Shown here: positions 1 through 64,000 of the stretch, in pieces
Numbering within the stretch: position 1 is the stretch's first letter
Layout of the letters: each line of letters opens with the position of its first letter
Source of the DNA: Terriglobia bacterium
Lineage (GTDB): Bacteria; Acidobacteriota; Thermoanaerobaculia; Thermoanaerobaculales; Thermoanaerobaculaceae
DNA length: 64,000 bases
Direction: 5' to 3'
Assembly: GCA_020073245.1 (NCBI GenBank)
Contig: JAIQFQ010000014.1
Location: 1-64,000 of the forward strand
The notes under the pieces: model-generated
Seen by the model: the letters and a program-made list of their open reading frames with translations, nothing else
Databases searched by the model: none
Told to the model about the DNA's origin: nothing
Position numbers and translations under genes: made by a program

Positions 1-1493
1 AACTCGTCGAACGCGAGGTCGAAACCGATCGCGTCACGGACAGCGCACATGTCGAGGCGAGCGTCCGGCCCACGCCACACCCAGTCCGTGCCCTGCCACG
101 AACCGGCGGCGGCCCCGTCCAGCTCGCTCCGCGCCTCGGCCAGGCTCGTCGCGTCCCCTGCAGCCTCGGCGAGGGCCACTCGCGCCTCGATGACAGGGAG
201 CGCCACCGCCCAGCTCCGGTTGACGCGTCTGAGCGCAGCGCGACCCTCGGCGACACGGTGAGCTTTAGCGAGCACGCGCGCCTTGGCGACCCAGTACGGC
301 GCCCACGCCTCGATGGCGCCCGCCTCGGCACGTCGTTCGATCACTTCCGCCCCAGGAAGGTCGCCGGCGGCGAGCGCGGTGGCCGCGGCGATCGAAGCGG
401 GCAGGTCACCCCCGCTCGCCTTCAGGCGGGCGACCGCGGCGGCCGGCAGCCACGTCTGTCCACGCAGGAAACCGTCGAGAGCCAGGTCGAGCCAGCGCCG
501 GATCGTCGGCGCGGACGCCGTCACGGAACCGGGGGGACAGTTGGCGAGTGCGGACTCGAGCACAGCCGAGAATCGGCGGTCGGCCGGCACGTCGCCCACG
601 ACGCTGAGAGCCAACGAACGTGCGCCGACCCGGTCTCCGCCACGGAGGTGCCCGGCCGCCTCGCTGACGCGGCGCTCTGCCAGCGCACGGATGGCCAGAT
701 CGCGGCGGCGATGAGCGGCGCAGAATCCATCCCAGTCTTCCCGCGCTCGGCACACCTCCTCGATGACCGACCACCCCCAGGGGAGATCCGGGACCAGCGA
801 GAACGCTTCCTCGCGGTCGGTCGCCGCCACCAGCCACATCGCCGCACACTGCCTGAACGTGTCGGGATCGGCGAACGCTCGCCGCAGCGCGTCCCTCGCC
901 TCACCGCGCCGTTCCGCCGGCAGGAGAGGCCAGGTCTCGAGCCATGCCACGGCCAAGGGACGGAGGGGCTCGTCCTCCCCGGGGGCCAGCCTGGCGGCCG
1001 CCTGCAAGGGCTGTTCCCACACCGACTGCTCGGTAAGCACCCGTGGATCCCCCTGGAGCCACCAGATCCGATTGGTCGCGCTGCCTAGGATCATCGCCGC
1101 CTGCCAGGCGGCCGGGAGCTCGGCAAGAGAATCGGCGGCGATCCCGCGCGCAAGGTCGAGGCGCTCGCCGACTCTCGACGCGGCTTCCACGGCCCTGCGC
1201 ACCGGCAGCTTCGAGAACGCGTCCGGATCGTAGGCCTCCGCGAGCAGGCCGCGGGCGACTGCCAGCCGTGAGCGCGTGGGGTCGGGATCGGAGGCCACAT
1301 CCGCCGCAACCGCGGGTTGTCGCGCCCCGAGCCCCGTGGACCTGAGGAGTCGGAGCGCAGCGCTGTGCTCCCGCGTCCACGCAAGCCTGTGCACCATCGC
1401 CGTCACCGCCAACGCCACTGCCACAGCGGCGATCACCCCGCGTGCGGCCCGGGAGGCAACGCTCAGCGGAGGAGGTGTCCCGTCAGTCAACAC
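1..1493 (-). CDS. Membrane-anchored helical protein of unknown function (3' end outside window)
   Basis: An uninterrupted minus-strand frame runs from a GTG at 1493 (or TTG at 1490) off the left edge, giving at least 497 residues. It has no ATG near its start, so an ATG-only gene finder would miss it. A GGTGAG ribosome-binding-like sequence lies 2 nt upstream, and the in-frame TGA just before it is the stop of the CDGSH gene, so the two genes are 15 nt apart and probably co-transcribed. Residues about 19-35 form one transmembrane helix; the rest is soluble, rich in Ala, Arg, Leu and Trp, with helix-turn-helix periodicity resembling TPR or other alpha-solenoid repeats. I do not recognise a family. 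The other minus frames here have Arg/Gly/Pro-rich shadow composition, whereas this one has normal protein composition. Confidence 0.7.
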   Translation of the reverse strand, partial: MLTDGTPPPLSVASRAARGVIAAVAVALAVTAMVHRLAWTREHSAALRLLRSTGLGARQPAVAADVASDPDPTRSRLAVARGLLAEAYDPDAFSKLPVRRAVEAASRVGERLDLARGIAADSLAELPAAWQAAMILGSATNRIWWLQGDPRVLTEQSVWEQPLQAAARLAPGEDEPLRPLAVAWLETWPLLPAERRGEARDALRRAFADPDTFRQCAAMWLVAATDREEAFSLVPDLPWGWSVIEEVCRAREDWDGFCAAHRRRDLAIRALAERRVSEAAGHLRGGDRVGARSLALSVVGDVPADRRFSAVLESALANCPPGSVTASAPTIRRWLDLALDGFLRGQTWLPAAAVARLKASGGDLPASIAAATALAAGDLPGAEVIERRAEAGAIEAWAPYWVAKARVLAKAHRVAEGRAALRRVNRSWAVALPVIEARVALAEAAGDATSLAEARSELDGAAAGSWQGTDWVWRGPDARLDMCAVRDAIGFDLAFDE

Positions 1494-1508
1494 GTGCTCA
1501 CCGTGAGG

Positions 1509-1751
1509 TCACGACAGCGTCTTGTGGGTGCCGTCGCAGCGTGGCTGGTTTCCGGTGTGCTTGCAGCCGCAGAAGGCGATCTTCTGCTTCTCCGTGATCT
1601 CCACCTTCATCGGCGTGTACTCGGTCTCCTTGTGTGAGCCGTCGCAGAAAGGTTGCGTACCCGAGCGGCCGCAGCGGCACCAGTAGTAGGTGCCGGGCTC
1701 GACATCGAGGACGAAAGGGTGCCTGGCAGCGATTGCCGGCGCGTGCCTCAT
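1509..1751 (-). CDS. CDGSH iron-sulfur domain protein (tandem CDGSH)
   Basis: An 80-residue protein with two CDGSH zinc-finger-type motifs, each of the form C-x-C-x2-(S/T)-x3-P-x-C-D-G-(S/T)-H: one ending CDGSH, the other CDGTH. Each motif should bind a [2Fe-2S] cluster with three Cys and one His. Bacterial tandem-CDGSH proteins are small soluble redox or cluster-transfer proteins whose partners are mostly unknown. The ATG at 1751 is preferred over the one at 1769 because GGAGGT lies at 1756-1761, 4 nt before it. It sits downstream of the GTPase gene, separated by a fold-back repeat, and directly upstream of the membrane-anchored protein that leaves the window. Confidence 0.88.
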   Translation of the reverse strand: MRHAPAIAARHPFVLDVEPGTYYWCRCGRSGTQPFCDGSHKETEYTPMKVEITEKQKIAFCGCKHTGNQPRCDGTHKTLS

Positions 1752-1796
1752 CTGTACCTCCAACCCCATATGTTCTCACGTTCCAAGGAAACAGGA

Positions 1797-1928
1797 GGAG
1801 AGTTAAGGGTTCAGAGTGAAGAGTGAAGAGTTGAAAGACAGGGCACCAACTCAATCTCGTGGCGACGCAGGTAAACCGCTCGTATTTCTTGCTGTTAACT
1901 CTTAACTTCTCACTCTTAACTCTTCACC
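1797..1928. repeat. Fold-back heptad repeat, GAGTTNN class
   Basis: Two inverted arms (about 1799-1837 and 1892-1928) flank an unrelated loop. Read on the plus strand, the left arm splits into 7-bp units such as GAGTTAA, GGGTTCA, GAGTGAA, GAGTGAA, GAGTTGA. The right arm is the reverse complement of the same class with a different order of variants. It fills the gap between the GTPase stop and the CDGSH gene. The same class recurs at 14705-14852 and, one-armed, at 21225-21322. Confidence 0.8.
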
Positions 1929-1934
1929 GTCGCT

Positions 1935-2909
1935 TCAAGCGTGGAGTTCCACCACGTCGCGGTCGCGCAGCTCGAAGTCGCGCGCCACGCGCTGCCCTTC
2001 GAGCTTTCCGCCCCACACACGGGCGAACTGGAGCTTCTCCGCGATCTCCCGGTGGACGCGCTCGGCGAAGTCGGACACGGTGTGGCCGTGCGGCAGGACG
2101 AACGGCGCCGACTTGTCCGCCGGCTTGCCGGGCGGCTTGGAGTACACCCGGACGAGTTGCAGTCGCCGCCACAGGGCGACCTTGAGCCCCTCGAGGCCGG
2201 CGTGTGTCGCAATGCTGATCCGGAGGATCGGGTATACGGAGGCGTAAAGCTCCTCGAGGACCTTGAGGTCCTCCTCACGTGCGAGGTCGGCCTTGGTCAC
2301 GACCATGAGGGTCACGATCGGGTTGTCGCGCGGGTCCGTGTCCTCGGGCAGCTCGCCCACGAGCGGAGCGTGCGCCGCGGCGAGTCTCTCGCGCACGACC
2401 TCCACGTCCTCGGGCAGCTCCGGCGAGGTGGGATCCACCATGAGGAGCGCCAGGTCGGCCCCCCGCACTAGGCCCGGCAGCCATGGATCCATGTGTTGCG
2501 AGGCGATCGGTGGGAGGTCTACCAGCTGGATGCTTACGTCCTCGAACGCCATCATGCCCGGCTGCGGTCGCGTGGTCGTGAACGGGTAGTCGGCGATCGC
2601 AGGCTCGGCATGGGTCAGGACCGCGAGCAGCGAGGACTTGCCGCAGTTCGGCGGCCCGACCAGGACGACCTGCGCCGCCCCTTCGGCCTCCACCTTGATG
2701 GCGTGCCCGTGCTTCGAGGTACGGGCCTCTTCTTCGTGCCGGAGTCGCGCCATGCGACGCTTGAGCTCCGCCTGCATCTTCTCGGTGCCCTTGTGCTTCG
2801 GGATGGTGGCCAGCATCTCCTCGAGGGCCACCCGGCGCTCCTCGGGAGAGTGAGCCGCCTTAAACTTGGCTTCCGCCGCTCGGTACTGGGGGGTCAGGTT
2901 CGCAGGCAT
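1935..2909 (-). CDS. DRG/Obg-like GTPase with C-terminal TGS domain
   Basis: A 324-residue cytoplasmic GTP-binding protein of the DRG/OBG translation-factor group. A coiled-coil N-terminus (about 1-75) precedes the G domain: G1 P-loop GPPNCGKSSL near residue 85, a DYPFTTTRP switch I region, DLPP as the G3 motif, and TKAD as G4. The last 80 residues look like a TGS domain, which contacts RNA or ribosomes in this superfamily (VLPHGHTVSDFAERVH then a DRDVVELH ending). DRG proteins are best known from archaea and eukaryotes, but bacterial DRG-like homologues exist and their function is not established. The ATG at 2909 has no strong Shine-Dalgarno sequence, so the start is probable rather than certain. 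Confidence 0.85.
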   Translation of the reverse strand: MPANLTPQYRAAEAKFKAAHSPEERRVALEEMLATIPKHKGTEKMQAELKRRMARLRHEEEARTSKHGHAIKVEAEGAAQVVLVGPPNCGKSSLLAVLTHAEPAIADYPFTTTRPQPGMMAFEDVSIQLVDLPPIASQHMDPWLPGLVRGADLALLMVDPTSPELPEDVEVVRERLAAAHAPLVGELPEDTDPRDNPIVTLMVVTKADLAREEDLKVLEELYASVYPILRISIATHAGLEGLKVALWRRLQLVRVYSKPPGKPADKSAPFVLPHGHTVSDFAERVHREIAEKLQFARVWGGKLEGQRVARDFELRDRDVVELHA

Positions 2910-2983
2910 GCCAGACCATTCTAAACGGTGCCGACGGGCGGAGGGGCAGAGGAACGTTGCCCGTCCCGGAATTTGTCGGGGAC

Positions 2984-3154
2984 TGGCAAAACGTCAAACG
3001 TAAAACGTCAAAGGGAAGACGAGAGAGGTGAGAGGGAAGACGGGAGAGAAACGACGTCAGGCCTTCGCCGTGGGTTGTCTTCCTTTTACCTTCTTCCTTA
3101 AGCTCCGTCTCAGGTCTTCCGTTTAGCGTTTGACCTCTTCCCTTTCACAATTCA
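2984..3154. repeat. Fold-back heptad repeat, ACGTCAA/AGGGAAG class
   Basis: The left arm (about 2988-3052) reads as consecutive 7-bp units: ACGTCAA, ACGTAAA, ACGTCAA, AGGGAAG, ACGAGAG, AGGTGAG, AGGGAAG, ACGGGAG. The right arm (about 3077-3150) is pyrimidine-rich and complementary in class but not in exact sequence. It occupies most of the 303-bp gap between the divergently oriented GTPase gene and the small membrane protein gene. No other feature is seen in that gap apart from a TAGACT hexamer near 3200 that could be a -10 box. Confidence 0.8.
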
Positions 3155-3212
3155 CCTCGGTTGCTTCCGGCGGAACCTCGAGCGCTCCAGATCCCAGGGT
3201 AGACTGCGCGAA

Positions 3213-3668
3213 ATGCACGATGCACCCCGACGTCGCTCGCGTGCCCCGCTCATCGCCGCGACGCTCGCGCTCGCCTATCTGGCAGCCGTCGCCGTGGGCG
3301 CGTGGGCGCTCGCTGGCGTGGCGGTGGCCGCCGCCGTTGCGGGGTGCGCGGCCGTGCTCACACGGCGTCCGTCAGCCGGGCTGCGCCTCGGCCTTGGAGC
3401 GATCATGGTCTGGCTCGCCCTCGGCATCGGCGGGGCGTTCGTCCTGCATCCACACGCCATCCGGGGTTTCGTCTGGGTGCTGCTCGTCCTCTACTTCGTC
3501 CCGCTCCCGCTGGTCCCGTGGCTCTACGCCGCCACGTTCGCAGAAACGAAAATAAAGGGAAGAAGGGAGAAGGTAGACGGGAGAGGAAAGACAAGCGACC
3601 TTCATGATGGAGGTCTTTCCTCTTCCCTCTCCCCTCTTCCCTCTAACCAGACCGAGGGCGGCCAATGA
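3213..3668 (+). CDS. Small membrane protein coupled to a Na+/solute symporter
   Basis: A 151-residue protein with three hydrophobic helices (about residues 13-50, 58-78 and 84-108). Its stop overlaps the start of the downstream symporter as ATGA, so the two are translationally coupled. Small membrane proteins often precede sodium/solute symporter genes and may be accessory subunits; the role here is inferred from position only. The last 40 or so residues (Lys/Arg-rich, then Ser/Leu-rich) are entirely encoded by a fold-back repeat at 3545-3650 and are unlikely to belong to the conserved fold. The natural C-terminus was probably near residue 112. Confidence 0.65.
   Translation: MHDAPRRRSRAPLIAATLALAYLAAVAVGAWALAGVAVAAAVAGCAAVLTRRPSAGLRLGLGAIMVWLALGIGGAFVLHPHAIRGFVWVLLVLYFVPLPLVPWLYAATFAETKIKGRREKVDGRGKTSDLHDGGLSSSLSPLPSNQTEGGQ
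3545..3650. repeat. Fold-back heptad repeat inside the 3' end of a gene
   Basis: The purine arm (about 3549-3595) reads as 7-bp units AGGGAAG, AAGGGAG, AAGGTAG, ACGGGAG; the pyrimidine arm (about 3612-3650) mirrors it. It lies within the open reading frame of the small membrane protein and stops 15 nt before the symporter start codon. Confidence 0.78.
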
Positions 3669-5068
3669 CGGTCCTGGTCCTGGTCGTCCTGCTGGCGGGC
3701 GTCATCGCCTGGTGGGGGGCACGCCATTCGCACACCGCGACCGACTACTTCGCCGCCGGACGGAGCGCCGGCGCCTGGCTGGTCGGCATCGCCGGCACCG
3801 CGGCCGCCGTGTCTGCGTTCACCTTCGTCGGCGGGCCGGGGCTCTTCGCCGTCGTGGGGATCGGCTCGCTTTGGATCACGTTTTCGGCTCCTCTTACCAG
3901 CGCGCTGCAGTGTTGGGCGATCGGAGAGCCCGTCGTCGAACTCGCCCGCCGCCACGGGATCCTGACACCGCAGGAGCTGATCGGGGTGCGGTTCGGGGGG
4001 AGCGCCCGGGCGGTTGCCGCGTTGATGATCGTGATCGGTTGCGTGGCGTACCTCGCGGTGCAGGCCCGAGCCGCGGCTGTGCTTGGGGAGGATTTCCTCA
4101 AGGTGCCGGGGGCCGCGGCCGCAGGCGTCGCCCTCCTCGCCACCACCGCCTACACGGCTCTCGGCGGGATGCGCGCGGGGCTGGTGGCCGATGCCGTCCA
4201 GGGCGCGACGATGGCGCTGCTGGCACTGGTCCTTGCCGGCGCCGCGCTTGTGGCCGCGGGCGGGCCGGCGGCGGCGTTCGCCACTCTCCGGCATGCCCGG
4301 CCCGAGCTGCTGGGGAGCTTCGGCGGCGCGCCGCCCGGCCGCGCGCTCGCCTGGTATCTGCTGTTCTGCCTCGGGACCTGCGCCCAACCGCACTACATCC
4401 AGAAGTTCTTCTTCCTGCGCTCGCGCGAGCAGCTCCGGGCGCTCCCTGCCGTGCTCACGCTGGCGCTCGCGGTCACGCTCTCGGTGTGGCTCTCCGTGGG
4501 TCTCGCCGGCTCGGCGCTCGCCGCACGCGGGGCGATCACCCTCGCCCGTCCCGACGACCTGGCCCCGCGCACGATGGCCTTTCTCGGTCCGTGGGCCGAG
4601 TTGGTCGCCGGCGTGGCGGTGCTGGCGGCGCTGATGTCCGCCGCCGCGTCGTTCCTGAACCTCGCGGCGGCTGCGGTCACCCGCGACCTGCCCGCCGCGC
4701 TCGGGAAGCCCGCTCGCGGACTCGCCGCGGCCCGCGTGACGACGGCGGCGGTGGCTCTCGTCGCGGCTGCGCTGGGCGCCGGCAGCACGCGCACGGTGGC
4801 GATGCTGGGGATCGCCGGCTGGGGGTTCTTCACCGCGGCGCTCCTGCCGGTGTTCACGCTCGGCCTTGCCTGGAACGGCGCCACGGGCGCAGGCGCCGTC
4901 TCCGCGATGCTTGCCGGCGGAGGCGTGGACATCCTCCTCGAGCTGAACCGGCCTCACCTTCCTGCCGGCCTCGAGCCCGGTCTCGCCGGCGCCGCAGCAG
5001 GGATGCTGCTACTGATAGCTGTGTCGGGCATGAGTCGTTCGAGGGTTCGCAGTCCTGGGCTATGGTGA
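3665..5068 (+). CDS. Sodium:solute symporter (SSS family)
   Basis: A 467-residue polytopic membrane protein of the SSS (SLC5/PutP-like) family that uses the Na+ gradient to import a small solute. It has about 13 hydrophobic helices. The early segment after TM1 contains DYFAAGRSAGAWLVGIAG, typical of the family around the first sodium-site helices. It also shows the conserved central PHYIQKFF-type loop, and a FLNLAAAAVTRDL region matching the family's 'S-x-LN-x-A-x3-TRD' signature. The substrate cannot be read from sequence. The start ATG overlaps the upstream stop. The final dozen residues run into the edge of a fold-back repeat, so the C-terminus may be recently altered. Confidence 0.88.
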   Translation: MTVLVLVVLLAGVIAWWGARHSHTATDYFAAGRSAGAWLVGIAGTAAAVSAFTFVGGPGLFAVVGIGSLWITFSAPLTSALQCWAIGEPVVELARRHGILTPQELIGVRFGGSARAVAALMIVIGCVAYLAVQARAAAVLGEDFLKVPGAAAAGVALLATTAYTALGGMRAGLVADAVQGATMALLALVLAGAALVAAGGPAAAFATLRHARPELLGSFGGAPPGRALAWYLLFCLGTCAQPHYIQKFFFLRSREQLRALPAVLTLALAVTLSVWLSVGLAGSALAARGAITLARPDDLAPRTMAFLGPWAELVAGVAVLAALMSAAASFLNLAAAAVTRDLPAALGKPARGLAAARVTTAAVALVAAALGAGSTRTVAMLGIAGWGFFTAALLPVFTLGLAWNGATGAGAVSAMLAGGGVDILLELNRPHLPAGLEPGLAGAAAGMLLLIAVSGMSRSRVRSPGLW

Positions 5069-5164
5069 AATGGTGAAAGGTAAAAGGGAAAAAAGCAAAG
5101 GGAAAACGAAGACCCGGAAAGGCCTGCTGCCTTCCCTTTCACTTCTTACCTTTTCCCCTTTGCC
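5069..5164. repeat. Fold-back heptad repeat, AAAGGGA class
   Basis: The purine arm reads as 7-bp units AAAGGTA, AAAGGGA, AAAAAGC, AAAGGGA; the pyrimidine arm (about 5130-5164) mirrors it around a short GC-rich loop. It fills the gap between the symporter stop and nth. Transcribed RNA would form a long imperfect hairpin. Confidence 0.78.
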
Positions 5165-5185
5165 TGATTCCGGGACCGAGTGCCG

Positions 5186-5848
5186 ATGACAATCCGTAGC
5201 GCCATCAACCCTGCGTGGCTGGTGCGCCACTTGGAGCGCGTGCGCGAAAGCGTGCGGCCGACGACGCTCGCGGAGGTCGAGAAGAAGCGGGATCCGTTCC
5301 GGCTTCTCGTCGCGTGCGTGATCTCGCTCCGCACCAAGGACGCCGTTACGGCTGAGGCGAGCGCCCGCCTGTTCGCGGTGGCGCGAACGCCCGAGGGCGT
5401 CGCGGCGCTGCCCGAGGGTCGCATCGCGAAACTGATCTTCCCCGCCGGTTTCTACAACACCAAGGCACGCCAGATCCGCGCGATCGCCCGCCGCCTCACA
5501 GAAGAGCACGGCACCGCCGTGCCTGCCGATCGCGAGGCGCTGCTCGCCCTCCCGGGCGTCGGGCGCAAGACCGCAAACCTCGTGCTGGGGCTCGGGTTCG
5601 CGATCCCGGCGATCTGCGTGGACACGCACGTGCACCGGATCTCCAACCGCCTCGGCCTCGTGGCGACGCGCACACCGGAGCAGACCGAGCACGCGCTGGA
5701 GAAGGTGCTGCCTCGGCGCTACTGGATCGACATCAACGACCTGCTGGTCACGTTCGGGCAGCAGATCTGTCACCCGACGTCGCCGAAGTGCTCGTCCTGC
5801 CCGCTCGCCGGGCGTTGCCCCCGCATCGGCGTCACGCGGAGCCGTTGA
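5186..5848 (+). CDS. nth: Endonuclease III (DNA glycosylase/AP lyase)
   Basis: A 220-residue base-excision repair enzyme that removes oxidised pyrimidines and cleaves the AP site. The helix-hairpin-helix LPGVGRKTANLV carries the catalytic Lys, and VDTHVHR carries the catalytic Asp. The C-terminal [4Fe-4S] cluster ligands follow the classic spacing C-x6-C-x2-C-x5-C (CHPTSPKCSSCPLAGRC). The early helix reads VISLRTKD where many homologues have S-x-QTxD, so a Gln is replaced by Arg; some archaeal and deep-branching Nth proteins show the same. The ATG at 5186 is preferred; an in-frame GTG at 5180 is also possible. Confidence 0.93.
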   Translation: MTIRSAINPAWLVRHLERVRESVRPTTLAEVEKKRDPFRLLVACVISLRTKDAVTAEASARLFAVARTPEGVAALPEGRIAKLIFPAGFYNTKARQIRAIARRLTEEHGTAVPADREALLALPGVGRKTANLVLGLGFAIPAICVDTHVHRISNRLGLVATRTPEQTEHALEKVLPRRYWIDINDLLVTFGQQICHPTSPKCSSCPLAGRCPRIGVTRSR

Positions 5849-5873
5849 GCAAGCGGAGAGCGACTCGGGGGCC

Positions 5874-6671
5874 TCAGGTCGGTGTCGCTCGCGCGACCGC
5901 ATGGGCGTAGGGGGTCGAGGTGTACTCGACCATCTCGAAGCCGCCCGCCTCCAGCTCCGATGACAGCTCGTCACGTGTGAAGTGGTGGTCAAAGGAGCCC
6001 GCGAGGGAATCGCCGAGCTCCACCGGCTCCCGCGAAAACCGCACGCGGCGCACGGCCGACGCAATCGCGCGGATGTACCGAAACCTCCGTGCCGAGGGGT
6101 TGCGCTCGAAGAACGACACCAGCAGCGGCGCCGTCGCCCGCAGGTGGCCCCGAAGCTGGCGGAGGAACGCGACTCTCGACTCACGCCGCGGGACGTGCAT
6201 GTAGCCGCCCCAGCCGATCACCGCGGCGTCGAAGGTGCCGAATCCTCCGGGAACAGCGTCGGGCTCCGCGAGCACGAAGCGGAGGGGGACGCCCTCCGCG
6301 TCCGCGAGATGGTTTGCCGTCGCCACGAGGCCATCGGTACAGTCGAAAGCGTCGACCTCGAAACCCTGCCGTCTCAGGGCGATGGCCTCCCGCCCCCCAC
6401 CCGCAGATGCGACGAGTACCGACCGGCACGAGGCGAAGTGGCGCCGGATGATGTCCTCCTCCCAACCCTGGAGCCCCGAGAGGTTGTACTCCCGGTCGTG
6501 GTACTTCGCAGCACCTTCGTAGTAGAGGCTGGTCGCGGCGCGAAGGGCGGCCGGGCCCACGACACCAAGCCAGACCCCCTCATGGACGGCTTGCAGGGCA
6601 TTCAGAACAGCGCGCTCACACCGGTCCGCTCGCGCGTACCACCGGGCCACCCAGATTGACCAGCGTGACAC
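5874..6671 (-). CDS. Class I SAM-dependent methyltransferase in a RiPP cluster
   Basis: A 265-residue protein with a Rossmann-type methyltransferase core. The motif I region reads VLVASAGGGREAIAL, followed by an acidic residue at the end of strand 2 (VDAFDCTDG), then the VIGWGGYMHV post-II region. It starts with GTG at 6671 with a weak GAGA upstream, 24 nt after the precursor peptide stop. Its place as last gene of a kinase-cyclase-precursor operon suggests that it methylates the peptide product; methyltransferases are known tailoring enzymes of lasso peptides. A role on another small molecule is possible. Confidence 0.75.
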   Translation of the reverse strand: MSRWSIWVARWYARADRCERAVLNALQAVHEGVWLGVVGPAALRAATSLYYEGAAKYHDREYNLSGLQGWEEDIIRRHFASCRSVLVASAGGGREAIALRRQGFEVDAFDCTDGLVATANHLADAEGVPLRFVLAEPDAVPGGFGTFDAAVIGWGGYMHVPRRESRVAFLRQLRGHLRATAPLLVSFFERNPSARRFRYIRAIASAVRRVRFSREPVELGDSLAGSFDHHFTRDELSSELEAGGFEMVEYTSTPYAHAVARATPT

Positions 6672-6695
6672 TGCTATCTCGAAGCCCCTGGGAGG

Positions 6696-6860
6696 CTAGG
6701 GGCGGGTCGGGTTCGCCGGGCTGGCGTCTGGATTAGGACCGGATTTCCGTACGACGTCCGCAAGCGTGGCGACCTCCACAACCCTCGGGGCCTCGTACGG
6801 CGCACGCCCACGAACCGGGGAGATTCCTTCACGCTTCGCCTCGGGGCGCTGATCGCTCAT
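6696..6860 (-). CDS. Lasso-type RiPP precursor peptide
   Basis: A 54-residue peptide starting at the ATG at 6860, which overlaps the cyclase stop codon as ATGA. Its middle contains YEAPRVVEVATLADVVRKSG, closely resembling the Y-x2-P-x-(L/V)-x2-(V)-x2-L leader signature that lasso-peptide RRE proteins recognise. The last 16 residues, KSGPNPDASPANPTRP, are the likely core: Pro/Asn-rich, with a single Asp. If Lys were residue 1 the Asp would be at ring position 7; with Ser or Gly first it would be 6 or 5. The expected Thr two residues before the core is absent, so the cleavage site is uncertain. The gene lies between a lasso-cyclase-like gene and a methyltransferase. Confidence 0.72.
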   Translation of the reverse strand: MSDQRPEAKREGISPVRGRAPYEAPRVVEVATLADVVRKSGPNPDASPANPTRP

Positions 6861-8749
6861 CGGTCGCTCCAACTTTCTGCTTGTCTTTCTATCACCTTCC
6901 GCAGCCACAACTCAAGCGTGGCGACACGCCAGAAGACAGGAGCCACGAGCGAGGAGTCACGATACGCAGCGGATAAGAGTGGCCGCGCCCTTGCCTCGGG
7001 CACATACCGTTCCGCGAGCCACCGGTCCGTCCCGAACAGCATCGCCTGGAGCGTGCCCCGGCTCTCTGCGATCACCTTCCGGACGTAACTGTCGAAGACC
7101 ACCTTCCGCCTCCGGACCATGACCGTGTCCGGCAGGTCGCGGCCCATGCTCCGGCGCAGCAGGCTCTTGCGCAGGCTGCCGGGGCTGCGGAGTCGGTACG
7201 GGATGCCCAGGACGAACTCCGCGAGGGGACGGTCGAGGAACGGGTGGCGGGCCTCGATACCATGAGTGCTGGCCTGAACATTGAAGACCTCGAGGGTCCT
7301 GTCCAGCAGAGGACTGGTCACGTTGTCGAAGGTCTGCTGCTGGAGCCTCGAAGGGAAAGTGACTGCCGGCGGCCCGCTGGGCTGGAGGAGCAAGGCCCTT
7401 GCGGGGGTGAATCCGGGGTTCACCCACTCAGGGAGCTGGGGCGGCCTTTGGAGGATGCGCCGGACCGCTCGGAGCCTGGGTAGCGACAGCGACGCGCGGA
7501 GCGAATCCCTCAGGATCTCGAGGAAACCCCACGAGCTCGCGTTGCGGAAAGCCCAGGCGTCCCTGACGAGGCGGAGGTAGCACCGGTGGAGAGCGAGGTC
7601 GTAGAAGTATGCCCACTCCTCGGCGATCTCGTCGCCGCCGATCCCCGTGAGCAGCACCCTGGCCCCGATCCGGCGCAGGACCCGAGCCTCCGCCTTCGCG
7701 GAACCCCGTTGGATGAATGCCAGCGGCGCGTCGAGGTCCCGGATCTCCTGCTCGAGGCCCTCCACGAGCGCCTCGGAGAACGGCGACACTAGGTGACCTT
7801 CGAAGGGTACCCGCGCGGCGACGGCGGCGATCGCCTCGGACTCGTCGCACTCGAGGCCGGGGTACACCGAAGAGACGGTCGAGAACGGCGGCCACTCCGG
7901 CCCGCACTCGGCGAATAGCTCCCCGGCCAGGACGACGATTGACGCCGAGTCCACCCCGCCGCTGAGGTGGCAGGTCACCGGGGCGTCCACCTGCACGCGC
8001 TTGCGCACGGCGGCCTTGAGCAGCTCGCGGAACCGCGCGTGGTAGTCGGCCGGGCGCTCAAGGAGCACCTCGCGCCGCGGGTCGGGGCTCCACCAGCGCC
8101 GCTGGGTAGCCCCGGCGGCATCGGCGACCAGCACGTGCCCGGCCCGCACCCGGGACACCATGCGGAAGAACGTCTTTTCGCTCTCCTCGAACCGGAATAG
8201 GAGGTGCGCCGCCACCGTTTGGTCGTCCGGCTCGGCCGGAACGAGGCGGGTGCGCAGGAGCTGCTTGGGCTCCGAACCGAACAGGATGAACCGAGGGTTC
8301 CAGTGGTAGACGAGCGGCCTCATCCCGAAGGCATCCCGTGCCGCGAACACCTGCCGCTCCCCCTCATCCCAGATCGCGAAGGCGAAGTCGCCGTCCAGCA
8401 CGTCGAGGGCCGCGGCACCCCAACGTTCGTGCGCGGCCAGAATCAGCGCGGCGTCGGAGGGCTTCTCCCTCCACCACCCAGCCCCGAGTCCATTGGCAAC
8501 CTCGTCCCGGTTGTACAGCGATGCGTCGGCCACGATGGCACGAGACCCGTCCGGCGACCAAACCGGTCCGAGGTGCTCACGCTCCGGGCGGCGCAACGCG
8601 AGAAGAGCGTGCCCGAGGGTGGCCGACCCCCGAGTCTCGCAGCGCCAGCCGTCCGGGCCCCGGTGGCGGACCGCTTCCATCATTTCGGCCGCGAGCCCGT
8701 CGGGGACCGGGCGACCGTCCCAGAAGGCCGCGCCGCCGATCCCGCTCAC
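6857..8749 (-). CDS. Asparagine-synthetase-like lasso cyclase
   Basis: A 630-residue two-domain protein related to asparagine synthetase B. The N-terminal glutamine-amidotransferase-like domain retains RHRGPDGW, LYNRDEV and DGDFAFAIWD. The catalytic Cys2 is missing (it begins MSGIGG), so it should not hydrolyse glutamine, as in lasso-peptide C proteins. The C-terminal domain has the ATP-pyrophosphatase loop SGGVDSAS near residue 260. Such enzymes adenylate an Asp/Glu side chain of the precursor and close the isopeptide ring. It starts with GTG at 8749, overlapping the kinase-like gene as GTGA, and ends overlapping the precursor start as ATGA, so the unit is tightly coupled. An ordinary asparagine synthetase is unlikely given the lost Cys and the neighbouring precursor. 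Confidence 0.82.
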   Translation of the reverse strand: MSGIGGAAFWDGRPVPDGLAAEMMEAVRHRGPDGWRCETRGSATLGHALLALRRPEREHLGPVWSPDGSRAIVADASLYNRDEVANGLGAGWWREKPSDAALILAAHERWGAAALDVLDGDFAFAIWDEGERQVFAARDAFGMRPLVYHWNPRFILFGSEPKQLLRTRLVPAEPDDQTVAAHLLFRFEESEKTFFRMVSRVRAGHVLVADAAGATQRRWWSPDPRREVLLERPADYHARFRELLKAAVRKRVQVDAPVTCHLSGGVDSASIVVLAGELFAECGPEWPPFSTVSSVYPGLECDESEAIAAVAARVPFEGHLVSPFSEALVEGLEQEIRDLDAPLAFIQRGSAKAEARVLRRIGARVLLTGIGGDEIAEEWAYFYDLALHRCYLRLVRDAWAFRNASSWGFLEILRDSLRASLSLPRLRAVRRILQRPPQLPEWVNPGFTPARALLLQPSGPPAVTFPSRLQQQTFDNVTSPLLDRTLEVFNVQASTHGIEARHPFLDRPLAEFVLGIPYRLRSPGSLRKSLLRRSMGRDLPDTVMVRRRKVVFDSYVRKVIAESRGTLQAMLFGTDRWLAERYVPEARARPLLSAAYRDSSLVAPVFWRVATLELWLRKVIERQAESWSDR

Positions 8750-9639
8750 GGCGACGCCCCGGCGCCAGCTGTCCCGCCCAACAAGCCGGCGATCTGGTCG
8801 GCGGCGCCGGCCAGCCGGTCCAATCCATCGGGCAACCGGAGGCGGAAAGCGTTAGCCTGCTCTGCGAGCCTGACGTAGAGCTCGAACTGGGTCTGCCACG
8901 CACGGCTCACCGGCAGCTCGCCGAAGCCGTTCCGCACCAGCTCCATGACGGCCTCGCGACGCCGCATCGGCACACACGTGATCGCCGCCGCGGCTGGGTC
9001 CCTCGGCTGGAGGAAGTAGATGCGACTGAGAGGTCGCAGCGCCCAGATCCCATCAGCGCAGCCGACAGGTGCAACAACTCGGCCCTCGCGGTTCCGGCAC
9101 GGCAGGAGGTCGTCGGCAACCAACCTGACGCCCAATCCTGCGAGCGTCGCGGCGAGCCTGGACTTGCCCGACCCACTGGCACCGGTGAAGGCGGCAATAT
9201 CTCCGCCGCAGGCTATGGCAGCGGCGTGCAGGGTGACTCTTCCCTGCAGGATCGCGGCAAAAGGAACGGCCTGCCGCACTGCCGCGCCGCATTCCCCTGA
9301 AGCGCTCGGGGCCAAAGCCAGGCGGAGTACTGTCCCGTCGCCTGCGACGAGCCCCTCGCAGCCGCACTGGGGCGGGAGAGGGTGCCACCCGGATTCGGGC
9401 ATGGCTTCCCCATGCCCTACACCCACCGACGCACGGTCGCCGAGACAGACCGTCACCTCGCCGTCGGTCCAGCCGCTCTCTTCGAGGCCGGGAAGCGCCC
9501 GGTCGCAGATCACGCACATCCCCGCGACCTTGTACGAGAAAACAGTTGTTCCGCCTGCAGCGCCAGAGCAGGAGAGTCGCCGGGGCCCGCCGCTCACTGG
9601 TTGCACGATGACATCGTGCCACACCTTCCCCGACGTCAC
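8746..9639 (-). CDS. HPr-kinase-like protein of the RiPP cluster
   Basis: A 297-residue protein with an HprK/P-type P-loop, FTGASGSGKS, near residue 150, followed by RLVADDLLP, the acidic pair typical of HPr kinase domains. The N-terminal half is divergent and Cys-rich. HprK-like kinases are recurrent members of lasso-peptide clusters, where some phosphorylate a C-terminal residue of the peptide. Here the predicted core contains Ser and Thr that could be targets, which is inference. It is the first gene of the coupled operon; the start (GTG at 9639) has no clear ribosome-binding site and a GTG at 9624 is an alternative. Confidence 0.75.
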   Translation of the reverse strand: MTSGKVWHDVIVQPVSGGPRRLSCSGAAGGTTVFSYKVAGMCVICDRALPGLEESGWTDGEVTVCLGDRASVGVGHGEAMPESGWHPLPPQCGCEGLVAGDGTVLRLALAPSASGECGAAVRQAVPFAAILQGRVTLHAAAIACGGDIAAFTGASGSGKSRLAATLAGLGVRLVADDLLPCRNREGRVVAPVGCADGIWALRPLSRIYFLQPRDPAAAAITCVPMRRREAVMELVRNGFGELPVSRAWQTQFELYVRLAEQANAFRLRLPDGLDRLAGAADQIAGLLGGTAGAGASP

Positions 9640-9789
9640 TGGCTCAGGGAATCGGAAGACACCTTCCAGGCGTCCGTCCTACAGGGAAACGATCGCTCGC
9701 CGAGCGTTGCCCGCGGGTCGGTGTGGCCCGTCACCGCTGACCCCGCAGGCTCACCCGATCCCCCTCCCCGCCGGGCCAGGCGTTTCTTG

Positions 9790-10866
9790 CTACTTGATAG
9801 TTGGTGGGTGGTCGCTGCGCCCGGCTAGGCCAAACCAGGAGTGGAGTTCCTGCGCGACGATCTCGTCTCCGCGAACATTCGTATGGACAAGATCGGCGAA
9901 GCCCTCCGAGGGCACCCTGTCCAAGAGGTCAACCGTGTCGATCCCGCGCCCTCGTAGCTTCGCCATCTCTGCCTGCCGGGCACGCGCGAACTGGCCGTAG
10001 AGCTTCTCTCCATCGACGGTCCCCAAATAGTCCTGGATGAGAGCCCGATTGAGCGGGTAGATGACGACCACGGGTCGAATGCCGGCTCCGCGGAGAACCG
10101 CGCAGGCCCGGAGAACCCAGTCCAGGGTGGGTGCCGTCCGGGAGTTGTTTCTGCTCTCAAGAAAGCGCTCGAACCGCTCACGCGCGAAGCCACTGCCGTC
10201 GCGCCACACTCGGTCGCGGTTGGCCCCATCGTGGAAGTACCTGGGCCTGTGCCCAGCTGCTTTCACCAATGCCTCGGTCGCGTCACGGCAGCGGAGCAGG
10301 AAGAACGGCTTCGTGCAGTTGTACAACAGCCAGGCTTCGACCTCATCCAAGGAGCATGGAAGGCGCAGCTTTCCGGCGAAGCGCCTCGCCAGCGCCTTGT
10401 CATAGACTGCATTGCTCCCCTCGAGAGGCTGGCCAAACCTCAAGAACTTCGTTGCGACAACGTCAAGAAACACAACGCGGCTACCGATGCTACCCGCCCG
10501 CGTGAGGAGTCTGGCCTGTTCGATCACCTGCTCTTCGGTCGCACCATTCAGGGCGCCAGGGAAGACTTCTTCGTTCTGGAGCTTGGAAAGTCTGGCCCAC
10601 AACGTCTCTTCGGGCCGGTCGACGAAGTTTGAGCAAAATGCCGAGTCTCCGAGGAGGAAGATCCTCCACCGGCTCAGGTCCTCCTCCCAGAGCAGGCGGC
10701 GACGCGGGTCCTGCAGTGCGAGCCACGGGACGAAACAGCGAACCAATTCCCCGAGGCTCCACACGAGCGCCGCACAGATGCTCACGAACAGGCCCACCCG
10801 GATGAAGAACCGGCTCGACACCGGCGCTCGGGCGCCGGCCTGGCTAGAGCTCATCAGGCCCGCCAT
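9790..10866 (-). CDS. SGNH/DHHW-like membrane-anchored protein partnered with MBOAT
   Basis: About 358 residues. An N-terminal transmembrane helix (FIRVGLFVSICAALVW) anchors an extracytoplasmic domain containing FLLGDSAFCSN (block I Gly-Asp-Ser) and near the C-terminus DLVHTNVRG (Asp-x2-His, block V). This is the pattern of SGNH-family esterases/O-acetyltransferases such as the AlgJ/AlgX and PatB/DHHW proteins that work with MBOAT acyl transferases. It starts 8 nt after the MBOAT stop, at ATG 10866 or ATG 10854. The two probably form a two-component system that passes an acyl group across the membrane to a surface glycan or other acceptor. Confidence 0.7.
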   Translation of the reverse strand: MAGLMSSSQAGARAPVSSRFFIRVGLFVSICAALVWSLGELVRCFVPWLALQDPRRRLLWEEDLSRWRIFLLGDSAFCSNFVDRPEETLWARLSKLQNEEVFPGALNGATEEQVIEQARLLTRAGSIGSRVVFLDVVATKFLRFGQPLEGSNAVYDKALARRFAGKLRLPCSLDEVEAWLLYNCTKPFFLLRCRDATEALVKAAGHRPRYFHDGANRDRVWRDGSGFARERFERFLESRNNSRTAPTLDWVLRACAVLRGAGIRPVVVIYPLNRALIQDYLGTVDGEKLYGQFARARQAEMAKLRGRGIDTVDLLDRVPSEGFADLVHTNVRGDEIVAQELHSWFGLAGRSDHPPTIK

Positions 10867-10874
10867 GCAAGACG

Positions 10875-12401
10875 TTAGAAACCCGCATAGATGAACCCGG
10901 AGCCTTCCTCCACACCCAGCAGCAGGACCGCGAGAACGGCCGTGGCATAGAGCGACCAACGCACCCAGGTCGGCAAACGGTCGAGCCTGGCAAAGTCCGG
11001 CTCGCCGTCGACGCCGTGCGATTCGACCAGGGCGATGATCACGAACACAAGAAGGCACGCTGCCTGACCCGGGCCGAACGTCGCTCGAGCGAAATCGGGC
11101 CCAGCGCGCAGAGGTCCGACAGCGACGCTTCCGGGGCCGAGACCGGCTGACGCGGCGATCCCCTCACCGATCCTGCGGAGAATGAAAAACCCGTCGGCCA
11201 CGGACGACGCCCGAAAGAACACCCACGCGATGTTGGTCATGACGAGCGTGGAGAGTATCCGGACGGAGTTGCGCAGCCTCGGGTGCGCGCCAAAGCCGAT
11301 CCTCCGGCCGATCGCCCTCCGTGCCTTCCTGGTCAGCACCGACACGCTCATGAACAGGGCGAGAACCGCTCCCCACGCCAGGTACGTTGTCTGCTCGCCA
11401 TGCCAGAGACCGGCGAGCAGCATCGTGACGAACACCGAGACGGAGAATGCCGTGGTATCCACCAAATTGCTGGGAACGTGGATCGCGTCCAGGACGCGCC
11501 CGAGTTTGTACGTGAGCGGGAGGAACACGTAGTCCCTCAGCCACGACGAGAGCGAGATGTGCCATCGCCGCCAGAAATCGGAGACCGACCGTGCGGCGTA
11601 CGGCGCGTTGAAGTTTCTCTGAAGTCTCAGCCCCAGCAGCCTGCCGAGACCGATCGCCAGGTCCGAGTAGGCGGAGAAGTCGCAGTAGAGCTGAACGCCG
11701 AACACGACCGTGCCGAACGCCAGCGCAAACCAGGGCTCCTCGCGTGGGTGGAGGAACACCTGCCCGACATAGACGCCCAGTCGATCCGCCACGAAGATCT
11801 TCTTTACAAGACCCCACAGGATCAACCGCAGCCCGTTGCGAGCCGTCTCCTGGTCGACGCCCTGCGGATCCTCCAGCTGTTGCAGCAGCGCCTGCGGACG
11901 GTCGATCGGCCCGGCAGGGAGCTCGAGGAAGACGGCAACGTAGAGAAAGAAACGACCGAGATGGCGTTCACTCGGCAGCCGGCGCGCGTAGACCTCGAAG
12001 AGGTAGGCCACGACCTTGAGGCTGTAGTAGGACAGCCCAAGGGGGACAGCCGTGCTCTCCGGGCCAATCAGGCCCCGAGCAGGCAGGGATACCTGGATCG
12101 CGTGCCCGAGCAGCGACACAGATCGGTACGCGTAGAGCGCCGCGATCGCCCCGCCAACCGCGCAGAGGAGCAGCATCCTCCGGACTCGCGGGTTCTGTGA
12201 CGACTCGATGAGGCGAGCGAGGCCGAAGCCCCAGAAGCTGAAGAGGGAAAGGAGCACGACGCTGAGGAGGGAGCCACATGCGGCGAAGAGCATGCTCGCG
12301 GCAAGAAGTGGGATCCATCGCCGTGACCTCCCGGTCAGGAAGGTGCAGACGAGCACGAGCCCGAAGAAGACTGCAAAGGAGAGTGAGGTGACCTCAGGCA
12401 T
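10875..12401 (-). CDS. MBOAT family membrane O-acyltransferase
   Basis: A 508-residue polytopic protein with the MBOAT signature SDFWRRWHISLSSWLRDY and the catalytic-His region GLWHGEQTTYLAWG. It resembles AlgI/DltB-type acyltransferases, which move acyl groups across the cytoplasmic membrane for polysaccharide or protein O-acylation. About 10-12 hydrophobic helices are visible. It is immediately upstream of the SGNH-like partner. The acceptor is not evident; no alginate or cellulose genes lie nearby, although the next operon downstream on the same strand is the lasso-like RiPP cluster. Confidence 0.88.
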   Translation of the reverse strand: MPEVTSLSFAVFFGLVLVCTFLTGRSRRWIPLLAASMLFAACGSLLSVVLLSLFSFWGFGLARLIESSQNPRVRRMLLLCAVGGAIAALYAYRSVSLLGHAIQVSLPARGLIGPESTAVPLGLSYYSLKVVAYLFEVYARRLPSERHLGRFFLYVAVFLELPAGPIDRPQALLQQLEDPQGVDQETARNGLRLILWGLVKKIFVADRLGVYVGQVFLHPREEPWFALAFGTVVFGVQLYCDFSAYSDLAIGLGRLLGLRLQRNFNAPYAARSVSDFWRRWHISLSSWLRDYVFLPLTYKLGRVLDAIHVPSNLVDTTAFSVSVFVTMLLAGLWHGEQTTYLAWGAVLALFMSVSVLTRKARRAIGRRIGFGAHPRLRNSVRILSTLVMTNIAWVFFRASSVADGFFILRRIGEGIAASAGLGPGSVAVGPLRAGPDFARATFGPGQAACLLVFVIIALVESHGVDGEPDFARLDRLPTWVRWSLYATAVLAVLLLGVEEGSGFIYAGF

Positions 12402-12589
12402 CGCTGGCAGGAACCGGTGATGCCGGTGCGATGTTGGCAGGGCCGGCGGACTCGCTCAACCTTGTCGTCCCGCGGTTCCCGAGAGAAGGACTCTTCTCGG
12501 GCCGGCGCCCACGAGGTCGTGATGGGCACCCTGGGGTTCGTGGCCGGTTTGGCCTCTCCGCCATGCCTCCACCGCCCGGCGCGAGCCGG

Positions 12590-14611
12590 TCACCAGATCC
12601 GGCACACCTCCGCGCGGACCATCGGGTCACCGGGCTTGCAACCGAACGCCGCGGCGAACTCGGGTGTGTTCGAGGGCGCGCCGATCGCCCGGAACTGCCC
12701 GGCCGGGTGCGGGTCGACCCTGGCCTGCATCTGCTCGTACTCGCGCCGGGCTGCGCCTGCCCACGTGCGACCGAACGCGAGGAAGAACCGCTGGTCCGCG
12801 GTGAGCCCGCCGATGACGGGCGGCTTGCCGTCTCCGAGGCTCGCCAGGTACGCCTTGTGCGCGATGGTCAGGCCGCCGAGGTCGGCGATGCTCTCGCCCA
12901 GGACGAGCTTCCCGTTTTCGTGCAAGCCGGGCTGCACCTCGTAGGCGTCGAACTGCTTCTGAACGCACGCGGCCCGCGTCTCGTAGTTCTTTGCGTCCTC
13001 CGCCGTCCACCAGTCGGTGAGGTTTCCCTTGGCGTCGAACTTGCGGCCCTGGTCGTCGAACCCGTGGGTCATCTCGTGGCCGATGACCGCGCCGATGGCG
13101 CCGTAGTTAACCGCGGCGTCGGCCTTCGGGTCGAAGAATGGCGGTTGGAGGATCCCGGCAGGAAACACGATCTCGTTCATCGACGGGTTGTAGTAGGCAT
13201 TGACGGTGGGTGGCGTCATGCCCCACTCGGTCCGGTCCAAGGGCTTGCCGATCTTGTCCGCCAGCCGGTGGAACTCGAACTCCTCGCCGCGCATGACGTT
13301 GGCGGCGTAAGAATCGGCCCTCACCTCATACTTCGAGTAGTCGCGCCACGTGGCCGGGTATCCGATCTTGAGCCTGAACGCATCGAGCTTCGCGACAGCG
13401 GCCTTCTTGGTGTCGGGACCCATCCAGTCGAGGGTCAGAATGTCGGCGTGCAGCGCCCCGATGAGGTTGTGCACCAGTTGGTCCGCCTGCGCCTTGGCCT
13501 CCGGAGGGAAGTACTTCTCGGCGTACAGACGGCCCAGCGCGAAGCCGATCTGGCGGTCCGCTGAGGTGACGCACCGCTTCCAGCGCTCCTCGAGCTTGGG
13601 GGTGCCTTGCAACGTCCGCCCCCGGAAATCGAAGTCCTCGTTGACGAAAGGTGCGGATAGGTACGGCGCTGCCGCGTTCACGAGATGCCAGCGCAGGTAG
13701 ACCTTCCACTTGTCGAGGGGGAAGCGCGTGAGCAGGGCGCTCATGCCGCGCACGAAGTCGGGCTGGGCCACGTTGAGCGAGACGACCGGCGGTGCCTGAA
13801 CGCTCGTGAAGTAGGCCGCCCAATCGAAATCGGGCGCGAGCTTGGCGAGCTCCGCCACCGAGATGCGGTGATAGGTCTTGTCGGGGTCGCGGCGCTCGAC
13901 GCGGGTCATCGAGACCTTTGCAAGCTCCGTCTCGAGCGCAATCACCGTATCCGTCTCGATCTTGGCTTGCGCCGCGTCGTCTCCGAGCAGGTGGAGAAGT
14001 GTCGCCACATGGGCGGCGTACTTCGCGCGGAGCTCCGTCGAGCGAGGATCGTCGCTGAAGTAGTAATCACGGTCGGGCAGCCCAAGCCCGCCCTGCCGCA
14101 CCGCCCCGATCACCTCCTCGCTGTTTCGGCGGTCCGGCTCCGAGCCGAACCCGAACGGCACCCGCACACCCTGGCTCTGCAGCCGCGCCACCTCGGCCTG
14201 GAGTCCGGCCGCGTCCTTCACGGCAGCGATGCGGGCAAGCTCGGGCTCAATCGCCTTGGCTCCGGCCGCCTCGACCGCTTTCTCATCCATGCATGCGCAC
14301 CAGTAGTCGGCGAGCTTCTTCTCCTCCGAGCCCGCGGCGAGATCGCTGCGCTTCGCCAGGGCCTCGAGGATCCCGTGCTGCCTGTCGCGGTTCTCGTCCG
14401 CGAGGACCAGAAATGTTCCCCAGCGGGGGTACTCGGGCGGGATCGGGTGCGCCTTGATCCAGCCGCCGTTTCCATAGTGGAAGAAGTCCTGACACGGTTT
14501 GACGCTCAGATCCATGTCCGAGGCGTTGATGCCATGCGGCTCCTGCGCCGCGAGCGGCAGCGCCGCGACGACGGTGGCGAGGGCGATGGCGAGCATGACG
14601 GACCGTTTCAT
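12590..14611 (-). CDS. M13 family zinc metalloendopeptidase (neprilysin/PepO-like)
   Basis: A 673-residue exported metallopeptidase. The start at ATG 14611 is chosen because GGAGGT lies just upstream and a clean signal peptide follows (MKRSVMLAIALATVVAALPLAAQ). The mature protein begins with the typical VKPCQDFFHYGNGGWIK. Zinc site: HEMTH near residue 510, with the third ligand in GESIADLGG about 60 residues later. NAYYNPSMNEIVFPAGILQ is the substrate-binding signature of the family. It ends with a Cys-containing PMVRAEVCRIW, close to the usual C-terminal Trp. Such enzymes cleave small peptides in the periplasm or outside the cell. Confidence 0.95.
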   Translation of the reverse strand: MKRSVMLAIALATVVAALPLAAQEPHGINASDMDLSVKPCQDFFHYGNGGWIKAHPIPPEYPRWGTFLVLADENRDRQHGILEALAKRSDLAAGSEEKKLADYWCACMDEKAVEAAGAKAIEPELARIAAVKDAAGLQAEVARLQSQGVRVPFGFGSEPDRRNSEEVIGAVRQGGLGLPDRDYYFSDDPRSTELRAKYAAHVATLLHLLGDDAAQAKIETDTVIALETELAKVSMTRVERRDPDKTYHRISVAELAKLAPDFDWAAYFTSVQAPPVVSLNVAQPDFVRGMSALLTRFPLDKWKVYLRWHLVNAAAPYLSAPFVNEDFDFRGRTLQGTPKLEERWKRCVTSADRQIGFALGRLYAEKYFPPEAKAQADQLVHNLIGALHADILTLDWMGPDTKKAAVAKLDAFRLKIGYPATWRDYSKYEVRADSYAANVMRGEEFEFHRLADKIGKPLDRTEWGMTPPTVNAYYNPSMNEIVFPAGILQPPFFDPKADAAVNYGAIGAVIGHEMTHGFDDQGRKFDAKGNLTDWWTAEDAKNYETRAACVQKQFDAYEVQPGLHENGKLVLGESIADLGGLTIAHKAYLASLGDGKPPVIGGLTADQRFFLAFGRTWAGAARREYEQMQARVDPHPAGQFRAIGAPSNTPEFAAAFGCKPGDPMVRAEVCRIW

Positions 14612-14704
14612 GGACACCTCCAGACGACCGCGAATTGTACGCCCCCGACCCGCCCGAAGCTCGCGGCTGCTCGCCATGTGGCTGCCGCAGAGTTGCAAGT
14701 AGCG

Positions 14705-14852
14705 CTCGGAGTTGAGAGTTCAGAGTTAGGAGTGAAGAGTTGAAAGAAAAAGCGAGGACCCCGACGCCGGGCCGGCGCCTACCGGCGTTCGTGGACAGCA
14801 GCTTTCTGCCTTGGTTCCCGAACTCTTAACTCTTCACTCTCAACTCTTAACT
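14705..14852. repeat. Fold-back heptad repeat, GAGTTNN class
   Basis: The left arm (14708-14747) splits exactly into GAGTTGA, GAGTTCA, GAGTTAG, GAGTGAA, GAGTTGA. The right arm (14820-14852) is its class complement (AACTCTT, AACTCTT, CACTCTC, AACTCTT). The loop holds an independent GC-rich mini-hairpin (GCCGGGCCGGC). It lies between two minus-strand secreted-protein genes; the rest of the gap to 14948 contains only a CTCCTCTGC-like pyrimidine tract. Confidence 0.82.
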
Positions 14853-14948
14853 TTCCGTTGCTCCTCAGCCCCCCGGCTCCTCTGCTGGTCTTTCCTGCGC
14901 TCTGCGCGCCCTGTGCCGTGCCGCTACATCACCGCTCTTCGCGCAGGC

Positions 14949-17102
14949 TCAGGACAGCCGGCGGACGAGCAGGAGCCCCGCAGCCAGAAGGCAGGCCGCC
15001 AGGATCCCGAGCCCGAGCCCCGACAGGGTCGGAATCGCAGCAGCCTCGGCAAACACCGTCGGGCCGCCTCCCGGAGCGTTCGGGTCGGTGGTCACGGCGG
15101 TGGTCCCGTTCGTCCCGCTGCCGCCGGGATCGTAGCTGATCGTCCCCTGGTTGCTGACCGCCGTGCCCTCGAACGCGGGGTTGGTGCTGATCGTCGCGTC
15201 GATGGTGATCGTGACGCTGCCGCCCGCCGGGATTGGGCCGTCCCAGACCACGGTGTTGGTCGCGATGGTCGCGACCACGGCCCCGGAGCTGGCGGACGCT
15301 CCGACGAGCACGAGCGCGGGTGGAAGGACGTCGGTGAACTCGTGCCCGGGGTTGTCCGCCTGGTCGCGGTTCCCCGTGTTGGAGAGCGTCACTGTGTACG
15401 TCACGGCGCCACCCGCCCTGAATTCTCCGGTGACGGTCTTGGTGCCGGAAATCACGGCGAGCGCAGGCGCGCATCCCGCGAACTTGAACGACGCGATGCG
15501 CGTTCGCCAATCGACTATCGAATTCGTCGCGTAGTACTCGTTCGTGTACCAGAACGTGCAGTCGTCGACCGGGTCCACGGTCATGTCGGTGTAGTCGCCC
15601 CAGCGGTCCAGCCCCGAGTAGCTCGTGCCGGAGAACAACGTCGACTCGCCCTGCGCCAGCGTGTTCGCCGCATCCGACGCCAGGCGCCCCGCATACCGGA
15701 TCTCGGGGAAGAGGGTGGCACTGGATGCGCTGAACCCGAGCGCGAGGTTGCCCTGGTTGTCCATCGCGGCGCTCCCCGCCCAGCGCCACGTCGAGTCGGG
15801 CTGATAGGTGCTCTCCTGAACGATGCTGGGTGTCCCGCTGGTGGCGTTGCTGATCTCCCACCAGTGGACGCCGGCGACTCCGCCGGAGCTGACCGCGCGG
15901 TTGCCCACCAGTGCCTCGTGTCCGTCGGCGAACCGCCGGTACGCCAGCCGGAACATCGGGTACTGGCCGAGACCGTCGACCGTGGTGCTCGTGCCTGGCT
16001 GAGGGACACAGTCTAACGTGCCCGGGCACAGTGACGTGAACGCCGCGGGCGAGAGGTTGGTGGCGAGATTGAACGTCGTGTTGGCCGGCGTCACGAAGTC
16101 GGGGTGAAATCGGTAGAGCGGCCACGAGGAGCCGGGGGCGCCGAGCCACGGGTTCGGAGCCCCTGCCGGCGGCAGGATCGCACCGTCCAGGTCGCCGGGC
16201 AGCATGGACCCGATGCTCGACGACTGGACCCCGGGCGTGACGAATACGGCCGGGTTGCCGGCCAGCATCGCGGCCCGGTCGAGCGCGAACGGCTTGGGAC
16301 CCTGGAACGCTGTGGGAGGGTTGTCCCAGGTATCGAGGCTGAGGTAGTAGGCGTCGGGCCACACGGCCAGCTTCGGGAAGAAGAAGTAGTCGTTCGAACC
16401 CACAGTGAAGTCGTAGCGGTACCACGAACCGGTGGCATCCGCGGTCGTCGAGACGGCGACGCACACGTCGACGAAGTTCCCGCCGGCGGAATTCGCGATC
16501 ACCCAGCGGTTGGCGAGGTGGTCGTACACGACGACCGGATTCCCCATGATGCTCGACTCGCACACGCCTCCGAAGCCGCTCCAGAGGGTGGCAAGGGTCA
16601 CGGGCCCAAGCACCGAACTTCCGTTGCTCTTGTCGAACACCTGGAACGCGAAGTTGACGCCTTGGACGTACTGGGTCGCGCCCGGCGCTCCGCTTGGGTC
16701 GGGAGGGGTGCAGCTGCAGCCGCCTCCCGATCCGGTGATGCCGTCGAAGTTGAGGGCCGCCGAGGGCATGGAGAGCGCGCTCACGCTGATCGAGCGGGCA
16801 GCCGGCCCGACGTCGTGCTGAGCGGCCGTCGCGGCCGCGGCCCGCCCTCGAGCCACGGCAGCGGGCACCGGCAGCTCGCTCTCGCGCCGAGGCTGGGCCG
16901 CGACGGGAGGGATGGTGCGCAGCGGCGGCGAGACGTCGTTCCTCACCGAGCGCGCCACGGCAATGCGGGTGGTGCGATCGGGTGCCTCGGCCGCAGCTTG
17001 CGGTGCGGCTCCGCTCGGCGGACCAGTCGGGTTTGAGCCGACCGCCAGGGCCGGCCACGAGACAAGGCTCAACACCGCTCCCGCCACAATCTTCGCGTTC
17101 AT
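14949..17102 (-). CDS. Secreted protein with DUF11 domain and IPTL-CTERM anchor
   Basis: 717 residues. It starts at ATG 17102 after a GGGGGG tract; the open frame extends further upstream but without a plausible start. A signal peptide (MNAKIVAGAVLSLVSWPALAVG) is followed by a Pro/Ala-rich linker and a large beta-rich region of about 400 residues that looks propeller-like, containing DYTDMTVDPVDDCTFWYTNE. Next comes a DUF11-type repeat (ISGTKTVTGEFRAGGAVTYT). The C-terminus is IPTLSGLGLG, a transmembrane stretch and RRLS, i.e. an IPTL-CTERM sorting signal used with exosortase-like/rhombosortase systems. Likely a cell-surface protein; no enzymatic motif was found. Confidence 0.85.
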   Translation of the reverse strand: MNAKIVAGAVLSLVSWPALAVGSNPTGPPSGAAPQAAAEAPDRTTRIAVARSVRNDVSPPLRTIPPVAAQPRRESELPVPAAVARGRAAAATAAQHDVGPAARSISVSALSMPSAALNFDGITGSGGGCSCTPPDPSGAPGATQYVQGVNFAFQVFDKSNGSSVLGPVTLATLWSGFGGVCESSIMGNPVVVYDHLANRWVIANSAGGNFVDVCVAVSTTADATGSWYRYDFTVGSNDYFFFPKLAVWPDAYYLSLDTWDNPPTAFQGPKPFALDRAAMLAGNPAVFVTPGVQSSSIGSMLPGDLDGAILPPAGAPNPWLGAPGSSWPLYRFHPDFVTPANTTFNLATNLSPAAFTSLCPGTLDCVPQPGTSTTVDGLGQYPMFRLAYRRFADGHEALVGNRAVSSGGVAGVHWWEISNATSGTPSIVQESTYQPDSTWRWAGSAAMDNQGNLALGFSASSATLFPEIRYAGRLASDAANTLAQGESTLFSGTSYSGLDRWGDYTDMTVDPVDDCTFWYTNEYYATNSIVDWRTRIASFKFAGCAPALAVISGTKTVTGEFRAGGAVTYTVTLSNTGNRDQADNPGHEFTDVLPPALVLVGASASSGAVVATIATNTVVWDGPIPAGGSVTITIDATISTNPAFEGTAVSNQGTISYDPGGSGTNGTTAVTTDPNAPGGGPTVFAEAAAIPTLSGLGLGILAACLLAAGLLLVRRLS

Positions 17103-17273
17103 CGCCCCCCCAAGAAAATGCTTTTGCGACTCGTTCTTATAAAGCCTAGATTGCGTCTCGTCGCCTGTCAAGTGCGGCCCTGACTTTGTTCGAGATCGCG
17201 GAGAGACCGCCCCCGGAGACCGCCACCTCGTCGCGGCCAGCACAGCGAGGTTCGTGAGAAGGGAAGAACCTAC

Positions 17274-17411
17274 CACCGCAGAGGAGCAGAGGAACGGGTG
17301 TGCAGAGGAGCACGAGACAAGACAACGGGCGCTGAGTTGCCTCTCCTCGGCCCCTCGGCTCCTCTGCCCCTCTGCTGTCTTCTCCGGTGCCCGGCCCCCG
17401 GTGCCCGGTCC
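17274..17411. repeat. Fold-back octad repeat, GCAGAGGA class
   Basis: The left arm (17278-17335) reads as 8-bp units GCAGAGGA, GCAGAGGA, ACGGGTGT, GCAGAGGA, GCACGAGA. The right arm (17336-17392) is the pyrimidine complement with CTCCTCTGCCCCTCTGC. Adjoining it (17390-17411) is a GGTGCCCGG duplicate. It ends exactly at the stop codon of the malate dehydrogenase remnant. Confidence 0.78.
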
Positions 17412-17606
17412 CTACATCCCCTTCAGCATCGCCTCGGCCTCGTCGAACGTCTTCTTGACGACGCCGACCGACTTCGCGAACGCGGCCTTCTCCTCGTCGG
17501 TGAGGTCGAGCTCGACCATCTTCTCGACGCCGTTCCTGCCGATGATGCACGGCCCGCCGACGCACAGCCCCTTGACGCCGTACTCGCCGTCGAGCCTGGC
17601 GCGCAC
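17412..17606 (-). pseudogene. 3' remnant of a second malate/lactate dehydrogenase
   Basis: 64 codons encode only the extreme C-terminus of a malate dehydrogenase: [20 protein letters not shown] then [19 protein letters not shown]. It aligns with residues about 255-313 of the intact Mdh at 21323-22264 but is clearly a different, diverged paralogue. Reading the same frame further upstream gives no dehydrogenase-like sequence; the NAD-binding half and the catalytic His are gone. It lies 107 nt downstream of sdhB on the same strand. A short functional peptide cannot be excluded, but a decayed duplicate gene is the simplest reading. Confidence 0.75.
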
Positions 17607-17712
17607 GGGTTGTGCGGCCGCGGGTCGCCGGCCGGCGCCTGAGCGCGCGGCCCGCCTCTCACGGCCATCTCCCCCCCGCAGGCCATCACTGCGTTCGAAC
17701 CTCTCCTCCAGC

Positions 17713-18540
17713 CTACACCGTGCGTGGCGGGGCTTCCGGGATGTTGTCGCGGCGCTTGGCCTCCGTGGGCTTGACGGCCACCTTCGCCGGACACTTCTTC
17801 TTGTGCAGGCGGAGGTAGTCGAGGACCAGCTCGCGCTTCATGAGCTGGATCGCCTTCGCCGGGTCCACGCCCTTCGGGCACACCCGCGAGCACTCACCGG
17901 CGTAGTGGCAGCGCCACGGACCCGGCTCGTCGGCGAGGACCTGTTTGCGCGCCGCGAAGCCGCCGTCACGGGTATCGGAGTTGTACCTGTGGGCCTGGCC
18001 GAGCGGCATCGGGCCCGAGTACAGCGCGTCAGTCGCGAACGTCGGGCACGCCGCCATGCAGCACCCGCACTTGATGCAGTAGGTGAACTGCAGGTAGTGC
18101 TCGAGCTCGTGGGCTGACTGGTAGAACTCGTTCGTCGGGTGCTCGCGCTCCTCGACGTCCTCGCGGATCACGTACGGCATCAGCGCCTGGTGTGTGGCGA
18201 ACATCGGGGCGAGCTCCGGGACGAGGTCGCGGACGATGTCGAAGTTGGGGAGTGGTGCCACGACCACGGTCTCGCTCTCGAGCTCCGCGATCTGGGTGTT
18301 GCACGCGAGGCGCGGCTTGCCGTTGATCAGCATCCCGCACGAGCCGCACACCCCCATCCGGCACGAGGAGCGCCACGCCAGCGTCGGCGAGCGCAGCTCC
18401 TTGACCTTCCACAGCCCCTCGAGGACGGTCATCCCCGGGGCATACGGGATCCGGTACACCTCCCAGTGCGGCGCCGCGTCGCGCTCGGGATCGAAGCGGC
18501 GGATCTGGTAGCTGACTTCGGTGAGTTTCGGTGTCGTCAT
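17713..18540 (-). CDS. sdhB: Succinate dehydrogenase/fumarate reductase iron-sulfur subunit
   Basis: A 275-residue electron-transfer subunit of complex II. The N-terminal plant-ferredoxin-type domain has [21 protein letters not shown] for the [2Fe-2S] cluster. The C-terminal domain has [14 protein letters not shown] and [14 protein letters not shown] for the [4Fe-4S] and [3Fe-4S] clusters. The start at 18540 follows a GAGGGGGGCGG ribosome-binding sequence and sits 11 nt after the sdhD stop. It is the last intact gene of the mdh-sdhACDB run. Confidence 0.95.
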
Positions 18541-18551
18541 ATCCGCCCCCC

Positions 18552-18923
18552 TCACATTGACCGCGCGACGATCGCGGCCCAGGTCCCGATCACGAACAGC
18601 CCGAGGCCGCCGCCCAGCAGGAGCCCGCTGATGGCGCGCTTGAGCCAGCGCGCCGGGTCGAGCTCGAACAGGATGTTGCGCAGGCCGTACAGGCCGTGGA
18701 AGAGCGCGGCGCCGAGCAGCACGACGTACGTCACCATGAAGAACCCGCTCCTGGCGCGCGCCACGACGTTGGTCCAGTCGATCGGGTGGCCGCCGGCCGG
18801 GTTGAGCCCCTTGAGAACAACGACGGTGTTGAGGTGCATGACGGTCATGTGCATCCCAAGGAAGAACAGGATCACGACTCCAGCCGCCAGGTGCCAGGTC
18901 CAGAGTTTCTGATCGCGCATCAT
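18552..18923 (-). CDS. sdhD: Succinate dehydrogenase membrane anchor subunit
   Basis: A 123-residue three-helix membrane protein between sdhC and sdhB, with His residues in TM1-TM2 (LGMHMTVMHLN) and in TM2 (ALFHGLYGLRN) that can bind heme b or line the quinone site. AGGAGG lies 5 nt before ATG 18923. Sequence similarity across anchor subunits is low, so the assignment rests on size, topology and position. Confidence 0.85.
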   Translation of the reverse strand: MMRDQKLWTWHLAAGVVILFFLGMHMTVMHLNTVVVLKGLNPAGGHPIDWTNVVARARSGFFMVTYVVLLGAALFHGLYGLRNILFELDPARWLKRAISGLLLGGGLGLFVIGTWAAIVARSM

Positions 18924-18932
18924 GGCCGCCTC

Positions 18933-19370
18933 CTACTCCAGCACCCAGAAATTCAGGGTGCCCATCACGACGAGGACCGCAGCGAGCACCAGCACGCCGA
19001 TGGCAATCGGGCGCTGGACGTCCAGCGACGTCCTGTACGGGTAGACCGGCTCGATCGGCTTCCCGACGCCGAACCCCAGCTCGATGATTCCGAGCCGGAT
19101 GCCGTTGATGGCGTGAAAGGCGAACGCCAGGAAGACGAGGTACTCGCCGACCTTGAACAGCGGGCCCGACACGGCGCCCATCGCCTGCGTCCAGCGCGCC
19201 TGGCCGAGAGCTCGCGACGAGGTGACGATGATGTGCAGCAGGAAGTACGCGAGCAGGCCGAGGCCGGTCAGCCGGTGCAGCGTGTAGAGGTACCGCTCAG
19301 CCCCCCACCTGCCCCCGCCAAGCCAGCCCCAGATGCCGAGTCGATTGGGATGTCCTTTGCTCTCCAGCAT
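18933..19370 (-). CDS. sdhC: Succinate dehydrogenase cytochrome b subunit
   Basis: A 145-residue three-helix membrane subunit. RYLYTLHRLTGLGLLAYFLLHI is preceded by a Gly/Trp-rich N-terminus and matches the SdhC signature with the heme-binding His region; a second His lies in FAFHAINGIRLGI. It is flanked by sdhA upstream (through a short GGTCCGG-type repeat) and sdhD 9 nt downstream. Confidence 0.88.
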   Translation of the reverse strand: MLESKGHPNRLGIWGWLGGGRWGAERYLYTLHRLTGLGLLAYFLLHIIVTSSRALGQARWTQAMGAVSGPLFKVGEYLVFLAFAFHAINGIRLGIIELGFGVGKPIEPVYPYRTSLDVQRPIAIGVLVLAAVLVVMGTLNFWVLE

Positions 19371-19378
19371 ATGATCTT

Positions 19379-19416
19379 CTCCCGGAACCCGGACCCCGGG
19401 CCCCTGACCCCTGTCC
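19379..19416. repeat. Short GGTCCGG-class heptad repeat between sdhA and sdhC
   Basis: CCCGGAACCCGGACCCCGGG and following CCCCTGACCCCTG give the reverse complement of the GGGTCCG/GGGTTCG heptads seen near infB and inside rbfA. It abuts the sdhA stop codon at 19417-19419. Confidence 0.6.
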
Positions 19417-21129
19417 TCAGTACTTTCTTTCCACCGGCTTCCACGTGTTGATGGTCACCGGCTTGTAGTCGAAGCGCGGCCTCTGTCCCGTGTACCAGGC
19501 CAACGTGTGCTTCAGCCACTTCTGGTCGTCGCGCGTGGCGAAGTCGCGCCGCGCGTGCGCCCCGCGCGACTCCTCCCGGGTGACGGCCCCGGCCACCGTG
19601 ACCTCCGCGAGGTCGAGTAGGTTCTCGAGCTCGAGCGCGTGGAACAGGTTCGAGTTGTACGTCCGGCCCTTGTCGTCGACCGGCGCGTGCTTCGACCGCT
19701 CCCGCAGCTCGCGCACCGTGGCGAGCGCCTTGGTGAGGCCCTCGCCGGTGCGGAACACGGCGACGTTGGTGTCCATCGCCGCGCGCAGCTCGCGGCGCAG
19801 CACGTAGAGGTTTTCCTTCCCCTCGCGCCGCAGGAGCTCGTCGATGTGCCCCTCGGCCGCCTTGAACCGCGCGCCCGGTACCGGTTCGAAGGCAAGCCCG
19901 GGGAGCGCCTTGACGATCTCTCCGCCGCTGATCCCGCCCCACACCAGGCACTCGGCGGTCGAGTTGGAGCCGAGCCGGTTCGCCCCGTGCAGCGACACGC
20001 ACGCCGCCTCGCCGGCGGCCCAGATGTTCGGGATGCGCGTGAGGCCGTTGATGTCGGTCTCGATGCCGCCCATCGAGTAGTGCGCCACAGGCCGGATCGG
20101 GATCGGCGTCGTAATCGGGTCGATCCCGAGGAACTTGATTGTGACCTCGCGGATCAGCGGGAGGCGGGTGTTGATCCTTTCCGCGCCGAGGTGCGTCAAG
20201 TCGAGGTGCAGGTAGTCGCCCCACGCGTCCGAATGGAAGCCGCGCCCCTCGAGGATCTCGGTCTGCTCCGCGCGAGAGACCATGTCGCGCGGTGCGAGCT
20301 CCACGAGCTTGGGAGCGTACTTCGCCATGAACCGATCGCCCTGGTTGTTCTTGAGGTAGCCGCCCTCGCCGCGGCACGCCTCGGTCATCAGGATGCCGGA
20401 CGGCACGAGCCCCGTCGGGTGAAACTGGAGGAACTCCATGTCCTCAAGCGGGAGGCCCGCCCGGAAGGCCATCGCCATCCCGTCGCCTGTGACGGTCTGG
20501 GAGTACGTGGTGAACCCGTACAGCGTCCCCCCGCCGCCGGTCGCGATCAGCAGGGCCTTGCCGCGCAGCACGACGGTCTCGCCGCTGGCTGCGTGGATCC
20601 CGACGAGGCCCGCGAAGAGCCCTTTCTCGACCAGGATCTCGGTTACGAAGAACTCGTCGTACCGGGTGAAACACTTGGTGCGGAGGAGCGTGTCGTAGAG
20701 GGTCTGCATCTCGAAGAACCCTGTCTTGTCTGCGGCCAGCGTCGCTCGCGGGAACGAGTGCCCGCCGAACGGACGCTGGTCAATGCGGCCCTTCGCGTCC
20801 CTCGTCCAAGGGATCCCCCAGTGGTCGAGGAGCCTGATCTCCTCGGGCATCGCCCGCACGAAGCGGTGCACGACGTCCTGGTCCGCGAGGAAGTCCGAGC
20901 CCTTCACGGTGTCCCAGGCGTGGAGCTCGAAGGAGTCGCCCTCCTCCGGGTGCAGCACGGCAGCCGTGCCGCCCTCCGCGCAAACCGAGTGAGCGCGCAT
21001 GAGCTGCACCTTGGAGACGATGCCGATGTCCACCTTGCCCTCAAGACGGCGCGAGATCTCCACCGCGGCACGCAGCCCGGCGAGGCCCGCTCCCAGGATC
21101 AGGACATCGTGTGTCAGGGGTTGCGCCAT
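19417..21129 (-). CDS. sdhA: Succinate dehydrogenase flavoprotein subunit
   Basis: A 570-residue catalytic subunit of complex II that oxidises succinate to fumarate. N-terminal FAD-binding [12 protein letters not shown]; His47 in [11 protein letters not shown] is the expected site of covalent FAD attachment; [11 protein letters not shown] and FLQFHPTGL carry substrate-binding residues; and [24 protein letters not shown] is the conserved C-terminal FAD segment. A GGGAGGG ribosome-binding site precedes ATG 21129. It is second in the mdh-sdhACDB cluster, placing two consecutive TCA steps together. Confidence 0.96.
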
Positions 21130-21224
21130 TTTTGCCCTCCCGGAAACTGAGACGCCATCAAACTAAGAGGGCCGGGGATTTCGCCCCGGCCCCTGCTCAC
21201 CACTTCATTTCGTTGCCTTCTCAC

Positions 21225-21322
21225 TTCTGCTCCTCTGCGTCCCTTGAACGTCCAACCCCTAGGCTTGTCTCTGACTCCTGCCTCTAACTCTTGACTCGTC
21301 ACTCTTAGCTCTTCACTGCCTC
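21225..21322. repeat. One-armed degenerate repeat tract (mixed classes)
   Basis: A pyrimidine-rich tract containing CTGCTCCTCTGCG (GCAGAGGA class), TTGAACGTCCAA, and then CTAACTCTTGACTCGTCACT plus TTAGCTCTTCAC (GAGTTNN class), without a matching purine arm. It lies between mdh and sdhA and ends at the mdh stop codon. It looks like half of a composite fold-back element. The rest of the gap (21130-21224) holds nothing recognisable. Confidence 0.6.
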
Positions 21323-22264
21323 TCATTTCCCAAGATCGACCGGCAGCTTGGCCGACTGTGCGGCAACGTCGCCCGCGCTCTTCGCCAGGAGTGCCTTCTC
21401 CTCGGCGGTCAGCTTGATCTCGAAGACGCCCTCCATGCCCTTCGCGCCGAGCTTGGCCGGGACGCCGACGAAGACGTCCTTCAACCCGAATTCGCCCTTG
21501 AGGTATACCGCGCACGGCAGGATCTTCTTGCGGTCGTTGACGATCGAGTCAACCATCTCGAACACGCCGGCGGCGGGCGCGTAGTACGCCGAGCCGGTCT
21601 TGAGGAGCTTGACGATCTCGCCGCCGCCCTGCGCTGTGCGCTGCACGATCGCGTCGATGCGCTCCTTCGGCAGCAACTCCGGCAGCGGGACGCCGCTCAC
21701 CGTGGTGTAGCGCGGCAGCGGGACCATGCTGTCGCCGTGGCCGCCGAGCACCAGCGCGAAGACGCTCTCGGTGGACACGTGCATCTCCATCGCGATGAAG
21801 GCGCGCATTCGCGCGGTGTCGAGGATGCCCGCCATCCCGAACACCCGCTCCCGCGGGAACCCGGACACCCGTCGCGCAACCTCGCACATCACGTCGAGCG
21901 GGTTCGTCACCATGATGATGATCGAGTCCCGCGACTTGCGTACCGCTCGGGAGATGCACTCGGCCACGACCTTGGCGTTGGCGTCCTGGAGGTCGTCACG
22001 GCTCATCCCGGGCTTGCGCGCGAGGCCCGCGGTCATCACGACGATGTCCGAGCCCTCGGTCGCGTCGTAGTCGTTGGTGCCCACCAGCATGCAGTCGTGG
22101 TGTACGACCGGCGCCGCCTGGAAGAGGTCGAGTGCCTTCCCCTGGGGCACCCCCTCGATGACGTCCACCAGGACGACATCGCCCAAATGCCCCTCAGCGA
22201 GCCGGTGGGCGGTCGTGGCACCGACGTTGCCGGCGCCGATCACCGTGATCTTCGGCTTTCTCAT
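21323..22264 (-). CDS. mdh: Malate dehydrogenase (NAD-dependent)
   Basis: A 313-residue LDH-like malate dehydrogenase. The dinucleotide fold [14 protein letters not shown] ends strand 2 with Asp (VVLVDVIEG), favouring [18 protein letters not shown] is the mobile loop with the malate-type Arg pair. VTNPLDVM and [10 protein letters not shown] carry the NAD/substrate and catalytic His residues. The start at 22264 is preferred because GGGGGG lies 6 nt upstream; ATG 22270 would leave no spacing. It catalyses malate to oxaloacetate, directly after the succinate/fumarate steps encoded downstream. Confidence 0.95.
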
Positions 22265-22586
22265 CGCCATCCCCCCTTGGTTGGTTTGCCTGCGTTGCCC
22301 CGCAACGTTTCTGACACGGGCGTTACGGTAGCACCGCACCGGTGAGACCTCAACCGTGCGTGCCATGTGCTTCTGAGATCGGATTTCAAGTGTGCCGCTT
22401 TCGGTCCCGTGCCTGCCGGACCTCCCGACTGGAATCCGAAACTTCAGAAACGCACATAGATGGCGCCGGCAGACCATGGCCAGCCCGAGGAGAAGGACGT
22501 AGATTGGCTGCGTCACCCGGATGTGAGGAAGCGGCTCGAGGGGCGGCGGGAGAAGGCGCAGCGGTCGGCATCTCAGGAGGATTCGA
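22265..22586. other. Divergent intergenic region, mdh / large protease gene
   Basis: 322 bp between two divergent start codons, so it must hold both promoters. I see no convincing -35/-10 pair and no coding potential in a consistent frame. AGGAGG at about 22574-22579 is the ribosome-binding site for the plus-strand gene. Confidence 0.4.
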
Positions 22587-25500
22587 ATGAGCGGCCTCAT
22601 GAAGGCCCATCGGTCCTTCCGTTCGAGTCTCGCGCTCGGTGGGGTGGTTGGCATGCTGACCGCGTTTTCCGGGGTCGCCAGGATCCCCTCGTCGGACGGC
22701 CCGGGGCGATTGGGTGCCGACCTGTTGGCTGGGTACACGTTTTCGGGTGGTGTGTACCTCGGGGAGGTCGGGGACACGTCGCACCCTCTGGCGCGGGTGA
22801 TTGTGACGCTGTACTGCGGGTCGAACACGGTGCCCGAAGGGAGCACCGAGATCGGCCGCACCACCACCGACCGCAACGGCGCCTGGTCGCTGCTCGTCTC
22901 CACCGGCTGCGAGTTCTACTTCATCATCGAGACCGACCCCGACGGCACCACCTCGGTCGGGGCTTCCTCCATCACCGGCACTGTCCTCGACGCCAACACC
23001 ATCCGCTACGCCAGCCCGCGCGGCGAGGCCTTCCCTGGCAATAACTTCTTCGACTTCCGCCTTCCCACACCCACCCCCACTCCCACGCCAGAGGTCGCGA
23101 CCTTTGAGGGGGCGGTCTACGACGGGGCGGTGGGCGACCAGGGCCGTCCGGTCGCCGGGGTAACGGTCTCGCTCGGGTGCTCGAACAGCCCCGGGGTGCC
23201 GGGGACGCGGGTCGCCGTCACCACCACCGACCGCTCCGGGTGGTTCGGGCTTTCGTACGGCGGGGTGTGCGAGTTCTACAGCATCGTCGAGATCGATCCC
23301 CCCGGCTACACGTCGGCGGGCGCCACCTCGGTCGGCGGCGTGGTCGTGGATCCCAACTGGATCCGGTACGCCCTGCCACTTGGAGGCAAGACCCTTTCCG
23401 GCAACATGTTCTTCGACCGGTCCGGGGCCGGCCCCACCCCGACGCCGACCCTCACCCCGACCCCGACGCGAACTCCGACCTCTACGCCGACGCCCACTCC
23501 CACACCAACCTCGCCGGCCGTCGTCTCGCTCACCCTGTGCGCGGTCGCGGACGCCACCATCGACCAGGGGTCGTCAGGGGCGAACCACGGCGGTGACCCG
23601 AACCTGGTTGTCGGTTACAAGGGCGGGAGCGAGCCCTTCGCCCAGCGCGCCCTGGTGCGGTTCGACCTCTCGCTCATCCCGTCGGGGGCGGTCGTCCAGA
23701 GCGCGGTGCTGCGGCTCGGGCTGACTGGGGCGGGCCCTGCGGGCAGTGTCCCGCTGGAGGTGTGGGCGGCCAGCCAGGGCTGGGACGAGATGACCGTCAG
23801 CTGGGCCAATCAGCCGGCGCTCACGACGCCGATGATCGCCTCGGTGCCGGTCGGCATCACGACACCCGACGTGGTGGCCTGGCAGGTGACCCAGTTGGTG
23901 CAGGAATGGATCGAGGGGCTGCGCCAGAACTTCGGCCTCGCGCTTACCGGGCCCACGGGCGGCAACGCCTGGAACCGCACCTTCGACTCCCGCCACTACC
24001 GCCCGTTCTGCCCGTCCCTCGACCTCACCGTCGTCCCCCACGGCGTGATCCCAACCCCGACACCCACGCCCACCCCGACGCCGACGCCGACGCCAACCTC
24101 GCCATGCACGCAGCCCGAGACCGCCGGCTCGAGCTTTTCCACCGCCGCACCCATGGCCACCAACGTCGCCGTCCACGAGTACATCTGCCCCTCCGACGAC
24201 GCCGACTGGTGGAAGCTCGCCTTGCAGGCCGGCCAACACCTCACAGTGTCGCTTTCGGATCTGCCCGCGGACTACGACCTCTATCTCTTCAGCCCGAACA
24301 ACGCGCTCGAGGCGAGCTCCGAGCAGTGGGGCTCCGCGAAGGGAGAGTCGTTCCACCGCGACATCTATCTCTCGGGGGAGTGGCGGATCATGGTGAAGGG
24401 GAAGGCCGCCGCCGAGTGGAGCGGCACCAAGCCGTACGCGCTGGAGGCCGACGCGTACTTCCCGTGCCCAGGTCCCGACGAAGCGGGTGACACCTTCGCG
24501 GCCGCCACGCCGATCCAGCCCAGCATCCCCCAGGGCGGCGCGATGAGGAAGATCAGCGGCACGATCTGCCCCAACGGCGACGTCGACTTCTACAAGTTCG
24601 CCGTCTCGGCCGGCACCTCGACCACGATCTCCGTTTCCCTGAGAAACCTGCCGGCCGACTACGACGTGATCCTGCGGCGGCCGGACGGTTCAGTCGCCGG
24701 ATACTCCAGCAATGTCGGGATGGGCGACGAGGACATTGAGGCCGCCGCCGACGCCAGCGGCGAGTGGCGGGTGTCGGTATTCTCCCCTGCAAGCCAGGAG
24801 TACTCCAACCGGCCGTACGAGCTCGAGGCGAGCCTCACGGGCGCCGCCGATCTGACGGTCCAGGCGGTCGAGCTGGTGCAGGTCACGCAAGACGTCAACG
24901 GGACGATCCCGCTCATCGGCGACAAGGAGACGCTGGCGCGCGTCTATGTGGACGTTGGCCCGGTACCGGTCCCGGTCGACAACGTGTCCGTGGAACTCCA
25001 CGGCTGGCGCGACTGCACAGGATGCACCCCGCTCCCCGGTTCGCCCCTCAAAGCGGGTCCGCAGGGCGTTCCGAAGCTCCTGCTCGTCGACAAGCGCCTC
25101 GACCGCAAGGACAGCTTCGACTTCTTCTTGCCCCCGTCGTGGCGCGCGCCCGGAACGGTCTCCCTGGAAGCCCGGGTGAACCCCGACAGGACCGTGCCTG
25201 AAACCGATTTCTCGAACAACAGCACCTTCAGGATGGGCCCCTTCTTGGGTGGTAACCCCGTCAACGTGTGTATCGTGCCGGTCACCTACGCGGGCTTGAC
25301 GCCATCGCTCTCCGACCCGAGGGTCGGCGCGATGCTCGCGTACCTGCGCGAGGTGTACCCGACCGCATCGGTGAAGCTCTGGGTCAAGCCCGGCGGGCCG
25401 CTCACCGGGACCTGGCAGCTTGCCGGCAACGCGTCGCCGTGCGGCGGCGGTTGGAAGACCCTCCTGACCGATCTGTACGACGTCTACAACTCGTGGGGGA

Positions 25501-27059
25501 ACCGACCCGACAACGCGTTCGTGTACGGCATCATCGAGACCAACAGCCCGCTCTCGGCCGCCGGGTGCGGTTTCCCTGCCGGCTACCCCGCCTCGGCCGG
25601 GATTCTGGGGCTTGGCCACGTCCTGGCGCACGAGGTCGGCCACAACTTCGGGCTGCTGCACGCCCCGGCCGGCATCGATCCCAAGGACCAGAACGTGGAC
25701 CAGAACTGGCCGCAAACCACGAACCCGGGTGGGATCATCGGCGAGGTGGGGATCAACGCCGTCAACGGCGAGCTCTTCAAGCCGACGAGCACATGGGACG
25801 TGATGGGCTACTGGGGGCCGTGCTGGCTTTCGCCCTACAACTACAAGTACCTGATGGGGAAGCTCGTCCCCGGCATCAAGACGAAGGCGACAGGCTCCGA
25901 CGTACCGCATCTGATCGCGACCGGTGTCGTCGAGGACGGCATGATCGAGCTCCCCGCCCCGTTCTGGGTCGAGCCGCGGCCGGCCGGTTCAAACGACGGC
26001 GCCGGCTCGGGCTCGTTCACCCTCGAGCTCCAGGACGACGCCGGTCGGGTGCTGTCCGTCCGGAGCTTCGACCCCACCAATAGGTTCGAGGAAAACGACC
26101 CCGACAACGGCATGTTCAGCGAGACCATGCCCTTCCCGCCGTCGACCTCTCGGATCGTGTTTCGGCGCAACGGCGGTCTCCTTCGCACCGTGTCGGTGTC
26201 GCCGCACGCGCCCAGGGTGGCCGTGCTCGCTCCCAACGGGGGCGAGACGCTCCCCGAGTCCGGCCCCTTCACCGTGCGCTGGCACGCCGACGATGCCGAC
26301 GGCGATCCTCTGGTCGCCAGGGTCCTGTTCTCGGGCGACGGGGGCGCGACCTGGCAGCCGCTGGCGGTCCGCGTGGCCTCCGACCACGTGGACGTCGATG
26401 CGGCCTCGCTGGGGCGTGCGGCGCACGCTTTGGTCAGGGTGGACGTGAGCGACGGGGTGAACACGGCATCGGACGTCAGCGACGCGCCGTTCTTCGTCCC
26501 CGGGACGGGCCCGGTAACGATCGTTCTGGCACCCCGCGACGGATCACACGTGCGGGCCGGCGCGCCCGTGGTTCTTTCGGGGCTCGCCACCGATCTCCTG
26601 GGCGGCCCGGTGTCCGATGAGGCCCTCTCGTGGTCGTCCGAAGGGGGAACACCTCTCGGCACCGGAAGCGCCCTCACGGCGCAGGAACTTGGTTGCGGGG
26701 ACCATGTGATCACGCTCTCCGCTCGCGGGCCCGAAGGCAGCCAGGCCGCGGCCACCGTCGCCGTGACTGAGTGCTGCTATCAGGCGTCTCCGGAGGCTGC
26801 CGACGTCGGCCCCGAGGGAGGGATCGCGACCATCGCCGTCACGTGCCGCGGGACGGGCTGCGCGTGGACCGCGGTCAGCTCCGCCGAGTGGGTCACGATT
26901 GCCGACGGGGCCGCCGGTCTCGGCGACGGAACGGTGCACGTCGCCGTGGCTCGCAACATGAATTCGGCCAGTCGCTTTGCCACGGTGCAGATCGCAGACA
27001 CCACGGTGATGGTGGCGCAGGGCGGTGCGGCGCGGAGGGTCCGCCGGCACGTTCGTTGA
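22587..27059 (+). CDS. Large modular secreted metzincin-type metalloprotease
   Basis: 1490 residues. AGGAGG precedes ATG 22587, and a signal-type hydrophobic stretch follows ([19 protein letters not shown]). Order of modules: two SdrD-B/carboxypeptidase-regulatory-like beta domains (about 48-157 and 168-282), a DNRLRE-type domain (about 320-488), two pre-peptidase C-terminal (PPC) domains (about 507-630 and 632-755), and a CARDB-like region. Then comes a catalytic region with [11 protein letters not shown] at residues 1015-1025 and Met-turn DVMGY around Met1073. C-terminal Ig/PKD-like segments and a BACON-like domain (about 1400-1480) complete it. Three Thr-Pro linkers, encoded by near-perfect ACNCCN repeats, join the N-terminal modules. 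Likely an extracellular or surface degradative enzyme; no C-terminal anchor is visible. Confidence 0.85.
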
Positions 27060-27085
27060 CGACCAGCCGAAGGGGATCAGCGGAG

Positions 27086-27114
27086 TTGCATCGGGCCCAA
27101 GAATGAGGTATAAA
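27086..27114 (+). promoter_or_regulatory. Sigma70-type promoter of the rimP-nusA-infB operon
   Basis: TTGCAT (27086-27091), a 17-nt spacer and TATAAA (27109-27114) form a good housekeeping promoter in an otherwise GC-rich gap. Transcription would begin near 27121 and give a leader of about 64 nt before rimP. Confidence 0.7.
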
Positions 27115-27138
27115 AGTGCGGTTGCTGCTTTCGACAAG

Positions 27139-27167
27139 AAAGTGGGACTCCGGTCCCACTTTTTTTT
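27139..27167 (+). terminator. Intrinsic terminator/attenuator in the rimP leader
   Basis: AAAGTGGGAC, loop TCCG, GTCCCACTTT and a run of eight T (27160-27167) form a textbook Rho-independent terminator located after the promoter and before the rimP ribosome-binding site (GGAGG at 27169-27173). Because it sits in the leader, it must be read through for the operon to be expressed. Attenuation in front of rimP-nusA is known in other bacteria and fits autoregulation by NusA. Confidence 0.85.
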
Positions 27168-27184
27168 CGGAGGCAAAAGAGACG

Positions 27185-27685
27185 ATGGCGCGCCTATCTG
27201 AGGACCTCGTAGGCCGGCTCGAACGCCTCGCCTCGAGCGAGGGGCTGGAGCTTCTGGCCGTCGACGTGGGCGGCACCGCCCGCAGGCCTGTGGTCCGCCT
27301 GATCCTCGACCGGGAGAAGGGCGGGGTCTCGCTCGCGGATTGCGAATCAATCTCGCGGCAGGCGAGCGTGCTCCTCGACGTGTACGACCCGTTTCCGGCG
27401 GCGTTCACCCTCGAGGTTTCGTCTCCGGGGATCGAGCGGAAGTTCTACAAAGACAACGATTTCGCTCGATTTGCAGGGAGTGCGGTCCGGGTGCGCATGA
27501 GGCCGACCTGGCCGGCGCCTCGGGTCATCGAGGGAGTTCTGGAAGGCCGCACCGACGGCGTGATCCGGGTGCGCGACCGTGCCGGGGCCGCCCACGAGCT
27601 GCCCGAGCCGGAGGTGTTCGAGACGAGGCTCGCCCCGCATCTCGAGGAAGACGAGAAGAAACCGAAGCATCGGGGAAGGATGTAG
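27185..27685 (+). CDS. rimP: Ribosome maturation factor RimP
   Basis: A 166-residue cytoplasmic 30S assembly factor, first gene of the operon. The N-terminal domain contains LELLAVDVGGTARRPVVRL, LILDREKGGVSLADCESISR and DPFPAAFTLEVSSPGIER, the conserved RimP core motif. The C-terminal SH3-like domain follows. The start at 27185 lies after GGAGG; an in-frame upstream start would fall inside the terminator hairpin and is rejected. nusA follows 3 nt after the stop. Confidence 0.95.
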   Translation: MARLSEDLVGRLERLASSEGLELLAVDVGGTARRPVVRLILDREKGGVSLADCESISRQASVLLDVYDPFPAAFTLEVSSPGIERKFYKDNDFARFAGSAVRVRMRPTWPAPRVIEGVLEGRTDGVIRVRDRAGAAHELPEPEVFETRLAPHLEEDEKKPKHRGRM

Positions 27686-27688
27686 GCG

Positions 27689-29128
27689 ATGAAGATGGAA
27701 CTCGGCAACCTGATTCGTCAGGTCTCCCATGAGCGGGAGATCGAACCGGAGCGCCTGGTCGTCGCGCTCGAGGATGCGATCTCGCAGGCGGCGAGGAAGC
27801 ATTACCACGAGCGCGGCGTCCGCACCCACATCGACCTGGAATCGGGCGAGATGACGTCGTTCAGGGTTCGCACGGTGGTCGCCACGCCCGAAGAGGTCAC
27901 CGACCCCACAGGCGAGATGCTCCTGGAAGAGGCCAGAGAGATCGACCCGAAGGCCGAGGTCGGCTCCGAGATCGTGCTCGGCGAGCTGGACACCGCCTCG
28001 CTCGGTCGCATCGCTGCCCAGGCCGCCCGTCAGATGCTGTTCCAGCGCGTACGCGAGGCCGAGCGCGACAACATCTACAACGAGTACATCGGCAAGCTGG
28101 GTGAGCTCGTCAACGGGATCGTCAAACGGTTCGAGCGGGGCGACATCGTGATCGAACTCGGGCGGACCGAGGGCGTGGTCACGCGCCAGCATCAGGTGAG
28201 GCACGAGCGCTACAGCCAGGGCGACCGCATCCGGGCGGTCATCGTGGACGTGACCAAGGACGCCAACAAGCCCCAGGTCGTGCTCTCCCGCACCGCCCCC
28301 CAGCTCCTCATCAAGCTGCTCGAGATGGAGGTCCCCGAGATTTACGACGGGACGGTCATCGTCAAGGGGTGTGTGCGCGAGCCCGGCGAGCGTGCCAAGG
28401 TGGCGGTCGCCTCTCGCGATCGTGACGTGGATCCGGTCGGCGCCTGCGTCGGCATGAAGGGATCGCGCGTGCAGGCGATCATGCGCGAGTTGAAGGGCGA
28501 GAAGGTCGACATCATCCCCTACAACTCCGACATCGTTACGTTCGCCCAGAACGCTCTGGCGCCGGCGAAGATCAACCGCGTTGCCCTGCGCGAGCAGTCC
28601 ACGAAGATCCCGATCACCGACACCGAGGGCAACCCGGCGCTCGACGAGACCGGCGTGCCTCTGATCCACGAACGCAATGAGACGGTCCTCGACGTGATCG
28701 TGTCGGACGAGCAACTCTCGCTCGCGATCGGCAAGCGTGGGCAGAACGTGCGCCTGGCCTCGCGCCTCCTCGGTTGCCGGATCGAGATCAAGAGCGAGGA
28801 GGCCGTGAAGGACGAGGTCGCCGCGGCTCTTGCCGCGATGCTGCGCCAGGTGGAGGGTGTTACGGAGGAGGTTCCGGCGGAAGCCGAAACGGCCGCCGCG
28901 CCCATCGACTACGATACACACCTGCCGCTCGAGGAAGTGTCGGGGATCTCCGACAAGATGCGCGAGCGCCTCCTGGAGCACGGGTATTCGCACGCCGGCG
29001 CGCTCGCCGTCGCAGACCCCGAAAAGCTGATGGAAATCCCGGGAATCGGGCCTCATTCCGCTGCCAAGCTGATAGCAGCGGCGAAGACGGCGCTCGCGGC
29101 GCAAACCCCCGCGGGCCCCGAGGAGTAG
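27689..29128 (+). CDS. nusA: Transcription elongation/termination factor NusA
   Basis: 479 residues. NusA N-terminal RNA-polymerase-binding domain (about 1-130), S1 domain (about 135-205), two KH domains (GACVGMKGSRVQAIMRELKG; later LAIGKRGQNVRLASRLLGC), and a C-terminal helix-hairpin-helix segment (LMEIPGIGPHSAAKLI), which is a compact version of the acidic repeats in proteobacterial NusA. It modulates pausing, termination and antitermination, and probably acts on the attenuator in its own operon leader. Confidence 0.96.
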   Translation: MKMELGNLIRQVSHEREIEPERLVVALEDAISQAARKHYHERGVRTHIDLESGEMTSFRVRTVVATPEEVTDPTGEMLLEEAREIDPKAEVGSEIVLGELDTASLGRIAAQAARQMLFQRVREAERDNIYNEYIGKLGELVNGIVKRFERGDIVIELGRTEGVVTRQHQVRHERYSQGDRIRAVIVDVTKDANKPQVVLSRTAPQLLIKLLEMEVPEIYDGTVIVKGCVREPGERAKVAVASRDRDVDPVGACVGMKGSRVQAIMRELKGEKVDIIPYNSDIVTFAQNALAPAKINRVALREQSTKIPITDTEGNPALDETGVPLIHERNETVLDVIVSDEQLSLAIGKRGQNVRLASRLLGCRIEIKSEEAVKDEVAAALAAMLRQVEGVTEEVPAEAETAAAPIDYDTHLPLEEVSGISDKMRERLLEHGYSHAGALAVADPEKLMEIPGIGPHSAAKLIAAAKTALAAQTPAGPEE

Positions 29129-29131
29129 AGC

Positions 29132-31921
29132 ATGCCGCAGGTGTTTCGTGTCGGCGATCTCGCCCAGCAGATGGGCGTCACGGTCGAGGAGCTGATCTTC
29201 AAGCTGCGCTCCATCGGCGTCGACGTCACCAGTGCGGACCATACGCTCGATCTGTCGACGGTGCGCGACATCATCACCGGGCAGACACTCGTTCGTCGCC
29301 CGCGTGAGGTCATCGTGCGCCAGGGGACCCAGGGCGCGGAAGACAAGCACAAGGCCCCGGCCCCGACGTTGGAGCGCCCCAAGCGGAGGCGTCCGGGACG
29401 TCGCGCGGTGGGTCTCGACGAGGAGCTGCCCGACGAGGTTCCCAACCTTGCCGCGATGGCGCTTCCCGCCTCGGCCAAGCCCGCCGCCAAGTCGGTGGAG
29501 GAGGCGGAGCCGACCGAGCCGATGGGCCCGGTTCCCGTTGCCGGAGCCGCACCTGAGGAGGCCCTAACGTCAGTTCCTCCCGTGGAGGAGGCTCCGGCGC
29601 CGCCACCCGAGCCCAAGCCGGCGAAGCTCACCAAGGGAGCGAAGGCCGGAAAGGCACCCAAGGCCGAGGCCCCCGCGAAGGCCGCCGAGCCCGAGGCCGT
29701 TCCTGAGGCGGCGCCCGCACCAGCGGCGGAACTCGCGCCGGTGCCTCACGCCGCCAAGCGGAAGACAGCCGCGGTCCGCGAGACCGCAAAACCGGCCAAG
29801 AAGGGCGCCAAGACGCCGCTCGAGTCGCAGCTGCGAGAGCTGTCCGACGACGAGGTACGCCAAAGGATCCTCGCCGCCAAGCAGGCAGCTGCAATCAAAC
29901 CGGCCGAGAAGGCCGCGGCCCCTACAGGGCGCGGAAAGTCCTCGCGCAAGGCGAAGGCAGCCGCGGATGCCGACGAGATTCGCGACCTGCTCGCCAAGTT
30001 CGAGGAATCCAAAGTCCGGGCGGCAGCCGAAGGCGCGGCCACTCCCCGCCCCCCGATGCCGATGGGCGGACGCGGAAAGCCGACGCACCGCCCGAAGCGC
30101 GAGCGCGGCGAGGCCCCGGTTGAGGTGCGCGCCGTCACCGTCGCTTTCCGCGACGGTCTGAAGCCCGAAGGACCCGTCTACCTCTCCGAGGCCGTGACGG
30201 TCCGCGAGCTGGCGGAGAAGCTCAACGTGCTCGTCAAGGACCTCATGGCATACCTGATCTTCAAGAAGATCTTCGTGACCGCCAACCAGGCCCTCCCGCA
30301 GGAACTGGCCGAGAAGATCTGCGAAGAGCTCGGCGTGGAGGCGATGGTCGTCAGCTTCGAGGAGGAGATCGACCTGCAGCAGGAGGAGGCGGCGGAGACC
30401 ACGGCAAAGGCGGAACTGCGACCACCGGTCGTCACGGTCATGGGTCACGTGGACCACGGGAAGACGTCGCTGCTCGACGCAATTCGTTCGACGCGCGTCG
30501 CGGCCGGTGAGGCCGGAGGGATCACGCAGCACATCGGCGCCTCCCGTATCGTCCACAACGGCAGGCCGATCGTCTTCATCGACACGCCTGGTCACGAGGC
30601 GTTCACGCAGATGCGCGCCCGCGGCGCAAAGGTGACCGACCTCGTCGTGCTGGTCGTGGCCGCTGACGATGGCGTCATGCCGCAGACCGTTGAGGCGATC
30701 AACCACGCTCGTGCGGCTCACGTCCCGCTGGTCGTCGCGATCAACAAGATCGACAAGCCGAACGCCAACCCCGAGCGCGTCAAGCAGGAACTCGCCCAGG
30801 AGGGCGTGCTGCTCGAGGGGTGGGGCGGCGAGACACCGGTGGTCCACGTCTCGGCCACGAAGGGGCAAGGGATCGAAGAGCTTCTCGAAGTGATCCTCCT
30901 GGTCGCGGAAATGGCCGACCTCAAGGCGGTCCGCGAGGGGATGGCCCGCGGCACGGTGATCGAGGCGCGCAAGGAGCGCGGCCGCGGGGTGGTGGCCACC
31001 GTCCTCGTCCAACAGGGGACGCTCGCGCAGGGCGACTACTTCTTTGCGGGCGCCACCTACGGCCGGGTCCGGGCGATGCTGGACACGGCCCGCAAGCCGG
31101 TGCGCTCCGCCGGGGCGTCCGAAGCGGTCGAGATCATGGGCCTGGACGACATCCCGGAGGCGGGCGACACATTCCAGGTGGTCGAAGACGAGGGCCGCGC
31201 CCGCGAAGTTGCCGGGTACCGTCAGGCAAAGCAGCGTGAGGAGCAGATGGCCGGCAGCCATAAGGTCACCCTCGAGGGCCTGATGGACAAGATCAAGAGC
31301 GACGAGGTCAAGGCGCTCAACGTGGTCCTCAAGGCCGACGTCCAGGGTTCCGTCGAGGTGCTCCGCGAAACGCTCGCGAAGCTTTCGACCGAGGAGGTGG
31401 CGATCAACGTCATCCACGCCTCCGCCGGGGCCATTACCGCCAACGACATCCTGCTGGCATCCGCCTCCCAGGCGATCGTCATCGGCTTCAACGTGCGTCC
31501 GGAACGGTCCGCCAAGGAGCTCGCGGAGCGCGAGAAGGTGGACGTCCGGCTCTACTCCATCATCTACAACCTCATGGAGGAGTTACAGAAGGCGATGGTG
31601 GGCATGCTGAAGCCCACCTACAAGGAGGAGGAACTGGGCCGCGCCGAGGTGCGGGAGGTGTTCAAGGTGTCGAAGGTCGGCACGGTTGCCGGCTGTATGG
31701 TCCTCGACGGCACGATCCTTCGCACTGCCAAGGCCCGGTTGCTGCGGGACAACGTCGTGATCTGGGACGGCAACTTGTCCTCCTTGAAGCGTTTCAAGGA
31801 CGACGTCTCCGAGGTGAAGAACGGTTTCGAGTGCGGCATTGGGCTCGAGAAGTACCACGACATCAAGCTGGGCGACGTCATCGAGGCCTACCGCACGGTG
31901 GAAGTGATTCGCGAGGCGTGA
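29132..31921 (+). CDS. infB: Translation initiation factor IF-2
   Basis: 929 residues. N-terminal IF2_N domain (about 1-55), a long Ala/Lys/Glu/Pro-rich disordered linker (about 60-330), a second IF2_N segment near 345-400, and then the GTPase domain with GHVDHGKT (about 438-445), DTPGHEAF and NKIDK. Domains II-IV follow, ending in the fMet-tRNA-binding C2 domain ([19 protein letters not shown]). It delivers initiator tRNA to the 30S subunit. Only 3 nt separate it from nusA. Confidence 0.97.
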
Positions 31922-31928
31922 TGAGAAG

Positions 31929-31970
31929 CCGGGGTCCGGGGTCCAGGGTCCGGGGTTCGATGGAGACCCG
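31929..31970. repeat. GGGTCCG heptad repeat between infB and ylxP
   Basis: Units GGGTCCG, GGGTCCA, GGGTCCG, GGGTTCG in direct order, then a short complementary GAGACCCGGGG. The whole 52-bp gap between the infB stop and the next start is this element. The same class extends rbfA 660 bp downstream. Confidence 0.7.
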
Positions 31971-31973
31971 GGG

Positions 31974-32282
31974 ATGAGCGGAAAACCGCCTCTGTTCGTG
32001 GCCGTCGCACAGGTGGAGTTGCACCTGCCGGGGGCCCGCAGCCTCAAGGACAAGCGGCAGGACGTTCGTTCGCTGATCGAGCGCCTGCGGCACCGCCTCG
32101 CCGTCCTGGTCGTCGAGAGCGACCACCAGGAGCTGCACCAGAGGGCAGCGCTGGCGGTGAGCGCAATGGCCACCGACGCCGAGGCGGCGCGCGGCACGGC
32201 GGCTCGCGCCCTGGATCTGGTTCACCAGAGCTTCCCGGGCGTCGTCCTCGACGAGAGCGTCGAGGTCGTTCAGGTCCGCTAG
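31974..32282 (+). CDS. YlxP-like DUF503 protein
   Basis: A 102-residue protein of the DUF503/YlxP family, which regularly sits between infB and rbfA. VAVAQVELHLPGARSLKDKR is the family's N-terminal signature; SDHQELHQRAALAVSAMATDAE follows. Members are ferredoxin-like small proteins thought to act in ribosome maturation or translation; the precise function is not established. Confidence 0.9.
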   Translation: MSGKPPLFVAVAQVELHLPGARSLKDKRQDVRSLIERLRHRLAVLVVESDHQELHQRAALAVSAMATDAEAARGTAARALDLVHQSFPGVVLDESVEVVQVR

Positions 32283-32292
32283 GGGGTGGAAG

Positions 32293-32733
32293 GTGCAGGA
32301 CGCACTCGTTCGGCGCGCGCGGCTGGCGGAGGCGATGCGGGAAGTGCTCTCCGAGGTCCTCCTCACCGAGGTCAAGGACCCGCGCCTGTCGGGCGTCGTG
32401 ATCTCCGCGGTTGAGCTGTCGGGCGACCTCAAGTTGGCGCGCGCCTACTTCTCGGTGTTCGGCGACGAGGAGCGCGAGCGCCAGGCCGCCGACGGCCTTA
32501 CGCAGGCGCGCGGGTTCCTCCGCCGTGAGAGCGCCCGGAGGATGCGGATGCACAACCCTCCGGACATCGAATTCCGCCGCGACAAGGGGTTCGAGCGCGC
32601 CGACCGCATCGCACGCGTGCTTGACAAGATACAAGGGGACCGGGGTCCGGGGTCCGGGGTCCGGGACGACCAAGACCCGGACAGCCAGCCCGCTGCAGGC
32701 GCAGAGCACAACGAGGGGGACGGTGATGGGTGA
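32293..32733 (+). CDS. rbfA: 30S ribosome-binding factor A
   Basis: 146 residues starting at GTG 32293 (GGAAG just upstream). The RbfA KH-like fold occupies about residues 1-112: LSEVLLTEVKDPRLSGVVIS and the ARAYFSVFGDEE and LRRESARRMRMHNPPDIEF motifs are all present. It matures the 5' end of 16S rRNA. The last 30 residues (GDRGPGSGVRDDQDPDSQPA onward) are encoded by GGGTCCG heptad repeat sequence and are not part of the conserved protein. The stop overlaps the start of nrnA by 8 nt. Confidence 0.93.
   Translation: MQDALVRRARLAEAMREVLSEVLLTEVKDPRLSGVVISAVELSGDLKLARAYFSVFGDEERERQAADGLTQARGFLRRESARRMRMHNPPDIEFRRDKGFERADRIARVLDKIQGDRGPGSGVRDDQDPDSQPAAGAEHNEGDGDG
32635..32690. repeat. GGTCCGG heptad repeat inside the 3' end of rbfA
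   Basis: Three consecutive GGTCCGG units after GGACCGG, then a partly complementary stretch (ACGACC, AAGACCCGG). It is in frame within rbfA and adds a Gly/Asp/Arg/Gln-rich tail. Confidence 0.75.
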
Positions 32734-33709
32734 GGTCACGCGCGATCCCGGCGCGGCGCTCGTTCGGCTCAAGCGAGCCACGCGCGTCCTGATCACGTCG
32801 CACGGCGCGCCCGACGGGGATGCCCTTGGGTCCGAGCTCGGGTTTGCGGAGCTCGCGCAGGCGCTCGGTCTCACCGCCGCGATCGTCAACCACGACCCTC
32901 ACCCGGCTTCCCTGGCGTTCCTCCCAGGCCTCGAGACGATCCAGGTGCGGGGCGAGCTCCCGCCGGGGTTCGAGCGCGAGTTCGACCTCATGGTCCTGCT
33001 CGAGTGCCCGGATATCGACCGTCCGGCCTTGGCCGGACTCGACCGCCTGCCGATCCTCAACGTCGACCACCACCTGGAGAACGCCCTCTATGGAGAGGTC
33101 AACGTCGTGGATGAAGACGCCCCGGCGGTGGGCGAGATGGTTCTGAGGATGGCCGAGAGCGCGGGTGTCACGGTGACGCCCCGCATGGCCACCAACCTCT
33201 ACGCGGCCCTCGTGACAGACACGGGGGACTTCAGATACTCCAACGCGACACCGCGCGCATTCGAGGCCGGGGCGCGCCTGGTCGCCGCCGGCGCCCGTCC
33301 GGCCGAGATTGCGGAAGCCCTGTGGGAGCAGAACCCCGTGCGGGTCGTGCGTCTGACGGCGGCGGTGCTCTCGACGTTGGAACTGCTGGCCGGGGGGCGC
33401 CTCGCGGCGATCACCTGTGACAAGGCGATGCTCGACGCGGCCGGCGCCGGCCCCGAGGACACCGAGAACCTCATCAACATCCCGCGAGCTCTCGAGGGCG
33501 TGCGGGTCGCAGTCTTTTTCAAGGCGCTTCAACCGGGCGCAGTCCGCGTGTCGTTGCGGTCGCGGGGAGCCGTTGACGTGCAAGCCGTCGCGCGAGCGTT
33601 TGGCGGCGGCGGTCACCGCAACGCGGCCGGCTGCACGATCCCCGGCAGCCTCCCCGAGGCTCGCCGGGCGGTCCTGGACGCCGTGCTGCCCGTGGTGGAG
33701 TCCGCATGA
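32726..33709 (+). CDS. nrnA: DHH-family phosphoesterase (NrnA-like nanoRNase/pAp phosphatase)
   Basis: 327 residues. DHH domain motifs: SHGAPDGDALGSELG, an acidic ECPDIDRP region and NVDHHLEN; ALVTDTGDFRYSNAT continues the metal site. The DHHA1 domain carries the RNA-binding GGGGHRNAAG. Members degrade short oligonucleotides or cyclic-di-AMP breakdown products, or dephosphorylate pAp. ATG 32726 is preceded by GAGGGGG. The gene overlaps both rbfA and truB (ATGA), the usual position of nrnA in this operon. Confidence 0.92.
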   Translation: MGEVTRDPGAALVRLKRATRVLITSHGAPDGDALGSELGFAELAQALGLTAAIVNHDPHPASLAFLPGLETIQVRGELPPGFEREFDLMVLLECPDIDRPALAGLDRLPILNVDHHLENALYGEVNVVDEDAPAVGEMVLRMAESAGVTVTPRMATNLYAALVTDTGDFRYSNATPRAFEAGARLVAAGARPAEIAEALWEQNPVRVVRLTAAVLSTLELLAGGRLAAITCDKAMLDAAGAGPEDTENLINIPRALEGVRVAVFFKALQPGAVRVSLRSRGAVDVQAVARAFGGGGHRNAAGCTIPGSLPEARRAVLDAVLPVVESA

Positions 33710-34647
33710 GCTCTTCCCACAACGGCTTCCTCCTGGTGGACAAGCCGGTCGGCCCTACCTCCCACGATGTCGTGCAGGCGGCCCGCCGTGCCCTCAAGGA
33801 GCGGCGGATCGGCCACACAGGCACGCTCGATCCCGCAGCCACAGGCCTGCTCCTGTTGTGCATCGGGAAGGCCACGCGTCTCCAGCAGTACCTCCTGGCG
33901 TGGGAGAAGACGTACGAGGGCGAGATCCGCCTCGGCTGGGGCACCACCACCTACGATTCCGAGGGCGAGCCGCTTGGTGCGCCAAGGCCCGTGCCCGACG
34001 TGACCCGGGACGTGATTTCCGAGCTCTCAACGCGTTTCTCGGGCGAGTTTCAGCAGCTTCCGCCCCCCTACTCTGCGAAAAAGGCCGGGGGGCGCAAGTT
34101 CTACGAGCTGGCGCGCGCCGGGGAAGAGGTGCCTCGCGAGCCCAAGCGGGTGCACGTGCACAGCATCGAACTCGAGATAGCGGCCCCGGGGCGTCTCGGT
34201 TTCAAGGTGACGTGTTCGTCGGGCACGTACCTGCGGTCGCTCGCCCACGATATCGGCGAGGGCTTGGGGTGCGGGGGCCATCTGGCCTCGCTCCGCCGTG
34301 TTCGGATCGGGCCGTGGCGGGTCGAGGACGCTGTCAGCGCCGAGACTGTGGCGAATCGCCCACAGGAGATCGAACCGCGGGCGTTCGTCTCCCTCGCGTC
34401 CGCCATCCTGCCGTTTCCCGAGGTGGTCTTGAACCCGACCGCCTTGGATCACTTTGCCCACGGCCAGGAGGTGGCGGTCCGCGAAGCGACCGGCAGCTTC
34501 ACACCGGGCTCGCCCGTGGCGGTTCGGGACCGCTCCGGCGAGCTGATCGGCGTTGGCGTGGCCGTCGCCTTCCTTGCCCGGGCGCGCACCGTCAACGTGG
34601 CGCCGAGGATGGTGCTGGCCGAGGTTGAGGCGACGGCGAAATCGTGA
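33706..34647 (+). CDS. truB: tRNA pseudouridine(55) synthase
   Basis: 313 residues. LLVDKPVGPTSHDVV and GHTGTLDPAATGLL carry the conserved TruB core with the catalytic Asp in GTLDP; YEGEIRLGWGTTTYDSEGE and CSSGTYLRSLAHDIG follow. The C-terminal 80 residues form a PUA-like domain. It makes pseudouridine 55 in the T loop of tRNAs. The start overlaps the nrnA stop as ATGA. Confidence 0.95.
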   Translation: MSSSHNGFLLVDKPVGPTSHDVVQAARRALKERRIGHTGTLDPAATGLLLLCIGKATRLQQYLLAWEKTYEGEIRLGWGTTTYDSEGEPLGAPRPVPDVTRDVISELSTRFSGEFQQLPPPYSAKKAGGRKFYELARAGEEVPREPKRVHVHSIELEIAAPGRLGFKVTCSSGTYLRSLAHDIGEGLGCGGHLASLRRVRIGPWRVEDAVSAETVANRPQEIEPRAFVSLASAILPFPEVVLNPTALDHFAHGQEVAVREATGSFTPGSPVAVRDRSGELIGVGVAVAFLARARTVNVAPRMVLAEVEATAKS

Positions 34648-34651
34648 TACA

Positions 34652-34678
34652 TTGACAATCCTCCTCGCCACCGGAGGA
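34652..34678 (+). promoter_or_regulatory. Leader/promoter region of rpsO
   Basis: TTGACA (34652-34657) matches a consensus -35 box, but no convincing -10 follows. Overlapping downstream is a small hairpin, TCCTCC (34659-34664) with GGAGGA (34673-34678), in the rpsO leader. S15 often represses its own mRNA through leader structures, so this is a candidate; the evidence is weak. Confidence 0.35.
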
Positions 34679-34703
34679 CTGACGTGGAGACGTGGAGCAT
34701 ACG

Positions 34704-34979
34704 ATGACTGAACGCGATTACGTTGCAGGCAAGGAGCAGGTTATCTCGGAGTATCGCCGTCACGATCATGACAGCGGCTCTCCCGAGGTACAGGTTGCTC
34801 TTATCACCAAACGCATCGAGTACCTGACCGAGCACTTCAAGGTCCACGCCAAGGACCATCACTCCAGGCGCGGCCTCCTGATGCTGGTGGGGCAACGGCG
34901 GCGCTTGCTCGAATACCTGCGGCGGAAGGATGTTGCCCGCTACAGGGCGCTGATCGAGCGGCTGGGCCTCCGTCGCTAG
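34704..34979 (+). CDS. rpsO: 30S ribosomal protein S15
   Basis: A 91-residue small-subunit primary binding protein. [40 protein letters not shown] and [20 protein letters not shown] are diagnostic. ATG 34704 with GGAG 6 nt upstream gives the family's normal length; an in-frame GTG at 34692 would add four residues. Next to pnp, as in most bacteria. Confidence 0.97.
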
Positions 34980-35010
34980 GCACGCCTCGCCGAACGCTCA
35001 AAGGAGCATC

Positions 35011-37215
<2,205 letters not shown>

Positions 37216-37244
37216 GCCGTTCTGCACGGAACACGCCTTGCCAG

Positions 37245-37268
37245 GAGGTCGCCGAGAGGCGACCTCTT
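37245..37268 (+). terminator. Intrinsic terminator after pnp
   Basis: A perfect 9-bp stem GAGGTCGCC / GGCGACCTC with a GAGA tetraloop, followed by TTCAAATCTT. It lies 30 nt after the pnp stop, between convergent pnp and mutM. The U tract is short and interrupted. Confidence 0.75.
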
Positions 37269-37324
37269 CAAATCTTCGCCTCAGGAGGCGGCGCCGCACC
37301 CGCAGGCGGAAGCCCTGATGCCGA

Positions 37325-38146
37325 TCAACGCTGGCAGCGCGGGCAGTAGAAGACCGATCTCCCAGTGAGGGCGCGGCGGACGATCGTGCCCCCGCACCGA
37401 AGACACGGCTCCCCTGCGCGGCCGTAGACCTCGAGCTTGACGGCGAAGTACCCGCCGTCCCCCTCTGCGCTCACGAACCCGCCGTCCCGCAGGGTTGTCC
37501 CGCCGGCCTCCAGCGCCTCGGTGAGCACGGCCCGGATGGCCTCCGCGAGCGCCCGGACCCGGCGGGGCGCGATGGCGCTCGCACGCCGGAGCGGCGAGAT
37601 CCCGGCGCGTGAAAGCGCCTCGTTCGCGTAGATGTTGCCGATGCCGGCAAGGACGGTCTGGTCGAGTAGAACCGAGCGGATCGGCGAGCGCGATCGGCCG
37701 GCCGCCTGCAGCGCGCCTTCCACGTCGCCGCCGAGGGGGTCCGGGCCGAGTCTCGCCAGACCGGGGTGCGCATCCAACCTGTCGAGGTCGAGCACGACCG
37801 CCACGCCGAACCGGCGGGGGTCGATGAACCGCACCTCGATCCCGTGGTCGAACCGCAGAACCAGGTGCGTGTGCGGGGCGCGCGGCTCCGCGGGACGCCG
37901 CAGCACCATGCGCCCCGACATCCCGAGGTGAAACAGCGCGGCGGCGCGCTCTCCCTTGGCGATCAGATACTTGCCTCGCCGCTCGAGGGCGGTGACCCGA
38001 GTGCCGAGGAGACGTCGGTGCCAATCGGCGGGCCGGATCCCCTCGCGCAGCTTGACCGCGCGGGCCTCCACCTCGACGACGCGGCTCCCGACCATGTGTG
38101 GCTCGAGCGAGCGGCGCACGGTCTCGACCTCGGGCAACTCGGGCAT
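37325..38146 (-). CDS. mutM: Formamidopyrimidine-DNA glycosylase
   Basis: A 273-residue base-excision repair enzyme that removes 8-oxoguanine. It starts MPELPEVE (ATG 38146), giving the catalytic N-terminal Pro and Glu after Met removal. A helix-two-turn-helix region includes LDQTVLAGIGNIYANEAL. The C-terminal zinc finger is C-x2-C-x16-C-x2-C (CLRCGG to YCPRCQ). Upstream in-frame codons are rejected because they would bury the catalytic Pro. Confidence 0.96.
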   Translation of the reverse strand: MPELPEVETVRRSLEPHMVGSRVVEVEARAVKLREGIRPADWHRRLLGTRVTALERRGKYLIAKGERAAALFHLGMSGRMVLRRPAEPRAPHTHLVLRFDHGIEVRFIDPRRFGVAVVLDLDRLDAHPGLARLGPDPLGGDVEGALQAAGRSRSPIRSVLLDQTVLAGIGNIYANEALSRAGISPLRRASAIAPRRVRALAEAIRAVLTEALEAGGTTLRDGGFVSAEGDGGYFAVKLEVYGRAGEPCLRCGGTIVRRALTGRSVFYCPRCQR

Positions 38147-38177
38147 GGCCGCGAACGATACCACGACAGGGCAGTGG

Positions 38178-38330
38178 GAAGCGTTCGGAGGTTCGAAGGG
38201 TCGAAGGCTCAGACAAGGGAGACGGAAGAAGGAAGAGGGGACAGAACGCTACATCCCAGAGACCGGCAACGGGCTTCCGCACCCCTTCTTCGGTTGCCCT
38301 CTACCTTCCACCCTCTGCCCGTTCCCGTCG
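38178..38330. repeat. Fold-back repeat, GTTCGAAG plus GGAAGAA classes
   Basis: The left arm carries GTTCGGAGGTTCGAAGGGTC (octad GTTCGAAG class) then GACGGAAGAAGGAAGAGG. The right arm (about 38284-38325) has CTTCTTCGG and CTCTACCTTCCACCCTCTG. It lies just upstream of mutM. Confidence 0.65.
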
Positions 38331-38455
38331 ATTTGTAACGTCCTCTATGTGAATATGTTCCAAATCACCAAAGCGAGGTCGGGGGGTGACCTAAACACCC
38401 GCGCGGCCGCATGCGTATCACTGGTCGAGCCTAAACTCCTCCTTCTCCTCCTTCA

Positions 38456-38489
38456 CACCACGGCGCCGCAATCCAGCGGCGCCGTGGTG
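38456..38489. repeat. Perfect 14-bp inverted repeat
   Basis: CACCACGGCGCCGC, 6-nt loop AATCCA, GCGGCGCCGTGGTG: perfectly paired arms that would give an extremely stable RNA hairpin. No T run follows on either strand. It could be a strong terminator, the end of a small RNA or a protein-binding palindrome. Confidence 0.8.
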
Positions 38490-38570
38490 CGTTTGGAGGC
38501 GGAAAGACCGGGGTCCGGGCACAGGGCTCAGCAACGAATCGACACGCACGAGCGTCGCAACGAACCCGCC

Positions 38571-38668
38571 GTCATTGCGAGGAGTCCCGCCAGCCGGCGA
38601 GACGACGAAGCAATCCCGCGGTGACCGCGAGATTGCCACGCCCGGCCTGCGGCCGGGCTCGCAATGAC
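38571..38668. repeat. GTCATTGCGAG...CTCGCAATGAC intergenic repeat (REP/MITE-like)
   Basis: It begins GTCATTGCGAGGAGTCCCGC and ends GGGCTCGCAATGAC, so the outer 11 bp are inverted repeats. Inside, GCAATC and GATTGC flank CCGCGGTGACCGCGA, a second nested palindrome, and GGCCTGCGGCC is a third. I recognise the GTCATTGCGAG / GAAGCAATC signature as a repeat seen in intergenic regions of many unrelated environmental bacteria. It is non-coding and probably mobilised or hairpin-forming. Confidence 0.75.
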
Positions 38669-38956
38669 ACTGGTGCGGCAGGGCGGGGACCTGACGCGTG
38701 AAGCGCGCCGCCGAGAGTGGGCCGGATGCTAGGCGCGCGAGCCCGTCGCACCGGAGTGTAGCCGGAGGCACCATGAGGACGCGTGGCCGCGATCCGCAAC
38801 GCGACAGGCGAGACGCGGCTCTGCTGCGGCGAGCGGGGGCTCAGGGGGTCCAGAGTGGCCGGGCGGGCGGTGGAGCGGCCGCGGGATCCCCCGCCCGAAT
38901 GGATGGTCCGACTTCGGCGGCGCCAGAAAGTCAGATCAAGGCCAACCGCAGGAACG

Positions 38957-39703
38957 TCACATGTAGAGGCCACCGGAGACGTTGATAACTTCTCCGGTGA
39001 CATACGACCCCGCCGGCCCCGCCAGGAACAGCACCACGGCCGCGATGTCCTCCGGCGTGCCGAGGCGCGGGATCGCGAGGTTGGCCATCAGCGCCTTGCG
39101 CTGGTCCTCGGTGAGTTTCTCGGTCATCGGGGTCTGGATGTATCCCGGCGCGATCGCGTTCACGGTGATGTTGCGGCTGCCGAGCTCGCGCGCGAGCGAC
39201 TTGGTGAGGCCGATGATCCCGGCCTTGGAGGCCGCGTAGTTCGCCTGCCCTGCGTTACCCATCAGGCCGATCACCGAGGAGATGCTGATGATCCGCCCGT
39301 CGCGCTGCTTGACCATCACCTTCACGGCGGGGTGGGACATGTTGTAGACGCCGTCGAGGTTGACCGACAGCACCTTGCGCCACGACTCAGGCTTCATGCG
39401 CATGAAGAGCCCGTCGTCGGTGATCCCGGCGTTGTTAAGCAAGATGTGAAGTCCGCCGAGCTCCGTCGTGACCTCGTCCACGACCCTCTCACACCACTCG
39501 GAGTCCGTCACGTTGAGCGGTTTGACGACCGCCTTGCCTCCCGCGGCCACGATGCTGTCAACGACCGCCTGGGTCGGATCGGTCGGCAGCGATGCGCACG
39601 CGACCACCGCGCCGTCACGCGCAAGTGCCTTCGCGCACGCGGCCCCGATCCCGGTTGCCGCCCCAGTGACCAGTGCCACCTTGCCTTCGAGCATTCCCGC
39701 CAT
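38957..39703 (-). CDS. fabG: 3-oxoacyl-[acyl-carrier-protein] reductase
   Basis: A 248-residue short-chain dehydrogenase of fatty-acid synthesis. Cofactor site TGAATGIG; NNAG; catalytic Ser in SISSVIGLMGN; and YAASK (catalytic Tyr/Lys). The family ending is SYVTGEVINVSGGLYM. GGAGG lies 6 nt before ATG 39703; the frame extends upstream only through a TTGACAG repeat and is not used. It is the last gene of the fab operon; neither acpP nor fabF follows, although they usually do. Confidence 0.93.
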   Translation of the reverse strand: MAGMLEGKVALVTGAATGIGAACAKALARDGAVVACASLPTDPTQAVVDSIVAAGGKAVVKPLNVTDSEWCERVVDEVTTELGGLHILLNNAGITDDGLFMRMKPESWRKVLSVNLDGVYNMSHPAVKVMVKQRDGRIISISSVIGLMGNAGQANYAASKAGIIGLTKSLARELGSRNITVNAIAPGYIQTPMTEKLTEDQRKALMANLAIPRLGTPEDIAAVVLFLAGPAGSYVTGEVINVSGGLYM

Positions 39704-39721
39704 CGTCGCCTCCGTTGCAGC

Positions 39722-39846
39722 GATGAGAAGTTCACAGTTGACAGCTCCCAGCTGACAGTCAGGAACCAGGAGCCTCCCACCGCCCATTGCGCTCCGGTAC
39801 CGCTTGGTGCCGTTACTGTCGACTGTTGACCGTCAACTGTCAACTG
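39722..39846. repeat. Fold-back heptad repeat, AGTTGAC class
   Basis: The right arm (39815-39846) read on the minus strand gives units AGTTGAC, AGTTGAC, GGTCAAC, AGTCGAC, AGTAACG. The left arm (39730-39765) has CACAGTTGACAGCTCCCAGC and TGACAGTCAGG. It lies between fabD and fabG within the operon, and the fabD stop codon TGA is part of a repeat unit. Confidence 0.8.
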
Positions 39847-40775
39847 GCCTTCCCCAAGTACGCCTCGACCTGCGCGACCGTGCCGACCTGCACCGTTGCG
39901 GCGGAGCGGGCAATCCTGCGAATGAGGCCCGAGAGCACGCTCCCCGGTCCCACCTCAACGAAGGTATCGAACCCGTCCGCGGCCATGCGCCCGATGAGCT
40001 CGACCCAGCGCACGGGCGCATCCACCTGACGCACGAGGCCGTCTCGCACCATGCCACCCGACGTCACGGGCATCGCGTCCGCGTTGTTGTAGAGCGGCAC
40101 CGCCAGGTCATTGAAGGCGAGTCTCGCGAGGACGGGCGCGAGCCCCTCGCGGGCCGGTACCATGAGCGGCGAATGGAACGGCGCCGAGACCTGGAGCGGG
40201 ACCACCCGCTTGGCGTCGCGCGCGGTGAGGAGCTGGCCGGCGCGGGCGACGGCAGCCGCGTGACCGGCAATCACGGTTTGCTCCGGGGCGTTGAAGTTCG
40301 CGGCGACGACCGCCTCGCCGGGCGTGCTCGCCTCGCGGCAGCACGCCTCCACGATATCGCGCGTTGGCCCGAGCACTGCCGACATCGCTCCGACGCCGAC
40401 CGGCACCGCCTCCTGCATGAGCTGGCCGCGCCGACGCACCGTGCGGACCAGGTCCTCGACCGAAAGGCCGCCGGCGGCGCCGATGGCGCTGTACTCGCCG
40501 AGCGAGTGCCCGGCGACGCCGTCGAATTTCGCCGAACACGCCCGGAGCACGGCGAACACGGCGAGCGACACCGTCAGAATCGCCGGTTGGGTGTTCGCGG
40601 TGAGCTTGAGCCGATCTTCAGGCCCCTCGAAGCACAGCCGGGAGAGCGCCTCGCCGAGTGCGGCATCGGCGCGGCCGAACACGTCTCGCGACTCCGGGAA
40701 TCGCTCCGCGAGGTCCTTCCCCATGCCCGCGAACTGGCTCCCCTGGCCCGGGAAGACGAACGCAACCTTGCCCAT
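39840..40775 (-). CDS. fabD: Malonyl-CoA:ACP transacylase
   Basis: 311 residues. VFPGQGSQFAGMG N-terminus; nucleophile Ser in GHSLGEYSA; catalytic His in VSAPFHSPLM; VEVGPGSVLSGL near the end. It loads malonate onto ACP for fatty-acid elongation. GGGAGC upstream of ATG 40775. The last two codons and the stop lie in a TTGACAG repeat. Confidence 0.96.
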   Translation of the reverse strand: MGKVAFVFPGQGSQFAGMGKDLAERFPESRDVFGRADAALGEALSRLCFEGPEDRLKLTANTQPAILTVSLAVFAVLRACSAKFDGVAGHSLGEYSAIGAAGGLSVEDLVRTVRRRGQLMQEAVPVGVGAMSAVLGPTRDIVEACCREASTPGEAVVAANFNAPEQTVIAGHAAAVARAGQLLTARDAKRVVPLQVSAPFHSPLMVPAREGLAPVLARLAFNDLAVPLYNNADAMPVTSGGMVRDGLVRQVDAPVRWVELIGRMAADGFDTFVEVGPGSVLSGLIRRIARSAATVQVGTVAQVEAYLGKAS

Positions 40776-40861
40776 TGGCGCTCCCTTCAGCCTGGACCAT
40801 TCGTGGGGGTTCGTCGCGAGAACGCGCAGCTGGCTGAGATGGTGGGCGCACGTAGGGGTGA

Positions 40862-40900
40862 GGAGCCGAGACGTATCCTCTGCGATACGTCGCAGGCTCC
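40862..40900. repeat. Interrupted hairpin between fabD and the acyl-CoA dehydrogenase gene
   Basis: GGAGCC...GACGTATC, loop CTCTGC, GATACGTC...GGCTCC: an 8-bp inner stem and a 6-bp outer stem separated by small internal loops. It lies in the 194-bp gap inside the fab operon. It could be an mRNA-processing or attenuating structure. Confidence 0.55.
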
Positions 40901-40969
40901 GAGCCCCGAGTACGCCCGCCAGATCGGCCAGATCCGCGTTTGCAGCAGAACCCTCATGAATAGTCCAGC

Positions 40970-42127
40970 CTAACTCCGCTTCGCCGCGCGTTTGATCAGC
41001 GCCTGAGCGATCTCGTTGCGCTGGATCTGGTTTGTCCCCTCGTAGATCTGCAGGATCTTTGCGTCACGCAACATCTTCTCGACCGGGTAGTCGCGCATGT
41101 AGCCGTAGCCGCCGAACACCTGCACCGCGTCGAGCGTCACCGACATCGCAACGTCGGAGCCGATCACCTTGGCCATCGAGGACTCCATCGCGAAATCCTC
41201 GCTGCCGCCGTCGATCGTGCGCGCCACGGCGTAGAGCAGCGCGCGCGCCGTCTCGACGCGCATCGCCATATCCGCCAGCATGTGGCCGACCGCCTGGAAC
41301 GCCGCGATCGGTTTGCCGAACTGCTTGCGTTCGCTTGCATACGCGACCGCCGCCTCGAGCGCGGCAGCCGCCAGCCCCACGCCCTGGGCGCCCACGGCCA
41401 CTCGCGCCCGCTCGAGAGTTCGCATGGTGACCAGGAAGCCGACGCCCTCGCGGCCGATCCGGTTCGTCGCCGCGACGCGGACATTGTCAAAGATAACCTC
41501 GCGGGTCGACGAGGCGCGGATGCCCAGCTTGTCCTCACGCTTGCCGAACGACAGCCCGGGTGCGCCCTTCTCGACGAGAAACGCGGAGGCGCCGCGAGCG
41601 CCTCGCGACGGGTCCGTCATCGCGATCACGGCGTAGAAGTCGGCCTCGCCGCCGTTCGTGATCCACTGCTTGGTGCCGTTGATGACGTACGAGTCGCCGT
41701 CCTTGACGGCCCGGGTGCGCATCGAGAACGCGTCGGACCCGGCCTCCGCCTCGGTGAGGCAGAACGCGGCGATCCACTCGCCGGTCGCGACCTTTGGGAG
41801 AACGCGGGCCTTCATCGCGTCGTCGCCGGAGATCAGTACCGGGAGGGTGCCGAGGGCGATCGCGCCGTACGTTGTCGAGACTCCCAGACATGCCTTCGAG
41901 AGCTCCTCGGTGACCAGGCAGAGGTCCATGATGCTGCCGCCCAGGCCGCCGTGCTCCTCGGGGACAAAGACCCCCATGAGGCCTGCGTCTCCCATCGTCT
42001 TCACGATGTCGCGCGGGAAGATCTCCTCGGCGTCGAGCTTGGCGCGCGCCGGCATGATCTCGCCCTCGGCGATCTGCCTCGTCAGCGTGACGATGTCCTT
42101 CTGAGTGTCGGTGAGGAAGTGATTCAT
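40970..42127 (-). CDS. Acyl-CoA dehydrogenase
   Basis: A 385-residue FAD enzyme that makes the alpha,beta-double bond of acyl-CoAs. CLTEAEAGSDAFSM and WITNGGEADFY are the FAD/substrate motifs; QVFGGYGYMRDYPVEKMLRD and IYEGTNQIQRNEIA contain the catalytic Glu (position of the Glu in YEGT). AGGAGG precedes ATG 42127. Its place between fabH and fabD, inside a fatty-acid synthesis operon, is unusual for a beta-oxidation-type enzyme. It may serve a specialised acyl chain, lipid desaturation or CoA-linked branched-chain metabolism. Confidence 0.92.
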   Translation of the reverse strand: MNHFLTDTQKDIVTLTRQIAEGEIMPARAKLDAEEIFPRDIVKTMGDAGLMGVFVPEEHGGLGGSIMDLCLVTEELSKACLGVSTTYGAIALGTLPVLISGDDAMKARVLPKVATGEWIAAFCLTEAEAGSDAFSMRTRAVKDGDSYVINGTKQWITNGGEADFYAVIAMTDPSRGARGASAFLVEKGAPGLSFGKREDKLGIRASSTREVIFDNVRVAATNRIGREGVGFLVTMRTLERARVAVGAQGVGLAAAALEAAVAYASERKQFGKPIAAFQAVGHMLADMAMRVETARALLYAVARTIDGGSEDFAMESSMAKVIGSDVAMSVTLDAVQVFGGYGYMRDYPVEKMLRDAKILQIYEGTNQIQRNEIAQALIKRAAKRS

Positions 42128-42191
42128 CGCTCCTCCTGAACGGATGGGCGGGTGCGGCGACTGCGCCCGCATGGTTAGGCGGAAACCCCGC

Positions 42192-43190
42192 TTACCACCT
42201 GAGCAGGGTCGCGGCCCAGGTCAGCCCGCCGCCGAACGCACCCAGCAACACGAGGTCCCCTCGCTTGAGGATGCCGCGGTCGATCGCCTCCCGCATCGCA
42301 ACCGGGATCGACGCCGACGAGGTGTTCCCGACGCGCTCGAGGTTGAGGTAGACCTTCTCCGGCGCGAGCCCGAGGCGTTCCCCGACCGCCGCAATGATGC
42401 GCAAATTGGCCTGGTGGGGTACGAAGAGGTCCACCTTGTCGATCGTCACGCCCGCACCCACCAGCACCTCCTGGCACACCTCGGTGATCGAGCGTACAGC
42501 CACCTTGAACGTCTCGTTGCCGCGCATCTTGATGAATGGCAGGCGAGCGTCGATGTGCTCCTTGACGTTGGGCGGGTACTTGCTGCCGCCACCGGGCATC
42601 TGGATGAAGTCCGCGTACGTGCCGTCGGTGTGCAGGGCAGAGCGCAGGATCCCCTCCCCGGCTGGGGCAGCCTTGAGGATGACGGCGCCCGCGCCGTCGC
42701 CGAATAGGATGCAGGTCGCCCTGTCCGTGTAGTCCGTGTAGCGCGACAGGGTCTCCGCACCGATGACCATCGCGGTCTTGACCTCTCCGGTGATGATGAA
42801 CTGGCGCGCCACATGGATGCCGTAGAGGAAGCCGGAACATGCCGCCGCGATGTCGAAGCAGGTCGCGTTCTTGATGCCGAGCGCCGGCTGGATGATCGCC
42901 GCCGTGGATGGGATCGGCTGCTCCACCGTGGCCGTGGCCAGCACCAGCAACTCGACCTCCTCCGGAGAGACGCCCGCGTCCGCCATGGCACGCTTGCCGG
43001 CCTCGATGGCTATCGTCGCGACGCTCTCGCCTTCCGACACCACGTGGCGCTCCCGGATGCCGGTGCGGGACATGATCCACTCGTCGGAGGTGTCCACCAT
43101 CCTCTCGAAGTCCTGGTTGGTGAGCACTCGCTCCGGAAGAAACGCTCCGAGACCCGCGATGCGCGCGGTTAGCTCATGTTTGTCGTGCAC
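42192..43190 (-). CDS. fabH: Beta-ketoacyl-ACP synthase III
   Basis: 332 residues. Catalytic triad: Cys in DIAAACSGFLYGI, His in PHQANLRI, Asn in GNTSSASIP. It condenses an acyl-CoA with malonyl-ACP to start fatty-acid synthesis. GTG 43190 is chosen because GGAGGGGG lies about 6 nt upstream; it overlaps the plsX stop by 17 nt. The order plsX-fabH is canonical. Confidence 0.95.
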   Translation of the reverse strand: MHDKHELTARIAGLGAFLPERVLTNQDFERMVDTSDEWIMSRTGIRERHVVSEGESVATIAIEAGKRAMADAGVSPEEVELLVLATATVEQPIPSTAAIIQPALGIKNATCFDIAAACSGFLYGIHVARQFIITGEVKTAMVIGAETLSRYTDYTDRATCILFGDGAGAVILKAAPAGEGILRSALHTDGTYADFIQMPGGGSKYPPNVKEHIDARLPFIKMRGNETFKVAVRSITEVCQEVLVGAGVTIDKVDLFVPHQANLRIIAAVGERLGLAPEKVYLNLERVGNTSSASIPVAMREAIDRGILKRGDLVLLGAFGGGLTWAATLLRW

Positions 43191-44226
43191 GTTGGACCCC
43201 CTCCGATTGCTGCCGGGCGCGCAGCTCACCGATCTTGCGCTCGATATGGCCCGCGACGCCGCGTGTTGCGTAGCTGTGGGCGAGACGGATCGCGTTCTTG
43301 ATCGCCGTCGGTGAGGACCGCCCGTGCCCCACCAGGCAGGCGCCCCGTACGCCCAGCAGAGGGGCGCCACCGTACTCCGCGTAGTCCGCCTTGCGCTTGA
43401 GTGCCGTCAGAGCGCCCTTGGCGAGAAGCAGGCCGATCGCGGAAGTTGCCGAGCGCCTCGCCTCGCTCCGGAGCAGCCCGTAGATCATCTCGCCGAGCCC
43501 CTCCGAGACCTTGAGGACCACGTTGCCGACGAACCCGTCGCAGACGACCACGTCCACGGTGCCGGCGTACACATCGCGCCCCTCGACGTTGCCGATGAAG
43601 TTCAAGCCCGCGTCGCCCAGGAGGCGGTACGCCTCGACCGTGACGCGGTCGCCCTTGCCCTCCTCCTCGCCGATCGACAGCAGGCCGATTCGAGGCGACG
43701 TGACACCTAAGACGGCCTGCGAGTAGAAGTGCCCCATCACCGCGAACTGCTCGAGGTGGTGGGGCTTGCAGTCCACGTTCGCGCCGACGTCGAGGACCAG
43801 CGTCTGCCGCTCGATTCCCGGAACCAGGGCCGCGAGTGCCGGGCGCTCCACACCGTCGATCGTGCCGATGATCAGCTTGGCGGCAACCATGGCCGCCCCA
43901 CTGTTGCCCGCCGTTACGAAAGCGCACGCCTTGCCGTCGCGCACCAGACGGGCGGCCTCGGCCATCGACGAGTCGCGCTTCCCTCGGATCGGGGCGGTCG
44001 GAGCATCGTCCATCGCCACGACGTCGGGGGCATCCACAACCTGCAGACCGCGGGGAACGCCCCCGTTATGCGACAGCTGGCGCCGCAGCGTGGCCTCACG
44101 CCCGACCAGAAGCACCTGGAGTCCGAATTGCCGTACCGCTTCGACCGCGCCCTGCACCGTGGCTGCCGGGGCGTGGTCCCCCCCCATCGCGTCCAGGGCT
44201 ACAGCGCCCGAGACTGCTTTGATCAT
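43174..44226 (-). CDS. plsX: Phosphate acyltransferase PlsX
   Basis: 350 residues. It starts near GAVALDAMGGDHAP and contains AFVTAGNSGAAMVAAKLIIG, DVGANVDCKPHHLEQFAVMG and DGFVGNVVLKVSEGLGEMI, all PlsX signatures. It makes acyl-phosphate from acyl-ACP for phospholipid synthesis. ATG 44226 lies 13 nt after the rpmF stop. Confidence 0.95.
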   Translation of the reverse strand: MIKAVSGAVALDAMGGDHAPAATVQGAVEAVRQFGLQVLLVGREATLRRQLSHNGGVPRGLQVVDAPDVVAMDDAPTAPIRGKRDSSMAEAARLVRDGKACAFVTAGNSGAAMVAAKLIIGTIDGVERPALAALVPGIERQTLVLDVGANVDCKPHHLEQFAVMGHFYSQAVLGVTSPRIGLLSIGEEEGKGDRVTVEAYRLLGDAGLNFIGNVEGRDVYAGTVDVVVCDGFVGNVVLKVSEGLGEMIYGLLRSEARRSATSAIGLLLAKGALTALKRKADYAEYGGAPLLGVRGACLVGHGRSSPTAIKNAIRLAHSYATRGVAGHIERKIGELRARQQSEGVQRARQT

Positions 44227-44239
44227 GGCGATGCCTGGG

Positions 44240-44425
44240 TCAGCCGATCTCCTCGACGTGCAGGACCTGGCGCCCTTCGTACATTCCGCAGTGCGGGCAC
44301 ACGCGGTGGGGCTGCTTCGGCTGGAAGCAGTTCGGGCACACCGACTGCGCAGGCTCGGCAAGGTGATCATGCGCGCGCCGACGGTCGCGGCGCGCCTTCG
44401 AATGGCGACTCTTTGGGTTGGGCAT
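44240..44425 (-). CDS. rpmF: 50S ribosomal protein L32
   Basis: A 61-residue zinc-ribbon ribosomal protein: MPNPKSRHSKARRDRRRAHD, then CPNC and CPHC zinc ligands. GGGAGG lies 7 nt before ATG 44425. The yceD-rpmF-plsX-fabH order is a classic conserved string. Confidence 0.96.
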   Translation of the reverse strand: MPNPKSRHSKARRDRRRAHDHLAEPAQSVCPNCFQPKQPHRVCPHCGMYEGRQVLHVEEIG

Positions 44426-44442
44426 CGGAGATCCTCCCGCGT

Positions 44443-44961
44443 CTACTCGCTCGGCCGCCAATCCTGTAGGGCTGCCAAGCGATCATCGGTTTCGGGGGGA
44501 CAGGAGCACGCCCCCTGGTTCAGGTTCGCGCCGCAGCGCGGGCAAATCCCGCGACAAGACTCGGCGCACAGTGGCTTCATCGGAACGGCGAGTGCGAGCT
44601 GTTCAGCCGCCAGCTCGACGAGGTCGACCTGCGACTCCTCGTAGAACCGGACCTCGAGATCGCCCCGATCCAGGCGGGTCTCGTCGTCCTGGGGCGCAGC
44701 CGTGAGCGGCAACAGGTGCAGGTCCAGGCGCTCCGAGAAGGAGAAGTCGAACTCCCCCAAGCAGCGGGCACAGCGGAGACGGGCGCTGCCCCCCACCTCG
44801 CCTTCGAGCAGGTATCCCTTCCCCGCCCGCTCGACACGCCCCGAGATCTCCACCGGTGCGACCGACACAACGTCCACCCCGCCGGCGGCGGGGGGCACGA
44901 CGGGCCGCTCCTCGAATTCGAGGGGCTCCGTCTCGGCATGGGTCAAATCGATCCTAAGCAC
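44443..44961 (-). CDS. yceD: DUF177/YceD family protein
   Basis: 172 residues. The family core reads RCARCLGEFDFSFSERLDL; the C-terminal CAESCRGICPRCGANLNQGA provides four Cys for a probable zinc site, as is usual outside gamma-proteobacteria. It is linked to 23S rRNA accumulation and always located upstream of rpmF. First gene of the lipid operon; the 227 bp upstream (44962-45188) must hold its promoter but no clear boxes are seen. Confidence 0.9.
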   Translation of the reverse strand: MLRIDLTHAETEPLEFEERPVVPPAAGGVDVVSVAPVEISGRVERAGKGYLLEGEVGGSARLRCARCLGEFDFSFSERLDLHLLPLTAAPQDDETRLDRGDLEVRFYEESQVDLVELAAEQLALAVPMKPLCAESCRGICPRCGANLNQGACSCPPETDDRLAALQDWRPSE

Positions 44962-45169
44962 ACGCTTCCCCGTTTCGGGGACCGTGCAGCATAGCAGCAG
45001 CAGGTTACCGGGTCAAACCCGACCGGGGTGGGGCGTCACCCGCCATACCACCTCGAAGTGCTTGCTTCCCAAGGGGCTTGGCCCTTGACACCCGGGATCG
45101 GGTTGGCCCTTCGGGGAGATTCTTCGCTCGCCGCGCCCGCTCAGAACGACCGAGTAAAGGAAACGGGCC

Positions 45170-45186
45170 CGGACCGTCGGGTCCGG
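45170..45186 (-). terminator. Hairpin terminator after the yceH-like gene
   Basis: On the minus strand CCGGACC, loop GAC, GGTCCGG, extended by GGCCC and followed by GTTTCCTTT. It begins 3 nt after the stop codon of the minus-strand gene. The T run is interrupted, so efficiency is uncertain. Confidence 0.55.
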
Positions 45187-45188
45187 AT

Positions 45189-45815
45189 CTACTCCTCGTG
45201 GCCCAGCTTCGCAACCAGCCGGCTGAGCTGCTCGACAAGCTCCGCGACGCGCTCTTCGAGCTCCGCGACCCGACCCGCGAGGGCCTCGGAGGCAGGCGAC
45301 GGTGAAGCCGCGGCCCGGTCAGCACGCTCGGTCGGCGTGCCCGCAGCCAAATGGGTCCACCGGCGCTCCTTCTGTCCTGGCTCCCGGTTCAGCTCCGCGA
45401 CTAGAGGCTCCGTCCCTGCGGCCAGCCGCTTGAGCGCCTCCTCGACCTCGGCCATGCCCCCGAACGGGTGCATCCGCCCGCAGCGTCCGCGGAGCTCCCC
45501 CGGTGTCTGTGGGCCGCGGAGCAGCAGCACAGTGATCAGCGCCTTGCCGGCCGGGTCCAACTCCCAGCTCCGGTCGAGGTTGTGCTCCCAGCGCTCGGAC
45601 CGGGCCCCCTCTACCGGCCAGACGAAGACATCGGCCCGCAGGCGGTCGAGGGCCCCGCGAACATCGCCTTCAGTGAGCTCCACGACGGGCTCGCGATTGC
45701 TCTTCTGGTTGCACGCCGCGACCAGCGCATTGACGGTCAACGGGTAGTACTCAGGTGTCGTTTGCTGCTTTTCCAGCAGGCAGCCGAGCACCCGGATCTC
45801 GACGGCATCGAGCAC
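45189..45815 (-). CDS. YceH/UPF0502-like winged-helix protein
   Basis: About 208 residues. AVEIRVLGCLLEKQQTTPEY, YPLTVNALVAACNQKSNREP and GRMHPFGGMAEVEEALKRL match the UPF0502/DUF480 family, two winged-helix domains of unknown role. A C-terminal coiled coil (EALAGRVAELEERVAELVEQ) is added. The start is unsettled: GTG 45815 gives the right N-terminus but has no spaced ribosome-binding site, while GGGAGG at 45838-45843 would be correctly spaced for an ATC codon at 45830. Confidence 0.85.
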   Translation of the reverse strand: MLDAVEIRVLGCLLEKQQTTPEYYPLTVNALVAACNQKSNREPVVELTEGDVRGALDRLRADVFVWPVEGARSERWEHNLDRSWELDPAGKALITVLLLRGPQTPGELRGRCGRMHPFGGMAEVEEALKRLAAGTEPLVAELNREPGQKERRWTHLAAGTPTERADRAAASPSPASEALAGRVAELEERVAELVEQLSRLVAKLGHEE

Positions 45816-45922
45816 CCTTGGCAGACGGATGGCGCACCTCCCGTCCCAATGATAGGACGTTCGGTTCGCCGATCGGCGAGAGGGCCCGGACGCCCGATCT
45901 GGGTGCCCCGAGAGCGAGACGA

Positions 45923-48900
45923 CTACATCTCGAGGCGAATGCCGAGGCGCACCTGGCGAGGATCCTGGTAGGAGGTGCGCTTTCCGAAGTCCGGGTTGTC
46001 CAGCCCGGAACTCCGATCCGTATCCTGATCGTATCCCGTGACGGCCTGCCTGTTGAAGACGTTGGCCACGTCCACCGACAGCAGGAGCCTCCCCTGCCGG
46101 ATGCGGAACGCGTAGTCGGCGTGCAGGTCGAGCGACCACACCCACGGCATCCTGGCCTTGAACCCGTCCTGAGTCATCATCCCGCTCCCGCGCGGTCCCA
46201 AGAGAATGAACCCGTTGTGGCCGGAGATCGGATCCGAGGTGTCCGGTGTGAGCGGCTGGCCGGAAGACGCCGAGAACCCGGCACCGAGGTCGAGGCCGCG
46301 CTGGAAGGCGTACGATGCGTACACCTTGACCTGGTGCGTCCGGTCGTTGGGGAGCGGCCCGGCGCCGAGCTGACCAAGGTATCTCACGTCGCCCGTGAAA
46401 CCGTACTGAGGGACACCGATCTGCGTGTAGCTCGGGTCGTTGGTCGGGTAGTCGTCGAACGTGGTCTCGCCGGGCTTCGGCTCGTCAAGTCCGTTGTAGT
46501 AGAAGCCCTCGTACGTCCCCCACAGCCGCGACCAGCGGTACGAGGCGAGGAGCGCCCACCCGTTCGCGAAGCGTTTGTCCGCGGTCAGCTCGATGGCGTC
46601 GTAGTCGTGGATCGGGTTTTCGAACGCCCCGACGCCGTTCAGGGTCGCCGGGTAGTTCGCGCGCGGATTCGTGATCACGTACTGCACGTTGGACAGCCCC
46701 GGCAGGTGCTCCGCGTAGAGGACCATGGCGACGTTCGTGACGTCTTCGAGGACGCGCGGCGTCTCGCGGTGGACGTAGCGCATGCCGAGGCTCAACTGGG
46801 AAGCCACCTGGAACTCGAACCCGAGGGCGCCCTCCCGGATGAACCCCAGCTCCGAGGTCGGATCGATGATCGCCGCGCTTGCCCCCTTGGTGAGGAAATG
46901 GGTCGTCGTGCCGCCCGCCAGGACACCCTCGGGAACCGGCTGAGTGAGCGCCGCGTCGAAGTAGTCGGCGCGGGTGACGCGCCCGTAGGGCGAGAACGCG
47001 GTGACCGCGAGGTCGCTGGGGATCTTGGCGAAGAAGACGCCGAAGCTCCCGAAGACCTTGAGCTTGCCTTTGCCCGTCGGGTCATAGGCGAAGCCCAGGC
47101 GCGGCGCCCAGTTGTCCCCGAAGGCGAACGACTCGGCCGATCCGGCCATGCGCTCCCGCTCGTACCGCAATCCGGCCGAAATGGTCAGCCGCGGTCCCAC
47201 CTGCACCTTGTCCTGCATGAACAGGCCGAGGTAGTCCACGTTGGAGCGCTGCTGCGAGAACAGCAGCCCCTGGCTCACCCGGTAGATCTGCCCGTACTTC
47301 GAGTCGGGGTAGATCGTCACGCTCACCCCGGACGATGTCTGCTGTCCGTCCGGGAGCGTGACCGTTGGGCCCGTGAGCGCCGAGTTGGTCTCCATGTCGG
47401 TGCTCTCATAGCTGCCGCCGAACCGGATCTCGTGGCTCCCGAGGAGGTAGGTGGACTTGGCCTCGTACTGCAGGCTGGTTCCCTCGCTGTGCGAATCGTA
47501 GGAACCCTTGCCGCCCGAGCGCTTGGTGGGCTTGACCGTCTGGTCTCGAATCGACCACTGGTCGAGGTAGGGGGTGTCCTCGAAGACCTGGCGCGCCCGG
47601 CCGATGGACGCCTCCAGCAGCCAGGCGGGCGCGAGGAGCCCCTGGTAGTGGATCGTCTGGTTGTCGCCTCCGTAATCGAGGGAGTCGAAAGACGCCGTGC
47701 TGTCGCCCGTCATCGCCCGCGAGCTCTGTGGGCCCCTGGGGCTGGTGGATGGATCGCCGAAGAGGGAAACGTCGATACGGTTCCCCGGACCCGACTCGAT
47801 CGTCACCTTGGCCGCGTACGGCGTGCTGCGCCGCTCTCGGTCCACCCCGCCCAGGCTGCGGAGCGGGTACCCGGGCGGTGCAAGGAACGTCGTGCGCTCG
47901 TACTGCGGGTCAAGGGCGACATAGAAGAACGCGTGGTCCTTCACCAGCGGGCCACCGAAGGTGAAGCCCAGGTCCCGGCTCTCGTCCCCGATCGTCGTGG
48001 TCCCGCTGTTGGTCAGCACGAGCTCGGTTGCGGCCCCCTCGAACCGCTCGGGGCGCAGGTAGGCGAACATGCTCCCGTGCCAACTGTTCGAGCCGCTCTT
48101 GGTGATGACGTTGACGAGACCCCCGGTGGACTGCCCGTACTCCGCGTCGGAGCCCGCCGTCTTGACCTGGATCTGGTCGATGAGCTCGTACGTGACCCCC
48201 ATCCCGAGCGAGCCGTACGAACGCGAGTAGAGGCCGAGGCCCCCGTACTGGGGGTCGTTGATGGTCACCCCGTCCATCACGTACTGGTTTTCGAGCCCGC
48301 TCGCACCCGAGATCGAGGGGTTCTCAACTCCGAGCCCGCCGCTGCTCGATACGCTCGGCGCCACGTAGAGGACGTCGCTCAGCCGGCGTGCGACCGGGAT
48401 TTTGGCCAGGAAGCTCGAGCTGACGCCCGTGCTCACGGTCGCCGAGGAGAAGTCGACCATCGGCGGCGCGCCCTTGACCTCGAGCGCCTCCTTGAAGACG
48501 CCTGGCGGGAGCGCGAACGCCAGCTCCACTCGCCGTCCGAGCCGGACCTCGATGCCGTGCCGTTCGACCGCCGCGAACCCCGGAAGCTCCACCCGCACGG
48601 CGTAAAGCCCCGGTGTCAAATACGGCGCGAAGAACTTCCCGTCGGCCTCCGCAACGAAGACCCTGGATCCCTCGACCGATGTCACCGTCACTCTGGACCC
48701 GGGCAGCGGTGCGCTGGCTGTGTCAGTCACTCGGCCCCAGATGGTCCCCGTCGTCGACTCGTCGGCCCGGGCGACCTGGCCCACGAGAAGCAGCAAACCC
48801 GTCGCCACGAGCAACAGCGGACGGACGGCCCCGCCACGTCGTTCACTTCTCGCCGCCCCGGTCGCTCCCCGCGGGCCGGAACCGGACACTGATCGGCACA

Positions 48901-48937
48901 CGACCAGCCGCCCTCTGCTCCTCGCCTCGATAACCAC
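45923..48937 (-). CDS. TonB-dependent outer-membrane receptor (Oar-like)
   Basis: 1004 residues from GTG 48937 (GGAGGT 4 nt upstream). An Arg-rich N-terminus and a signal-anchor-like stretch (RPLLLVATGLLLLVGQVARA) are followed by a carboxypeptidase-regulatory-like beta domain (GTIWGRVTDTASAPLPGSRV), a plug domain (NQYVMDGVTIND, then AEYGQSTGGLVNVITKSGSN), and a long beta-barrel. The last residue is Met, after a short VRLGIRLEM strand. Members import large nutrients or act as adhesion proteins; Acidobacteriota encode many. Ligand unknown. Confidence 0.92.
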   Translation of the reverse strand: MVIEARSRGRLVVCRSVSGSGPRGATGAARSERRGGAVRPLLLVATGLLLLVGQVARADESTTGTIWGRVTDTASAPLPGSRVTVTSVEGSRVFVAEADGKFFAPYLTPGLYAVRVELPGFAAVERHGIEVRLGRRVELAFALPPGVFKEALEVKGAPPMVDFSSATVSTGVSSSFLAKIPVARRLSDVLYVAPSVSSSGGLGVENPSISGASGLENQYVMDGVTINDPQYGGLGLYSRSYGSLGMGVTYELIDQIQVKTAGSDAEYGQSTGGLVNVITKSGSNSWHGSMFAYLRPERFEGAATELVLTNSGTTTIGDESRDLGFTFGGPLVKDHAFFYVALDPQYERTTFLAPPGYPLRSLGGVDRERRSTPYAAKVTIESGPGNRIDVSLFGDPSTSPRGPQSSRAMTGDSTASFDSLDYGGDNQTIHYQGLLAPAWLLEASIGRARQVFEDTPYLDQWSIRDQTVKPTKRSGGKGSYDSHSEGTSLQYEAKSTYLLGSHEIRFGGSYESTDMETNSALTGPTVTLPDGQQTSSGVSVTIYPDSKYGQIYRVSQGLLFSQQRSNVDYLGLFMQDKVQVGPRLTISAGLRYERERMAGSAESFAFGDNWAPRLGFAYDPTGKGKLKVFGSFGVFFAKIPSDLAVTAFSPYGRVTRADYFDAALTQPVPEGVLAGGTTTHFLTKGASAAIIDPTSELGFIREGALGFEFQVASQLSLGMRYVHRETPRVLEDVTNVAMVLYAEHLPGLSNVQYVITNPRANYPATLNGVGAFENPIHDYDAIELTADKRFANGWALLASYRWSRLWGTYEGFYYNGLDEPKPGETTFDDYPTNDPSYTQIGVPQYGFTGDVRYLGQLGAGPLPNDRTHQVKVYASYAFQRGLDLGAGFSASSGQPLTPDTSDPISGHNGFILLGPRGSGMMTQDGFKARMPWVWSLDLHADYAFRIRQGRLLLSVDVANVFNRQAVTGYDQDTDRSSGLDNPDFGKRTSYQDPRQVRLGIRLEM

Positions 48938-49146
48938 GATTACCTCCGAACTTCAATGCACACAACGTCGACCCGGACGTTGGGCAGCGAATTCTAACCT
49001 GCTTTTGCCCCGTCAAGGGAAGACTCCGAGGTCGACGATCCGGAGCGCCAGGCCCTCGACGGTGCGGCGCCGCCGGTCGTCAGGTCCGAGCAAGCGCCGG
49101 GCGACAGTTCGGACTCCCTCCGCCATTGCCATATACTTGAGACGGA

Positions 49147-51072
49147 ATGTCGAATCGGGATCAAAGCCAGGGCGCGAGGACGCCGTCTCTCGGAGAGGTG
49201 CACGGCTCGGTATCCGTGCCGAAGCAGCTCTCCTTCTGGAAGCGCCTCTTCGCATTCTCCGGACCCGCGTACCTGGTCAGCGTCGGTTACATGGACCCGG
49301 GCAACTGGGCGACCGACATCGCCGCGGGTTCCAGGTTCGGCTACGCCCTGATCTGGGTGCTGGCGATGTCGAACCTGATGGCGATCCTTCTGCAGAGCCT
49401 CTCGGCGCGGCTCGGCATCGTGACGGGCATGGACCTCGCCCAGGCGTGCCGCGCGATGTTCGACCGGCGAGTCTCGCGCCTGTTATGGGTGCTTGCCGAG
49501 ATCGCCATCGCCGCATGCGACCTCGCGGAGGTGCTCGGCTCGGCGATCGGCCTCCAGCTACTGTTCGGCCTCCCGCTCCTGGTCGGGGTCGTGATCACGG
49601 CGCTCGACACGCTTATCCTGCTCGTCCTCCACAGCCGCGGCGTCCGCGTGATGGAGGCCTTCATCATCGTGCTCATCACGACGATCGGCGGCTGCCTGGC
49701 GGTCGAGATCGTGCTGTCGAAGCCGCACTGGGGGTCGATCGCGGCTGGCTTCGCGCCGACCCTGCCCGGGCCCGGGGCGCTCTTCCTCGCGATCGGCATC
49801 CTGGGTGCGACCGTGATGCCGCACAACCTGTACCTGCACTCGGCGCTCGTGCAGTCGCGCCGGATCAGCCAGACCCCGGCCGGGATCCGCAGCGGGGTGA
49901 AGTACAACATCATCGACTCGCTCGTGGCGCTCAACGGCGCGTTTTTTGTCAACGCCGCGCTGCTCGTGATGGCGGCGGCGACGTTCTTCAACGTGGGGCT
50001 GCACGACGTCGCGGAGATCCAGGACGCGCATCGGTTGCTCGCCCCGCTGCTGGGTGCGGCGGTGGCGCCGATCGCATTCGCGGTCGCCCTGATCGCGTCG
50101 GGGCAGTCGTCCACGATCACGGGCACGCTCGCCGGCCAGATCGTCATGGAAGGGTTCGTGCAGATCCGCCTCCGTCCGATCGTCCGCCGCATGCTGACGC
50201 GCGCCCTTGCCATCATTCCTGCCGTAGCAACGATCATCTGGTTCGGGGAGCGCGCTACGGGAGACCTGCTGGTGCTTTCGCAGGTCGTGCTCTCACTGCA
50301 GCTCTCGTTCGCGGTGATTCCGCTCATCCACCTGGTCTCCGACCCGCGCTGGATGGGCCAGTACGCTATTAAGCCGCTGCTCCAGGCGGTTTCGTGGCTG
50401 GTCGCCCTGACCATCGCCGTGCTGAACCTCAAGCTGTCCTTCGATGCAGTTGCCGTCTGGATGGCCGCCGCCGGGAGCCGCGGGTGGCTCCTCTGGGTCA
50501 CTGTCGTGCCGGGGGCCGCAGCCCTGGTGACCCTGCTGGGCTACGTGACCCTGGTGCCGTGGCTCGAACGCCGCCGGGGTGCGCCCACGCCGGCGATCCC
50601 GAGCGTCCACGGGCCGACCGCCATGCCGGCCGTGATGCCCCCGCACGCCGCACGGCGGATCGCCGCCGCGGTGGACTTCTCGAACGCCGACACCGCGGTC
50701 CTGTCGCAGGCGGTGACCCTGGCCAGGTCGTCCGGCCGCGGCGCCACTGTCGTTCTCATGCACGTCGTGGAGTCGGTCGGTGCCCGGATCATGGGAGACG
50801 AGATGCAGGACAGCGAGGCGCGCGGCGACCAGCAACGCCTCGAGCTTTACCGGAACGAGCTCTCGGAACTGGGCGTGGATGCATCCTACGACCTCGGTTT
50901 TGGCGATCCGATCGACCAGCTCGTCGCGCTGGTCCAGACCCACGGGCCGGACCTCGTGGTTCTCGGGAGCCACGGCCACCGCACGGTGGGGGACTTCGTG
51001 CACGGCACCACCGTGGAGCGCCTCCGCCACCGCGTCCGGGTACCCGTCCTGGTCGTCCCGACCACGAGCTGA
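49147..51072 (+). CDS. NRAMP divalent-metal transporter fused to a universal stress domain
   Basis: 641 residues. The N-terminal 11-helix NRAMP domain has the metal-binding DPGN in TM1 (GYMDPGNWATDIAAG) and MPHN in TM6 (TVMPHNLYLHSALVQSRR), so it should import Mn2+ or Fe2+ with protons. From about residue 495 a UspA domain follows, with an intact ATP-binding signature VVLGSHGHRTVGDFVHGTTV (G-x2-G-x9-G-T). The ATG at 49147 is preceded by GAGACGGA, and TATACT at 49131-49136 may be a -10 box. The fusion suggests nucleotide-dependent control of metal uptake, which is inference. Confidence 0.92.
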   Translation: MSNRDQSQGARTPSLGEVHGSVSVPKQLSFWKRLFAFSGPAYLVSVGYMDPGNWATDIAAGSRFGYALIWVLAMSNLMAILLQSLSARLGIVTGMDLAQACRAMFDRRVSRLLWVLAEIAIAACDLAEVLGSAIGLQLLFGLPLLVGVVITALDTLILLVLHSRGVRVMEAFIIVLITTIGGCLAVEIVLSKPHWGSIAAGFAPTLPGPGALFLAIGILGATVMPHNLYLHSALVQSRRISQTPAGIRSGVKYNIIDSLVALNGAFFVNAALLVMAAATFFNVGLHDVAEIQDAHRLLAPLLGAAVAPIAFAVALIASGQSSTITGTLAGQIVMEGFVQIRLRPIVRRMLTRALAIIPAVATIIWFGERATGDLLVLSQVVLSLQLSFAVIPLIHLVSDPRWMGQYAIKPLLQAVSWLVALTIAVLNLKLSFDAVAVWMAAAGSRGWLLWVTVVPGAAALVTLLGYVTLVPWLERRRGAPTPAIPSVHGPTAMPAVMPPHAARRIAAAVDFSNADTAVLSQAVTLARSSGRGATVVLMHVVESVGARIMGDEMQDSEARGDQQRLELYRNELSELGVDASYDLGFGDPIDQLVALVQTHGPDLVVLGSHGHRTVGDFVHGTTVERLRHRVRVPVLVVPTTS

Positions 51073-51137
51073 CGTCGGCGCCATGCCTTGACCGGCCGGG
51101 TCGTCGGTGGAAGCATGAACGCCGGGGGTGAGGTCCG

Positions 51138-52508
51138 TTGGGTGAGGCCATGAAAGGCCTGGCTCGCGCGCCGGTTGCACCGGACCCGGCGCAGCCGAGG
51201 CGTTCGCAGGGAGGCGGCGGGGTGCTGCGGGCCATGGGCTCACGCAACTACCGGCTCTTCATGGGTGGGCAGGGGATCTCGCTCATCGGCACATGGATCC
51301 AGCAGATCGCCCTCGCCTGGCTCGTCTACACCCTGACGCGCTCGGCGTTCCTGCTGGGCCTTGTCGGTTTCTGCTCCCAGATCGGCTCCTTCGTCCTGGC
51401 GCCGCTCGCAGGCGTCGTAGCCGACCGGTTCAACAAGCACCGTCTGTTGATCGGCACCCAGTCGTTCGCGATGCTCCAGGCGTTCGCGATCGGAGTCCTG
51501 GTCCTCTCGCACACCGTCGCTGTGTGGCACATCGTCGCCCTCTCCCTCTTCATCAGCATCGTAAACGCCTTCGACATGCCGACCCGGCACTCTTTCCTGG
51601 TCGAGATGATCGAGAACCGCGACGACCTTCCGAACGCCATCGCGCTCAACTCGTCGCTCGTCAACGGGGCGCGGCTGGTCGGACCCGCCGTAGCGGGACT
51701 TCTCATCACGGCGGTGGGCGAGGGTGCCTGCTTCATGATCAACGCCGCAAGCTACCTGGCCGTTATCGCGGCGCTGCTCGCGATGAGGATCGCGCCGCGC
51801 GAGAAACCCCGTGAGGAGCGCCGGATCTGGCACGAACTGCTCGAAGGCTTCGTCTACACATTCGGGTTCGCTCCCACCAGGGACATCCTCGGCCTGCTGG
51901 CGCTCGCAAGCGTGGCCGCCATGCCCTACTCGACCCTGATGCCGATCTTCGCCGCGCAGATCCTCCACGGCGGGGCCAGCACGCTCGGCTTCCTTTCAGG
52001 AGCTGCTGGCGTGGGCGCCCTCGCAGGGGCGATCGTGCTCGCGTACCGCAACACGGTGCTGGGTCTCGGGCGCTGGATACCGGCGGCATGTGCCGGTTTC
52101 GGGTTGTCGCTGATCGGGTTTTCGCTCTCCAGTCGGCTCCCACTCTCGCTGCTGATGCTCGTGGGAGCGGGGCTCACGATGATCACGCATCTGGCCGCCT
52201 CCAACACGATCCTGCAGACGGTTGTCGAGGACCGGTGGCGCGGGCGTGTGATGAGCTTCTACTCGATGGCATTCGTGGGCACGGCGCCGTTCGGCAGCCT
52301 GCTTGCCGGCTCCCTCGCGCACCACATCGGGGCGCCACGCACGGTCATGCTCGGGGGGATCGTCTGCATTCTGGGCGCCGCGGTGTTCGCGGCGCGGCTG
52401 CCGGTGCTGCGGCGCCTCATTCGCCCCATCTACCGGCAGCGTGGGATCATCCCTGAGGTCGCCAGCGGGATCGCCGCGGCCGCCGAAGGAAGCACCGGGA
52501 GACAGTGA
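51138..52508 (+). CDS. MFS transporter, EntS/MFS_3-type exporter
   Basis: About 456 residues with 12 hydrophobic helices. NYRLFMGGQGISLIGTWIQQ at the N-terminus and VADRFNKHR in the loop between TM2 and TM3 place it in the MFS_3 (enterobactin-exporter-like) group. The substrate is unknown. The start may be TTG 51138 (GGTGAGG four bases upstream) or ATG 51150. It follows the metal transporter by 65 nt; co-expression is possible. Confidence 0.85.
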   Translation: MGEAMKGLARAPVAPDPAQPRRSQGGGGVLRAMGSRNYRLFMGGQGISLIGTWIQQIALAWLVYTLTRSAFLLGLVGFCSQIGSFVLAPLAGVVADRFNKHRLLIGTQSFAMLQAFAIGVLVLSHTVAVWHIVALSLFISIVNAFDMPTRHSFLVEMIENRDDLPNAIALNSSLVNGARLVGPAVAGLLITAVGEGACFMINAASYLAVIAALLAMRIAPREKPREERRIWHELLEGFVYTFGFAPTRDILGLLALASVAAMPYSTLMPIFAAQILHGGASTLGFLSGAAGVGALAGAIVLAYRNTVLGLGRWIPAACAGFGLSLIGFSLSSRLPLSLLMLVGAGLTMITHLAASNTILQTVVEDRWRGRVMSFYSMAFVGTAPFGSLLAGSLAHHIGAPRTVMLGGIVCILGAAVFAARLPVLRRLIRPIYRQRGIIPEVASGIAAAAEGSTGRQ

Positions 52509-52664
52509 AGCGACCAGCGATGTCGTCAGTGGTCGGCGGTCCGTGACCCGAGCGACACAACGGGCGAGCCTTGAAAGAGCGTGTGAAGCGCTCCGCAAGA
52601 AGAAGCGCCTCACAGGCCGCGGGTGAGGGACCTGCTCGAGGGGTCCCTCCGCCGGCCGGCAGGT

Positions 52665-53090
52665 TCAGTCGGCGGTGTGGGATGTCGGGGACATCGCGTT
52701 GTCGAGCGCCGCGAAGAAATCCTGGTACGGCTTCGGCTCGAGTATCGGCGCGTCCTCGTACTGCGCGTTCGCGCGGACCACGACCTGCTGCTTGCCCCGC
52801 GTCTCCACCGTGACGGTCATGCGCAAGGCGTACTTCTCGAGCCTCATGGCCGCAACCGATCCGACGGCGGAGTCAACCTTCTCGATCGCGAACCCAAGAT
52901 CCTGAAGAGTCGCCATGACGGAACGAAGCACCTGCTCTCGGTTGCCGGTATCGAACGCACGTGCTTGTACACTGGGCAGCTGCGTCCGGTCCGAGGCGGA
53001 GGCGGTCACCGCAGGCGCCGACACGCAACCTGCCAGCACACCAATCGCCGCGATGCCAACAACGCAAAGTGAGGTCTTGTGCACGTTCAT
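52665..53090 (-). CDS. Small lipoprotein, unknown function (paralogue 1)
   Basis: A 141-residue predicted lipoprotein; hydrophobic signal with lipobox LAGC (SLCVVGIAAIGVLAGCVS). The mature part is alpha/beta-like, with GNREQVLRSVMATLQDLGFA and a C-terminal YQDFFAALDNAM. That ending closely resembles the upstream gene's YFDFFDKLSKAV, and both contain a 'D-LG-x-x-(I/V)-(E/D)' segment, so they are tandem paralogues. The start overlaps the upstream stop as ATGA. Confidence 0.8.
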   Translation of the reverse strand: MNVHKTSLCVVGIAAIGVLAGCVSAPAVTASASDRTQLPSVQARAFDTGNREQVLRSVMATLQDLGFAIEKVDSAVGSVAAMRLEKYALRMTVTVETRGKQQVVVRANAQYEDAPILEPKPYQDFFAALDNAMSPTSHTAD

Positions 53091-53632
53091 ATCTCTCGCG
53101 CCTCCACGGAGACGGCCTTCGAAAGCTTGTCGAAGAAGTCGAAGTAGACCTGGGGATCGACAACCGCCTCGCGCGCGGTCACCTCGTTCCGCGTATTCCA
53201 GATGATGAGCTGGAAGGTAACCCGGACAAGCTGGTTGTTGGGTTGATCCGCGGCTTGCGGTCTCACGAGGATCGAGGCCCTGACAACCTGTTCCTTCGCA
53301 ACCGGAGCCGCACCGCCGGCCAGGAGGGACCCGGTGGCCGGACTGGCGTCCTGTTGCGCGCTTCGTACGCTGCGCTTCTTCGAACCGACCACCAATCCCA
53401 GCTTCGTTTCGCTCTCGTCCACGTTGTATCCCAGGTCTCGAAGCACGCCTGCAACGCCGGCCACCAGCTTCGGCTCCTCGATCCCCGTGAACCGACGGGT
53501 CTCAAGCTGGCGATCCTGAAGGGACGAGGGGGTCAAGACCAGAGCATCCCTGGGGATGCTCGCAGCACAGCCGAGAACGAGGAGCGCCAGCGGCGAAAGT
53601 GCCAGCACTACACCACGAATCCGAAGTCTCAT
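53087..53632 (-). CDS. Small lipoprotein, unknown function (paralogue 2)
   Basis: 181 residues from ATG 53632 (GGAG 7-8 nt upstream); lipobox LVLGC after a hydrophobic signal. The mature domain includes VAGVAGVLRDLGYNVDESET, a conserved two-strand region with NQLVRVTFQLIIWN, and the YFDFFDKLSKAV ending shared with its partner. No known family recognised; the pair probably forms a complex at the outer membrane or periplasmic face. Confidence 0.8.
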   Translation of the reverse strand: MRLRIRGVVLALSPLALLVLGCAASIPRDALVLTPSSLQDRQLETRRFTGIEEPKLVAGVAGVLRDLGYNVDESETKLGLVVGSKKRSVRSAQQDASPATGSLLAGGAAPVAKEQVVRASILVRPQAADQPNNQLVRVTFQLIIWNTRNEVTAREAVVDPQVYFDFFDKLSKAVSVEAREI

Positions 53633-54010
53633 CCATATCTCCTTGAAGCGAGCCGCGTGGTCCGCGAGATCGCTCACCTTTCTGCCGTCGTAGAACGTGT
53701 TGATCGCTGCGAGAAATTGCAGTCCCGTCGAACGTGGACCTTAGCCTTGCGACGCAACAGATGTCAACATGAACACTTCGGTATTGCCCGACGAATACGA
53801 TCCCCTTGTGGTGGGCTCGTTGAGGTCGTGTACCTGGTGCTGATCGTCGATCTCGCCGTCGCGCGGGAGCGGTGATAACATTCCGACGTTGCTGGCAAAC
53901 GAACGTCTCAGTTTCGGCGCGACACGCGATGGAAAGACTTCCGGTCACCCGAGTGATCGGCTCGGATTTTCCACCCATCTAGCCTCGATGCCGCAGCCAT
54001 TGGAGACGAC
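53633..54010. other. Divergent intergenic region without recognised features
   Basis: 378 bp between the lipoprotein pair (minus) and the repeat protein gene (plus). No consistent reading frame. GGAGACGAC at 54002-54010 is the ribosome-binding site of the plus gene. Promoters must lie here, but I cannot identify them with confidence. Confidence 0.4.
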
Positions 54011-56344
54011 ATGGTGCTGAACATGACGCGGAGCCGCAATCGTCGGAGCCCGGTGGCTGCACTTGGCATGCTCATCGCTGCCTCGCTGACCGGATTTGCA
54101 GACGCTGAGGGTCTGGCCGCACTTAAACTGAACGGTGAGGTCGAAGTCCATCCCTGGATTGGGAGAACGCTCGGCGTCGCGAGTTCCGGCGGGGCATTTG
54201 CCACCTTCCACGGCCAGGTTAGCCGGGCGGATGCCCTTTTCGGGAGCACCGTTCCCGAATCCGACCGAACGGCCTCGCGGTCGTCGAGCGACCCGGCGGG
54301 CGCCTCGCCCGATCTCCCGGCGGCAACCGCCACTGTCGCGAACGATGCCGCCCAGACGTTCCTCACATTCACGAGTGACCAGGGGGACTATGTCGGCCAG
54401 GGCCAGGCGTGGACATTGACCCCCGCCGACGGGACGATCACCGCCCCGGCCGCTGCCGGTAGCGTCGGAGTGCATTTCACGGGCTCGACGAGGTGGGACC
54501 TCTACTTTGCAGCGCCGGCAGGCTCTGCGCTCGTGCCTGGCATGTACGAGGGCGCGACCCGGGATGGATTCCAATCGCCGACAACACCGGGCCTGGAAAT
54601 CAGTGGCGAAGGGCGCGGATGCAACACGCTCACCGGACGGTTCGTCGTCCTCGACGCACAGTACTCTCCGACCGGAGACGTACAGAGTCTCGCGATCGAC
54701 TTTGAGCAGCACTGCGAGGGGCTGCCCCCAGCGCTCTTCGGGTCGGTCCGCTTCAACTCGGTCGTCGCCGTCGAGCCTCGCATCTCGGTGGCGCCCGCCG
54801 CCGCGTACGAGGGCGACGGCGAGCCGGTCAGCCTCGGCTTCTGGGTGTCGCTCTCCGAGCGCGCCGGTGTGCCGGTGTCGGTCGACTATACGACGGTGGA
54901 CCGGTCCGCGCACGCCGGCACCGACTACACGGCGGTGAGCGGCACCGTGACGTTCGCACCCGGGGTGACCGCGATCCAGGTGGGCGTTCCGGTGCTCGGC
55001 AACACGGTTGCCCAACCTGACCGCACGCTGGCGCTCTTGTTGAGCAACCCTACGGGCGCAGAGCTCGCGTCCGCGACGGCGACCGGCACCATCCTGGACG
55101 ACGACGCGGGCAGGACGCTCCTCGCTTTCGACAGCGAAGTGGGGGACTGGGTCGGTCAGGGTCAGGCGTGGACGCTGACGCCCCTCGACGGGCCGATCAC
55201 GGCGTCAACCGGGAGCAATTCCGTCTCGGTGCAGTTCCGAGGCTCCGAGTGGTGGGAGCTCTACTTCGCGGCGCCGGGCGGAGCCGTGCTGGTACCCGGC
55301 GTCTACGAGGGCGCGACCCGGTGGGGTTTCCAGTCGCCGATCGGGCCAGGCCTTGACGTCAGCGGCGCCTCGCGCGGATGCAACACGCTGACCGGACGCT
55401 TCGTCGTTCTCGACGCGCAGTACTCCCTGACGGGCGCCCCTCAGAACCTCGCGATCGATTTCGAGCAGCACTGCGACGGCGTGCCCGCGGCGCTCTTCGG
55501 GTCGGTCCGCTTCAATTCGGTTGTCTCGGTCGAACCCCGCGTCTCGGTGGCGCCCGCCGCCGCGTACGAGGGCGACGGCGAGCCGGTCAGCCTCGGCTTC
55601 TGGGTCTCGCTCTCCGAGCGCGCCGGCGCGCCGGTGTCGGTCGACTACACGACGGTGGATCAATCCGCGCACGCCGGCACCGACTATACGGCGGCGAGCG
55701 GCACCGTGACATTCGCGCCCGGGGTGACGGCGATCCGGGTCGACGTGCCGGTGCTCGGGAACACGGTGGCCCAACCGAGCCGCACGCTCGCGTTGTCGCT
55801 GAGCAATCCGGTGGGCGCCCCGCTCGCCTTCCCGACGGCGACCGGCACGGTCCTGGACGACGATGCCGCTCGGACGTTCCTCGTCTTCGACAGCGACCCG
55901 GGGGACTCCATCGGCGAGGGCCGGGCGTGGACGCTGGCGCCCCTCGACGGGAGGATCACGGTTTCGGCCGCCACCGGCAGCGCCGGAGTGCATTTCTATG
56001 GTTCCACGTGGTGGGACCTCTACTTTGCAGCGCCGGCAGGCACTGCGCTCGCGCCTGGCTTGTACGAAGGCGCGACCCGGGATGGGTTCCAATCGCCGAC
56101 AACACCGGGCCTGGAAATCAGTGGCGACGGCCGCGGCTGCAACACGCTCACCGGACGTTTCCTCGTCCTCGACGCGCAGTACTCTCCGACCGGCGAGGTG
56201 CAGAGCCTCGCGATCGACTTCGAGCAGCATTGCGAGGGGCTTCCGCCGGCGCTCTTCGGGTCGGTCCGCTTCAACTCGATGCTCTCCGCGAACCCTCGCG
56301 GCACCTTCGAGCGGCATGCCCGGCGACATCTAGGCCGCATCTAA
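54011..56344 (+). CDS. Secreted Calx-beta repeat protein with 253-residue duplications
   Basis: 777 residues with a signal peptide (PVAALGMLIAASLTGFADA). Architecture A-B-A-B-A. Module A (about 140 residues, three copies near 54355-54768, 55114-55527 and 55873-56286) contains WWDLYFAAPAG, YEGATRDGFQSP, GRGCNTLTGRFVVLDAQYS and AIDFEQHC. Module B (two copies) is a Calx-beta domain (VSVDYTTVD, HAGTDYTAVSGTVTFAPGVT). The repeat period is 759 bp and whole stretches over 50 bp are identical between copies, so the expansion is recent. The C-terminus (MLSANPRGTFERHARRHLGR) departs abruptly from the repeat and the gene is followed by a large fold-back element, suggesting truncation. Confidence 0.82.
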   Translation: MVLNMTRSRNRRSPVAALGMLIAASLTGFADAEGLAALKLNGEVEVHPWIGRTLGVASSGGAFATFHGQVSRADALFGSTVPESDRTASRSSSDPAGASPDLPAATATVANDAAQTFLTFTSDQGDYVGQGQAWTLTPADGTITAPAAAGSVGVHFTGSTRWDLYFAAPAGSALVPGMYEGATRDGFQSPTTPGLEISGEGRGCNTLTGRFVVLDAQYSPTGDVQSLAIDFEQHCEGLPPALFGSVRFNSVVAVEPRISVAPAAAYEGDGEPVSLGFWVSLSERAGVPVSVDYTTVDRSAHAGTDYTAVSGTVTFAPGVTAIQVGVPVLGNTVAQPDRTLALLLSNPTGAELASATATGTILDDDAGRTLLAFDSEVGDWVGQGQAWTLTPLDGPITASTGSNSVSVQFRGSEWWELYFAAPGGAVLVPGVYEGATRWGFQSPIGPGLDVSGASRGCNTLTGRFVVLDAQYSLTGAPQNLAIDFEQHCDGVPAALFGSVRFNSVVSVEPRVSVAPAAAYEGDGEPVSLGFWVSLSERAGAPVSVDYTTVDQSAHAGTDYTAASGTVTFAPGVTAIRVDVPVLGNTVAQPSRTLALSLSNPVGAPLAFPTATGTVLDDDAARTFLVFDSDPGDSIGEGRAWTLAPLDGRITVSAATGSAGVHFYGSTWWDLYFAAPAGTALAPGLYEGATRDGFQSPTTPGLEISGDGRGCNTLTGRFLVLDAQYSPTGEVQSLAIDFEQHCEGLPPALFGSVRFNSMLSANPRGTFERHARRHLGRI

Positions 56345-56351
56345 TCGGGGC

Positions 56352-56645
56352 ATGGGGTACGGCAGAGACGCGCAGAGGAGCAGAGGGGCTTAGGGGCAGA
56401 GGAGCTAAGAACGTTCGAAGGTTCCAAGGTTCGACGAAGAAGGGTAAAAGGTCAAACGCAAAAGGGCAAAGAGAAGAAACGACGCGAAACGGCGCGGCCT
56501 CTATCGGGTTGAGTCTTCCGTTTGACCTCTTCCGTTTCACGTTTGACTCGTCCTGCTTCATTGGGAACTTGCGGACATTCGGACCTGTGAACCTACGAAC
56601 GGCTTCTGCTCCTCTGCTCCCCTGCTCCTCCGCGCCTCCGCAGAT
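56352..56645. repeat. Composite nested fold-back element (three repeat classes)
   Basis: From outside to centre the left half carries GCAGAGGA octads (56360-56405), GTTCGAAG octads (56411-56435) and ACGTCAA-like heptads (56440-56478). The right half carries the same three classes as complements in reverse order: CTTCCGTTTGACCTCTTCCG (56514-56550), GGACCTGTGAACCTACGAAC (56580-56600) and CTGCTCCTCTGCTCCCCTGC (about 56607-56640). It fills the gap between the repeat protein and the next convergent gene. Confidence 0.8.
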
Positions 56646-56647
56646 CC

Positions 56648-57472
56648 CTATTTGCGGAGAGCGTCCGAGGTGGTCTGCTTGATTTTTGCCCAATCGATCT
56701 GGGAGCCCCATGCGGAGTGCGGGATCGCGAACACGCCGAGCGTGACGATCGCCGCGGCGAGCACTGTACCCCGCGCCCGGCGCCCGCCGCGGAGAGCCCA
56801 CACCGCGAGGATCCAGGCCAGCACCGCGAGCAGGGTCTTGTTGTCGGTGAGGTCCCACCCGTACGGTGCGCCCGCCCACCACTCGCCGAATGCGAACTTC
56901 TGCACGGCGGGTCCCAGCATGAACCCGCCGACGACGAACGACGCCAGGGCGGCCCGGGCACAGCGCCGTGGCGTCCCGTCGGATGCGAGCGCCTCGATCC
57001 CGGCCCGCGAAGCGAAGAGCAGTCCCAGGAACATCGCCGTAATGTGGGGGATCAGGATCCACGGCGGAACGTCGCCCCTGAAGCGGGTGATCGCCGGCCG
57101 CCGAGGGAAGATGGCCTGTTCGTCCCCGTGCCGCAGCCGCACCTGGTATTCGAGCTTCCCCGCCGCGGGCTGCTTCGGGAGGGTCGTGTGCAGATCCTGC
57201 CCCTCGCGCTGCAGCTCCGTGATCTGCCAGGGGTCGGAGGTCGGGTACCGACGCCACACGACCTCGCCGCTCACGCCGGCGTCGGGAGCCCGGACCGTGA
57301 TCGGCTGGTCCGAGGCGATGCCGTGCGAGCGCTGGAGGGTCATCGCGATACGCTGACCCCCGATCGACACCGTCCCGCGCGCCGGGTACGTCGGCCCGCT
57401 CACGCGCTGCCATACGAGCGAGCCGAGGGTGATCGCCACAGCAAGCGCCCAGCGGCACGCCGTACCAGTCAC
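56648..57472 (-). CDS. Membrane protein of unknown function
   Basis: 274 residues from GTG 57472 (GGAGG 5 nt upstream; overlaps the yitT-like stop as GTGA). One N-terminal signal/TM helix, an extracytoplasmic beta-rich domain of about 110 residues (VVWRRYPTSDPWQ), then four TM helices. FAFGEWWAGAPYGWDLTDNK between helices is a motif I associate with an uncharacterised family common in Bacteroidota. No enzymatic motif. Confidence 0.75.
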   Translation of the reverse strand: MTGTACRWALAVAITLGSLVWQRVSGPTYPARGTVSIGGQRIAMTLQRSHGIASDQPITVRAPDAGVSGEVVWRRYPTSDPWQITELQREGQDLHTTLPKQPAAGKLEYQVRLRHGDEQAIFPRRPAITRFRGDVPPWILIPHITAMFLGLLFASRAGIEALASDGTPRRCARAALASFVVGGFMLGPAVQKFAFGEWWAGAPYGWDLTDNKTLLAVLAWILAVWALRGGRRARGTVLAAAIVTLGVFAIPHSAWGSQIDWAKIKQTTSDALRK

Positions 57473-58353
57473 AGCGCCTCCTCTCCGGCGTGGGGCGCGA
57501 AACCCTCCCCCAGTACCTCTTGCGCCGGCGTGATCGCGACGAACGCGGCTCGGTCGACGTGCGCCACGAGCCTCTTGAGACGGCCGACCTCGTGCGGGGT
57601 CACGACGACGTACAGCACCGGCCGTTCCTCACCCGTGTAGCCGCCCTGCCCGTGCAGCACCGTGACCCCGCGGCCGAGCTTCCCGAGCACGGCCTCGCGC
57701 ACGGCGTCGGGTTTCTGGCTGATGATCAGCGCGGCGCGCGCCGCGGAGAATCCTGTCTGAACCACATCGAGCACGCGGGCCGACACGAACGCGAGCGCCA
57801 GGGCGACCATCACGGCCTCGGCGCCGAAGAGAAACGCGGCCCCGGCGAAGATCGCGACGTTCATGGCGAGAAGCGCCTGCCCGATCCCCACCCCCAGGTA
57901 CCGGTGGGCGAGCCTGGCCAGGATGTCGGTGCCGCCCGTCGTCCCCCGTCCCCGGAACACCAGGCCCATGCCGAAGCCGTCAAGGAGACCTCCGTAGCAG
58001 ATGACCAGCAGGCGGTCGTGCGTCGGAGGCACCAGGAACGGCGCCGTGAGGTCGATGCCTATCGAGAGCACCATCACGGACACCACCGTGCGCACGAAGA
58101 AACGGATCCCGCCGGCGAACCGCCAGCCAAGCCAGAGCAGCGGCAGGTTGAGCAGCAGCACCACCATGCCGACAGGAGTTTTGAACAGGTGGTGCGCGAT
58201 GATCGAGAGGCCAGTGACGCCACCGGAGACCACGTTGTTGGGCACGAAGAAGAGGTTCGTGCCGGCCGCGACCATGAGAGAGCCGGCGATGATCTGGGCG
58301 TAGTCGAACGCAACGCCCCACCGTCCCGTCGGTGCCACGACCGGCAGTTTCAT
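57469..58353 (-). CDS. YitT family membrane protein with DUF2179 domain
   Basis: 294 residues. Five to six TM helices with PNNVVSGGVTGLSIIAHHLF and GRGTTGGTDILARL, the DUF161/YitT signatures, then a cytoplasmic DUF2179 domain (LHGQGGYTGEERPVLYVVV) that is ferredoxin-like and may bind a ligand. Transport substrate unknown. ATG 58353 lacks a clear ribosome-binding site. It is translationally coupled to the membrane protein downstream. Confidence 0.88.
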   Translation of the reverse strand: MKLPVVAPTGRWGVAFDYAQIIAGSLMVAAGTNLFFVPNNVVSGGVTGLSIIAHHLFKTPVGMVVLLLNLPLLWLGWRFAGGIRFFVRTVVSVMVLSIGIDLTAPFLVPPTHDRLLVICYGGLLDGFGMGLVFRGRGTTGGTDILARLAHRYLGVGIGQALLAMNVAIFAGAAFLFGAEAVMVALALAFVSARVLDVVQTGFSAARAALIISQKPDAVREAVLGKLGRGVTVLHGQGGYTGEERPVLYVVVTPHEVGRLKRLVAHVDRAAFVAITPAQEVLGEGFAPHAGEEAL

Positions 58354-58438
58354 GGGGTTGCATGGTGTCACGAAGCCGCGGCGTTGCCAAGCTTTGCCGT
58401 TCGCTGGGCTTTTGCTACCCTCTTCCCCGGAGGGCGCC

Positions 58439-58732
58439 ATGCTCGAAGCAGTGGTCCTGATCAACGTCAAGCCGGGCCAGCTCCACGTCGTGGCGGATGC
58501 GCTGCTGGAGCGGGAGGGAGTCCACGAGCTGTACTCGGTTGCGGGCGCCTACGATCTCGTTGCGGTCCTGCGCACCTCCCGCAACGAGCGGCTCGAGGAG
58601 TTGGTGACAGGCGAGATCGCCGCCCTCCCGGGCGTCGAGCGAACGACGACGCTGGTCGCGTTCCGCTGCCTCTCCCGCCGCGAGGCCGACGGCACGTTCT
58701 CGGTCGGTTTCGACCCCAAATCCGCCGGGTAG
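58439..58732 (+). CDS. Stand-alone Lrp/AsnC effector-binding (RAM) domain protein
   Basis: A 97-residue protein corresponding to the C-terminal ligand-binding domain of Lrp/AsnC regulators without the DNA-binding helix-turn-helix: AVVLINVKPGQLHVVADALL, VAGAYDLVAVLRT and ELVTGEIAALPGVERTTTLV. Such proteins form rings and bind amino acids, and may modulate full-length Lrp proteins. GGAGGG precedes ATG 58439. Divergent from yitT with an 85-bp shared promoter region. Confidence 0.88.
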   Translation: MLEAVVLINVKPGQLHVVADALLEREGVHELYSVAGAYDLVAVLRTSRNERLEELVTGEIAALPGVERTTTLVAFRCLSRREADGTFSVGFDPKSAG

Positions 58733-58872
58733 GCACCGGGGCTATCTGTCCGCAACGCCCGGCACCCGACTCGGCCTCTCCCGGTGTTCTGAGCGTGGCG
58801 ACTGCTGCCCGCAGGTTGCCCGCCCAGGAAGACGGCCTGCTGACACCGCCACCCAAGGAACTCCCTCTGTGT

Positions 58873-58906
58873 TTGGCGATGGTCTCTGAACTGGTCCATA
58901 ATATGG
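58873..58906 (+). promoter_or_regulatory. Promoter and palindromic operator of the toxin-antitoxin pair
   Basis: TTGGCG (58873-58878), 18 nt, CATAAT (58897-58902). The -10 lies inside CCATAATATGG (58896-58906), a perfect 5-bp inverted repeat around one base. This is typical of autorepression by Phd/YefM antitoxins. Confidence 0.55.
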
Positions 58907-58919
58907 TCTGGAGGGCGTC

Positions 58920-59174
58920 ATGACCACGGTGCCTTTGTCGGAAGCGAAGACCCACCTCGCGCGCCTGCTCGCGGAGGTCGAGAACCTCGGCGAGGGCGTG
59001 ACGATCACGAGGTCCGGCCGCCCCGCCGGCGTGCTCCTGTCGATCGACGAGTACGAGGGGTTGATCGAGACGCTTGACATCCTGGCGGACGGAAAGCTGA
59101 TGACCTCGCTGCGCAAGGGCCTGCGCGACGCGGAGGCAGGGCGCACCGCCGGGGACGACGAGGTCTGGCGGTGA
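58920..59174 (+). CDS. Phd/YefM-type antitoxin
   Basis: 84 residues. TTVPLSEAKTHLARLLAEVE and GVTITRSGRPAGVLLSIDEY are the Phd/YefM DNA-binding fold with its characteristic 'RxGrPxaVLls-x-eEY' region. The C-terminal half should bind and neutralise the toxin. GGAGGG lies upstream. The stop overlaps the toxin start as GTGA. Confidence 0.93.
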   Translation: MTTVPLSEAKTHLARLLAEVENLGEGVTITRSGRPAGVLLSIDEYEGLIETLDILADGKLMTSLRKGLRDAEAGRTAGDDEVWR

Positions 59175-59446
59175 CGTGGGAGTTGCGGTACACCCAGACG
59201 GCGGCGAGGGCGATCCGGAAGCTCGACCCCCAGATCAAGGCCAGGGTCCGCGCCGCTCTCGACGCGCTACGTGAGGACCCGCAACGCGGCAAGCCCCTTC
59301 AGCTCACGCTCAAGGGGCTGTACTCCTGGCGCACCGGCGACTGGCGCATCGTCTACCGCATCGAGGCCGAACGCATCGAGATCCTCGTCGTCACCGTCGG
59401 CCACCGCCGCGAGGTCTACGAGCGCGTCCGCGAGCTCCTCCGCTAG
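59171..59446 (+). CDS. RelE/ParE-superfamily toxin
   Basis: 91 residues from GTG 59171. ELRYTQTAARAIRKLDPQIK, LKGLYSWRTGDWRIVYRIEA and VVTVGHRREVYER match RelE-type mRNA interferases: the Arg in WRTGDWRIVYR and the C-terminal His-Arg-x-x-x-Tyr are RelE-like. It forms a type II module with the overlapping antitoxin. Confidence 0.93.
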   Translation: MTWELRYTQTAARAIRKLDPQIKARVRAALDALREDPQRGKPLQLTLKGLYSWRTGDWRIVYRIEAERIEILVVTVGHRREVYERVRELLR

Positions 59447-59544
59447 CTGTCGGTTTCGCACCCAACACTTCAGCTACTTGCGTGCCAGGCACTTCCTCTG
59501 CTTCGCCCACAGGGCATCACAAGAAGGTGAGATAGTGATACCTC

Positions 59545-59560
59545 TATGAGTAGGTCGGTC
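59545..59560. repeat. Left terminal inverted repeat of the IS element
   Basis: TATGAGTAGGTCGGTC; the exact reverse complement of 60945-60960. It lies 1 nt inside the flank segment GTGATACCT. Confidence 0.88.
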
Positions 59561-59840
59561 GAGTCAAGCCTAGCCTCCTCCCCTCGGTGAGTCGTTGATC
59601 TGCCGTGGCCTCGGTTGGAAGCGTGCGCCGCGCATCAACCGTCTATTCGCACTCGTCATGGCTATCTGCAGCCGCCGGTGCATGCTTGGGTTCGGTGAGG
59701 CGGGGGGCGCTCCCATCAGGTACGCGAGCTGACGAGCGCGACTCGGCTCGCTGCCCCAGGTATCACACGGAGTCGCCCCACCGATGCAGTGCGCCACGTT
59801 GCTCACCCTCCGAGGTCGGTCTCTTTCGCCTCCTTCCATC
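59561..59840 (-). ncRNA. Candidate bridge RNA of the IS1111-type element
   Basis: 280 nt downstream of the transposase with no gene. On the minus strand, a stem (GGGGCG-A-CUCC at 59779-59769 with GGAGCGCCCC at 59713-59704) encloses an internal loop. Its 5' side reads GTGATACCT (59766-59758) and its 3' side GTACCTGAT (59723-59715), separated by a 10-bp hairpin (GCGAGC and CGAG arms, 59724-59751). The first segment is identical to the left flank (59535-59543). The second is the reverse complement of the right flank (60963-60971). This is the target-loop design of IS110 bridge RNAs. GAGACCGACCTC at 59823-59812 matches the element ends and may be a donor guide. Confidence 0.68.
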
Positions 59841-60866
59841 TCATGCGGCTGCAGCGATCTCCGGCCGCAGAGCCTGGTAATCCTCGCCTGTCACCCACAG
59901 CCGGTGCAGGAGCACGGCCAGCTTGCGGGCCAGCGCCACCACCGCCTTCTTCTTGCCGATCCGCCCGGCCAGCTGCTCGGCCCAGCGCTTGAGCTCCGTC
60001 TCCTGGCGGCTGCGCAGACAGCCGTGCGCAGCCTGGACGAGCAGCCGGCGCATCTCGCCGTCACCGTGCCGGGTGATGGACCCGAAGTGCGAGCGCTCCG
60101 CCGACTCGCGCATCCGGGGCCGCAGGCCGAGGAAGCTCGCGACATCGCGACTGGTGCGGAATCGGCTCGGGTCCTCGATGCACAGCACGTAGGAGAGGGC
60201 GACCAGCGGTCCGATCCCCGGCACCTGCTGGAAGCGCGCCACCTCCGGAAACGACCGCTCCACCTCCGCCACCTCGCCGTCGAGCGCCCGGACCTTCTCG
60301 TCGAGCTCGAGGGCGGTGGCGACCAACGGCGCCACCAGGGCGCACAACTCCTCGGGCACCTTCCCGGTGGTCAAGGCCCGGGCCAAGCGCTCCGGCCGCC
60401 GGCCTGGCACGCGGTAGCCGAACGAGCGCAGCAGTCCGCTGCTGGTATTCAGGCAGGCGGTCCGGCTGTTGACCAGGGTGCGGCGCACCCGCAGCATCCC
60501 CCGCAGCCGTTGGGTCTCCTCGCGGCGATGCCGGATCGGGCAGAGCAGCGCCGGGTCCATGCGCACCAGCCTGGCCAGCGCCTCCGCGTCCACCCGGTCG
60601 TTCTTCAAGGTGCTCTCCGCAATCAGCCGCACCCGCTGGGCGTTGGCCACGATGACCTCGTGGCCGAGCCCTGCCAAGATTCGCCCGACCCAGGGCGAGA
60701 GCCCCGACGCTTCGATGCAGATGCGCATCGGCGCCCGACCCCCGAACCACCGCACGAACGACCTCTCGGTGGTTGGGATCTTGGCGAGCTCGCTGGTCTC
60801 GCCGGACTCCTCCACCACGCAGACCTCACTCGACTTCAGGTGTAGGTCAATGCCACAATTCTCCAC
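59841..60866 (-). CDS. IS110/IS1111-family transposase (DEDD recombinase)
   Basis: 341 residues from GTG 60866. N-terminal RuvC-like DEDD domain with Asp7 (CGIDLHL), Glu52 (CIEASG), Asp90 and Asp93 (LKNDRVDAEALARL). The C-terminal Tnp domain has QVPGIGPLVALSYVL (HhH-like), VASFLGLRPRMRES and FGSITRHGDGEMRRLLVQAA with the conserved Ser. Full length, no frameshift, so possibly active. It recombines DNA guided by the element's own RNA in related systems. Confidence 0.95.
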   Translation of the reverse strand: MENCGIDLHLKSSEVCVVEESGETSELAKIPTTERSFVRWFGGRAPMRICIEASGLSPWVGRILAGLGHEVIVANAQRVRLIAESTLKNDRVDAEALARLVRMDPALLCPIRHRREETQRLRGMLRVRRTLVNSRTACLNTSSGLLRSFGYRVPGRRPERLARALTTGKVPEELCALVAPLVATALELDEKVRALDGEVAEVERSFPEVARFQQVPGIGPLVALSYVLCIEDPSRFRTSRDVASFLGLRPRMRESAERSHFGSITRHGDGEMRRLLVQAAHGCLRSRQETELKRWAEQLAGRIGKKKAVVALARKLAVLLHRLWVTGEDYQALRPEIAAAA

Positions 60867-60944
60867 GGTCGGTCTCCCTTCGTCCTTGGGCCTCGAGCCC
60901 GTACGGGTTATATGGCGAGCTCTACGCTACGCCGCAAACCGGGA

Positions 60945-60960
60945 GACCGACCTACTCATA
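60945..60960. repeat. Right terminal inverted repeat of the IS element
   Basis: GACCGACCTACTCATA; the reverse complement of 59545-59560. Its inner part, GGGAGACCGACC (60941-60952), also pairs perfectly with GGTCGGTCTCCC at 60867-60878, so the region before the transposase start can fold into a 12-bp hairpin. Confidence 0.88.
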
Positions 60961-61106
60961 CAATCAGGTACCGATGCGGTTTCGCGGCGTTCGTGGCGCT
61001 TGTCGTGGCCGGAACGCGCAGGCGACCGGTACTCGCCGTCCTGGTCTCAGCCAGCGCGCTCGTTCAGGACTCGTTTATGGGCCCTGCGTTCTGGTCTTCT
61101 CCGCGC

Positions 61107-62369
61107 TCACTGCCGCGAGGTCGACCGCGGCCGGAGGCCGTTCGATGGATCGCCGGCGCCGTGCGATTGGGTGCGGAACCGATGAGCGGCGCGGTCGATC
61201 GCCTCAAGGTATACATCGCGGGCGAGCCGGGCCACGCGGCCGGCCTCGTGGGCGAGGAGGCGCCTCCTTCCGGCCGTGACCACGCGTTCGCGCAAGGGCT
61301 GGTCCGTTGCGAGCCGCACCGCCATTGCGGAAAACTCCTCGGCGGTGCCGGCGACGCAGGCGCCGTCGGCGTCCCCATCGAGCAGGCCCTCGGCCGCCGC
61401 CGGCGTCACCACGGCCGGCACCCCGGCCCACCACGCCTCGAGCAGGCGGAGGCGGACGCCCGACCCGGCACGGAGCGGGATGAGCGCGACCGACCGTGGG
61501 TCGTACAGGGGGCCGACGTCATCCACGCGTCCGTGGCAGGAGATGCGGCGATCCGAGGTGCTGCCAAGGTGCGTCGATCCGGGCCCGGCGAGGTGGAGCG
61601 TCGCTCCGGGCTCGCGGCGAACGAGCCGCGGCCAGACGTCCCGGACCAGCCACCGGGCGCCGTCGCGGTTGGGGCTCCAGTCGAAGGTCCCCAGACAGAG
61701 GAACGGCCTCTCACCCGCCAGGTTGCCATTCGGGGACGTCAGCGCCCGGCCCCAGGCGGCGGGGAGGTGCACGACCCTGGCGGATGGCGCGAGCTCGGCG
61801 AGGCGCCGGGCGTCGACCTCGGAGATCGCCGCAACGACGTCGGCCTGCCGGCACACCTCTGCCTCGAAGCGAGCCATCCGCCGCGCCTCCCGGCGCAGCA
61901 GCCACGAGACGAAACCGGCCCGGACGTCGGCGAGGCGGGCCAGGACGCGGGATTCGACGTTCTGTGCCCGGAGGACGACCGGGTACCGGTTGCCGACCTC
62001 GGGAAGCAGCCATCCGAGGTGCGGCTGCTCGAGGTGGATGACGTGCGGCGCAAAAGCCCGGAGCTCGTCGGCCAGAGGGGGCAAGAACCCGGGAGAGTGA
62101 TACCTGGCCACCGGCAACGGCAGCGCGCGCGCACACACGAGCGAGCCCATGAAGCGGCGATACCACGACACGATCACCGGGCGGATCGCGTATGCCGTGG
62201 CCCTCTCCGGGCCGGCCCGCAATGCCAGCGCGAGCACCCGGACCTCGACGTCACGGGCCGGGAGCGCCCTGAGCAGGGCATCCAGGGTCATGTTGCCGCC
62301 GCCCACCGCGGGGAACGGTGGTTTGGTCGCGAGCACCAACACCCGGATGGGGCCTGGAGGACCGCTCAT
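61107..62369 (-). CDS. Family 4-like glycosyltransferase (GT-B)
   Basis: About 420 residues from ATG 62369. N-terminal acceptor domain (RVLVLATKPPFPAVGGGNMT), then a donor domain with LCLGTFDWSPNRDGARWLV, LHLAGPGS and the nucleotide-sugar motif VALIPLRAGSGVRLRLLEAW (Glu in E-AWWAGVP). Likely transfers a sugar during surface-polysaccharide assembly. It follows the flippase gene by 22 nt on the same strand. Confidence 0.9.
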   Translation of the reverse strand: MSGPPGPIRVLVLATKPPFPAVGGGNMTLDALLRALPARDVEVRVLALALRAGPERATAYAIRPVIVSWYRRFMGSLVCARALPLPVARYHSPGFLPPLADELRAFAPHVIHLEQPHLGWLLPEVGNRYPVVLRAQNVESRVLARLADVRAGFVSWLLRREARRMARFEAEVCRQADVVAAISEVDARRLAELAPSARVVHLPAAWGRALTSPNGNLAGERPFLCLGTFDWSPNRDGARWLVRDVWPRLVRREPGATLHLAGPGSTHLGSTSDRRISCHGRVDDVGPLYDPRSVALIPLRAGSGVRLRLLEAWWAGVPAVVTPAAAEGLLDGDADGACVAGTAEEFSAMAVRLATDQPLRERVVTAGRRRLLAHEAGRVARLARDVYLEAIDRAAHRFRTQSHGAGDPSNGLRPRSTSRQ

Positions 62370-62391
62370 CCGAGCACCCAGCCAGGCGCCG

Positions 62392-63720
62392 TCATGGGTC
62401 AAGACCTGCCGTCTCCGCGCCAGCGCCATGGTGCGCGGGTCCGCCGCGCCCTCGGCCGCTCGACCTATCGGCCAGGGTCGAGCCGCTCGCGCACGCGCGC
62501 AGGGCGGACCAACCCGCCGCGATCGTGACCAGGCCCTCGGTGACGACCGTCGCGATCGCAGCGCCCACTCCCTCCAGGAGGGGGATCAGCACCACGTTGC
62601 AGGCGACGTTGACGACGAGACCGGCGACGGCGATGGCCAAGTACCGGCGCTGCAGGTCGAGAACGACAAGCGCCTGCGTGAAGAGAAAGCCCAGGTAGAC
62701 CGCGACGATCGCCGGCGCGAGCGCCCGCACCAGCACGGCGATCCGCCCGAAGCCGGGCCCGTAGACCAGGGGAACCACCCATCCGATCGCCGTCACGGTC
62801 GCGGCAAGCGCGACGATCCCGAGGCCGCCCATCACCCAGGCCGTGCGGACAAGAAGAGGGCGGACGTCCCGTTCGCGCGCCAGGCGCGGCATGAGCACGA
62901 GCATGAGGACGGTGGGCACGATGTAGGTCGCTTCCACGCACCTCGAGGCGGTGAAGTAGTAGCCCACCTCCGCCGTGCCCACCATCGCTCCGAGCATGAG
63001 AACGTCGAGTCGGAAGTAGAGGAACCCGACGAGCCCGACCGCTCCGAGCGCCAGCCCTTCCCTCACCAGCTCCAGCCACCTCGGGGCGGCCCCGCCTGCG
63101 CTGGCCCTCATAGCGCCGCGCAGCTCCCTGATCTCGCCGCGGAAGAGCAACAGCGTCAGAATCCAGCCGGTGCAGGCCATGGCCAGCAGGGCGAGTGCCG
63201 GCAGCAGCGGTCCGGTGATGCCGGCCCGCCACAGACCGAGCAGGGCTGCGAGCGAGGCGACCTTTTCGAGGCTGCCCACCACGCCCTCCATCCGCATGCG
63301 CTGGCGACCCCGAAGGTATGCGAAGACCAGCGCCTGGTAGAGGATCAAACCGAGATAGGCCACGAGCACGGCGGTGAGCACCGGGGAAACCGGAGCGAGG
63401 AGGGATGCGACCCAGAGCACGCCGAGGGCGACCGGAAGCACGCGACCCGCCCCGGCGAACGCGACGCGCACCATCGCGAGGTCGCCGCGCGCCGTGTACT
63501 TGGCGACGATCAGGCCCAGCGAAGCCTCGGCGACCGGCTGCACCAGGAGAAGCAGCACCGTGTACGCGATCGTGAAGCGGCCGACGTCCTCGATCGTCAT
63601 GAGAGTCGGCAGGGCGAGGAAGAACACGAACAGACAGGCGCGACCGAGGCCGTGATGGAGAAAGCCCCAGAGGACGTTGGCGATCACGCGTCTCGCCGGC
63701 GGCTCACGAAGCTCGCCCAT
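62392..63720 (-). CDS. Polysaccharide flippase (Wzx/MATE-like)
   Basis: 442 residues from ATG 63720; the frame extends upstream without a plausible start. About 12-14 hydrophobic helices, VIANVLWGFLHHGLGRACLF at the N-terminus and FLYFRLDVLMLGAMVGTAEV mid-protein, the conserved region of Wzx/oligosaccharide flippases. It should move lipid-linked saccharide units to the periplasm. It overlaps the upstream ligase/polymerase gene by 37 nt. Confidence 0.88.
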   Translation of the reverse strand: MGELREPPARRVIANVLWGFLHHGLGRACLFVFFLALPTLMTIEDVGRFTIAYTVLLLLVQPVAEASLGLIVAKYTARGDLAMVRVAFAGAGRVLPVALGVLWVASLLAPVSPVLTAVLVAYLGLILYQALVFAYLRGRQRMRMEGVVGSLEKVASLAALLGLWRAGITGPLLPALALLAMACTGWILTLLLFRGEIRELRGAMRASAGGAAPRWLELVREGLALGAVGLVGFLYFRLDVLMLGAMVGTAEVGYYFTASRCVEATYIVPTVLMLVLMPRLARERDVRPLLVRTAWVMGGLGIVALAATVTAIGWVVPLVYGPGFGRIAVLVRALAPAIVAVYLGFLFTQALVVLDLQRRYLAIAVAGLVVNVACNVVLIPLLEGVGAAIATVVTEGLVTIAAGWSALRACASGSTLADRSSGRGRGGPAHHGAGAETAGLDP

Positions 63721-64000
63721 GCCAGCATCAGAATCGTGGTGTGCGTGTAATCGTGCACGAAGAGGTCGAACACCTGCCCGCCCATCACGGCGACGACGGC
63801 AACCTCGGCGAGATCGCTCGCGGCCGGCCAGCAGCGCAGTGCCGGCACCAGCCACGCCGCCGACAGCAGCAGGCCCACGAGCCCGGTCTCGACCAGGATC
63901 TTCAAGGGAAGATCGTGTGTGTCGTACCCCTCCTTGCCCATGATTTTGAGGCCGCCGGTCCACTGGAACACCCCTAAGCCGATCCCCTGGAGTGGACGCC
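63684..64000 (-). CDS. O-antigen ligase/polymerase-like protein (5' end outside window)
   Basis: At least 105 C-terminal residues. Read to the window edge, the frame gives RPLQGIGLGVFQW, then DTHDLPLKILVETGLVGLLL, matching the Wzy_C/WaaL signature (GxGxGxF ... H(N/D)xxL-x-x-L-x-E-x-G-L-x-G-L). Two further TM helices follow. The internal GTG at 63971 is not the start. It links polysaccharide repeat units or ligates them to a carrier; first gene seen of the locus. Confidence 0.8.
   Translation of the reverse strand, partial: RPLQGIGLGVFQWTGGLKIMGKEGYDTHDLPLKILVETGLVGLLLSAAWLVPALRCWPAASDLAEVAVVAVMGGQVFDLFVHDYTHTTILMLAWASFVSRRRDA

Follow-up and report, generated by a model that had tools for sequence, protein, structure and literature searches.

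The closest described relatives of the locus reported here are the phosphorylated lasso peptides paeninodin (kinase PadeK) and Bradymonas BsfA (kinase BsfK), whose clusters, like this one, encode an HprK-like kinase (K) with a His-Lys-Asp-Asp motif, a cyclase (C) and a precursor (A) with a YxxP leader. Those clusters also carry B1 and B2; ours has neither in cis. Excerpts of the literature state the His-Lys-Asp-Asp motif for lasso kinases (PMC9266682), give the leader motif read by the RRE as [Y/W]xxPx[L/V/I/A/F/Y] (PMC13381572), and describe Ile or Val at leader position -2 for phosphorylated lasso peptides, including those of Acidobacteriaceae (PMC10368454). For the first core residue, the excerpted survey reports Gly at 62%, Ala at 16% and Leu at 7%, a preference with no strict rule (PMC7549694), and the experimental cases named in an excerpt of PMC12670498 are Gly, Cys, Ser and Ala, plus Asn in metanodin, with Lys not among them.

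The window analyzed here is the first 64,000 bases of contig C61 (85,472 bases) of an Acidobacteriota genome. The first-pass annotation had proposed a coupled, four-gene lasso-type cluster, and all four genes are indeed present at 5874-9639 in the order K-C-A-MT (Table 1). K and C overlap by GTGA and C and A by ATGA, the MT start lies 24 nt downstream of A, and all four frames are intact and closely packed. In C, K, and MT, the third codon position has the highest G+C. The contig starts 5.9 kb past the MT end of the cluster, and sequence coverage stops there on that side.

Table 1. Genes of the lasso-type cluster, in window coordinates
Gene	Product	Position	Strand	Details
K	HprK-related kinase, predicted precursor kinase	8746..9639	(-)	297 aa, GTG start
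C	Lasso-type macrolactam synthetase, asparagine-synthetase-like	6857..8749	(-)	630 aa, Ser at position 2
A	Lasso precursor	6696..6860	(-)	54 aa; leader 1-38, predicted core 39-54
MT	SAM-dependent methyltransferase	5874..6671	(-)	265 aa

The precursor matches the lasso leader model NF033521 (lasso_leader_L3) at 19.8 bits in the NCBIfam scan of the window (cut-off 19), and it is the sole match above cut-off in the whole-genome search (20.4 bits, E 0.0044). With Y22 at -17, P25 at -14, and V27 at -12, the leader reads YEAPRV from -17 to -12, which fits the RRE-read motif. The predicted core, KSGPNPDASPANPTRP, contains five Pro residues, and the expected Thr is missing at -2, both as first annotated; the residue there is Val37. 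Among 69 precursor candidates, found with a pattern that restricts core position 1 to 14 residue types and with near-identical Mesorhizobium precursors counted separately, the -2 residue is Thr in 67, Ala in one, and Val only in the window precursor. Microcin J25 accepts Val in place of Thr(-2), a point that carries no weight in our argument. Because Ile and Val are documented at this position in the excerpted account of phosphorylated lasso peptides (PMC10368454), we regard Val(-2) as a variant and not as grounds for exclusion. Spacing from Y(-17) places Asp7 within core positions 7-9, where an Asp or Glu acyl donor is expected. The core begins with Lys1, a residue shared by 6 of the 69 candidates, in place of the small residue (mostly Gly or Ala) typical of position 1, and it ends in Pro, so that the C-terminal Ser that accepts phosphate in paeninodin-like peptides is absent. 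By analogy with Ser3 of BsfA, as described in part of PMC10368454, the ring residue Ser2 is the likely phosphorylation site.

The best NCBIfam model for the cyclase is NF033535 (lass_lactam_cya), at 316.8 bits against a cut-off of 525 that five other lasso-type cyclases scanned also miss. Its N terminus reads (GTG)-Ser-Gly-Ile, with Ser replacing the catalytic Cys2 of true asparagine synthetases; the description of the enzyme as Cys-less thus holds for residue 2, while cysteines occur elsewhere in the protein. A PDB search returned matches limited to one hydroxyamidotransferase and asparagine synthetases. The first-pass annotation had treated a grouping of the cyclase with true asparagine synthetases as counting against it. 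The tree instead separates it from seven Cys2 glutamine-type proteins with 100/100 support, and this split, together with the missing Cys2, led us to reject that identity. The protein clusters, again at 100/100, with cyclases whose lasso loci include a precursor, B1, and B2, and a single clade (100/100) unites it with G097_C41, G334_C63, and the cyclases of G131 and L059. That C instead forms an unthreaded link, such as an open ring or isopeptide, or acts as an amidotransferase would be in keeping with its NF033535 score and with the unusual Lys1, and threading cannot be predicted from sequence; the 100/100 grouping and the retention of Asp7 at its Y(-17) spacing in three of three precursors (below) make this extremely improbable.

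K scores below cut-off against both TIGR04352 (HprK_rel_A; 42.3 bits, cut-off 200) and Pfam Hpr_kinase_C (20.9 bits). Its alignment nevertheless retains the His (LHA), the Walker A sequence GASGSGKS, and the ADD motif, matching the His-Lys-Asp-Asp set of paeninodin/Bsf-like kinases. MT matches PF13649 (31.6 bits, cut-off 27), with no NCBIfam model above cut-off and no match in a PDB search. An MT homologue occupies the equivalent place in G097 (40% identity) and in G334, and the family also adjoins K in other lasso loci.

The annotation had reported no B1 or B2 in the window, and this extends to the whole contig, where neither PF05402 (PqqD/B1) nor PF13471 (B2) finds a match even at E<=10. We rejected a B1 fused to K or C, since neither protein matches PqqD. 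The genome-wide search that the annotation had suggested turned up a further lasso cluster on contig C50, and this second one is complete (B1, B2, K, A, C). The C50 B2 is the only protein of the genome above the NF033537 cut-off, and the PqqD-type B1 lies nearby. Tetranucleotide composition correlates between C50 and the window at r 0.994, on which basis misbinning of the contig from an unrelated organism was rejected; the same comparison with a same-genus genome (G008) gives 0.986, and the host assembly may therefore be a mix of close relatives. At 94.2% completeness, this draft genome could hold further B1 or B2 genes that went unseen. Between the two options first offered, B1/B2 acting from elsewhere or a different chemistry, we favor the former because the one B2 above cut-off sits with a B1 in the C50 cluster. 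A different chemistry is not needed, since Y(-17)xxP(-14) and Asp7 are retained, as is the residue at -2, which is Val here and Thr in the two relatives.

Sharing of the C50 pair could be barred by specificity at -2, because the C50 leader has Thr there, the window leader has Val, and in the Bsf system, according to an excerpt of PMC10368454, replacing Ile(-2) with Val nearly ended cleavage and replacing it with Thr abolished it. In favor of sharing, FusB1, a non-Bacillota lasso RRE, is described in part of PMC13381572 as binding non-cognate precursors. A second potential source of B1/B2 activity is a radical-SAM RiPP cluster on contig C63 of the host genome, in which an HprK-like kinase lies beside a PqqD-domain protein, whose 25 bits exceed the Pfam cut-off, and a transglutaminase-like protein that scores 25.9 bits, or 26.5 with its in-frame neighbors (cut-off 26). 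We consider it quite improbable that this pair, and not that of C50, processes the window precursor. The only B2 above cut-off in G334 does lie in a radical-SAM cluster as well, but the C63 B2-like protein reaches only 23.5 bits against a lasso B2 cut-off of 33, and its PqqD partner is fused to a Cys/Gly-rich tail that resembles its own substrate.

The annotation had also treated a lack of precursors at homologous loci as counting against it. Two further K-C-A-MT loci, in G097 and G334, have precursors, and these share a KSGxxxD core with the window. Asp7 with its Y(-17) spacing and the ring Ser2 are each present in three of three KSGxxxD precursors, and a seven-residue Lys1-Asp7 ring is predicted from sequence for the G097, G334, and window cores. 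The G097 and G334 loci, with this core and no B2 in cis, are new here. Recurrence of the gene set and KSG core in two distant genomes argues that the absence of a cis B2 is no local accident. Each genome has a single B2 above cut-off. In G097, which has three lasso precursors, it belongs to a lone B1-B2 pair on C2; in G334 it lies on C27, in a cluster of the radical-SAM RiPP type instead of the lasso type. Thr(-2) is kept in both precursors, which implies a B2-type cut before Lys1 despite the lack of a cis B2.

The arrangement is common in this class. No B2 is nearby in 12 of 18 precursor-bearing lasso loci, a count drawn from 27 cyclase rows among 28 loci (L177, G138 C119, gave no row) that omits four of the 28 cyclase places (G119 C351 and G075 C14:90879, both of Cys2 type, G119 C749, and G021 C157), counts as lacking B2 two loci with <3 kb of sequence on at least one side (G142 C873 and G122 C318), and is biased against the cis-B2-less conclusion by four entries that came in through the B2 search (G075 C14b, G142 C176, G136 C16, and G138 C119). 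The B1, B2, K, and MT profiles for the loci were built from these same loci; the whole-genome Pfam and NCBIfam searches are independent. Lone B1-B2 pairs occur in this class, and G100 combines one such pair with one C-A-K locus that has neither gene. At L055 (G119 C749) there is a possible precursor, with no B1 or B2 within the 1.3-1.5 kb flanks.

These data also bear on whether maturation in this lineage no longer involves the lasso peptidase, with C closing a core that some other peptidase, whether housekeeping or unrelated, has freed from its leader. All three KSG loci lack a cis B2, and no B2 above cut-off was found genome-wide in G122 (97% complete, with two precursor-bearing lasso loci) or G131, so B2 may be dispensable, or was missed, in some relatives; G008 and G032, too, carry C loci of the lasso type but lack a B2 above cut-off. 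Pseudomycoidin, to judge from the title of the study, is reportedly formed without a leader and leader peptidase. Unclustered proteases serve other RiPPs, according to an excerpt of PMC10885120. Against this, exactly one B2 above cut-off lies elsewhere in each of G000, G097, and G334. Conservation of Y(-17)xxP(-14), with Thr(-2) in two of three precursors, is what recognition of the leader by an RRE/B2 pair would predict, and other explanations for it are difficult to find; we therefore judge B2-independent maturation unlikely. Loss of B1 and B2 from a decaying cluster that makes no product, with Val(-2) and Lys1 as marks of relaxed selection, would accord with the uniqueness of Val(-2) and with the B1 that still adjoins K at L059 and G131, the loci of closely related cyclases. 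Such decay is very improbable given the intact, tightly spaced frames with their codon-position G+C pattern, the retained catalytic motifs of K, and the two distant loci with the same gene set and core.

We therefore assign a probability of roughly two in three to the reading that the window holds one part of a split pathway, an operon for making a phosphorylated lasso peptide of the paeninodin/Bsf type in this Acidobacteriota organism. In the pathway we infer from sequence, the 54-residue precursor would be made through translational coupling with K and C, and a B1 supplied in trans, most likely that of C50, would bind Y(-17)xxP(-14)xV(-12) through its RRE. K would phosphorylate the precursor, most likely at Ser2, and the C50 B2, a transglutaminase-fold peptidase, would cut after V(-2)-R(-1) to free Lys1. 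C would then activate Asp7 and close the Lys1-Asp7 macrolactam around the tail, and MT would add a methyl group to the precursor or the finished product, with the C-terminal carboxylate a possible target. Calculated monoisotopic masses are 1604.791 for the linear core and 1586.780 for the lasso form, the latter rising to 1666.746 with phosphate, 1600.796 with methyl, and 1680.762 with both.

More tentatively, and at somewhat less than even odds, the five cyclases of the clade may define a lasso family across two phyla with a seven-residue Lys1-Asp7 ring, phospho-Ser2, a methyl group, and no cis leader peptidase, in which one B1/B2 pair per genome serves several scattered operons, the Val(-2) precursor included. 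Genome mining usually expects A, B, and C to be adjacent; should a single RRE/peptidase pair supply several operons at separate sites, many apparently broken clusters could be live. Such sharing would make leader specificity, chiefly at -2, testable from a single genome that combines Thr(-2) and Val(-2) precursors with one B2, and a Lys1-Asp7 ring, if true, would broaden the known range of first residues.

Compared with the known systems, Val(-2) of the window precursor resembles the Ile/Val(-2) of the Bsf and Acidobacteriaceae peptides, as excerpted from PMC10368454. The window differs from paeninodin and Bsf in a core that starts with Lys, has its ring Asp at position 7, and lacks a C-terminal Ser, and in the added methyltransferase. 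A SAM methyltransferase in a lasso cluster recalls StspM and LasF, the C-terminal carboxyl methyltransferases of lassomycin-like clusters (PMC9266682, in part). The predicted ring size and the multi-locus layout have parallels too. Judged by titles alone, xanthomonins I-III reportedly contain a seven-residue macrolactam ring, as predicted for the window core, and a lasso pathway divided over separate loci is said to have been published, a split comparable to the one proposed for the window.

The cluster lies on a contig of 85,472 bases (C61), of which the window covers the first 64,000, in a draft genome of 4.38 Mb that is 94.2% complete. Its genes encode an HprK-like kinase (K), a lasso-type cyclase (C), a precursor (A) and a methyltransferase (MT); the K/C joint overlaps by GTGA and the C/A joint by ATGA, and a GGAG is located 7-10 nt ahead of the A start codon. 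Directly upstream of K are a 422-aa protein without a Pfam match and an MBOAT acyltransferase, perhaps a polysaccharide acetylation pair with no clear tie to the cluster. The top NCBIfam model for the window cyclase is the lasso cyclase model, but the score is below cut-off, as it is for five other lasso-type cyclases scanned. Tree building with 37 rows, later 41, separates seven Cys2 enzymes from all lasso-type rows (support 100/100) and places the window cyclase in a 100/100 clade with those of G097 (contig C41), G334 (contig C63) and G131 and with L059, a protein from Chloroflexota.

Coordinates of the cluster genes and of related features in the loci fetched
Feature	Location	Strand	Remark
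K	window 8746-9639	minus	
C	window 6857-8749	minus	
A	window 6696-6860	minus	54 aa
MT	window 5874-6671	minus	
422-aa protein, MBOAT	window 9790-12401	minus	
MT family, lasso locus	L060 10776-11642		
MT family, lasso locus	L080 4571-5413		
MT family, lasso locus	L082 11564-12421		
MT family, lasso locus	L074 4686-5819		
MT family, lasso locus	L071 5933-6718		
MT family, lasso locus	L115 1001-1816		
Lone B1-B2 pair	L158 8926-9982		no cyclase or precursor in stretch fetched
Lone B1-B2 pair	L173 9553-10333		as L158
Lone B1-B2 pair	L186 8375-9094		as L158
Lone B1-B2 pair	L188 7839-8592		as L158
PqqD protein, 300-425 aa	L139 6168-7385		
PqqD protein, 300-425 aa	L140 4750-5958		
PqqD protein, 300-425 aa	L141 6568-7485		
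Radical-SAM set	L016 9819-12627		G000:C63:284818-287626; PqqD-domain, kinase, radical SAM/SPASM-like, B2-like
Similar set, G334	L199 8396-17460		

The precursor scores 19.8 bits against the lasso leader model NF033521 (cut-off 19) and is its sole match above cut-off genome-wide. Given a core start at Lys39, Tyr22, Pro25 and Val27 lie at -17, -14 and -12, the spacing described for Bsf-type leaders (PMC10368454). The core predicted from this start is KSGPNPD-ASPANPTRP, of which Asp7 is then the predicted acyl donor. Its -2 residue is Val, the one instance among 69 precursor candidates from the loci gathered (Thr 67, Ala 1); Gly1 is found in 36 of these and Lys1 in six. The K-C-A-MT order recurs in G097, with core KSGQNIDVNQLTKPGMGGG and neither B1 (PqqD/RRE-type) nor B2 (leader peptidase) nearby, and in G334, with core KSGGAEDGGAAMMDKMGQG, B1 downstream of MT on the opposite strand and no B2 at the locus. 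Both carry Thr(-2), and all three cores share Lys1, Ser2, Gly3 and Asp7 (hence KSG-type). In L059 and G131, B1 adjoins K, and the contigs stop in or shortly past C.

A profile search of contig C61 with PF05402 (B1) and PF13471 (B2) gives no match at E<=10. Contig C50 of the same genome holds a complete lasso cluster of C, A, K, B1 and B2, in which the leader ends ...TATL before core GGSPGIGETANPETRAPLP, with Thr(-2) and Glu8. Its B1 scores 60.3 bits with PF05402; its convergent B2 retains Cys and His and, at 39.3 bits against the NF033537 cut-off of 33, is the only protein above that cut-off in the genome. The single B2 above cut-off in G097 belongs to a lone B1-B2 pair on C2, and that in G334 sits inside a radical-SAM cluster on C27.

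A weaker PqqD/transglutaminase pair occurs in the window's genome within a radical-SAM RiPP cluster on contig C63. There a 177-aa PqqD-domain protein with a Cys/Gly-rich C-terminal tail, GGSCNFFPGGGGCDNNPTS, is followed by an HprK-like kinase, then radical SAM/SPASM-like and B2-like proteins; a 1782-aa protein, subtilisin-like by eye, lies upstream. The similar set in G334 has a 126-aa PqqD-like protein whose tail contains Cys, and its large protein is divergent. The arrangement looks like a RiPP with the precursor fused to its own RRE.

Among 18 loci of the class with a recognisable precursor, B1 and B2 occur within 5 kb in six, B1 alone in seven and neither in five. In a broader set collected via the window cyclase (80 loci, 87 cyclase rows), both are found in 75/87 rows, and in 59/65 of those with at least 3 kb on each side. 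Lone B1-B2 pairs, with no cyclase within the fetched stretch, are seen in four genomes (G097, G100, G146 and G012), G100 being the cleanest case, with one C-A-K locus, one lone pair and one B2 above cut-off. The counter-case is G122 (97% complete), with two precursor-bearing loci and zero B2 above cut-off, which could serve as a test case for B2-free maturation. Lasso-type loci in genomes 96-97% complete with no B2 above cut-off comprise those of G122 (C318, C626) and G008 (C17). PqqD domains also occur at the C-terminus of 300-425-aa proteins (additionally in L075, L085 and L105). These are encoded between the precursor and kinase genes in loci of the class, and next to the lasso loci of cyanobacteria; their N-terminal part has no clear family match.

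Since YxxP is conserved and Thr(-2) is present in two of the three loci, an RRE and a B2 peptidase would still read KSG-type leaders, which, with no B2 in cis, argues that B2 is supplied in trans. Because the Bsf system reads position -2 strictly (PMC10368454), Val(-2) is the weak point of trans supply. By alignment, the window kinase retains the residues required of a lasso kinase, and among hydroxyl residues only Ser2 occupies a position common to the three cores; Ser2 is therefore the likely phosphorylation site, paralleling Ser3 of BsfA (PMC10368454). As the C-termini of the cores differ, candidate methylation targets are the C-terminal carboxyl, modified in a sequence-tolerant manner, or Lys1. 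Lasso loci from Omnitrophota, cyanobacteria, Rubrobacter and Rokubacteria also carry members of the MT family, as do the radical-SAM-type clusters L159-L161.

Among the matches listed, our literature search on split or unclustered lasso B proteins gave no account of this arrangement in Acidobacteriota. Cebulassopins are reportedly "from a split biosynthetic operon", according to a title in a review's reference list. Val/Ile(-2) (PMC10368454) and unclustered RiPP proteases (PMC10885120) are already known; the KSG subfamily and the Lys1-Asp7 ring predicted for it look new, as does how often lasso loci of the class are without B2.

Follow-up and report, generated by a model that had tools for sequence, protein, structure and literature searches.

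The element at 56352-56645 of the 64,000-nucleotide stretch of DNA analysed here (the window) is best explained as a member of a family of dispersed fold-backs built from short tandem words, of the type of cyanobacterial STRR and of the Xanthomonas repeats, which are nested in a preferred order, are tolerated or used as boundaries at the 3' ends of genes, and would be replaced in the manner of cassettes. A probability of about 0.6 is given to this explanation as a whole, in which we infer both the function and the mechanism of replacement. Taken separately, the existence of a dispersed family of word fold-backs is very likely, and its replacement slot by slot is probable.

Structure of the composite element

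The element is an intergenic composite fold-back of about 275 bp in which three word classes are stacked, with class B (GCAGAGGA) outermost, class C (GTTCGAAG) in the middle and class D (AAAGGTC/AAACGTC) innermost. The classes run inward as B-C-D over 56366-56475, and their complements are found in mirror order, D'-C'-B', over 56513-56641. On the plus-oriented left side, the outer layer consists of B octads with the consensus GCAGRGGN (56366-56405, word score 26.4, with TRF period 8 at 56372-56405), the second of C octads, GTTCRNAS (56409-56433, word score 17.4), and the inner of D heptads, AAASGKN (56440-56475, word score 20.8); the D-core model R1 matches 56439-56549 with 76.9 bits. An apical spacer or loop (56476-56512) separates the D arms, and the minus-oriented complements follow as D (56513-56547, word score 21.6), C (56565-56601, word score 21.4) and B (56605-56641, word score 26.6, with TRF period 8 at 56605-56638).

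An earlier note on this DNA had described three repeat classes nested concentrically, a description borne out by both the word arms and the hairpin statistics. In fact, the local hairpin alignment of the element (arms 56367-56487 / 56504-56638) reached a score of 31, while 200 dinucleotide-preserving shuffles gave a mean of 10.5 and a maximum of 16, so that arm pairing is significant against such controls. When the window was scanned in 531 overlapping 360-base pieces, just this element and an unrelated inverted repeat at 40789-40971 exceeded the maximum of one shuffled window. In addition, folding of 56340-56660 as a single strand gave z values of -5.9 for DNA and of -5.4 and -5.8 for RNA on the two strands, equalled by none of 100 shuffles. 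No match to Rfam was obtained in the window at the gathering threshold, and neither a promoter-like nor a terminator-like site was found at 56300-56720; the element is thus not a canonical intrinsic terminator.

The inverted repeat at 40789-40971, whose arms are about 88 nt long and 6 nt apart, is the strongest hairpin of the window. The orthologous gap in the congener used for comparison below (G008) measures just 10 nt, which suggests that one lineage gained the repeat by insertion or that the other lost it.

History of the site

Two genes converge on the element, the left one (54011-56344, plus strand) encoding Calx-beta domains (Pfam PF03160, E 3.8e-30) and the right one (56648-57472, minus strand) a protein of about 274 aa without Pfam family. 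The window belongs to a soil Acidobacteriota genome of 4.38 Mb in 89 contigs (G000), and it was compared with its congener G008, the MAG Acidobacteria bacterium isolate fen_297 (PMLC01000123.1). In the latter, the orthologue of the right gene (G008:C139:21187-22002, 83% at the amino acid level) also has an element at its 3' end (G008:C139:20876-21180), and this orthologous gap carries the same three layers B-C-D, plus an extra repeat in the C' region. The B-C-D composite is older than the split between both genomes. Outside the word arms, 59 of 103 positions of the element diverge from G008.

The Calx-beta gene does not adjoin the element in G008. There, C139:19568-20855 matches window 51223-52510 and C139:20876-23250 matches window 56364-58714, the element following an MFS gene at 20 nt, while some 3.85 kb (52511-56363, two small genes and the Calx-beta gene) lie between the MFS gene and the element in G000 alone. 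Since 20 nt in one genome correspond to about 3.85 kb in the other, the element edge is an indel breakpoint too. In two further congeners, G004 and G006 (orthologues 68% identical), a short gap beside a different gene carries no word array, and in G015, from another genus, a fold-back of a different, TGATCGG-like heptad lies at the same gene end.

Word classes and abundance

The element gave 51 partial matches in its own genome. The unbiased sample comprised 464 kb, namely the window and 20 further pieces of 20 kb each, selected by position (L093-L112); the own loci L011-L045 were picked by their match to the query element, and the G008 loci L119-L138 were also mostly picked by match. In the 464 kb, tandem arrays of period 7 numbered 49 against 3.0 in shuffled sequence, and those of period 8 numbered 12 against 2.2. 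Periods 14 and 16 were also in excess, as multiples of 7 and 8, and so were the multiples of 3, which coding DNA would account for; none of the remaining periods was raised. De novo consensus words fell into about nine classes, whose lettering is our own: besides B, C and D, with the consensus words given above, these are A (AGAGTKN), E (AGASGKN), F (GGGTCCR), G (NACRGTY), H (GTGGNTC) and I (CAGGGGT).

At a word score of at least 14, the unbiased sample contained 105 arms (8 in one shuffle), 8 of them deep inside called genes. These included 36 clusters of at least two arms, the query element not counted, from which roughly 350 multi-arm elements per genome are extrapolated. Many copies are decayed or one-armed, the F array at 31922 being a single arm. 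Such counts are lower bounds, since word elements lie near contig ends in the G008 contigs C67, C74, C49, C84, C132, C155 and C39 and the assemblies seem to break there. The earlier claim that each of the three classes also occurs alone in the window is correct for B (17278-17375), to the right of which lies an F array. The C array at 38182, however, is associated with a fold-back of class E, and the heptads at 2978-3157 are preceded on the left by a B array.

Two other repetitive arrangements were observed. At L110:18206-18716 a B fold-back unit is present twice in direct orientation; the two copies, both of which contain internal repeats, start about 275 nt from each other. Moreover, a dispersed repeat that is not built from words, some 230 nt long, lies at window 38677-38927. 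It is found at 28 places in G008 at E <= 1e-12, and its own-genome copy at L110:17964-18198 matches several of the same places.

Polarity and order of the layers

Among the own loci, 74 class occurrences had both orientations, and the purine-richer word was the 5' one ('+' before '-') in all but one mixed tandem cluster (A 10, B 7, C 11, D 26, E 12, G 3, H 2 and I 2, where for G just consistency counts, since its sign was set after seeing the data). The same polarity was seen in 29 of 30 cases in G008. As regards the order of the layers, octads lay outside heptads in ratios of 45:4 for all own loci, 10:1 for the unbiased set and 12:1 for G008, in every case with the query element excluded; given that the targeted own loci had been found via the query, 10:1 is the clean figure. 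With the query element included, as it also was in the polarity counts, B lay outside C in 9:2 own and 19:3 G008 cases, and F outside the other classes in 8:0 and 1:0, respectively. Exact mirror order, counting D and E as one, was found in 9 of the 10 own elements that have two or more layers on each side and in 2 of 8 in G008, where the misses were mostly due to C being absent on one side. The preferred stacking places F, B and C outside and A, D or E innermost.

Descent of the copies and independence of the arms

The composites descend from other composites, as units. The best element-to-element BLAST matches averaged 65.2 bits, against 51.3 (sd 0.8, maximum 53.0) after within-class shuffling of words between arms (81 elements, 25 shuffles, tandem cluster L110:18206-18716 excluded), and 15 C/D composites and 27 D cores could be aligned end to end, which together argue for copying as units. 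Longer strings of words were common to different loci above expectation for own A, B and G and for G008 B and D, not for C. The best pairs are 74-81% identical, and there is thus no sign of recent bursts. An alternative in which words are written independently of one another, from a lexicon, was considered and dropped, because similarity at the level of the element exceeds the word-shuffle null.

The agreement between the left and right arms of an element did not exceed that between same-class arms taken from different elements (8 class tests, p 0.62-0.99; own pairs A 10, B 9, C 10, D 26 and E 12, G008 pairs B 15, C 6 and D 5). In the 27 aligned D cores, 76.9% of cells were paired (76.1% after shuffling), covariation was 0.119 against 0.111 (90 of 500 shuffles), and RNAalifold predicted no consensus pair; a function relying on exact hairpin pairing is therefore not supported. 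It had also been proposed that the layers could be dated by the divergence between their arms, the inner ones being expected to be younger if insertion is into the loop. No outer-to-inner gradient of arm identity appeared in 17 multi-layer elements, the query giving 27/35 for B, 18/22 for C and 24/32 for D, and the layers cannot be dated in this way.

Recent local tandem duplication of words was likewise set aside, since in most classes a word resembles its neighbours no more than it resembles the words of other arrays (own genome: A p.96, B.98, C.53, D.85, E.13, F.07, H.11, I.79; G008: A.97, B 1.0, C.98, D.66, E.19, G.40), the exception being own G (p.004). Identical neighbours even fell below expectation in own A (5 vs 10.5), own D (4 vs 10.9) and G008 B (2 vs 17.6), as if perfect word doublets had been purged in these classes.

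The position tables show that within each word some positions are near-constant and others near-free. In two in-register orthologous elements (56352 and 39690), the divergence between G000 and G008 amounted to 21 of 151 constant and 34 of 116 variable positions by the own annotation, and to 13 of 130 and 35 of 112 by the G008 annotation; four-fold sites of ten neighbouring genes differed at 923 of 2484, and element-free gaps diverged by 0.07 to 0.44. As constant positions diverge less than variable ones and than four-fold sites, and the pairs lack covariation, the words look constrained by sequence and not by pairing, a constraint seen in two elements only and in words that were found through consensus similarity.

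Orthologous gaps

The comparison of gene neighbourhoods revealed that slots are kept while words change. Among 43 neighbourhoods conserved between G000 and G008, where the G000 side consisted of the window and of L103, L107 and L110, all three picked as element-rich in their own genome, words were present in both genomes in 14, in neither in 27, and in G000 only and G008 only in 1 each (Fisher 2.8e-9). In the 24 of these gaps that were 60 nt or longer, the corresponding figures were 12 both, 11 neither, 0 G000 only and 1 G008 only; two of the 14 doubly occupied neighbourhoods are F arrays in overlapping gene ends. The core class differed in 10 of the 12 long doubly occupied gaps, with changes such as A vs B, E vs B, D vs B, F vs G and E vs A, and was the same in 2 (39788, class G; L103:10891, class E). 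In the alignments, homology of the flanks reaches or nears the element edges and the words inside are unrelated. At some gaps, part of the element is shared: at 2910-3212 the left B array is common to both genomes and the core is D/E vs A; at L013/L129, C is common and the core is D vs B; and at 1437-1934 a C remnant is common and the core is A vs B. The pairs L013/L129 and L043/L127, found by matches in both genomes, are outside the occupancy counts.

Replacement at or inside existing elements fits these counts and alignments better than independent gain and loss. Old elements would be replaced in place, by insertion of a new fold-back into the existing one and loss of the old, or, alternatively, by ectopic repair from another copy following hairpin-induced breakage. 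The earlier note had explained the nesting by stepwise insertion of one fold-back into the loop of another. This survives in part: the order of layers recurs genome-wide, and an outer array shared with a differing core at three gaps is what insertion or replacement predicts. Nevertheless, since the layers are ancestral and the composites appear to have been copied whole, most layer orders have been inherited and not assembled afresh at each site. Nor is the relative order of events, which the single element had been expected to reveal, readable from it, all three layers being already present in the ancestor shared with G008.

Position at gene ends and putative role

Word elements occupied 12 of 35 convergent, 22 of 120 tandem and 5 of 50 divergent gaps of at least 60 nt, the occupancy of convergent gaps differing from that of divergent ones at p 0.012 and from that of tandem ones at p 0.06. 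In tandem gaps the median distance was 9 nt to the upstream stop and 62 nt to the downstream start, and 14 of 17 elements lay nearer to the stop, a preference that was not significant (Wilcoxon p 0.098); 6 of 37 elements, overlapping or at an edge, were excluded from the context counts. Among 205 gaps, a simple search found U-tract terminators in 8, and it found one in the 39 that bear words.

The convergent enrichment, the stop-side position and the rarity of U-tract terminators favour a boundary role at gene ends over protein-read arrays and over plain tolerance. The elements would be located at gene ends that either tolerate a boundary or require one and, ordinary U-tract terminators being rare in this genome, would act as structured 3' ends, either as a bidirectional stop or insulator or as a stabiliser of the transcript. 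Such a putative role in stop, insulation or transcript protection is put forward tentatively, at somewhat less than even odds; the presence of elements in five divergent gaps as well speaks against it.

Known systems and spread among relatives

A close likeness is found in Xanthomonas (Rehm et al. 2015, PMC4692102), where intergenic heptads GGGANTN form inverted repeats in 70 and 75 convergent pairs, lie nearer to the ORF on their 5' side (28 nt) than to the one downstream (160 nt), and are found more often in convergent than in divergent positions. These GGGAATC repeats share with layer D and with classes A, E and G the degenerate heptads with fixed and variable positions and the convergent arrays, and their poor conservation between species and their 3'-end position are also traits of the elements described here (PMC4692102). 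In contrast, Xanthomonas has one class and heptads only, while here about nine classes of octads and heptads are nested concentrically in a preferred order, and the slots remain filled even as one class gives way to another. Since layers B and C have period 8, the whole composite is not a plain Xanthomonas-type heptamer pair, and no class with the word GGGAATC was present among the arrays found.

Cyanobacterial STRR are tandem 7-bp intergenic words able to form hairpins, for which termination or transcript stability has been proposed (PMC2670836); heptads of Calothrix are cited in PMC4692102. In being intergenic tandem 7-bp repeats capable of forming hairpins they resemble the heptad layers of our elements, but they have other words and, in the part of PMC2670836 consulted, mostly a single class and no reported nested order. 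The TAACTGA heptamers of the Beggiatoaceae are also genome-wide intergenic heptads with related words mixed in, arranged as direct repeats just upstream of start codons, with one inverted case (PMC4679880).

The element at 56352-56645 bears no GTAG/CGTC tag at its ends, by eye; in REP/BIME and REPIN sequences such a tag adjoins a palindrome of 20-40 nt. REP/BIME and REPIN sequences are associated with 3' ends. They are, as here, dispersed extragenic fold-backs in composite arrangements; unlike the present elements, they are not made of tandem words and carry tags and RAYT partners (PMC3733652, PMC2817692, PMC3116915). The ends of our elements are variable, as outer layers and numbers of words differ between copies. 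MITE have fixed terminal inverted repeats and a target-site duplication, and among the orthologous gaps compared there was no precise pair of an empty and a filled site.

With regard to relatives, the D-core sequence model had matches in the own genome and in all eight congeners (8 to at least 93 each, best E 1.9e-6 to 3.6e-25); in other genera matches were few and weak, with best E of 1.4e-5 or worse, G020 having the most (at least 70). These figures, limited by the 92 candidates scored per genome and with both strands counted, are not copy numbers. The pattern GCAGAGGNGCAGAGGNGCAG was present in 10 of 297 genomes of the phylum. In G223, from another family of the phylum, B octads surround a fold-back of TTTGTCA/TGACAAA-like heptads (L147:1257-1538), heptads which we take to resemble cyanobacterial STRR words. 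As the same nesting is repeated there with a different heptad, nesting may reach beyond the genus; as that heptad has its pyrimidine-rich word 5', the purine-first rule may fail outside it. Moreover, 8 of 28 unselected loci from other genera around the orthologous gene, 3' or 5' of it, carry period-7 arrays of other words (L069, L075, L086, L087, L089-L092), so that each genus seems to have its own vocabulary. A search for these words in open-access full text returned 0 papers, and broader searches of the same literature gave just the relatives named above. In the literature found, neither multi-class nesting with an order rule nor slot-faithful replacement of classes has been described.

Competing explanations

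The elements might be neutral or selfish, that is, slippage-prone arrays and fold-backs in permissive gene-end gaps, whose concordance between genomes would measure tolerance. Their concentration at gene ends, away from promoters, and the many decayed or one-armed copies agree with this, as does the period, since in many bacteria long simple repeats most often have period 7 (Mrazek et al. 2007, cited after the part of PMC4679880 consulted); the slot concordance on which our preferred explanation draws could, moreover, come from a few permissive sites kept saturated. However, of the 35 convergent gaps that measure 60 nt or more, 23 are empty, so that permissive gaps are unsaturated, and yet own-only and G008-only occupancy were found in 0 and 1 of the 24 long gaps. 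Recent slippage also predicts like neighbouring words, which most classes lack (own G, p 0.004, excepted), and identical neighbours were below expectation in own A and D and in G008 B (2 vs 17.6 in G008 B). This explanation is considered somewhat unlikely. If, on the other hand, the elements were paired arrays of putative protein-binding sites, with a convergent geometry for bridging, looping or insulation and an incidental hairpin, one would understand why constant positions diverge less than variable ones (21/151 vs 34/116) while base pairs lack covariation, why polarity is fixed in every class and the period strictly 7 or 8, and why the arms are independent. Such a reading is unlikely in view of the nine or so specificities, or the one very tolerant factor, that about nine classes would need, and of the class switch at 10 of 12 orthologous slots, by which specificity is not retained at a given gene.

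Hairpin-templated copying (quasi-palindrome correction), by which elements would grow outward or be maintained, was the other process to which the nesting had been attributed in the earlier note. It would account for arms that are complementary in word class and, near the loop, roughly in word order. This process is made highly improbable by the lack of any excess agreement between arms in the 8 class tests, of covariation in the 27 D cores and of a gradient between layers. A MITE or a REP/REPIN-type element moved by a transposase or RAYT would also be dispersed, fold-back, intergenic and copied as a unit; here, nevertheless, the ends are not fixed, near-identical copies are lacking and no tag was seen by eye. 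Mobilisation by RAYT was considered and rejected, as Y1_Tnp (PF01797) showed no association with words, being found in 30 of 39 relatives irrespective of them and as one partial match in the own genome. Movement of this kind is accordingly held to be improbable.

Significance

Fold-backs of short words were already known in cyanobacteria and Xanthomonas, and what is added here is a set of many interchangeable classes with an order rule. Since composites are copied as units, the nesting at one locus is not to be read as a sequence of local events. Going further, the genus could keep slots that require a convergent word fold-back, with a dedicated or opportunistic process swapping whole cassettes and the words, constrained in sequence independently of pairing, being read by something, a proposal that we regard as quite doubtful. 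If it is true, the elements would represent slot-faithful gene-end boundaries with interchangeable cassettes, an arrangement undescribed for bacterial repeats in the literature found. In any case, a species pair in which slots are occupied and words replaced offers a direct comparative test between tolerated junk, 3'-end signals and mobile cassettes.

What the first reader, a model, noticed from the sequence alone, without database searches (positions are those of the whole stretch)
59531..60975. Bridge-RNA-like target loop whose two guides match both flanks of its own insertion site
The 280-bp non-coding end of this IS1111-type element folds into a stem (59769-59779 with 59704-59713) with an internal loop. 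On the RNA strand the 5' side of the loop reads GTGATACCT, identical to the left flank (59535-59543, one base from the terminal repeat). The 3' side reads GTACCTGAT, the exact reverse complement of the right flank (60963-60971, two bases from the other repeat). The segments lie on opposite sides of the loop and match opposite DNA strands, as in the target-binding loop of IS110-family bridge RNAs. Two specific 9-nt matches in the right places are very unlikely by chance. The terminal repeats define the element ends independently.
Basis: partly seen in the sequence, partly recalled or inferred. Interest (0 to 1): 0.9.

Follow-up and report, generated by a model that had tools for sequence, protein, structure and literature searches.

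The report
RNA-guided IS1111 element with readable target
This is a jumping gene of a known kind (IS1111 group of the IS110 family) that carries a small guide RNA; comparison with dozens of related copies and with unoccupied sites shows that the RNA spells out both the insertion site and the element's own ends, as known bridge/seek RNAs do.

Summary
The element (about 59543-60966) encodes a 341-aa IS110-family DEDD transposase on the minus strand, 15-bp subterminal inverted repeats and a 280-nt downstream non-coding region: an IS1111-group insertion sequence. Two loop segments match the two flanks; no shuffle of 20,000 gave both 9-nt matches. The decisive test is across copies. In 24 relatives with distinct guides, the 5' loop side matches the reverse complement of the copy's own right flank; the 3' side matches its own left flank (16 with both ends). 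Swapping flanks never did as well (0/100,000 each); wrong-strand, wrong-side and distal controls lacked the signal. The enclosing stem covaries. A second loop tracks both element ends, so the RNA is bispecific. Unoccupied sites exist: a genus-wide dispersed repeat GGTACCNNGTATCACC. A relative inserted seven times in one genome sits in a REP-like palindrome found about 160 times there, at the sequence predicted by joining its flanks. The mechanism was published in 2024; this is a well-supported new member.

The parts
59543..60966 (-). IS1111-group insertion sequence; ends set by the 3-bp (AGA) / 7-bp (TGATTGT) extensions outside the repeats, uncertain by 1 nt
59841..60866 (-). 341-aa IS110-family DEDD transposase/recombinase gene (GTG start)
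   Evidence: PF01548, PF02371; NF033542
60945..60959 (.). subterminal inverted repeat at the transposase-start end
59546..59560 (.). subterminal inverted repeat at the non-coding end
59638..59788 (-). bridge/seek RNA region (covariance model R1, 102 bits)
   Evidence: transcription inferred
59769..59779 (-). 5' arm of the stem that encloses the target loop
59704..59714 (-). 3' arm of the stem that encloses the target loop
59758..59766 (-). 5' target guide GTGATACCT (pairs with the right half of the target, transposase orientation)
59715..59723 (-). 3' target guide GTACCTGAT (same sequence as the left half of the target plus the element's first bases)
59682..59693 (-). donor loop, 5' side (GAACCCAAGCAT), matches the reverse complement of the left element end
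   Evidence: weaker in the window copy: 4 of 6
59640..59647 (-). donor loop, 3' side (AATAGACG), matches the right element end CATAGAGG
59535..59542 (.). target half (GTGATACC) next to the non-coding end
60967..60972 (.). target half (GGTACC) next to the transposase-start end
59562..59567 (-). TTGACT, conserved -35-like box 22-23 nt from the repeat end; would form a junction promoter in the circular form (inferred)

Best explanation
An IS1111-group insertion sequence whose downstream non-coding region encodes a bispecific guide RNA (bridge RNA / seekRNA). Inferred mechanism: the element excises as a circle, and the abutted ends make a promoter that transcribes the transposase and the RNA. The RNA binds the recombinase. 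Its first loop pairs with the two strands of the target GGTACC-NN-GTATCACC, and its second loop pairs with the joined element ends. The recombinase then exchanges strands at a short core (AG in relatives). Shown here: anatomy, covarying structure, guide-flank and guide-end covariation, unoccupied target sites, site-specific recurrence. Inferred: transcription, RNP formation, circle, catalysis.
For: Transposase family. Conserved repeats and end extensions in relatives. 5' side against own right flank: mean longest match 7.75 nt, versus 3.46 for other copies' flanks, 0/100,000 permutations, n=24. 3' side against own left flank, with the 7-nt element extension left out: 4.56 versus 3.03, 0/100,000, n=16. 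Five controls without comparable signal. Stem: 95.5% of cells paired versus 84.6% in shuffles, 74 double-sided changes versus 27 expected. Donor loop: 0/20,000 permutations on both sides. Unoccupied target repeat in all nine genomes of the genus, 64 sites against 3 for the reversed pattern. Joined flanks align across the join to an unoccupied locus beside relE in G009. G364: seven copies in one palindromic repeat, and the predicted joined target (up to 2 mismatches) occurs 163 times with 0 control hits. -35-like TTGAC at constant distance in 14 of 14.
Against: No RNA or transposition data. A free fold of the whole 298-nt region is no better than shuffles, and the 83-nt loop region is only modestly better (z -1.5). 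Four of 24 relatives match their right flank by only 3-4 nt. The core dinucleotide is not cleanly defined for the window copy (TG on one side, AG or GG on the other). The transposase has SA where most relatives have the SG motif. Related sequences are not fully independent in the permutation tests.
Confidence: 0.95

Rival explanations
1. The loop/flank matches are chance or composition.
For: Only 9 nt each in one copy; G+C-rich sequence.
Against: 0 of 20,000 shuffles give both; the pattern recurs with different sequences in 24 distinct-guide relatives.
Confidence: 0.01
2. The matching flank bases belong to the element (its true ends lie further out), so the match is internal symmetry and not target recognition.
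For: Left flanks GTACCTGATTG recur next to several truncated copies; the final TGAT lies within the 7-bp extension.
Against: The same sequence occurs without any element, as a dispersed repeat in all nine genomes of the genus, and the corresponding target about 160 times in G364; flanks differ between relatives in step with the guides even when the 7-nt extension is left out.
Confidence: 0.03
3. The covarying stem-loop is a transcription terminator or mRNA stability element, and guides are incidental.
For: It lies directly downstream of the transposase gene.
Against: The loop sides are highly variable and track the flanks; a second loop tracks the element ends; terminators need neither.
Confidence: 0.01

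Closest known systems
IS1111-family seekRNA systems (ISEc11, ISPa11, ISKpn4, ISPst6; PMC11187229)
   Same: Downstream non-coding region, subterminal repeats with 7/3 (or 6/3) bp extensions, 330-350 aa DEDD transposase, top-strand guide 5' of bottom-strand guide, overlapping matches; ISPa11 likewise targets REP repeats.
   Different: Different target (GGTACC-NN-GTATCACC, a genus-specific dispersed repeat); no experiment here.
IS621 / IS110-group bridge RNA (PMC11208160)
   Same: One RNA with a target loop and a donor loop, each with two guides on opposite loop sides reading opposite strands around a short core.
   Different: The RNA lies downstream, not upstream, of the transposase; guide order reversed; long subterminal repeats; sequence similarity to IS621 protein only in the C-terminal half.
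IS elements that insert in REP sequences (PMC1525189; ISPpu9, PMC8450116)
   Same: Insertion in dispersed, often palindromic repeats.
   Different: Here the guide that specifies the repeat can be read.

Membership tests
IS110 family | DEDD (RuvC-like) N-terminal domain plus Transposase_20 domain | tested here: met
   both Pfam domains above cut-off; NF033542, 240 bits against cut-off 140
IS110 family | Conserved serine in the G--P----SG motif | tested here: inconclusive
   window has GLRPRMRESA (serine kept, G replaced by A, as in L089); most other relatives have SG
IS1111 group | Subterminal inverted repeats of about 7-17 bp with short asymmetric extensions (7/3 or 6/3 bp) | tested here: met
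   15-bp repeats; unoccupied sites imply 9 bp of extension in total
IS1111 group | Long non-coding region downstream of the transposase gene | tested here: met
   280 nt downstream against about 80 nt upstream inside the repeats
IS1111 group | Top-strand guide located 5' of bottom-strand guide | tested here: met
   definition
bridge RNA / seekRNA | Guide segments co-vary with target across elements | tested here: met
   0/100,000 permutations on both sides
bridge RNA / seekRNA | Second loop co-varies with the element's own ends (donor guides) | tested here: met
   0/20,000 on both sides; weaker on one side in the window copy
bridge RNA / seekRNA | RNA is transcribed, binds the recombinase and is needed for transposition | not testable with these tools
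   no expression data
bridge RNA / seekRNA | Circular intermediate with a junction promoter | tested here: inconclusive
   conserved TTGAC 22-23 nt from the end in 14 of 14 copies; -10 and circle not shown
Rfam families | Match to a curated RNA family | tested here: not met
   nothing near a gathering score

The most novel reading that the evidence does not exclude
A phylum-wide clade of IS1111 elements keeps re-fitting its target guides to whatever short dispersed repeat is abundant in its current host (the GGTACC repeat here, a REP-like palindrome in G364). Guide evolution would then follow host repeat evolution, with the repeats acting as safe harbours for the element.
Probability: 0.4. Interest if true: 0.45.

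Novelty: new member of a known kind. Interest (0 to 1): 0.33.

Why it matters
It independently confirms, from sequence alone and in bacteria far from the model systems, that IS1111 RNAs read both target and donor. It also adds about two dozen naturally programmed guide/target pairs with AG-type cores, an unoccupied-site catalogue and a covariance model, which are useful raw material for bridge-recombinase engineering. It does not change the understanding of the mechanism.

Tried and rejected
A first guess of an AT core (target GGTACCTG-AT-CACC) came from one site in C25. It was dropped because other sites in the genus have two more bases and relatives lack an AT at that position on the right. 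A protein-based scan of viral contigs found nothing. Rfam gave nothing. Minimum-energy folding of the whole region was uninformative; only comparative structure settled it.

Full report
Observation. All the stated sequences are present. Read in transposase orientation (minus strand), the element is CGGTACC|TGATTGT-ATGAGTAGGTCGGTC ... transposase ... non-coding region ... GACCGACCTACTCAT-AGA|GGTATCACTATCTCACC. The RNA-strand loop has GTGATACCT on its 5' side and GTACCTGAT on its 3' side, inside the stem GGGGCGACTCC/GGGAGCGCCCC. In 20,000 dinucleotide-preserving shuffles of the 280-nt region, 54 matched the right flank by 9 nt, 63 matched the left flank, and none matched both.

What it is. The 341-aa protein is an IS110-family DEDD transposase, with solved relatives IS621 and ISCro4 by sequence. 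Long subterminal repeats, a downstream non-coding region, protein length and guide order place it in the IS1111 group as defined in PMC11187229 and PMC11208160. Its own genome holds several partial copies. One of them (C12) has the same guides, a different inner hairpin and a right flank from the same target repeat.

Covariation with flanks. Relatives found by protein search (about 40-55% transposase identity for the full copies), and more found with a covariance model, keep the repeats and the constant end bases but have different loop segments and different flanks. Examples: L097 CCGTAGAGAT with AAGACGCCC, L100 GGTTTCAGAT with AAGCGGCGCG, L094 GTGCCAGAT with AACCCACTT, L219 GCCGCAGAT with AGCAGGTCTT. 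With guides taken from fixed model columns, the 5' side matched the reverse complement of the copy's own right flank by a mean of 7.75 nt, against 3.46 nt for other copies' flanks (n=24 distinct guides; 0 of 100,000 permutations). The 3' side matched the own left flank by 4.56 against 3.03 nt with the 7-nt element extension left out (n=16; 0 of 100,000). Same-strand, opposite-side and distal-flank controls showed no comparable signal. Four of 24 show only weak right-flank matches (L092, L096, L212, L216).

Structure and donor loop. The enclosing stem and a second helix keep 95.5% standard pairs over 43 distinct sequences, with 74 double-sided changes (27 expected), and sliding the partner abolishes the signal. 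The second helix (GCAC/GTGC) carries side segments that track the element ends. The 3' side reads ATAGAAG in elements ending CTCATAGAAG and ATGGAAG in elements ending CTCATGGAAG. The 5' side reads CCCAT, CTCA, CCAA or CCTTA in step with left ends GATGGG, GATGAG, GATTGG and GATAAGG. Permutation gave 0 of 20,000 on each side; part of this signal is shared by descent.

Target and core. The target exists without the element. GGTACC-NN-GTATCACC (one mismatch allowed) occurs in all nine genomes of the genus, 64 sites against 3 for the reversed pattern, as part of a short dispersed repeat ATC-GGTACC-NN-GTATCACC-ATCTCACCTT. Joining the window's host flanks gives a sequence that aligns across the join to an unoccupied site beside the same relE gene in G009, with one extra base. 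This fits 9 bp of extension in total, the occasional 6/3 form. In G364, seven copies with identical RNA all sit in GCGGCTT(C/T)|AGCCGCTGAGG with unrelated outer sequence, and the joined target with up to two mismatches occurs 163 times there (20 of the listed places exact; 0 reversed-pattern controls), often as facing pairs like REP/BIME repeats. In these relatives AG is a consistent shared core; in the window copy the core is TG on one side and AG (or GG) on the other, so it is left open.

Expression. TTGAC lies 22-23 nt from the outer end of the repeat in 14 of 14 copies examined, as expected if the joined ends of a circle make a promoter. This step, RNA production and catalysis are inferred from the published systems.

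Taxon. Genome names are withheld. A same-order genome contains a contig of the same length (9305) and match as a Thermoanaerobaculales MAG contig, so the host is probably an acidobacterium (inference).

Verdict. Confirmed, well supported, and a new member of a known kind.

Noticed in passing
L086 (G000:C64) about 2856-2990: A roughly 110-bp sTIR-flanked miniature derivative: the left-end segment of the element, inverted, with repeats at both ends and sitting in the same target (GGTACCTGATTGC ... AGAGGCATCACC). Only one full copy was found in the genus.
   Followed up: partly
L088 (G000:C25), L176, L177, L178, L179: Many remnants keep only the left end plus the first 40-70 transposase codons. 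One in C25 is followed directly by the target repeat (GGTACCCGATCACC), as if the rest had been deleted.
   Followed up: partly
window 59465-59540 and L103-L172: Genus-wide short dispersed repeat ATCGGTACCNNGTATCACCATCTCACCTTCTTG, often preceded by further ATCGGTACC units and sometimes followed about 50 nt on by GCCTGGCACGCAAGTAGC. Origin and function unknown.
   Followed up: partly
L246-L275 (G364): About 160 copies of a REP-like palindrome GCGGCTTTAGCCGCTGAG, often in facing pairs about 34 bp apart, dense at 5.2-5.83 Mb in the part of the list shown.
   Followed up: no
window 58920-59446: A RelB/RelE-like toxin-antitoxin pair (named from sequence by eye) lies directly beside the insertion site; the relE-like gene has matches in G007, G009 and G012.
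   Followed up: no
window 59841-60866: Transposase has SA in place of the SG motif in the C-terminal domain, shared with its nearest full relative L089, while most other relatives have SG.
   Followed up: partly
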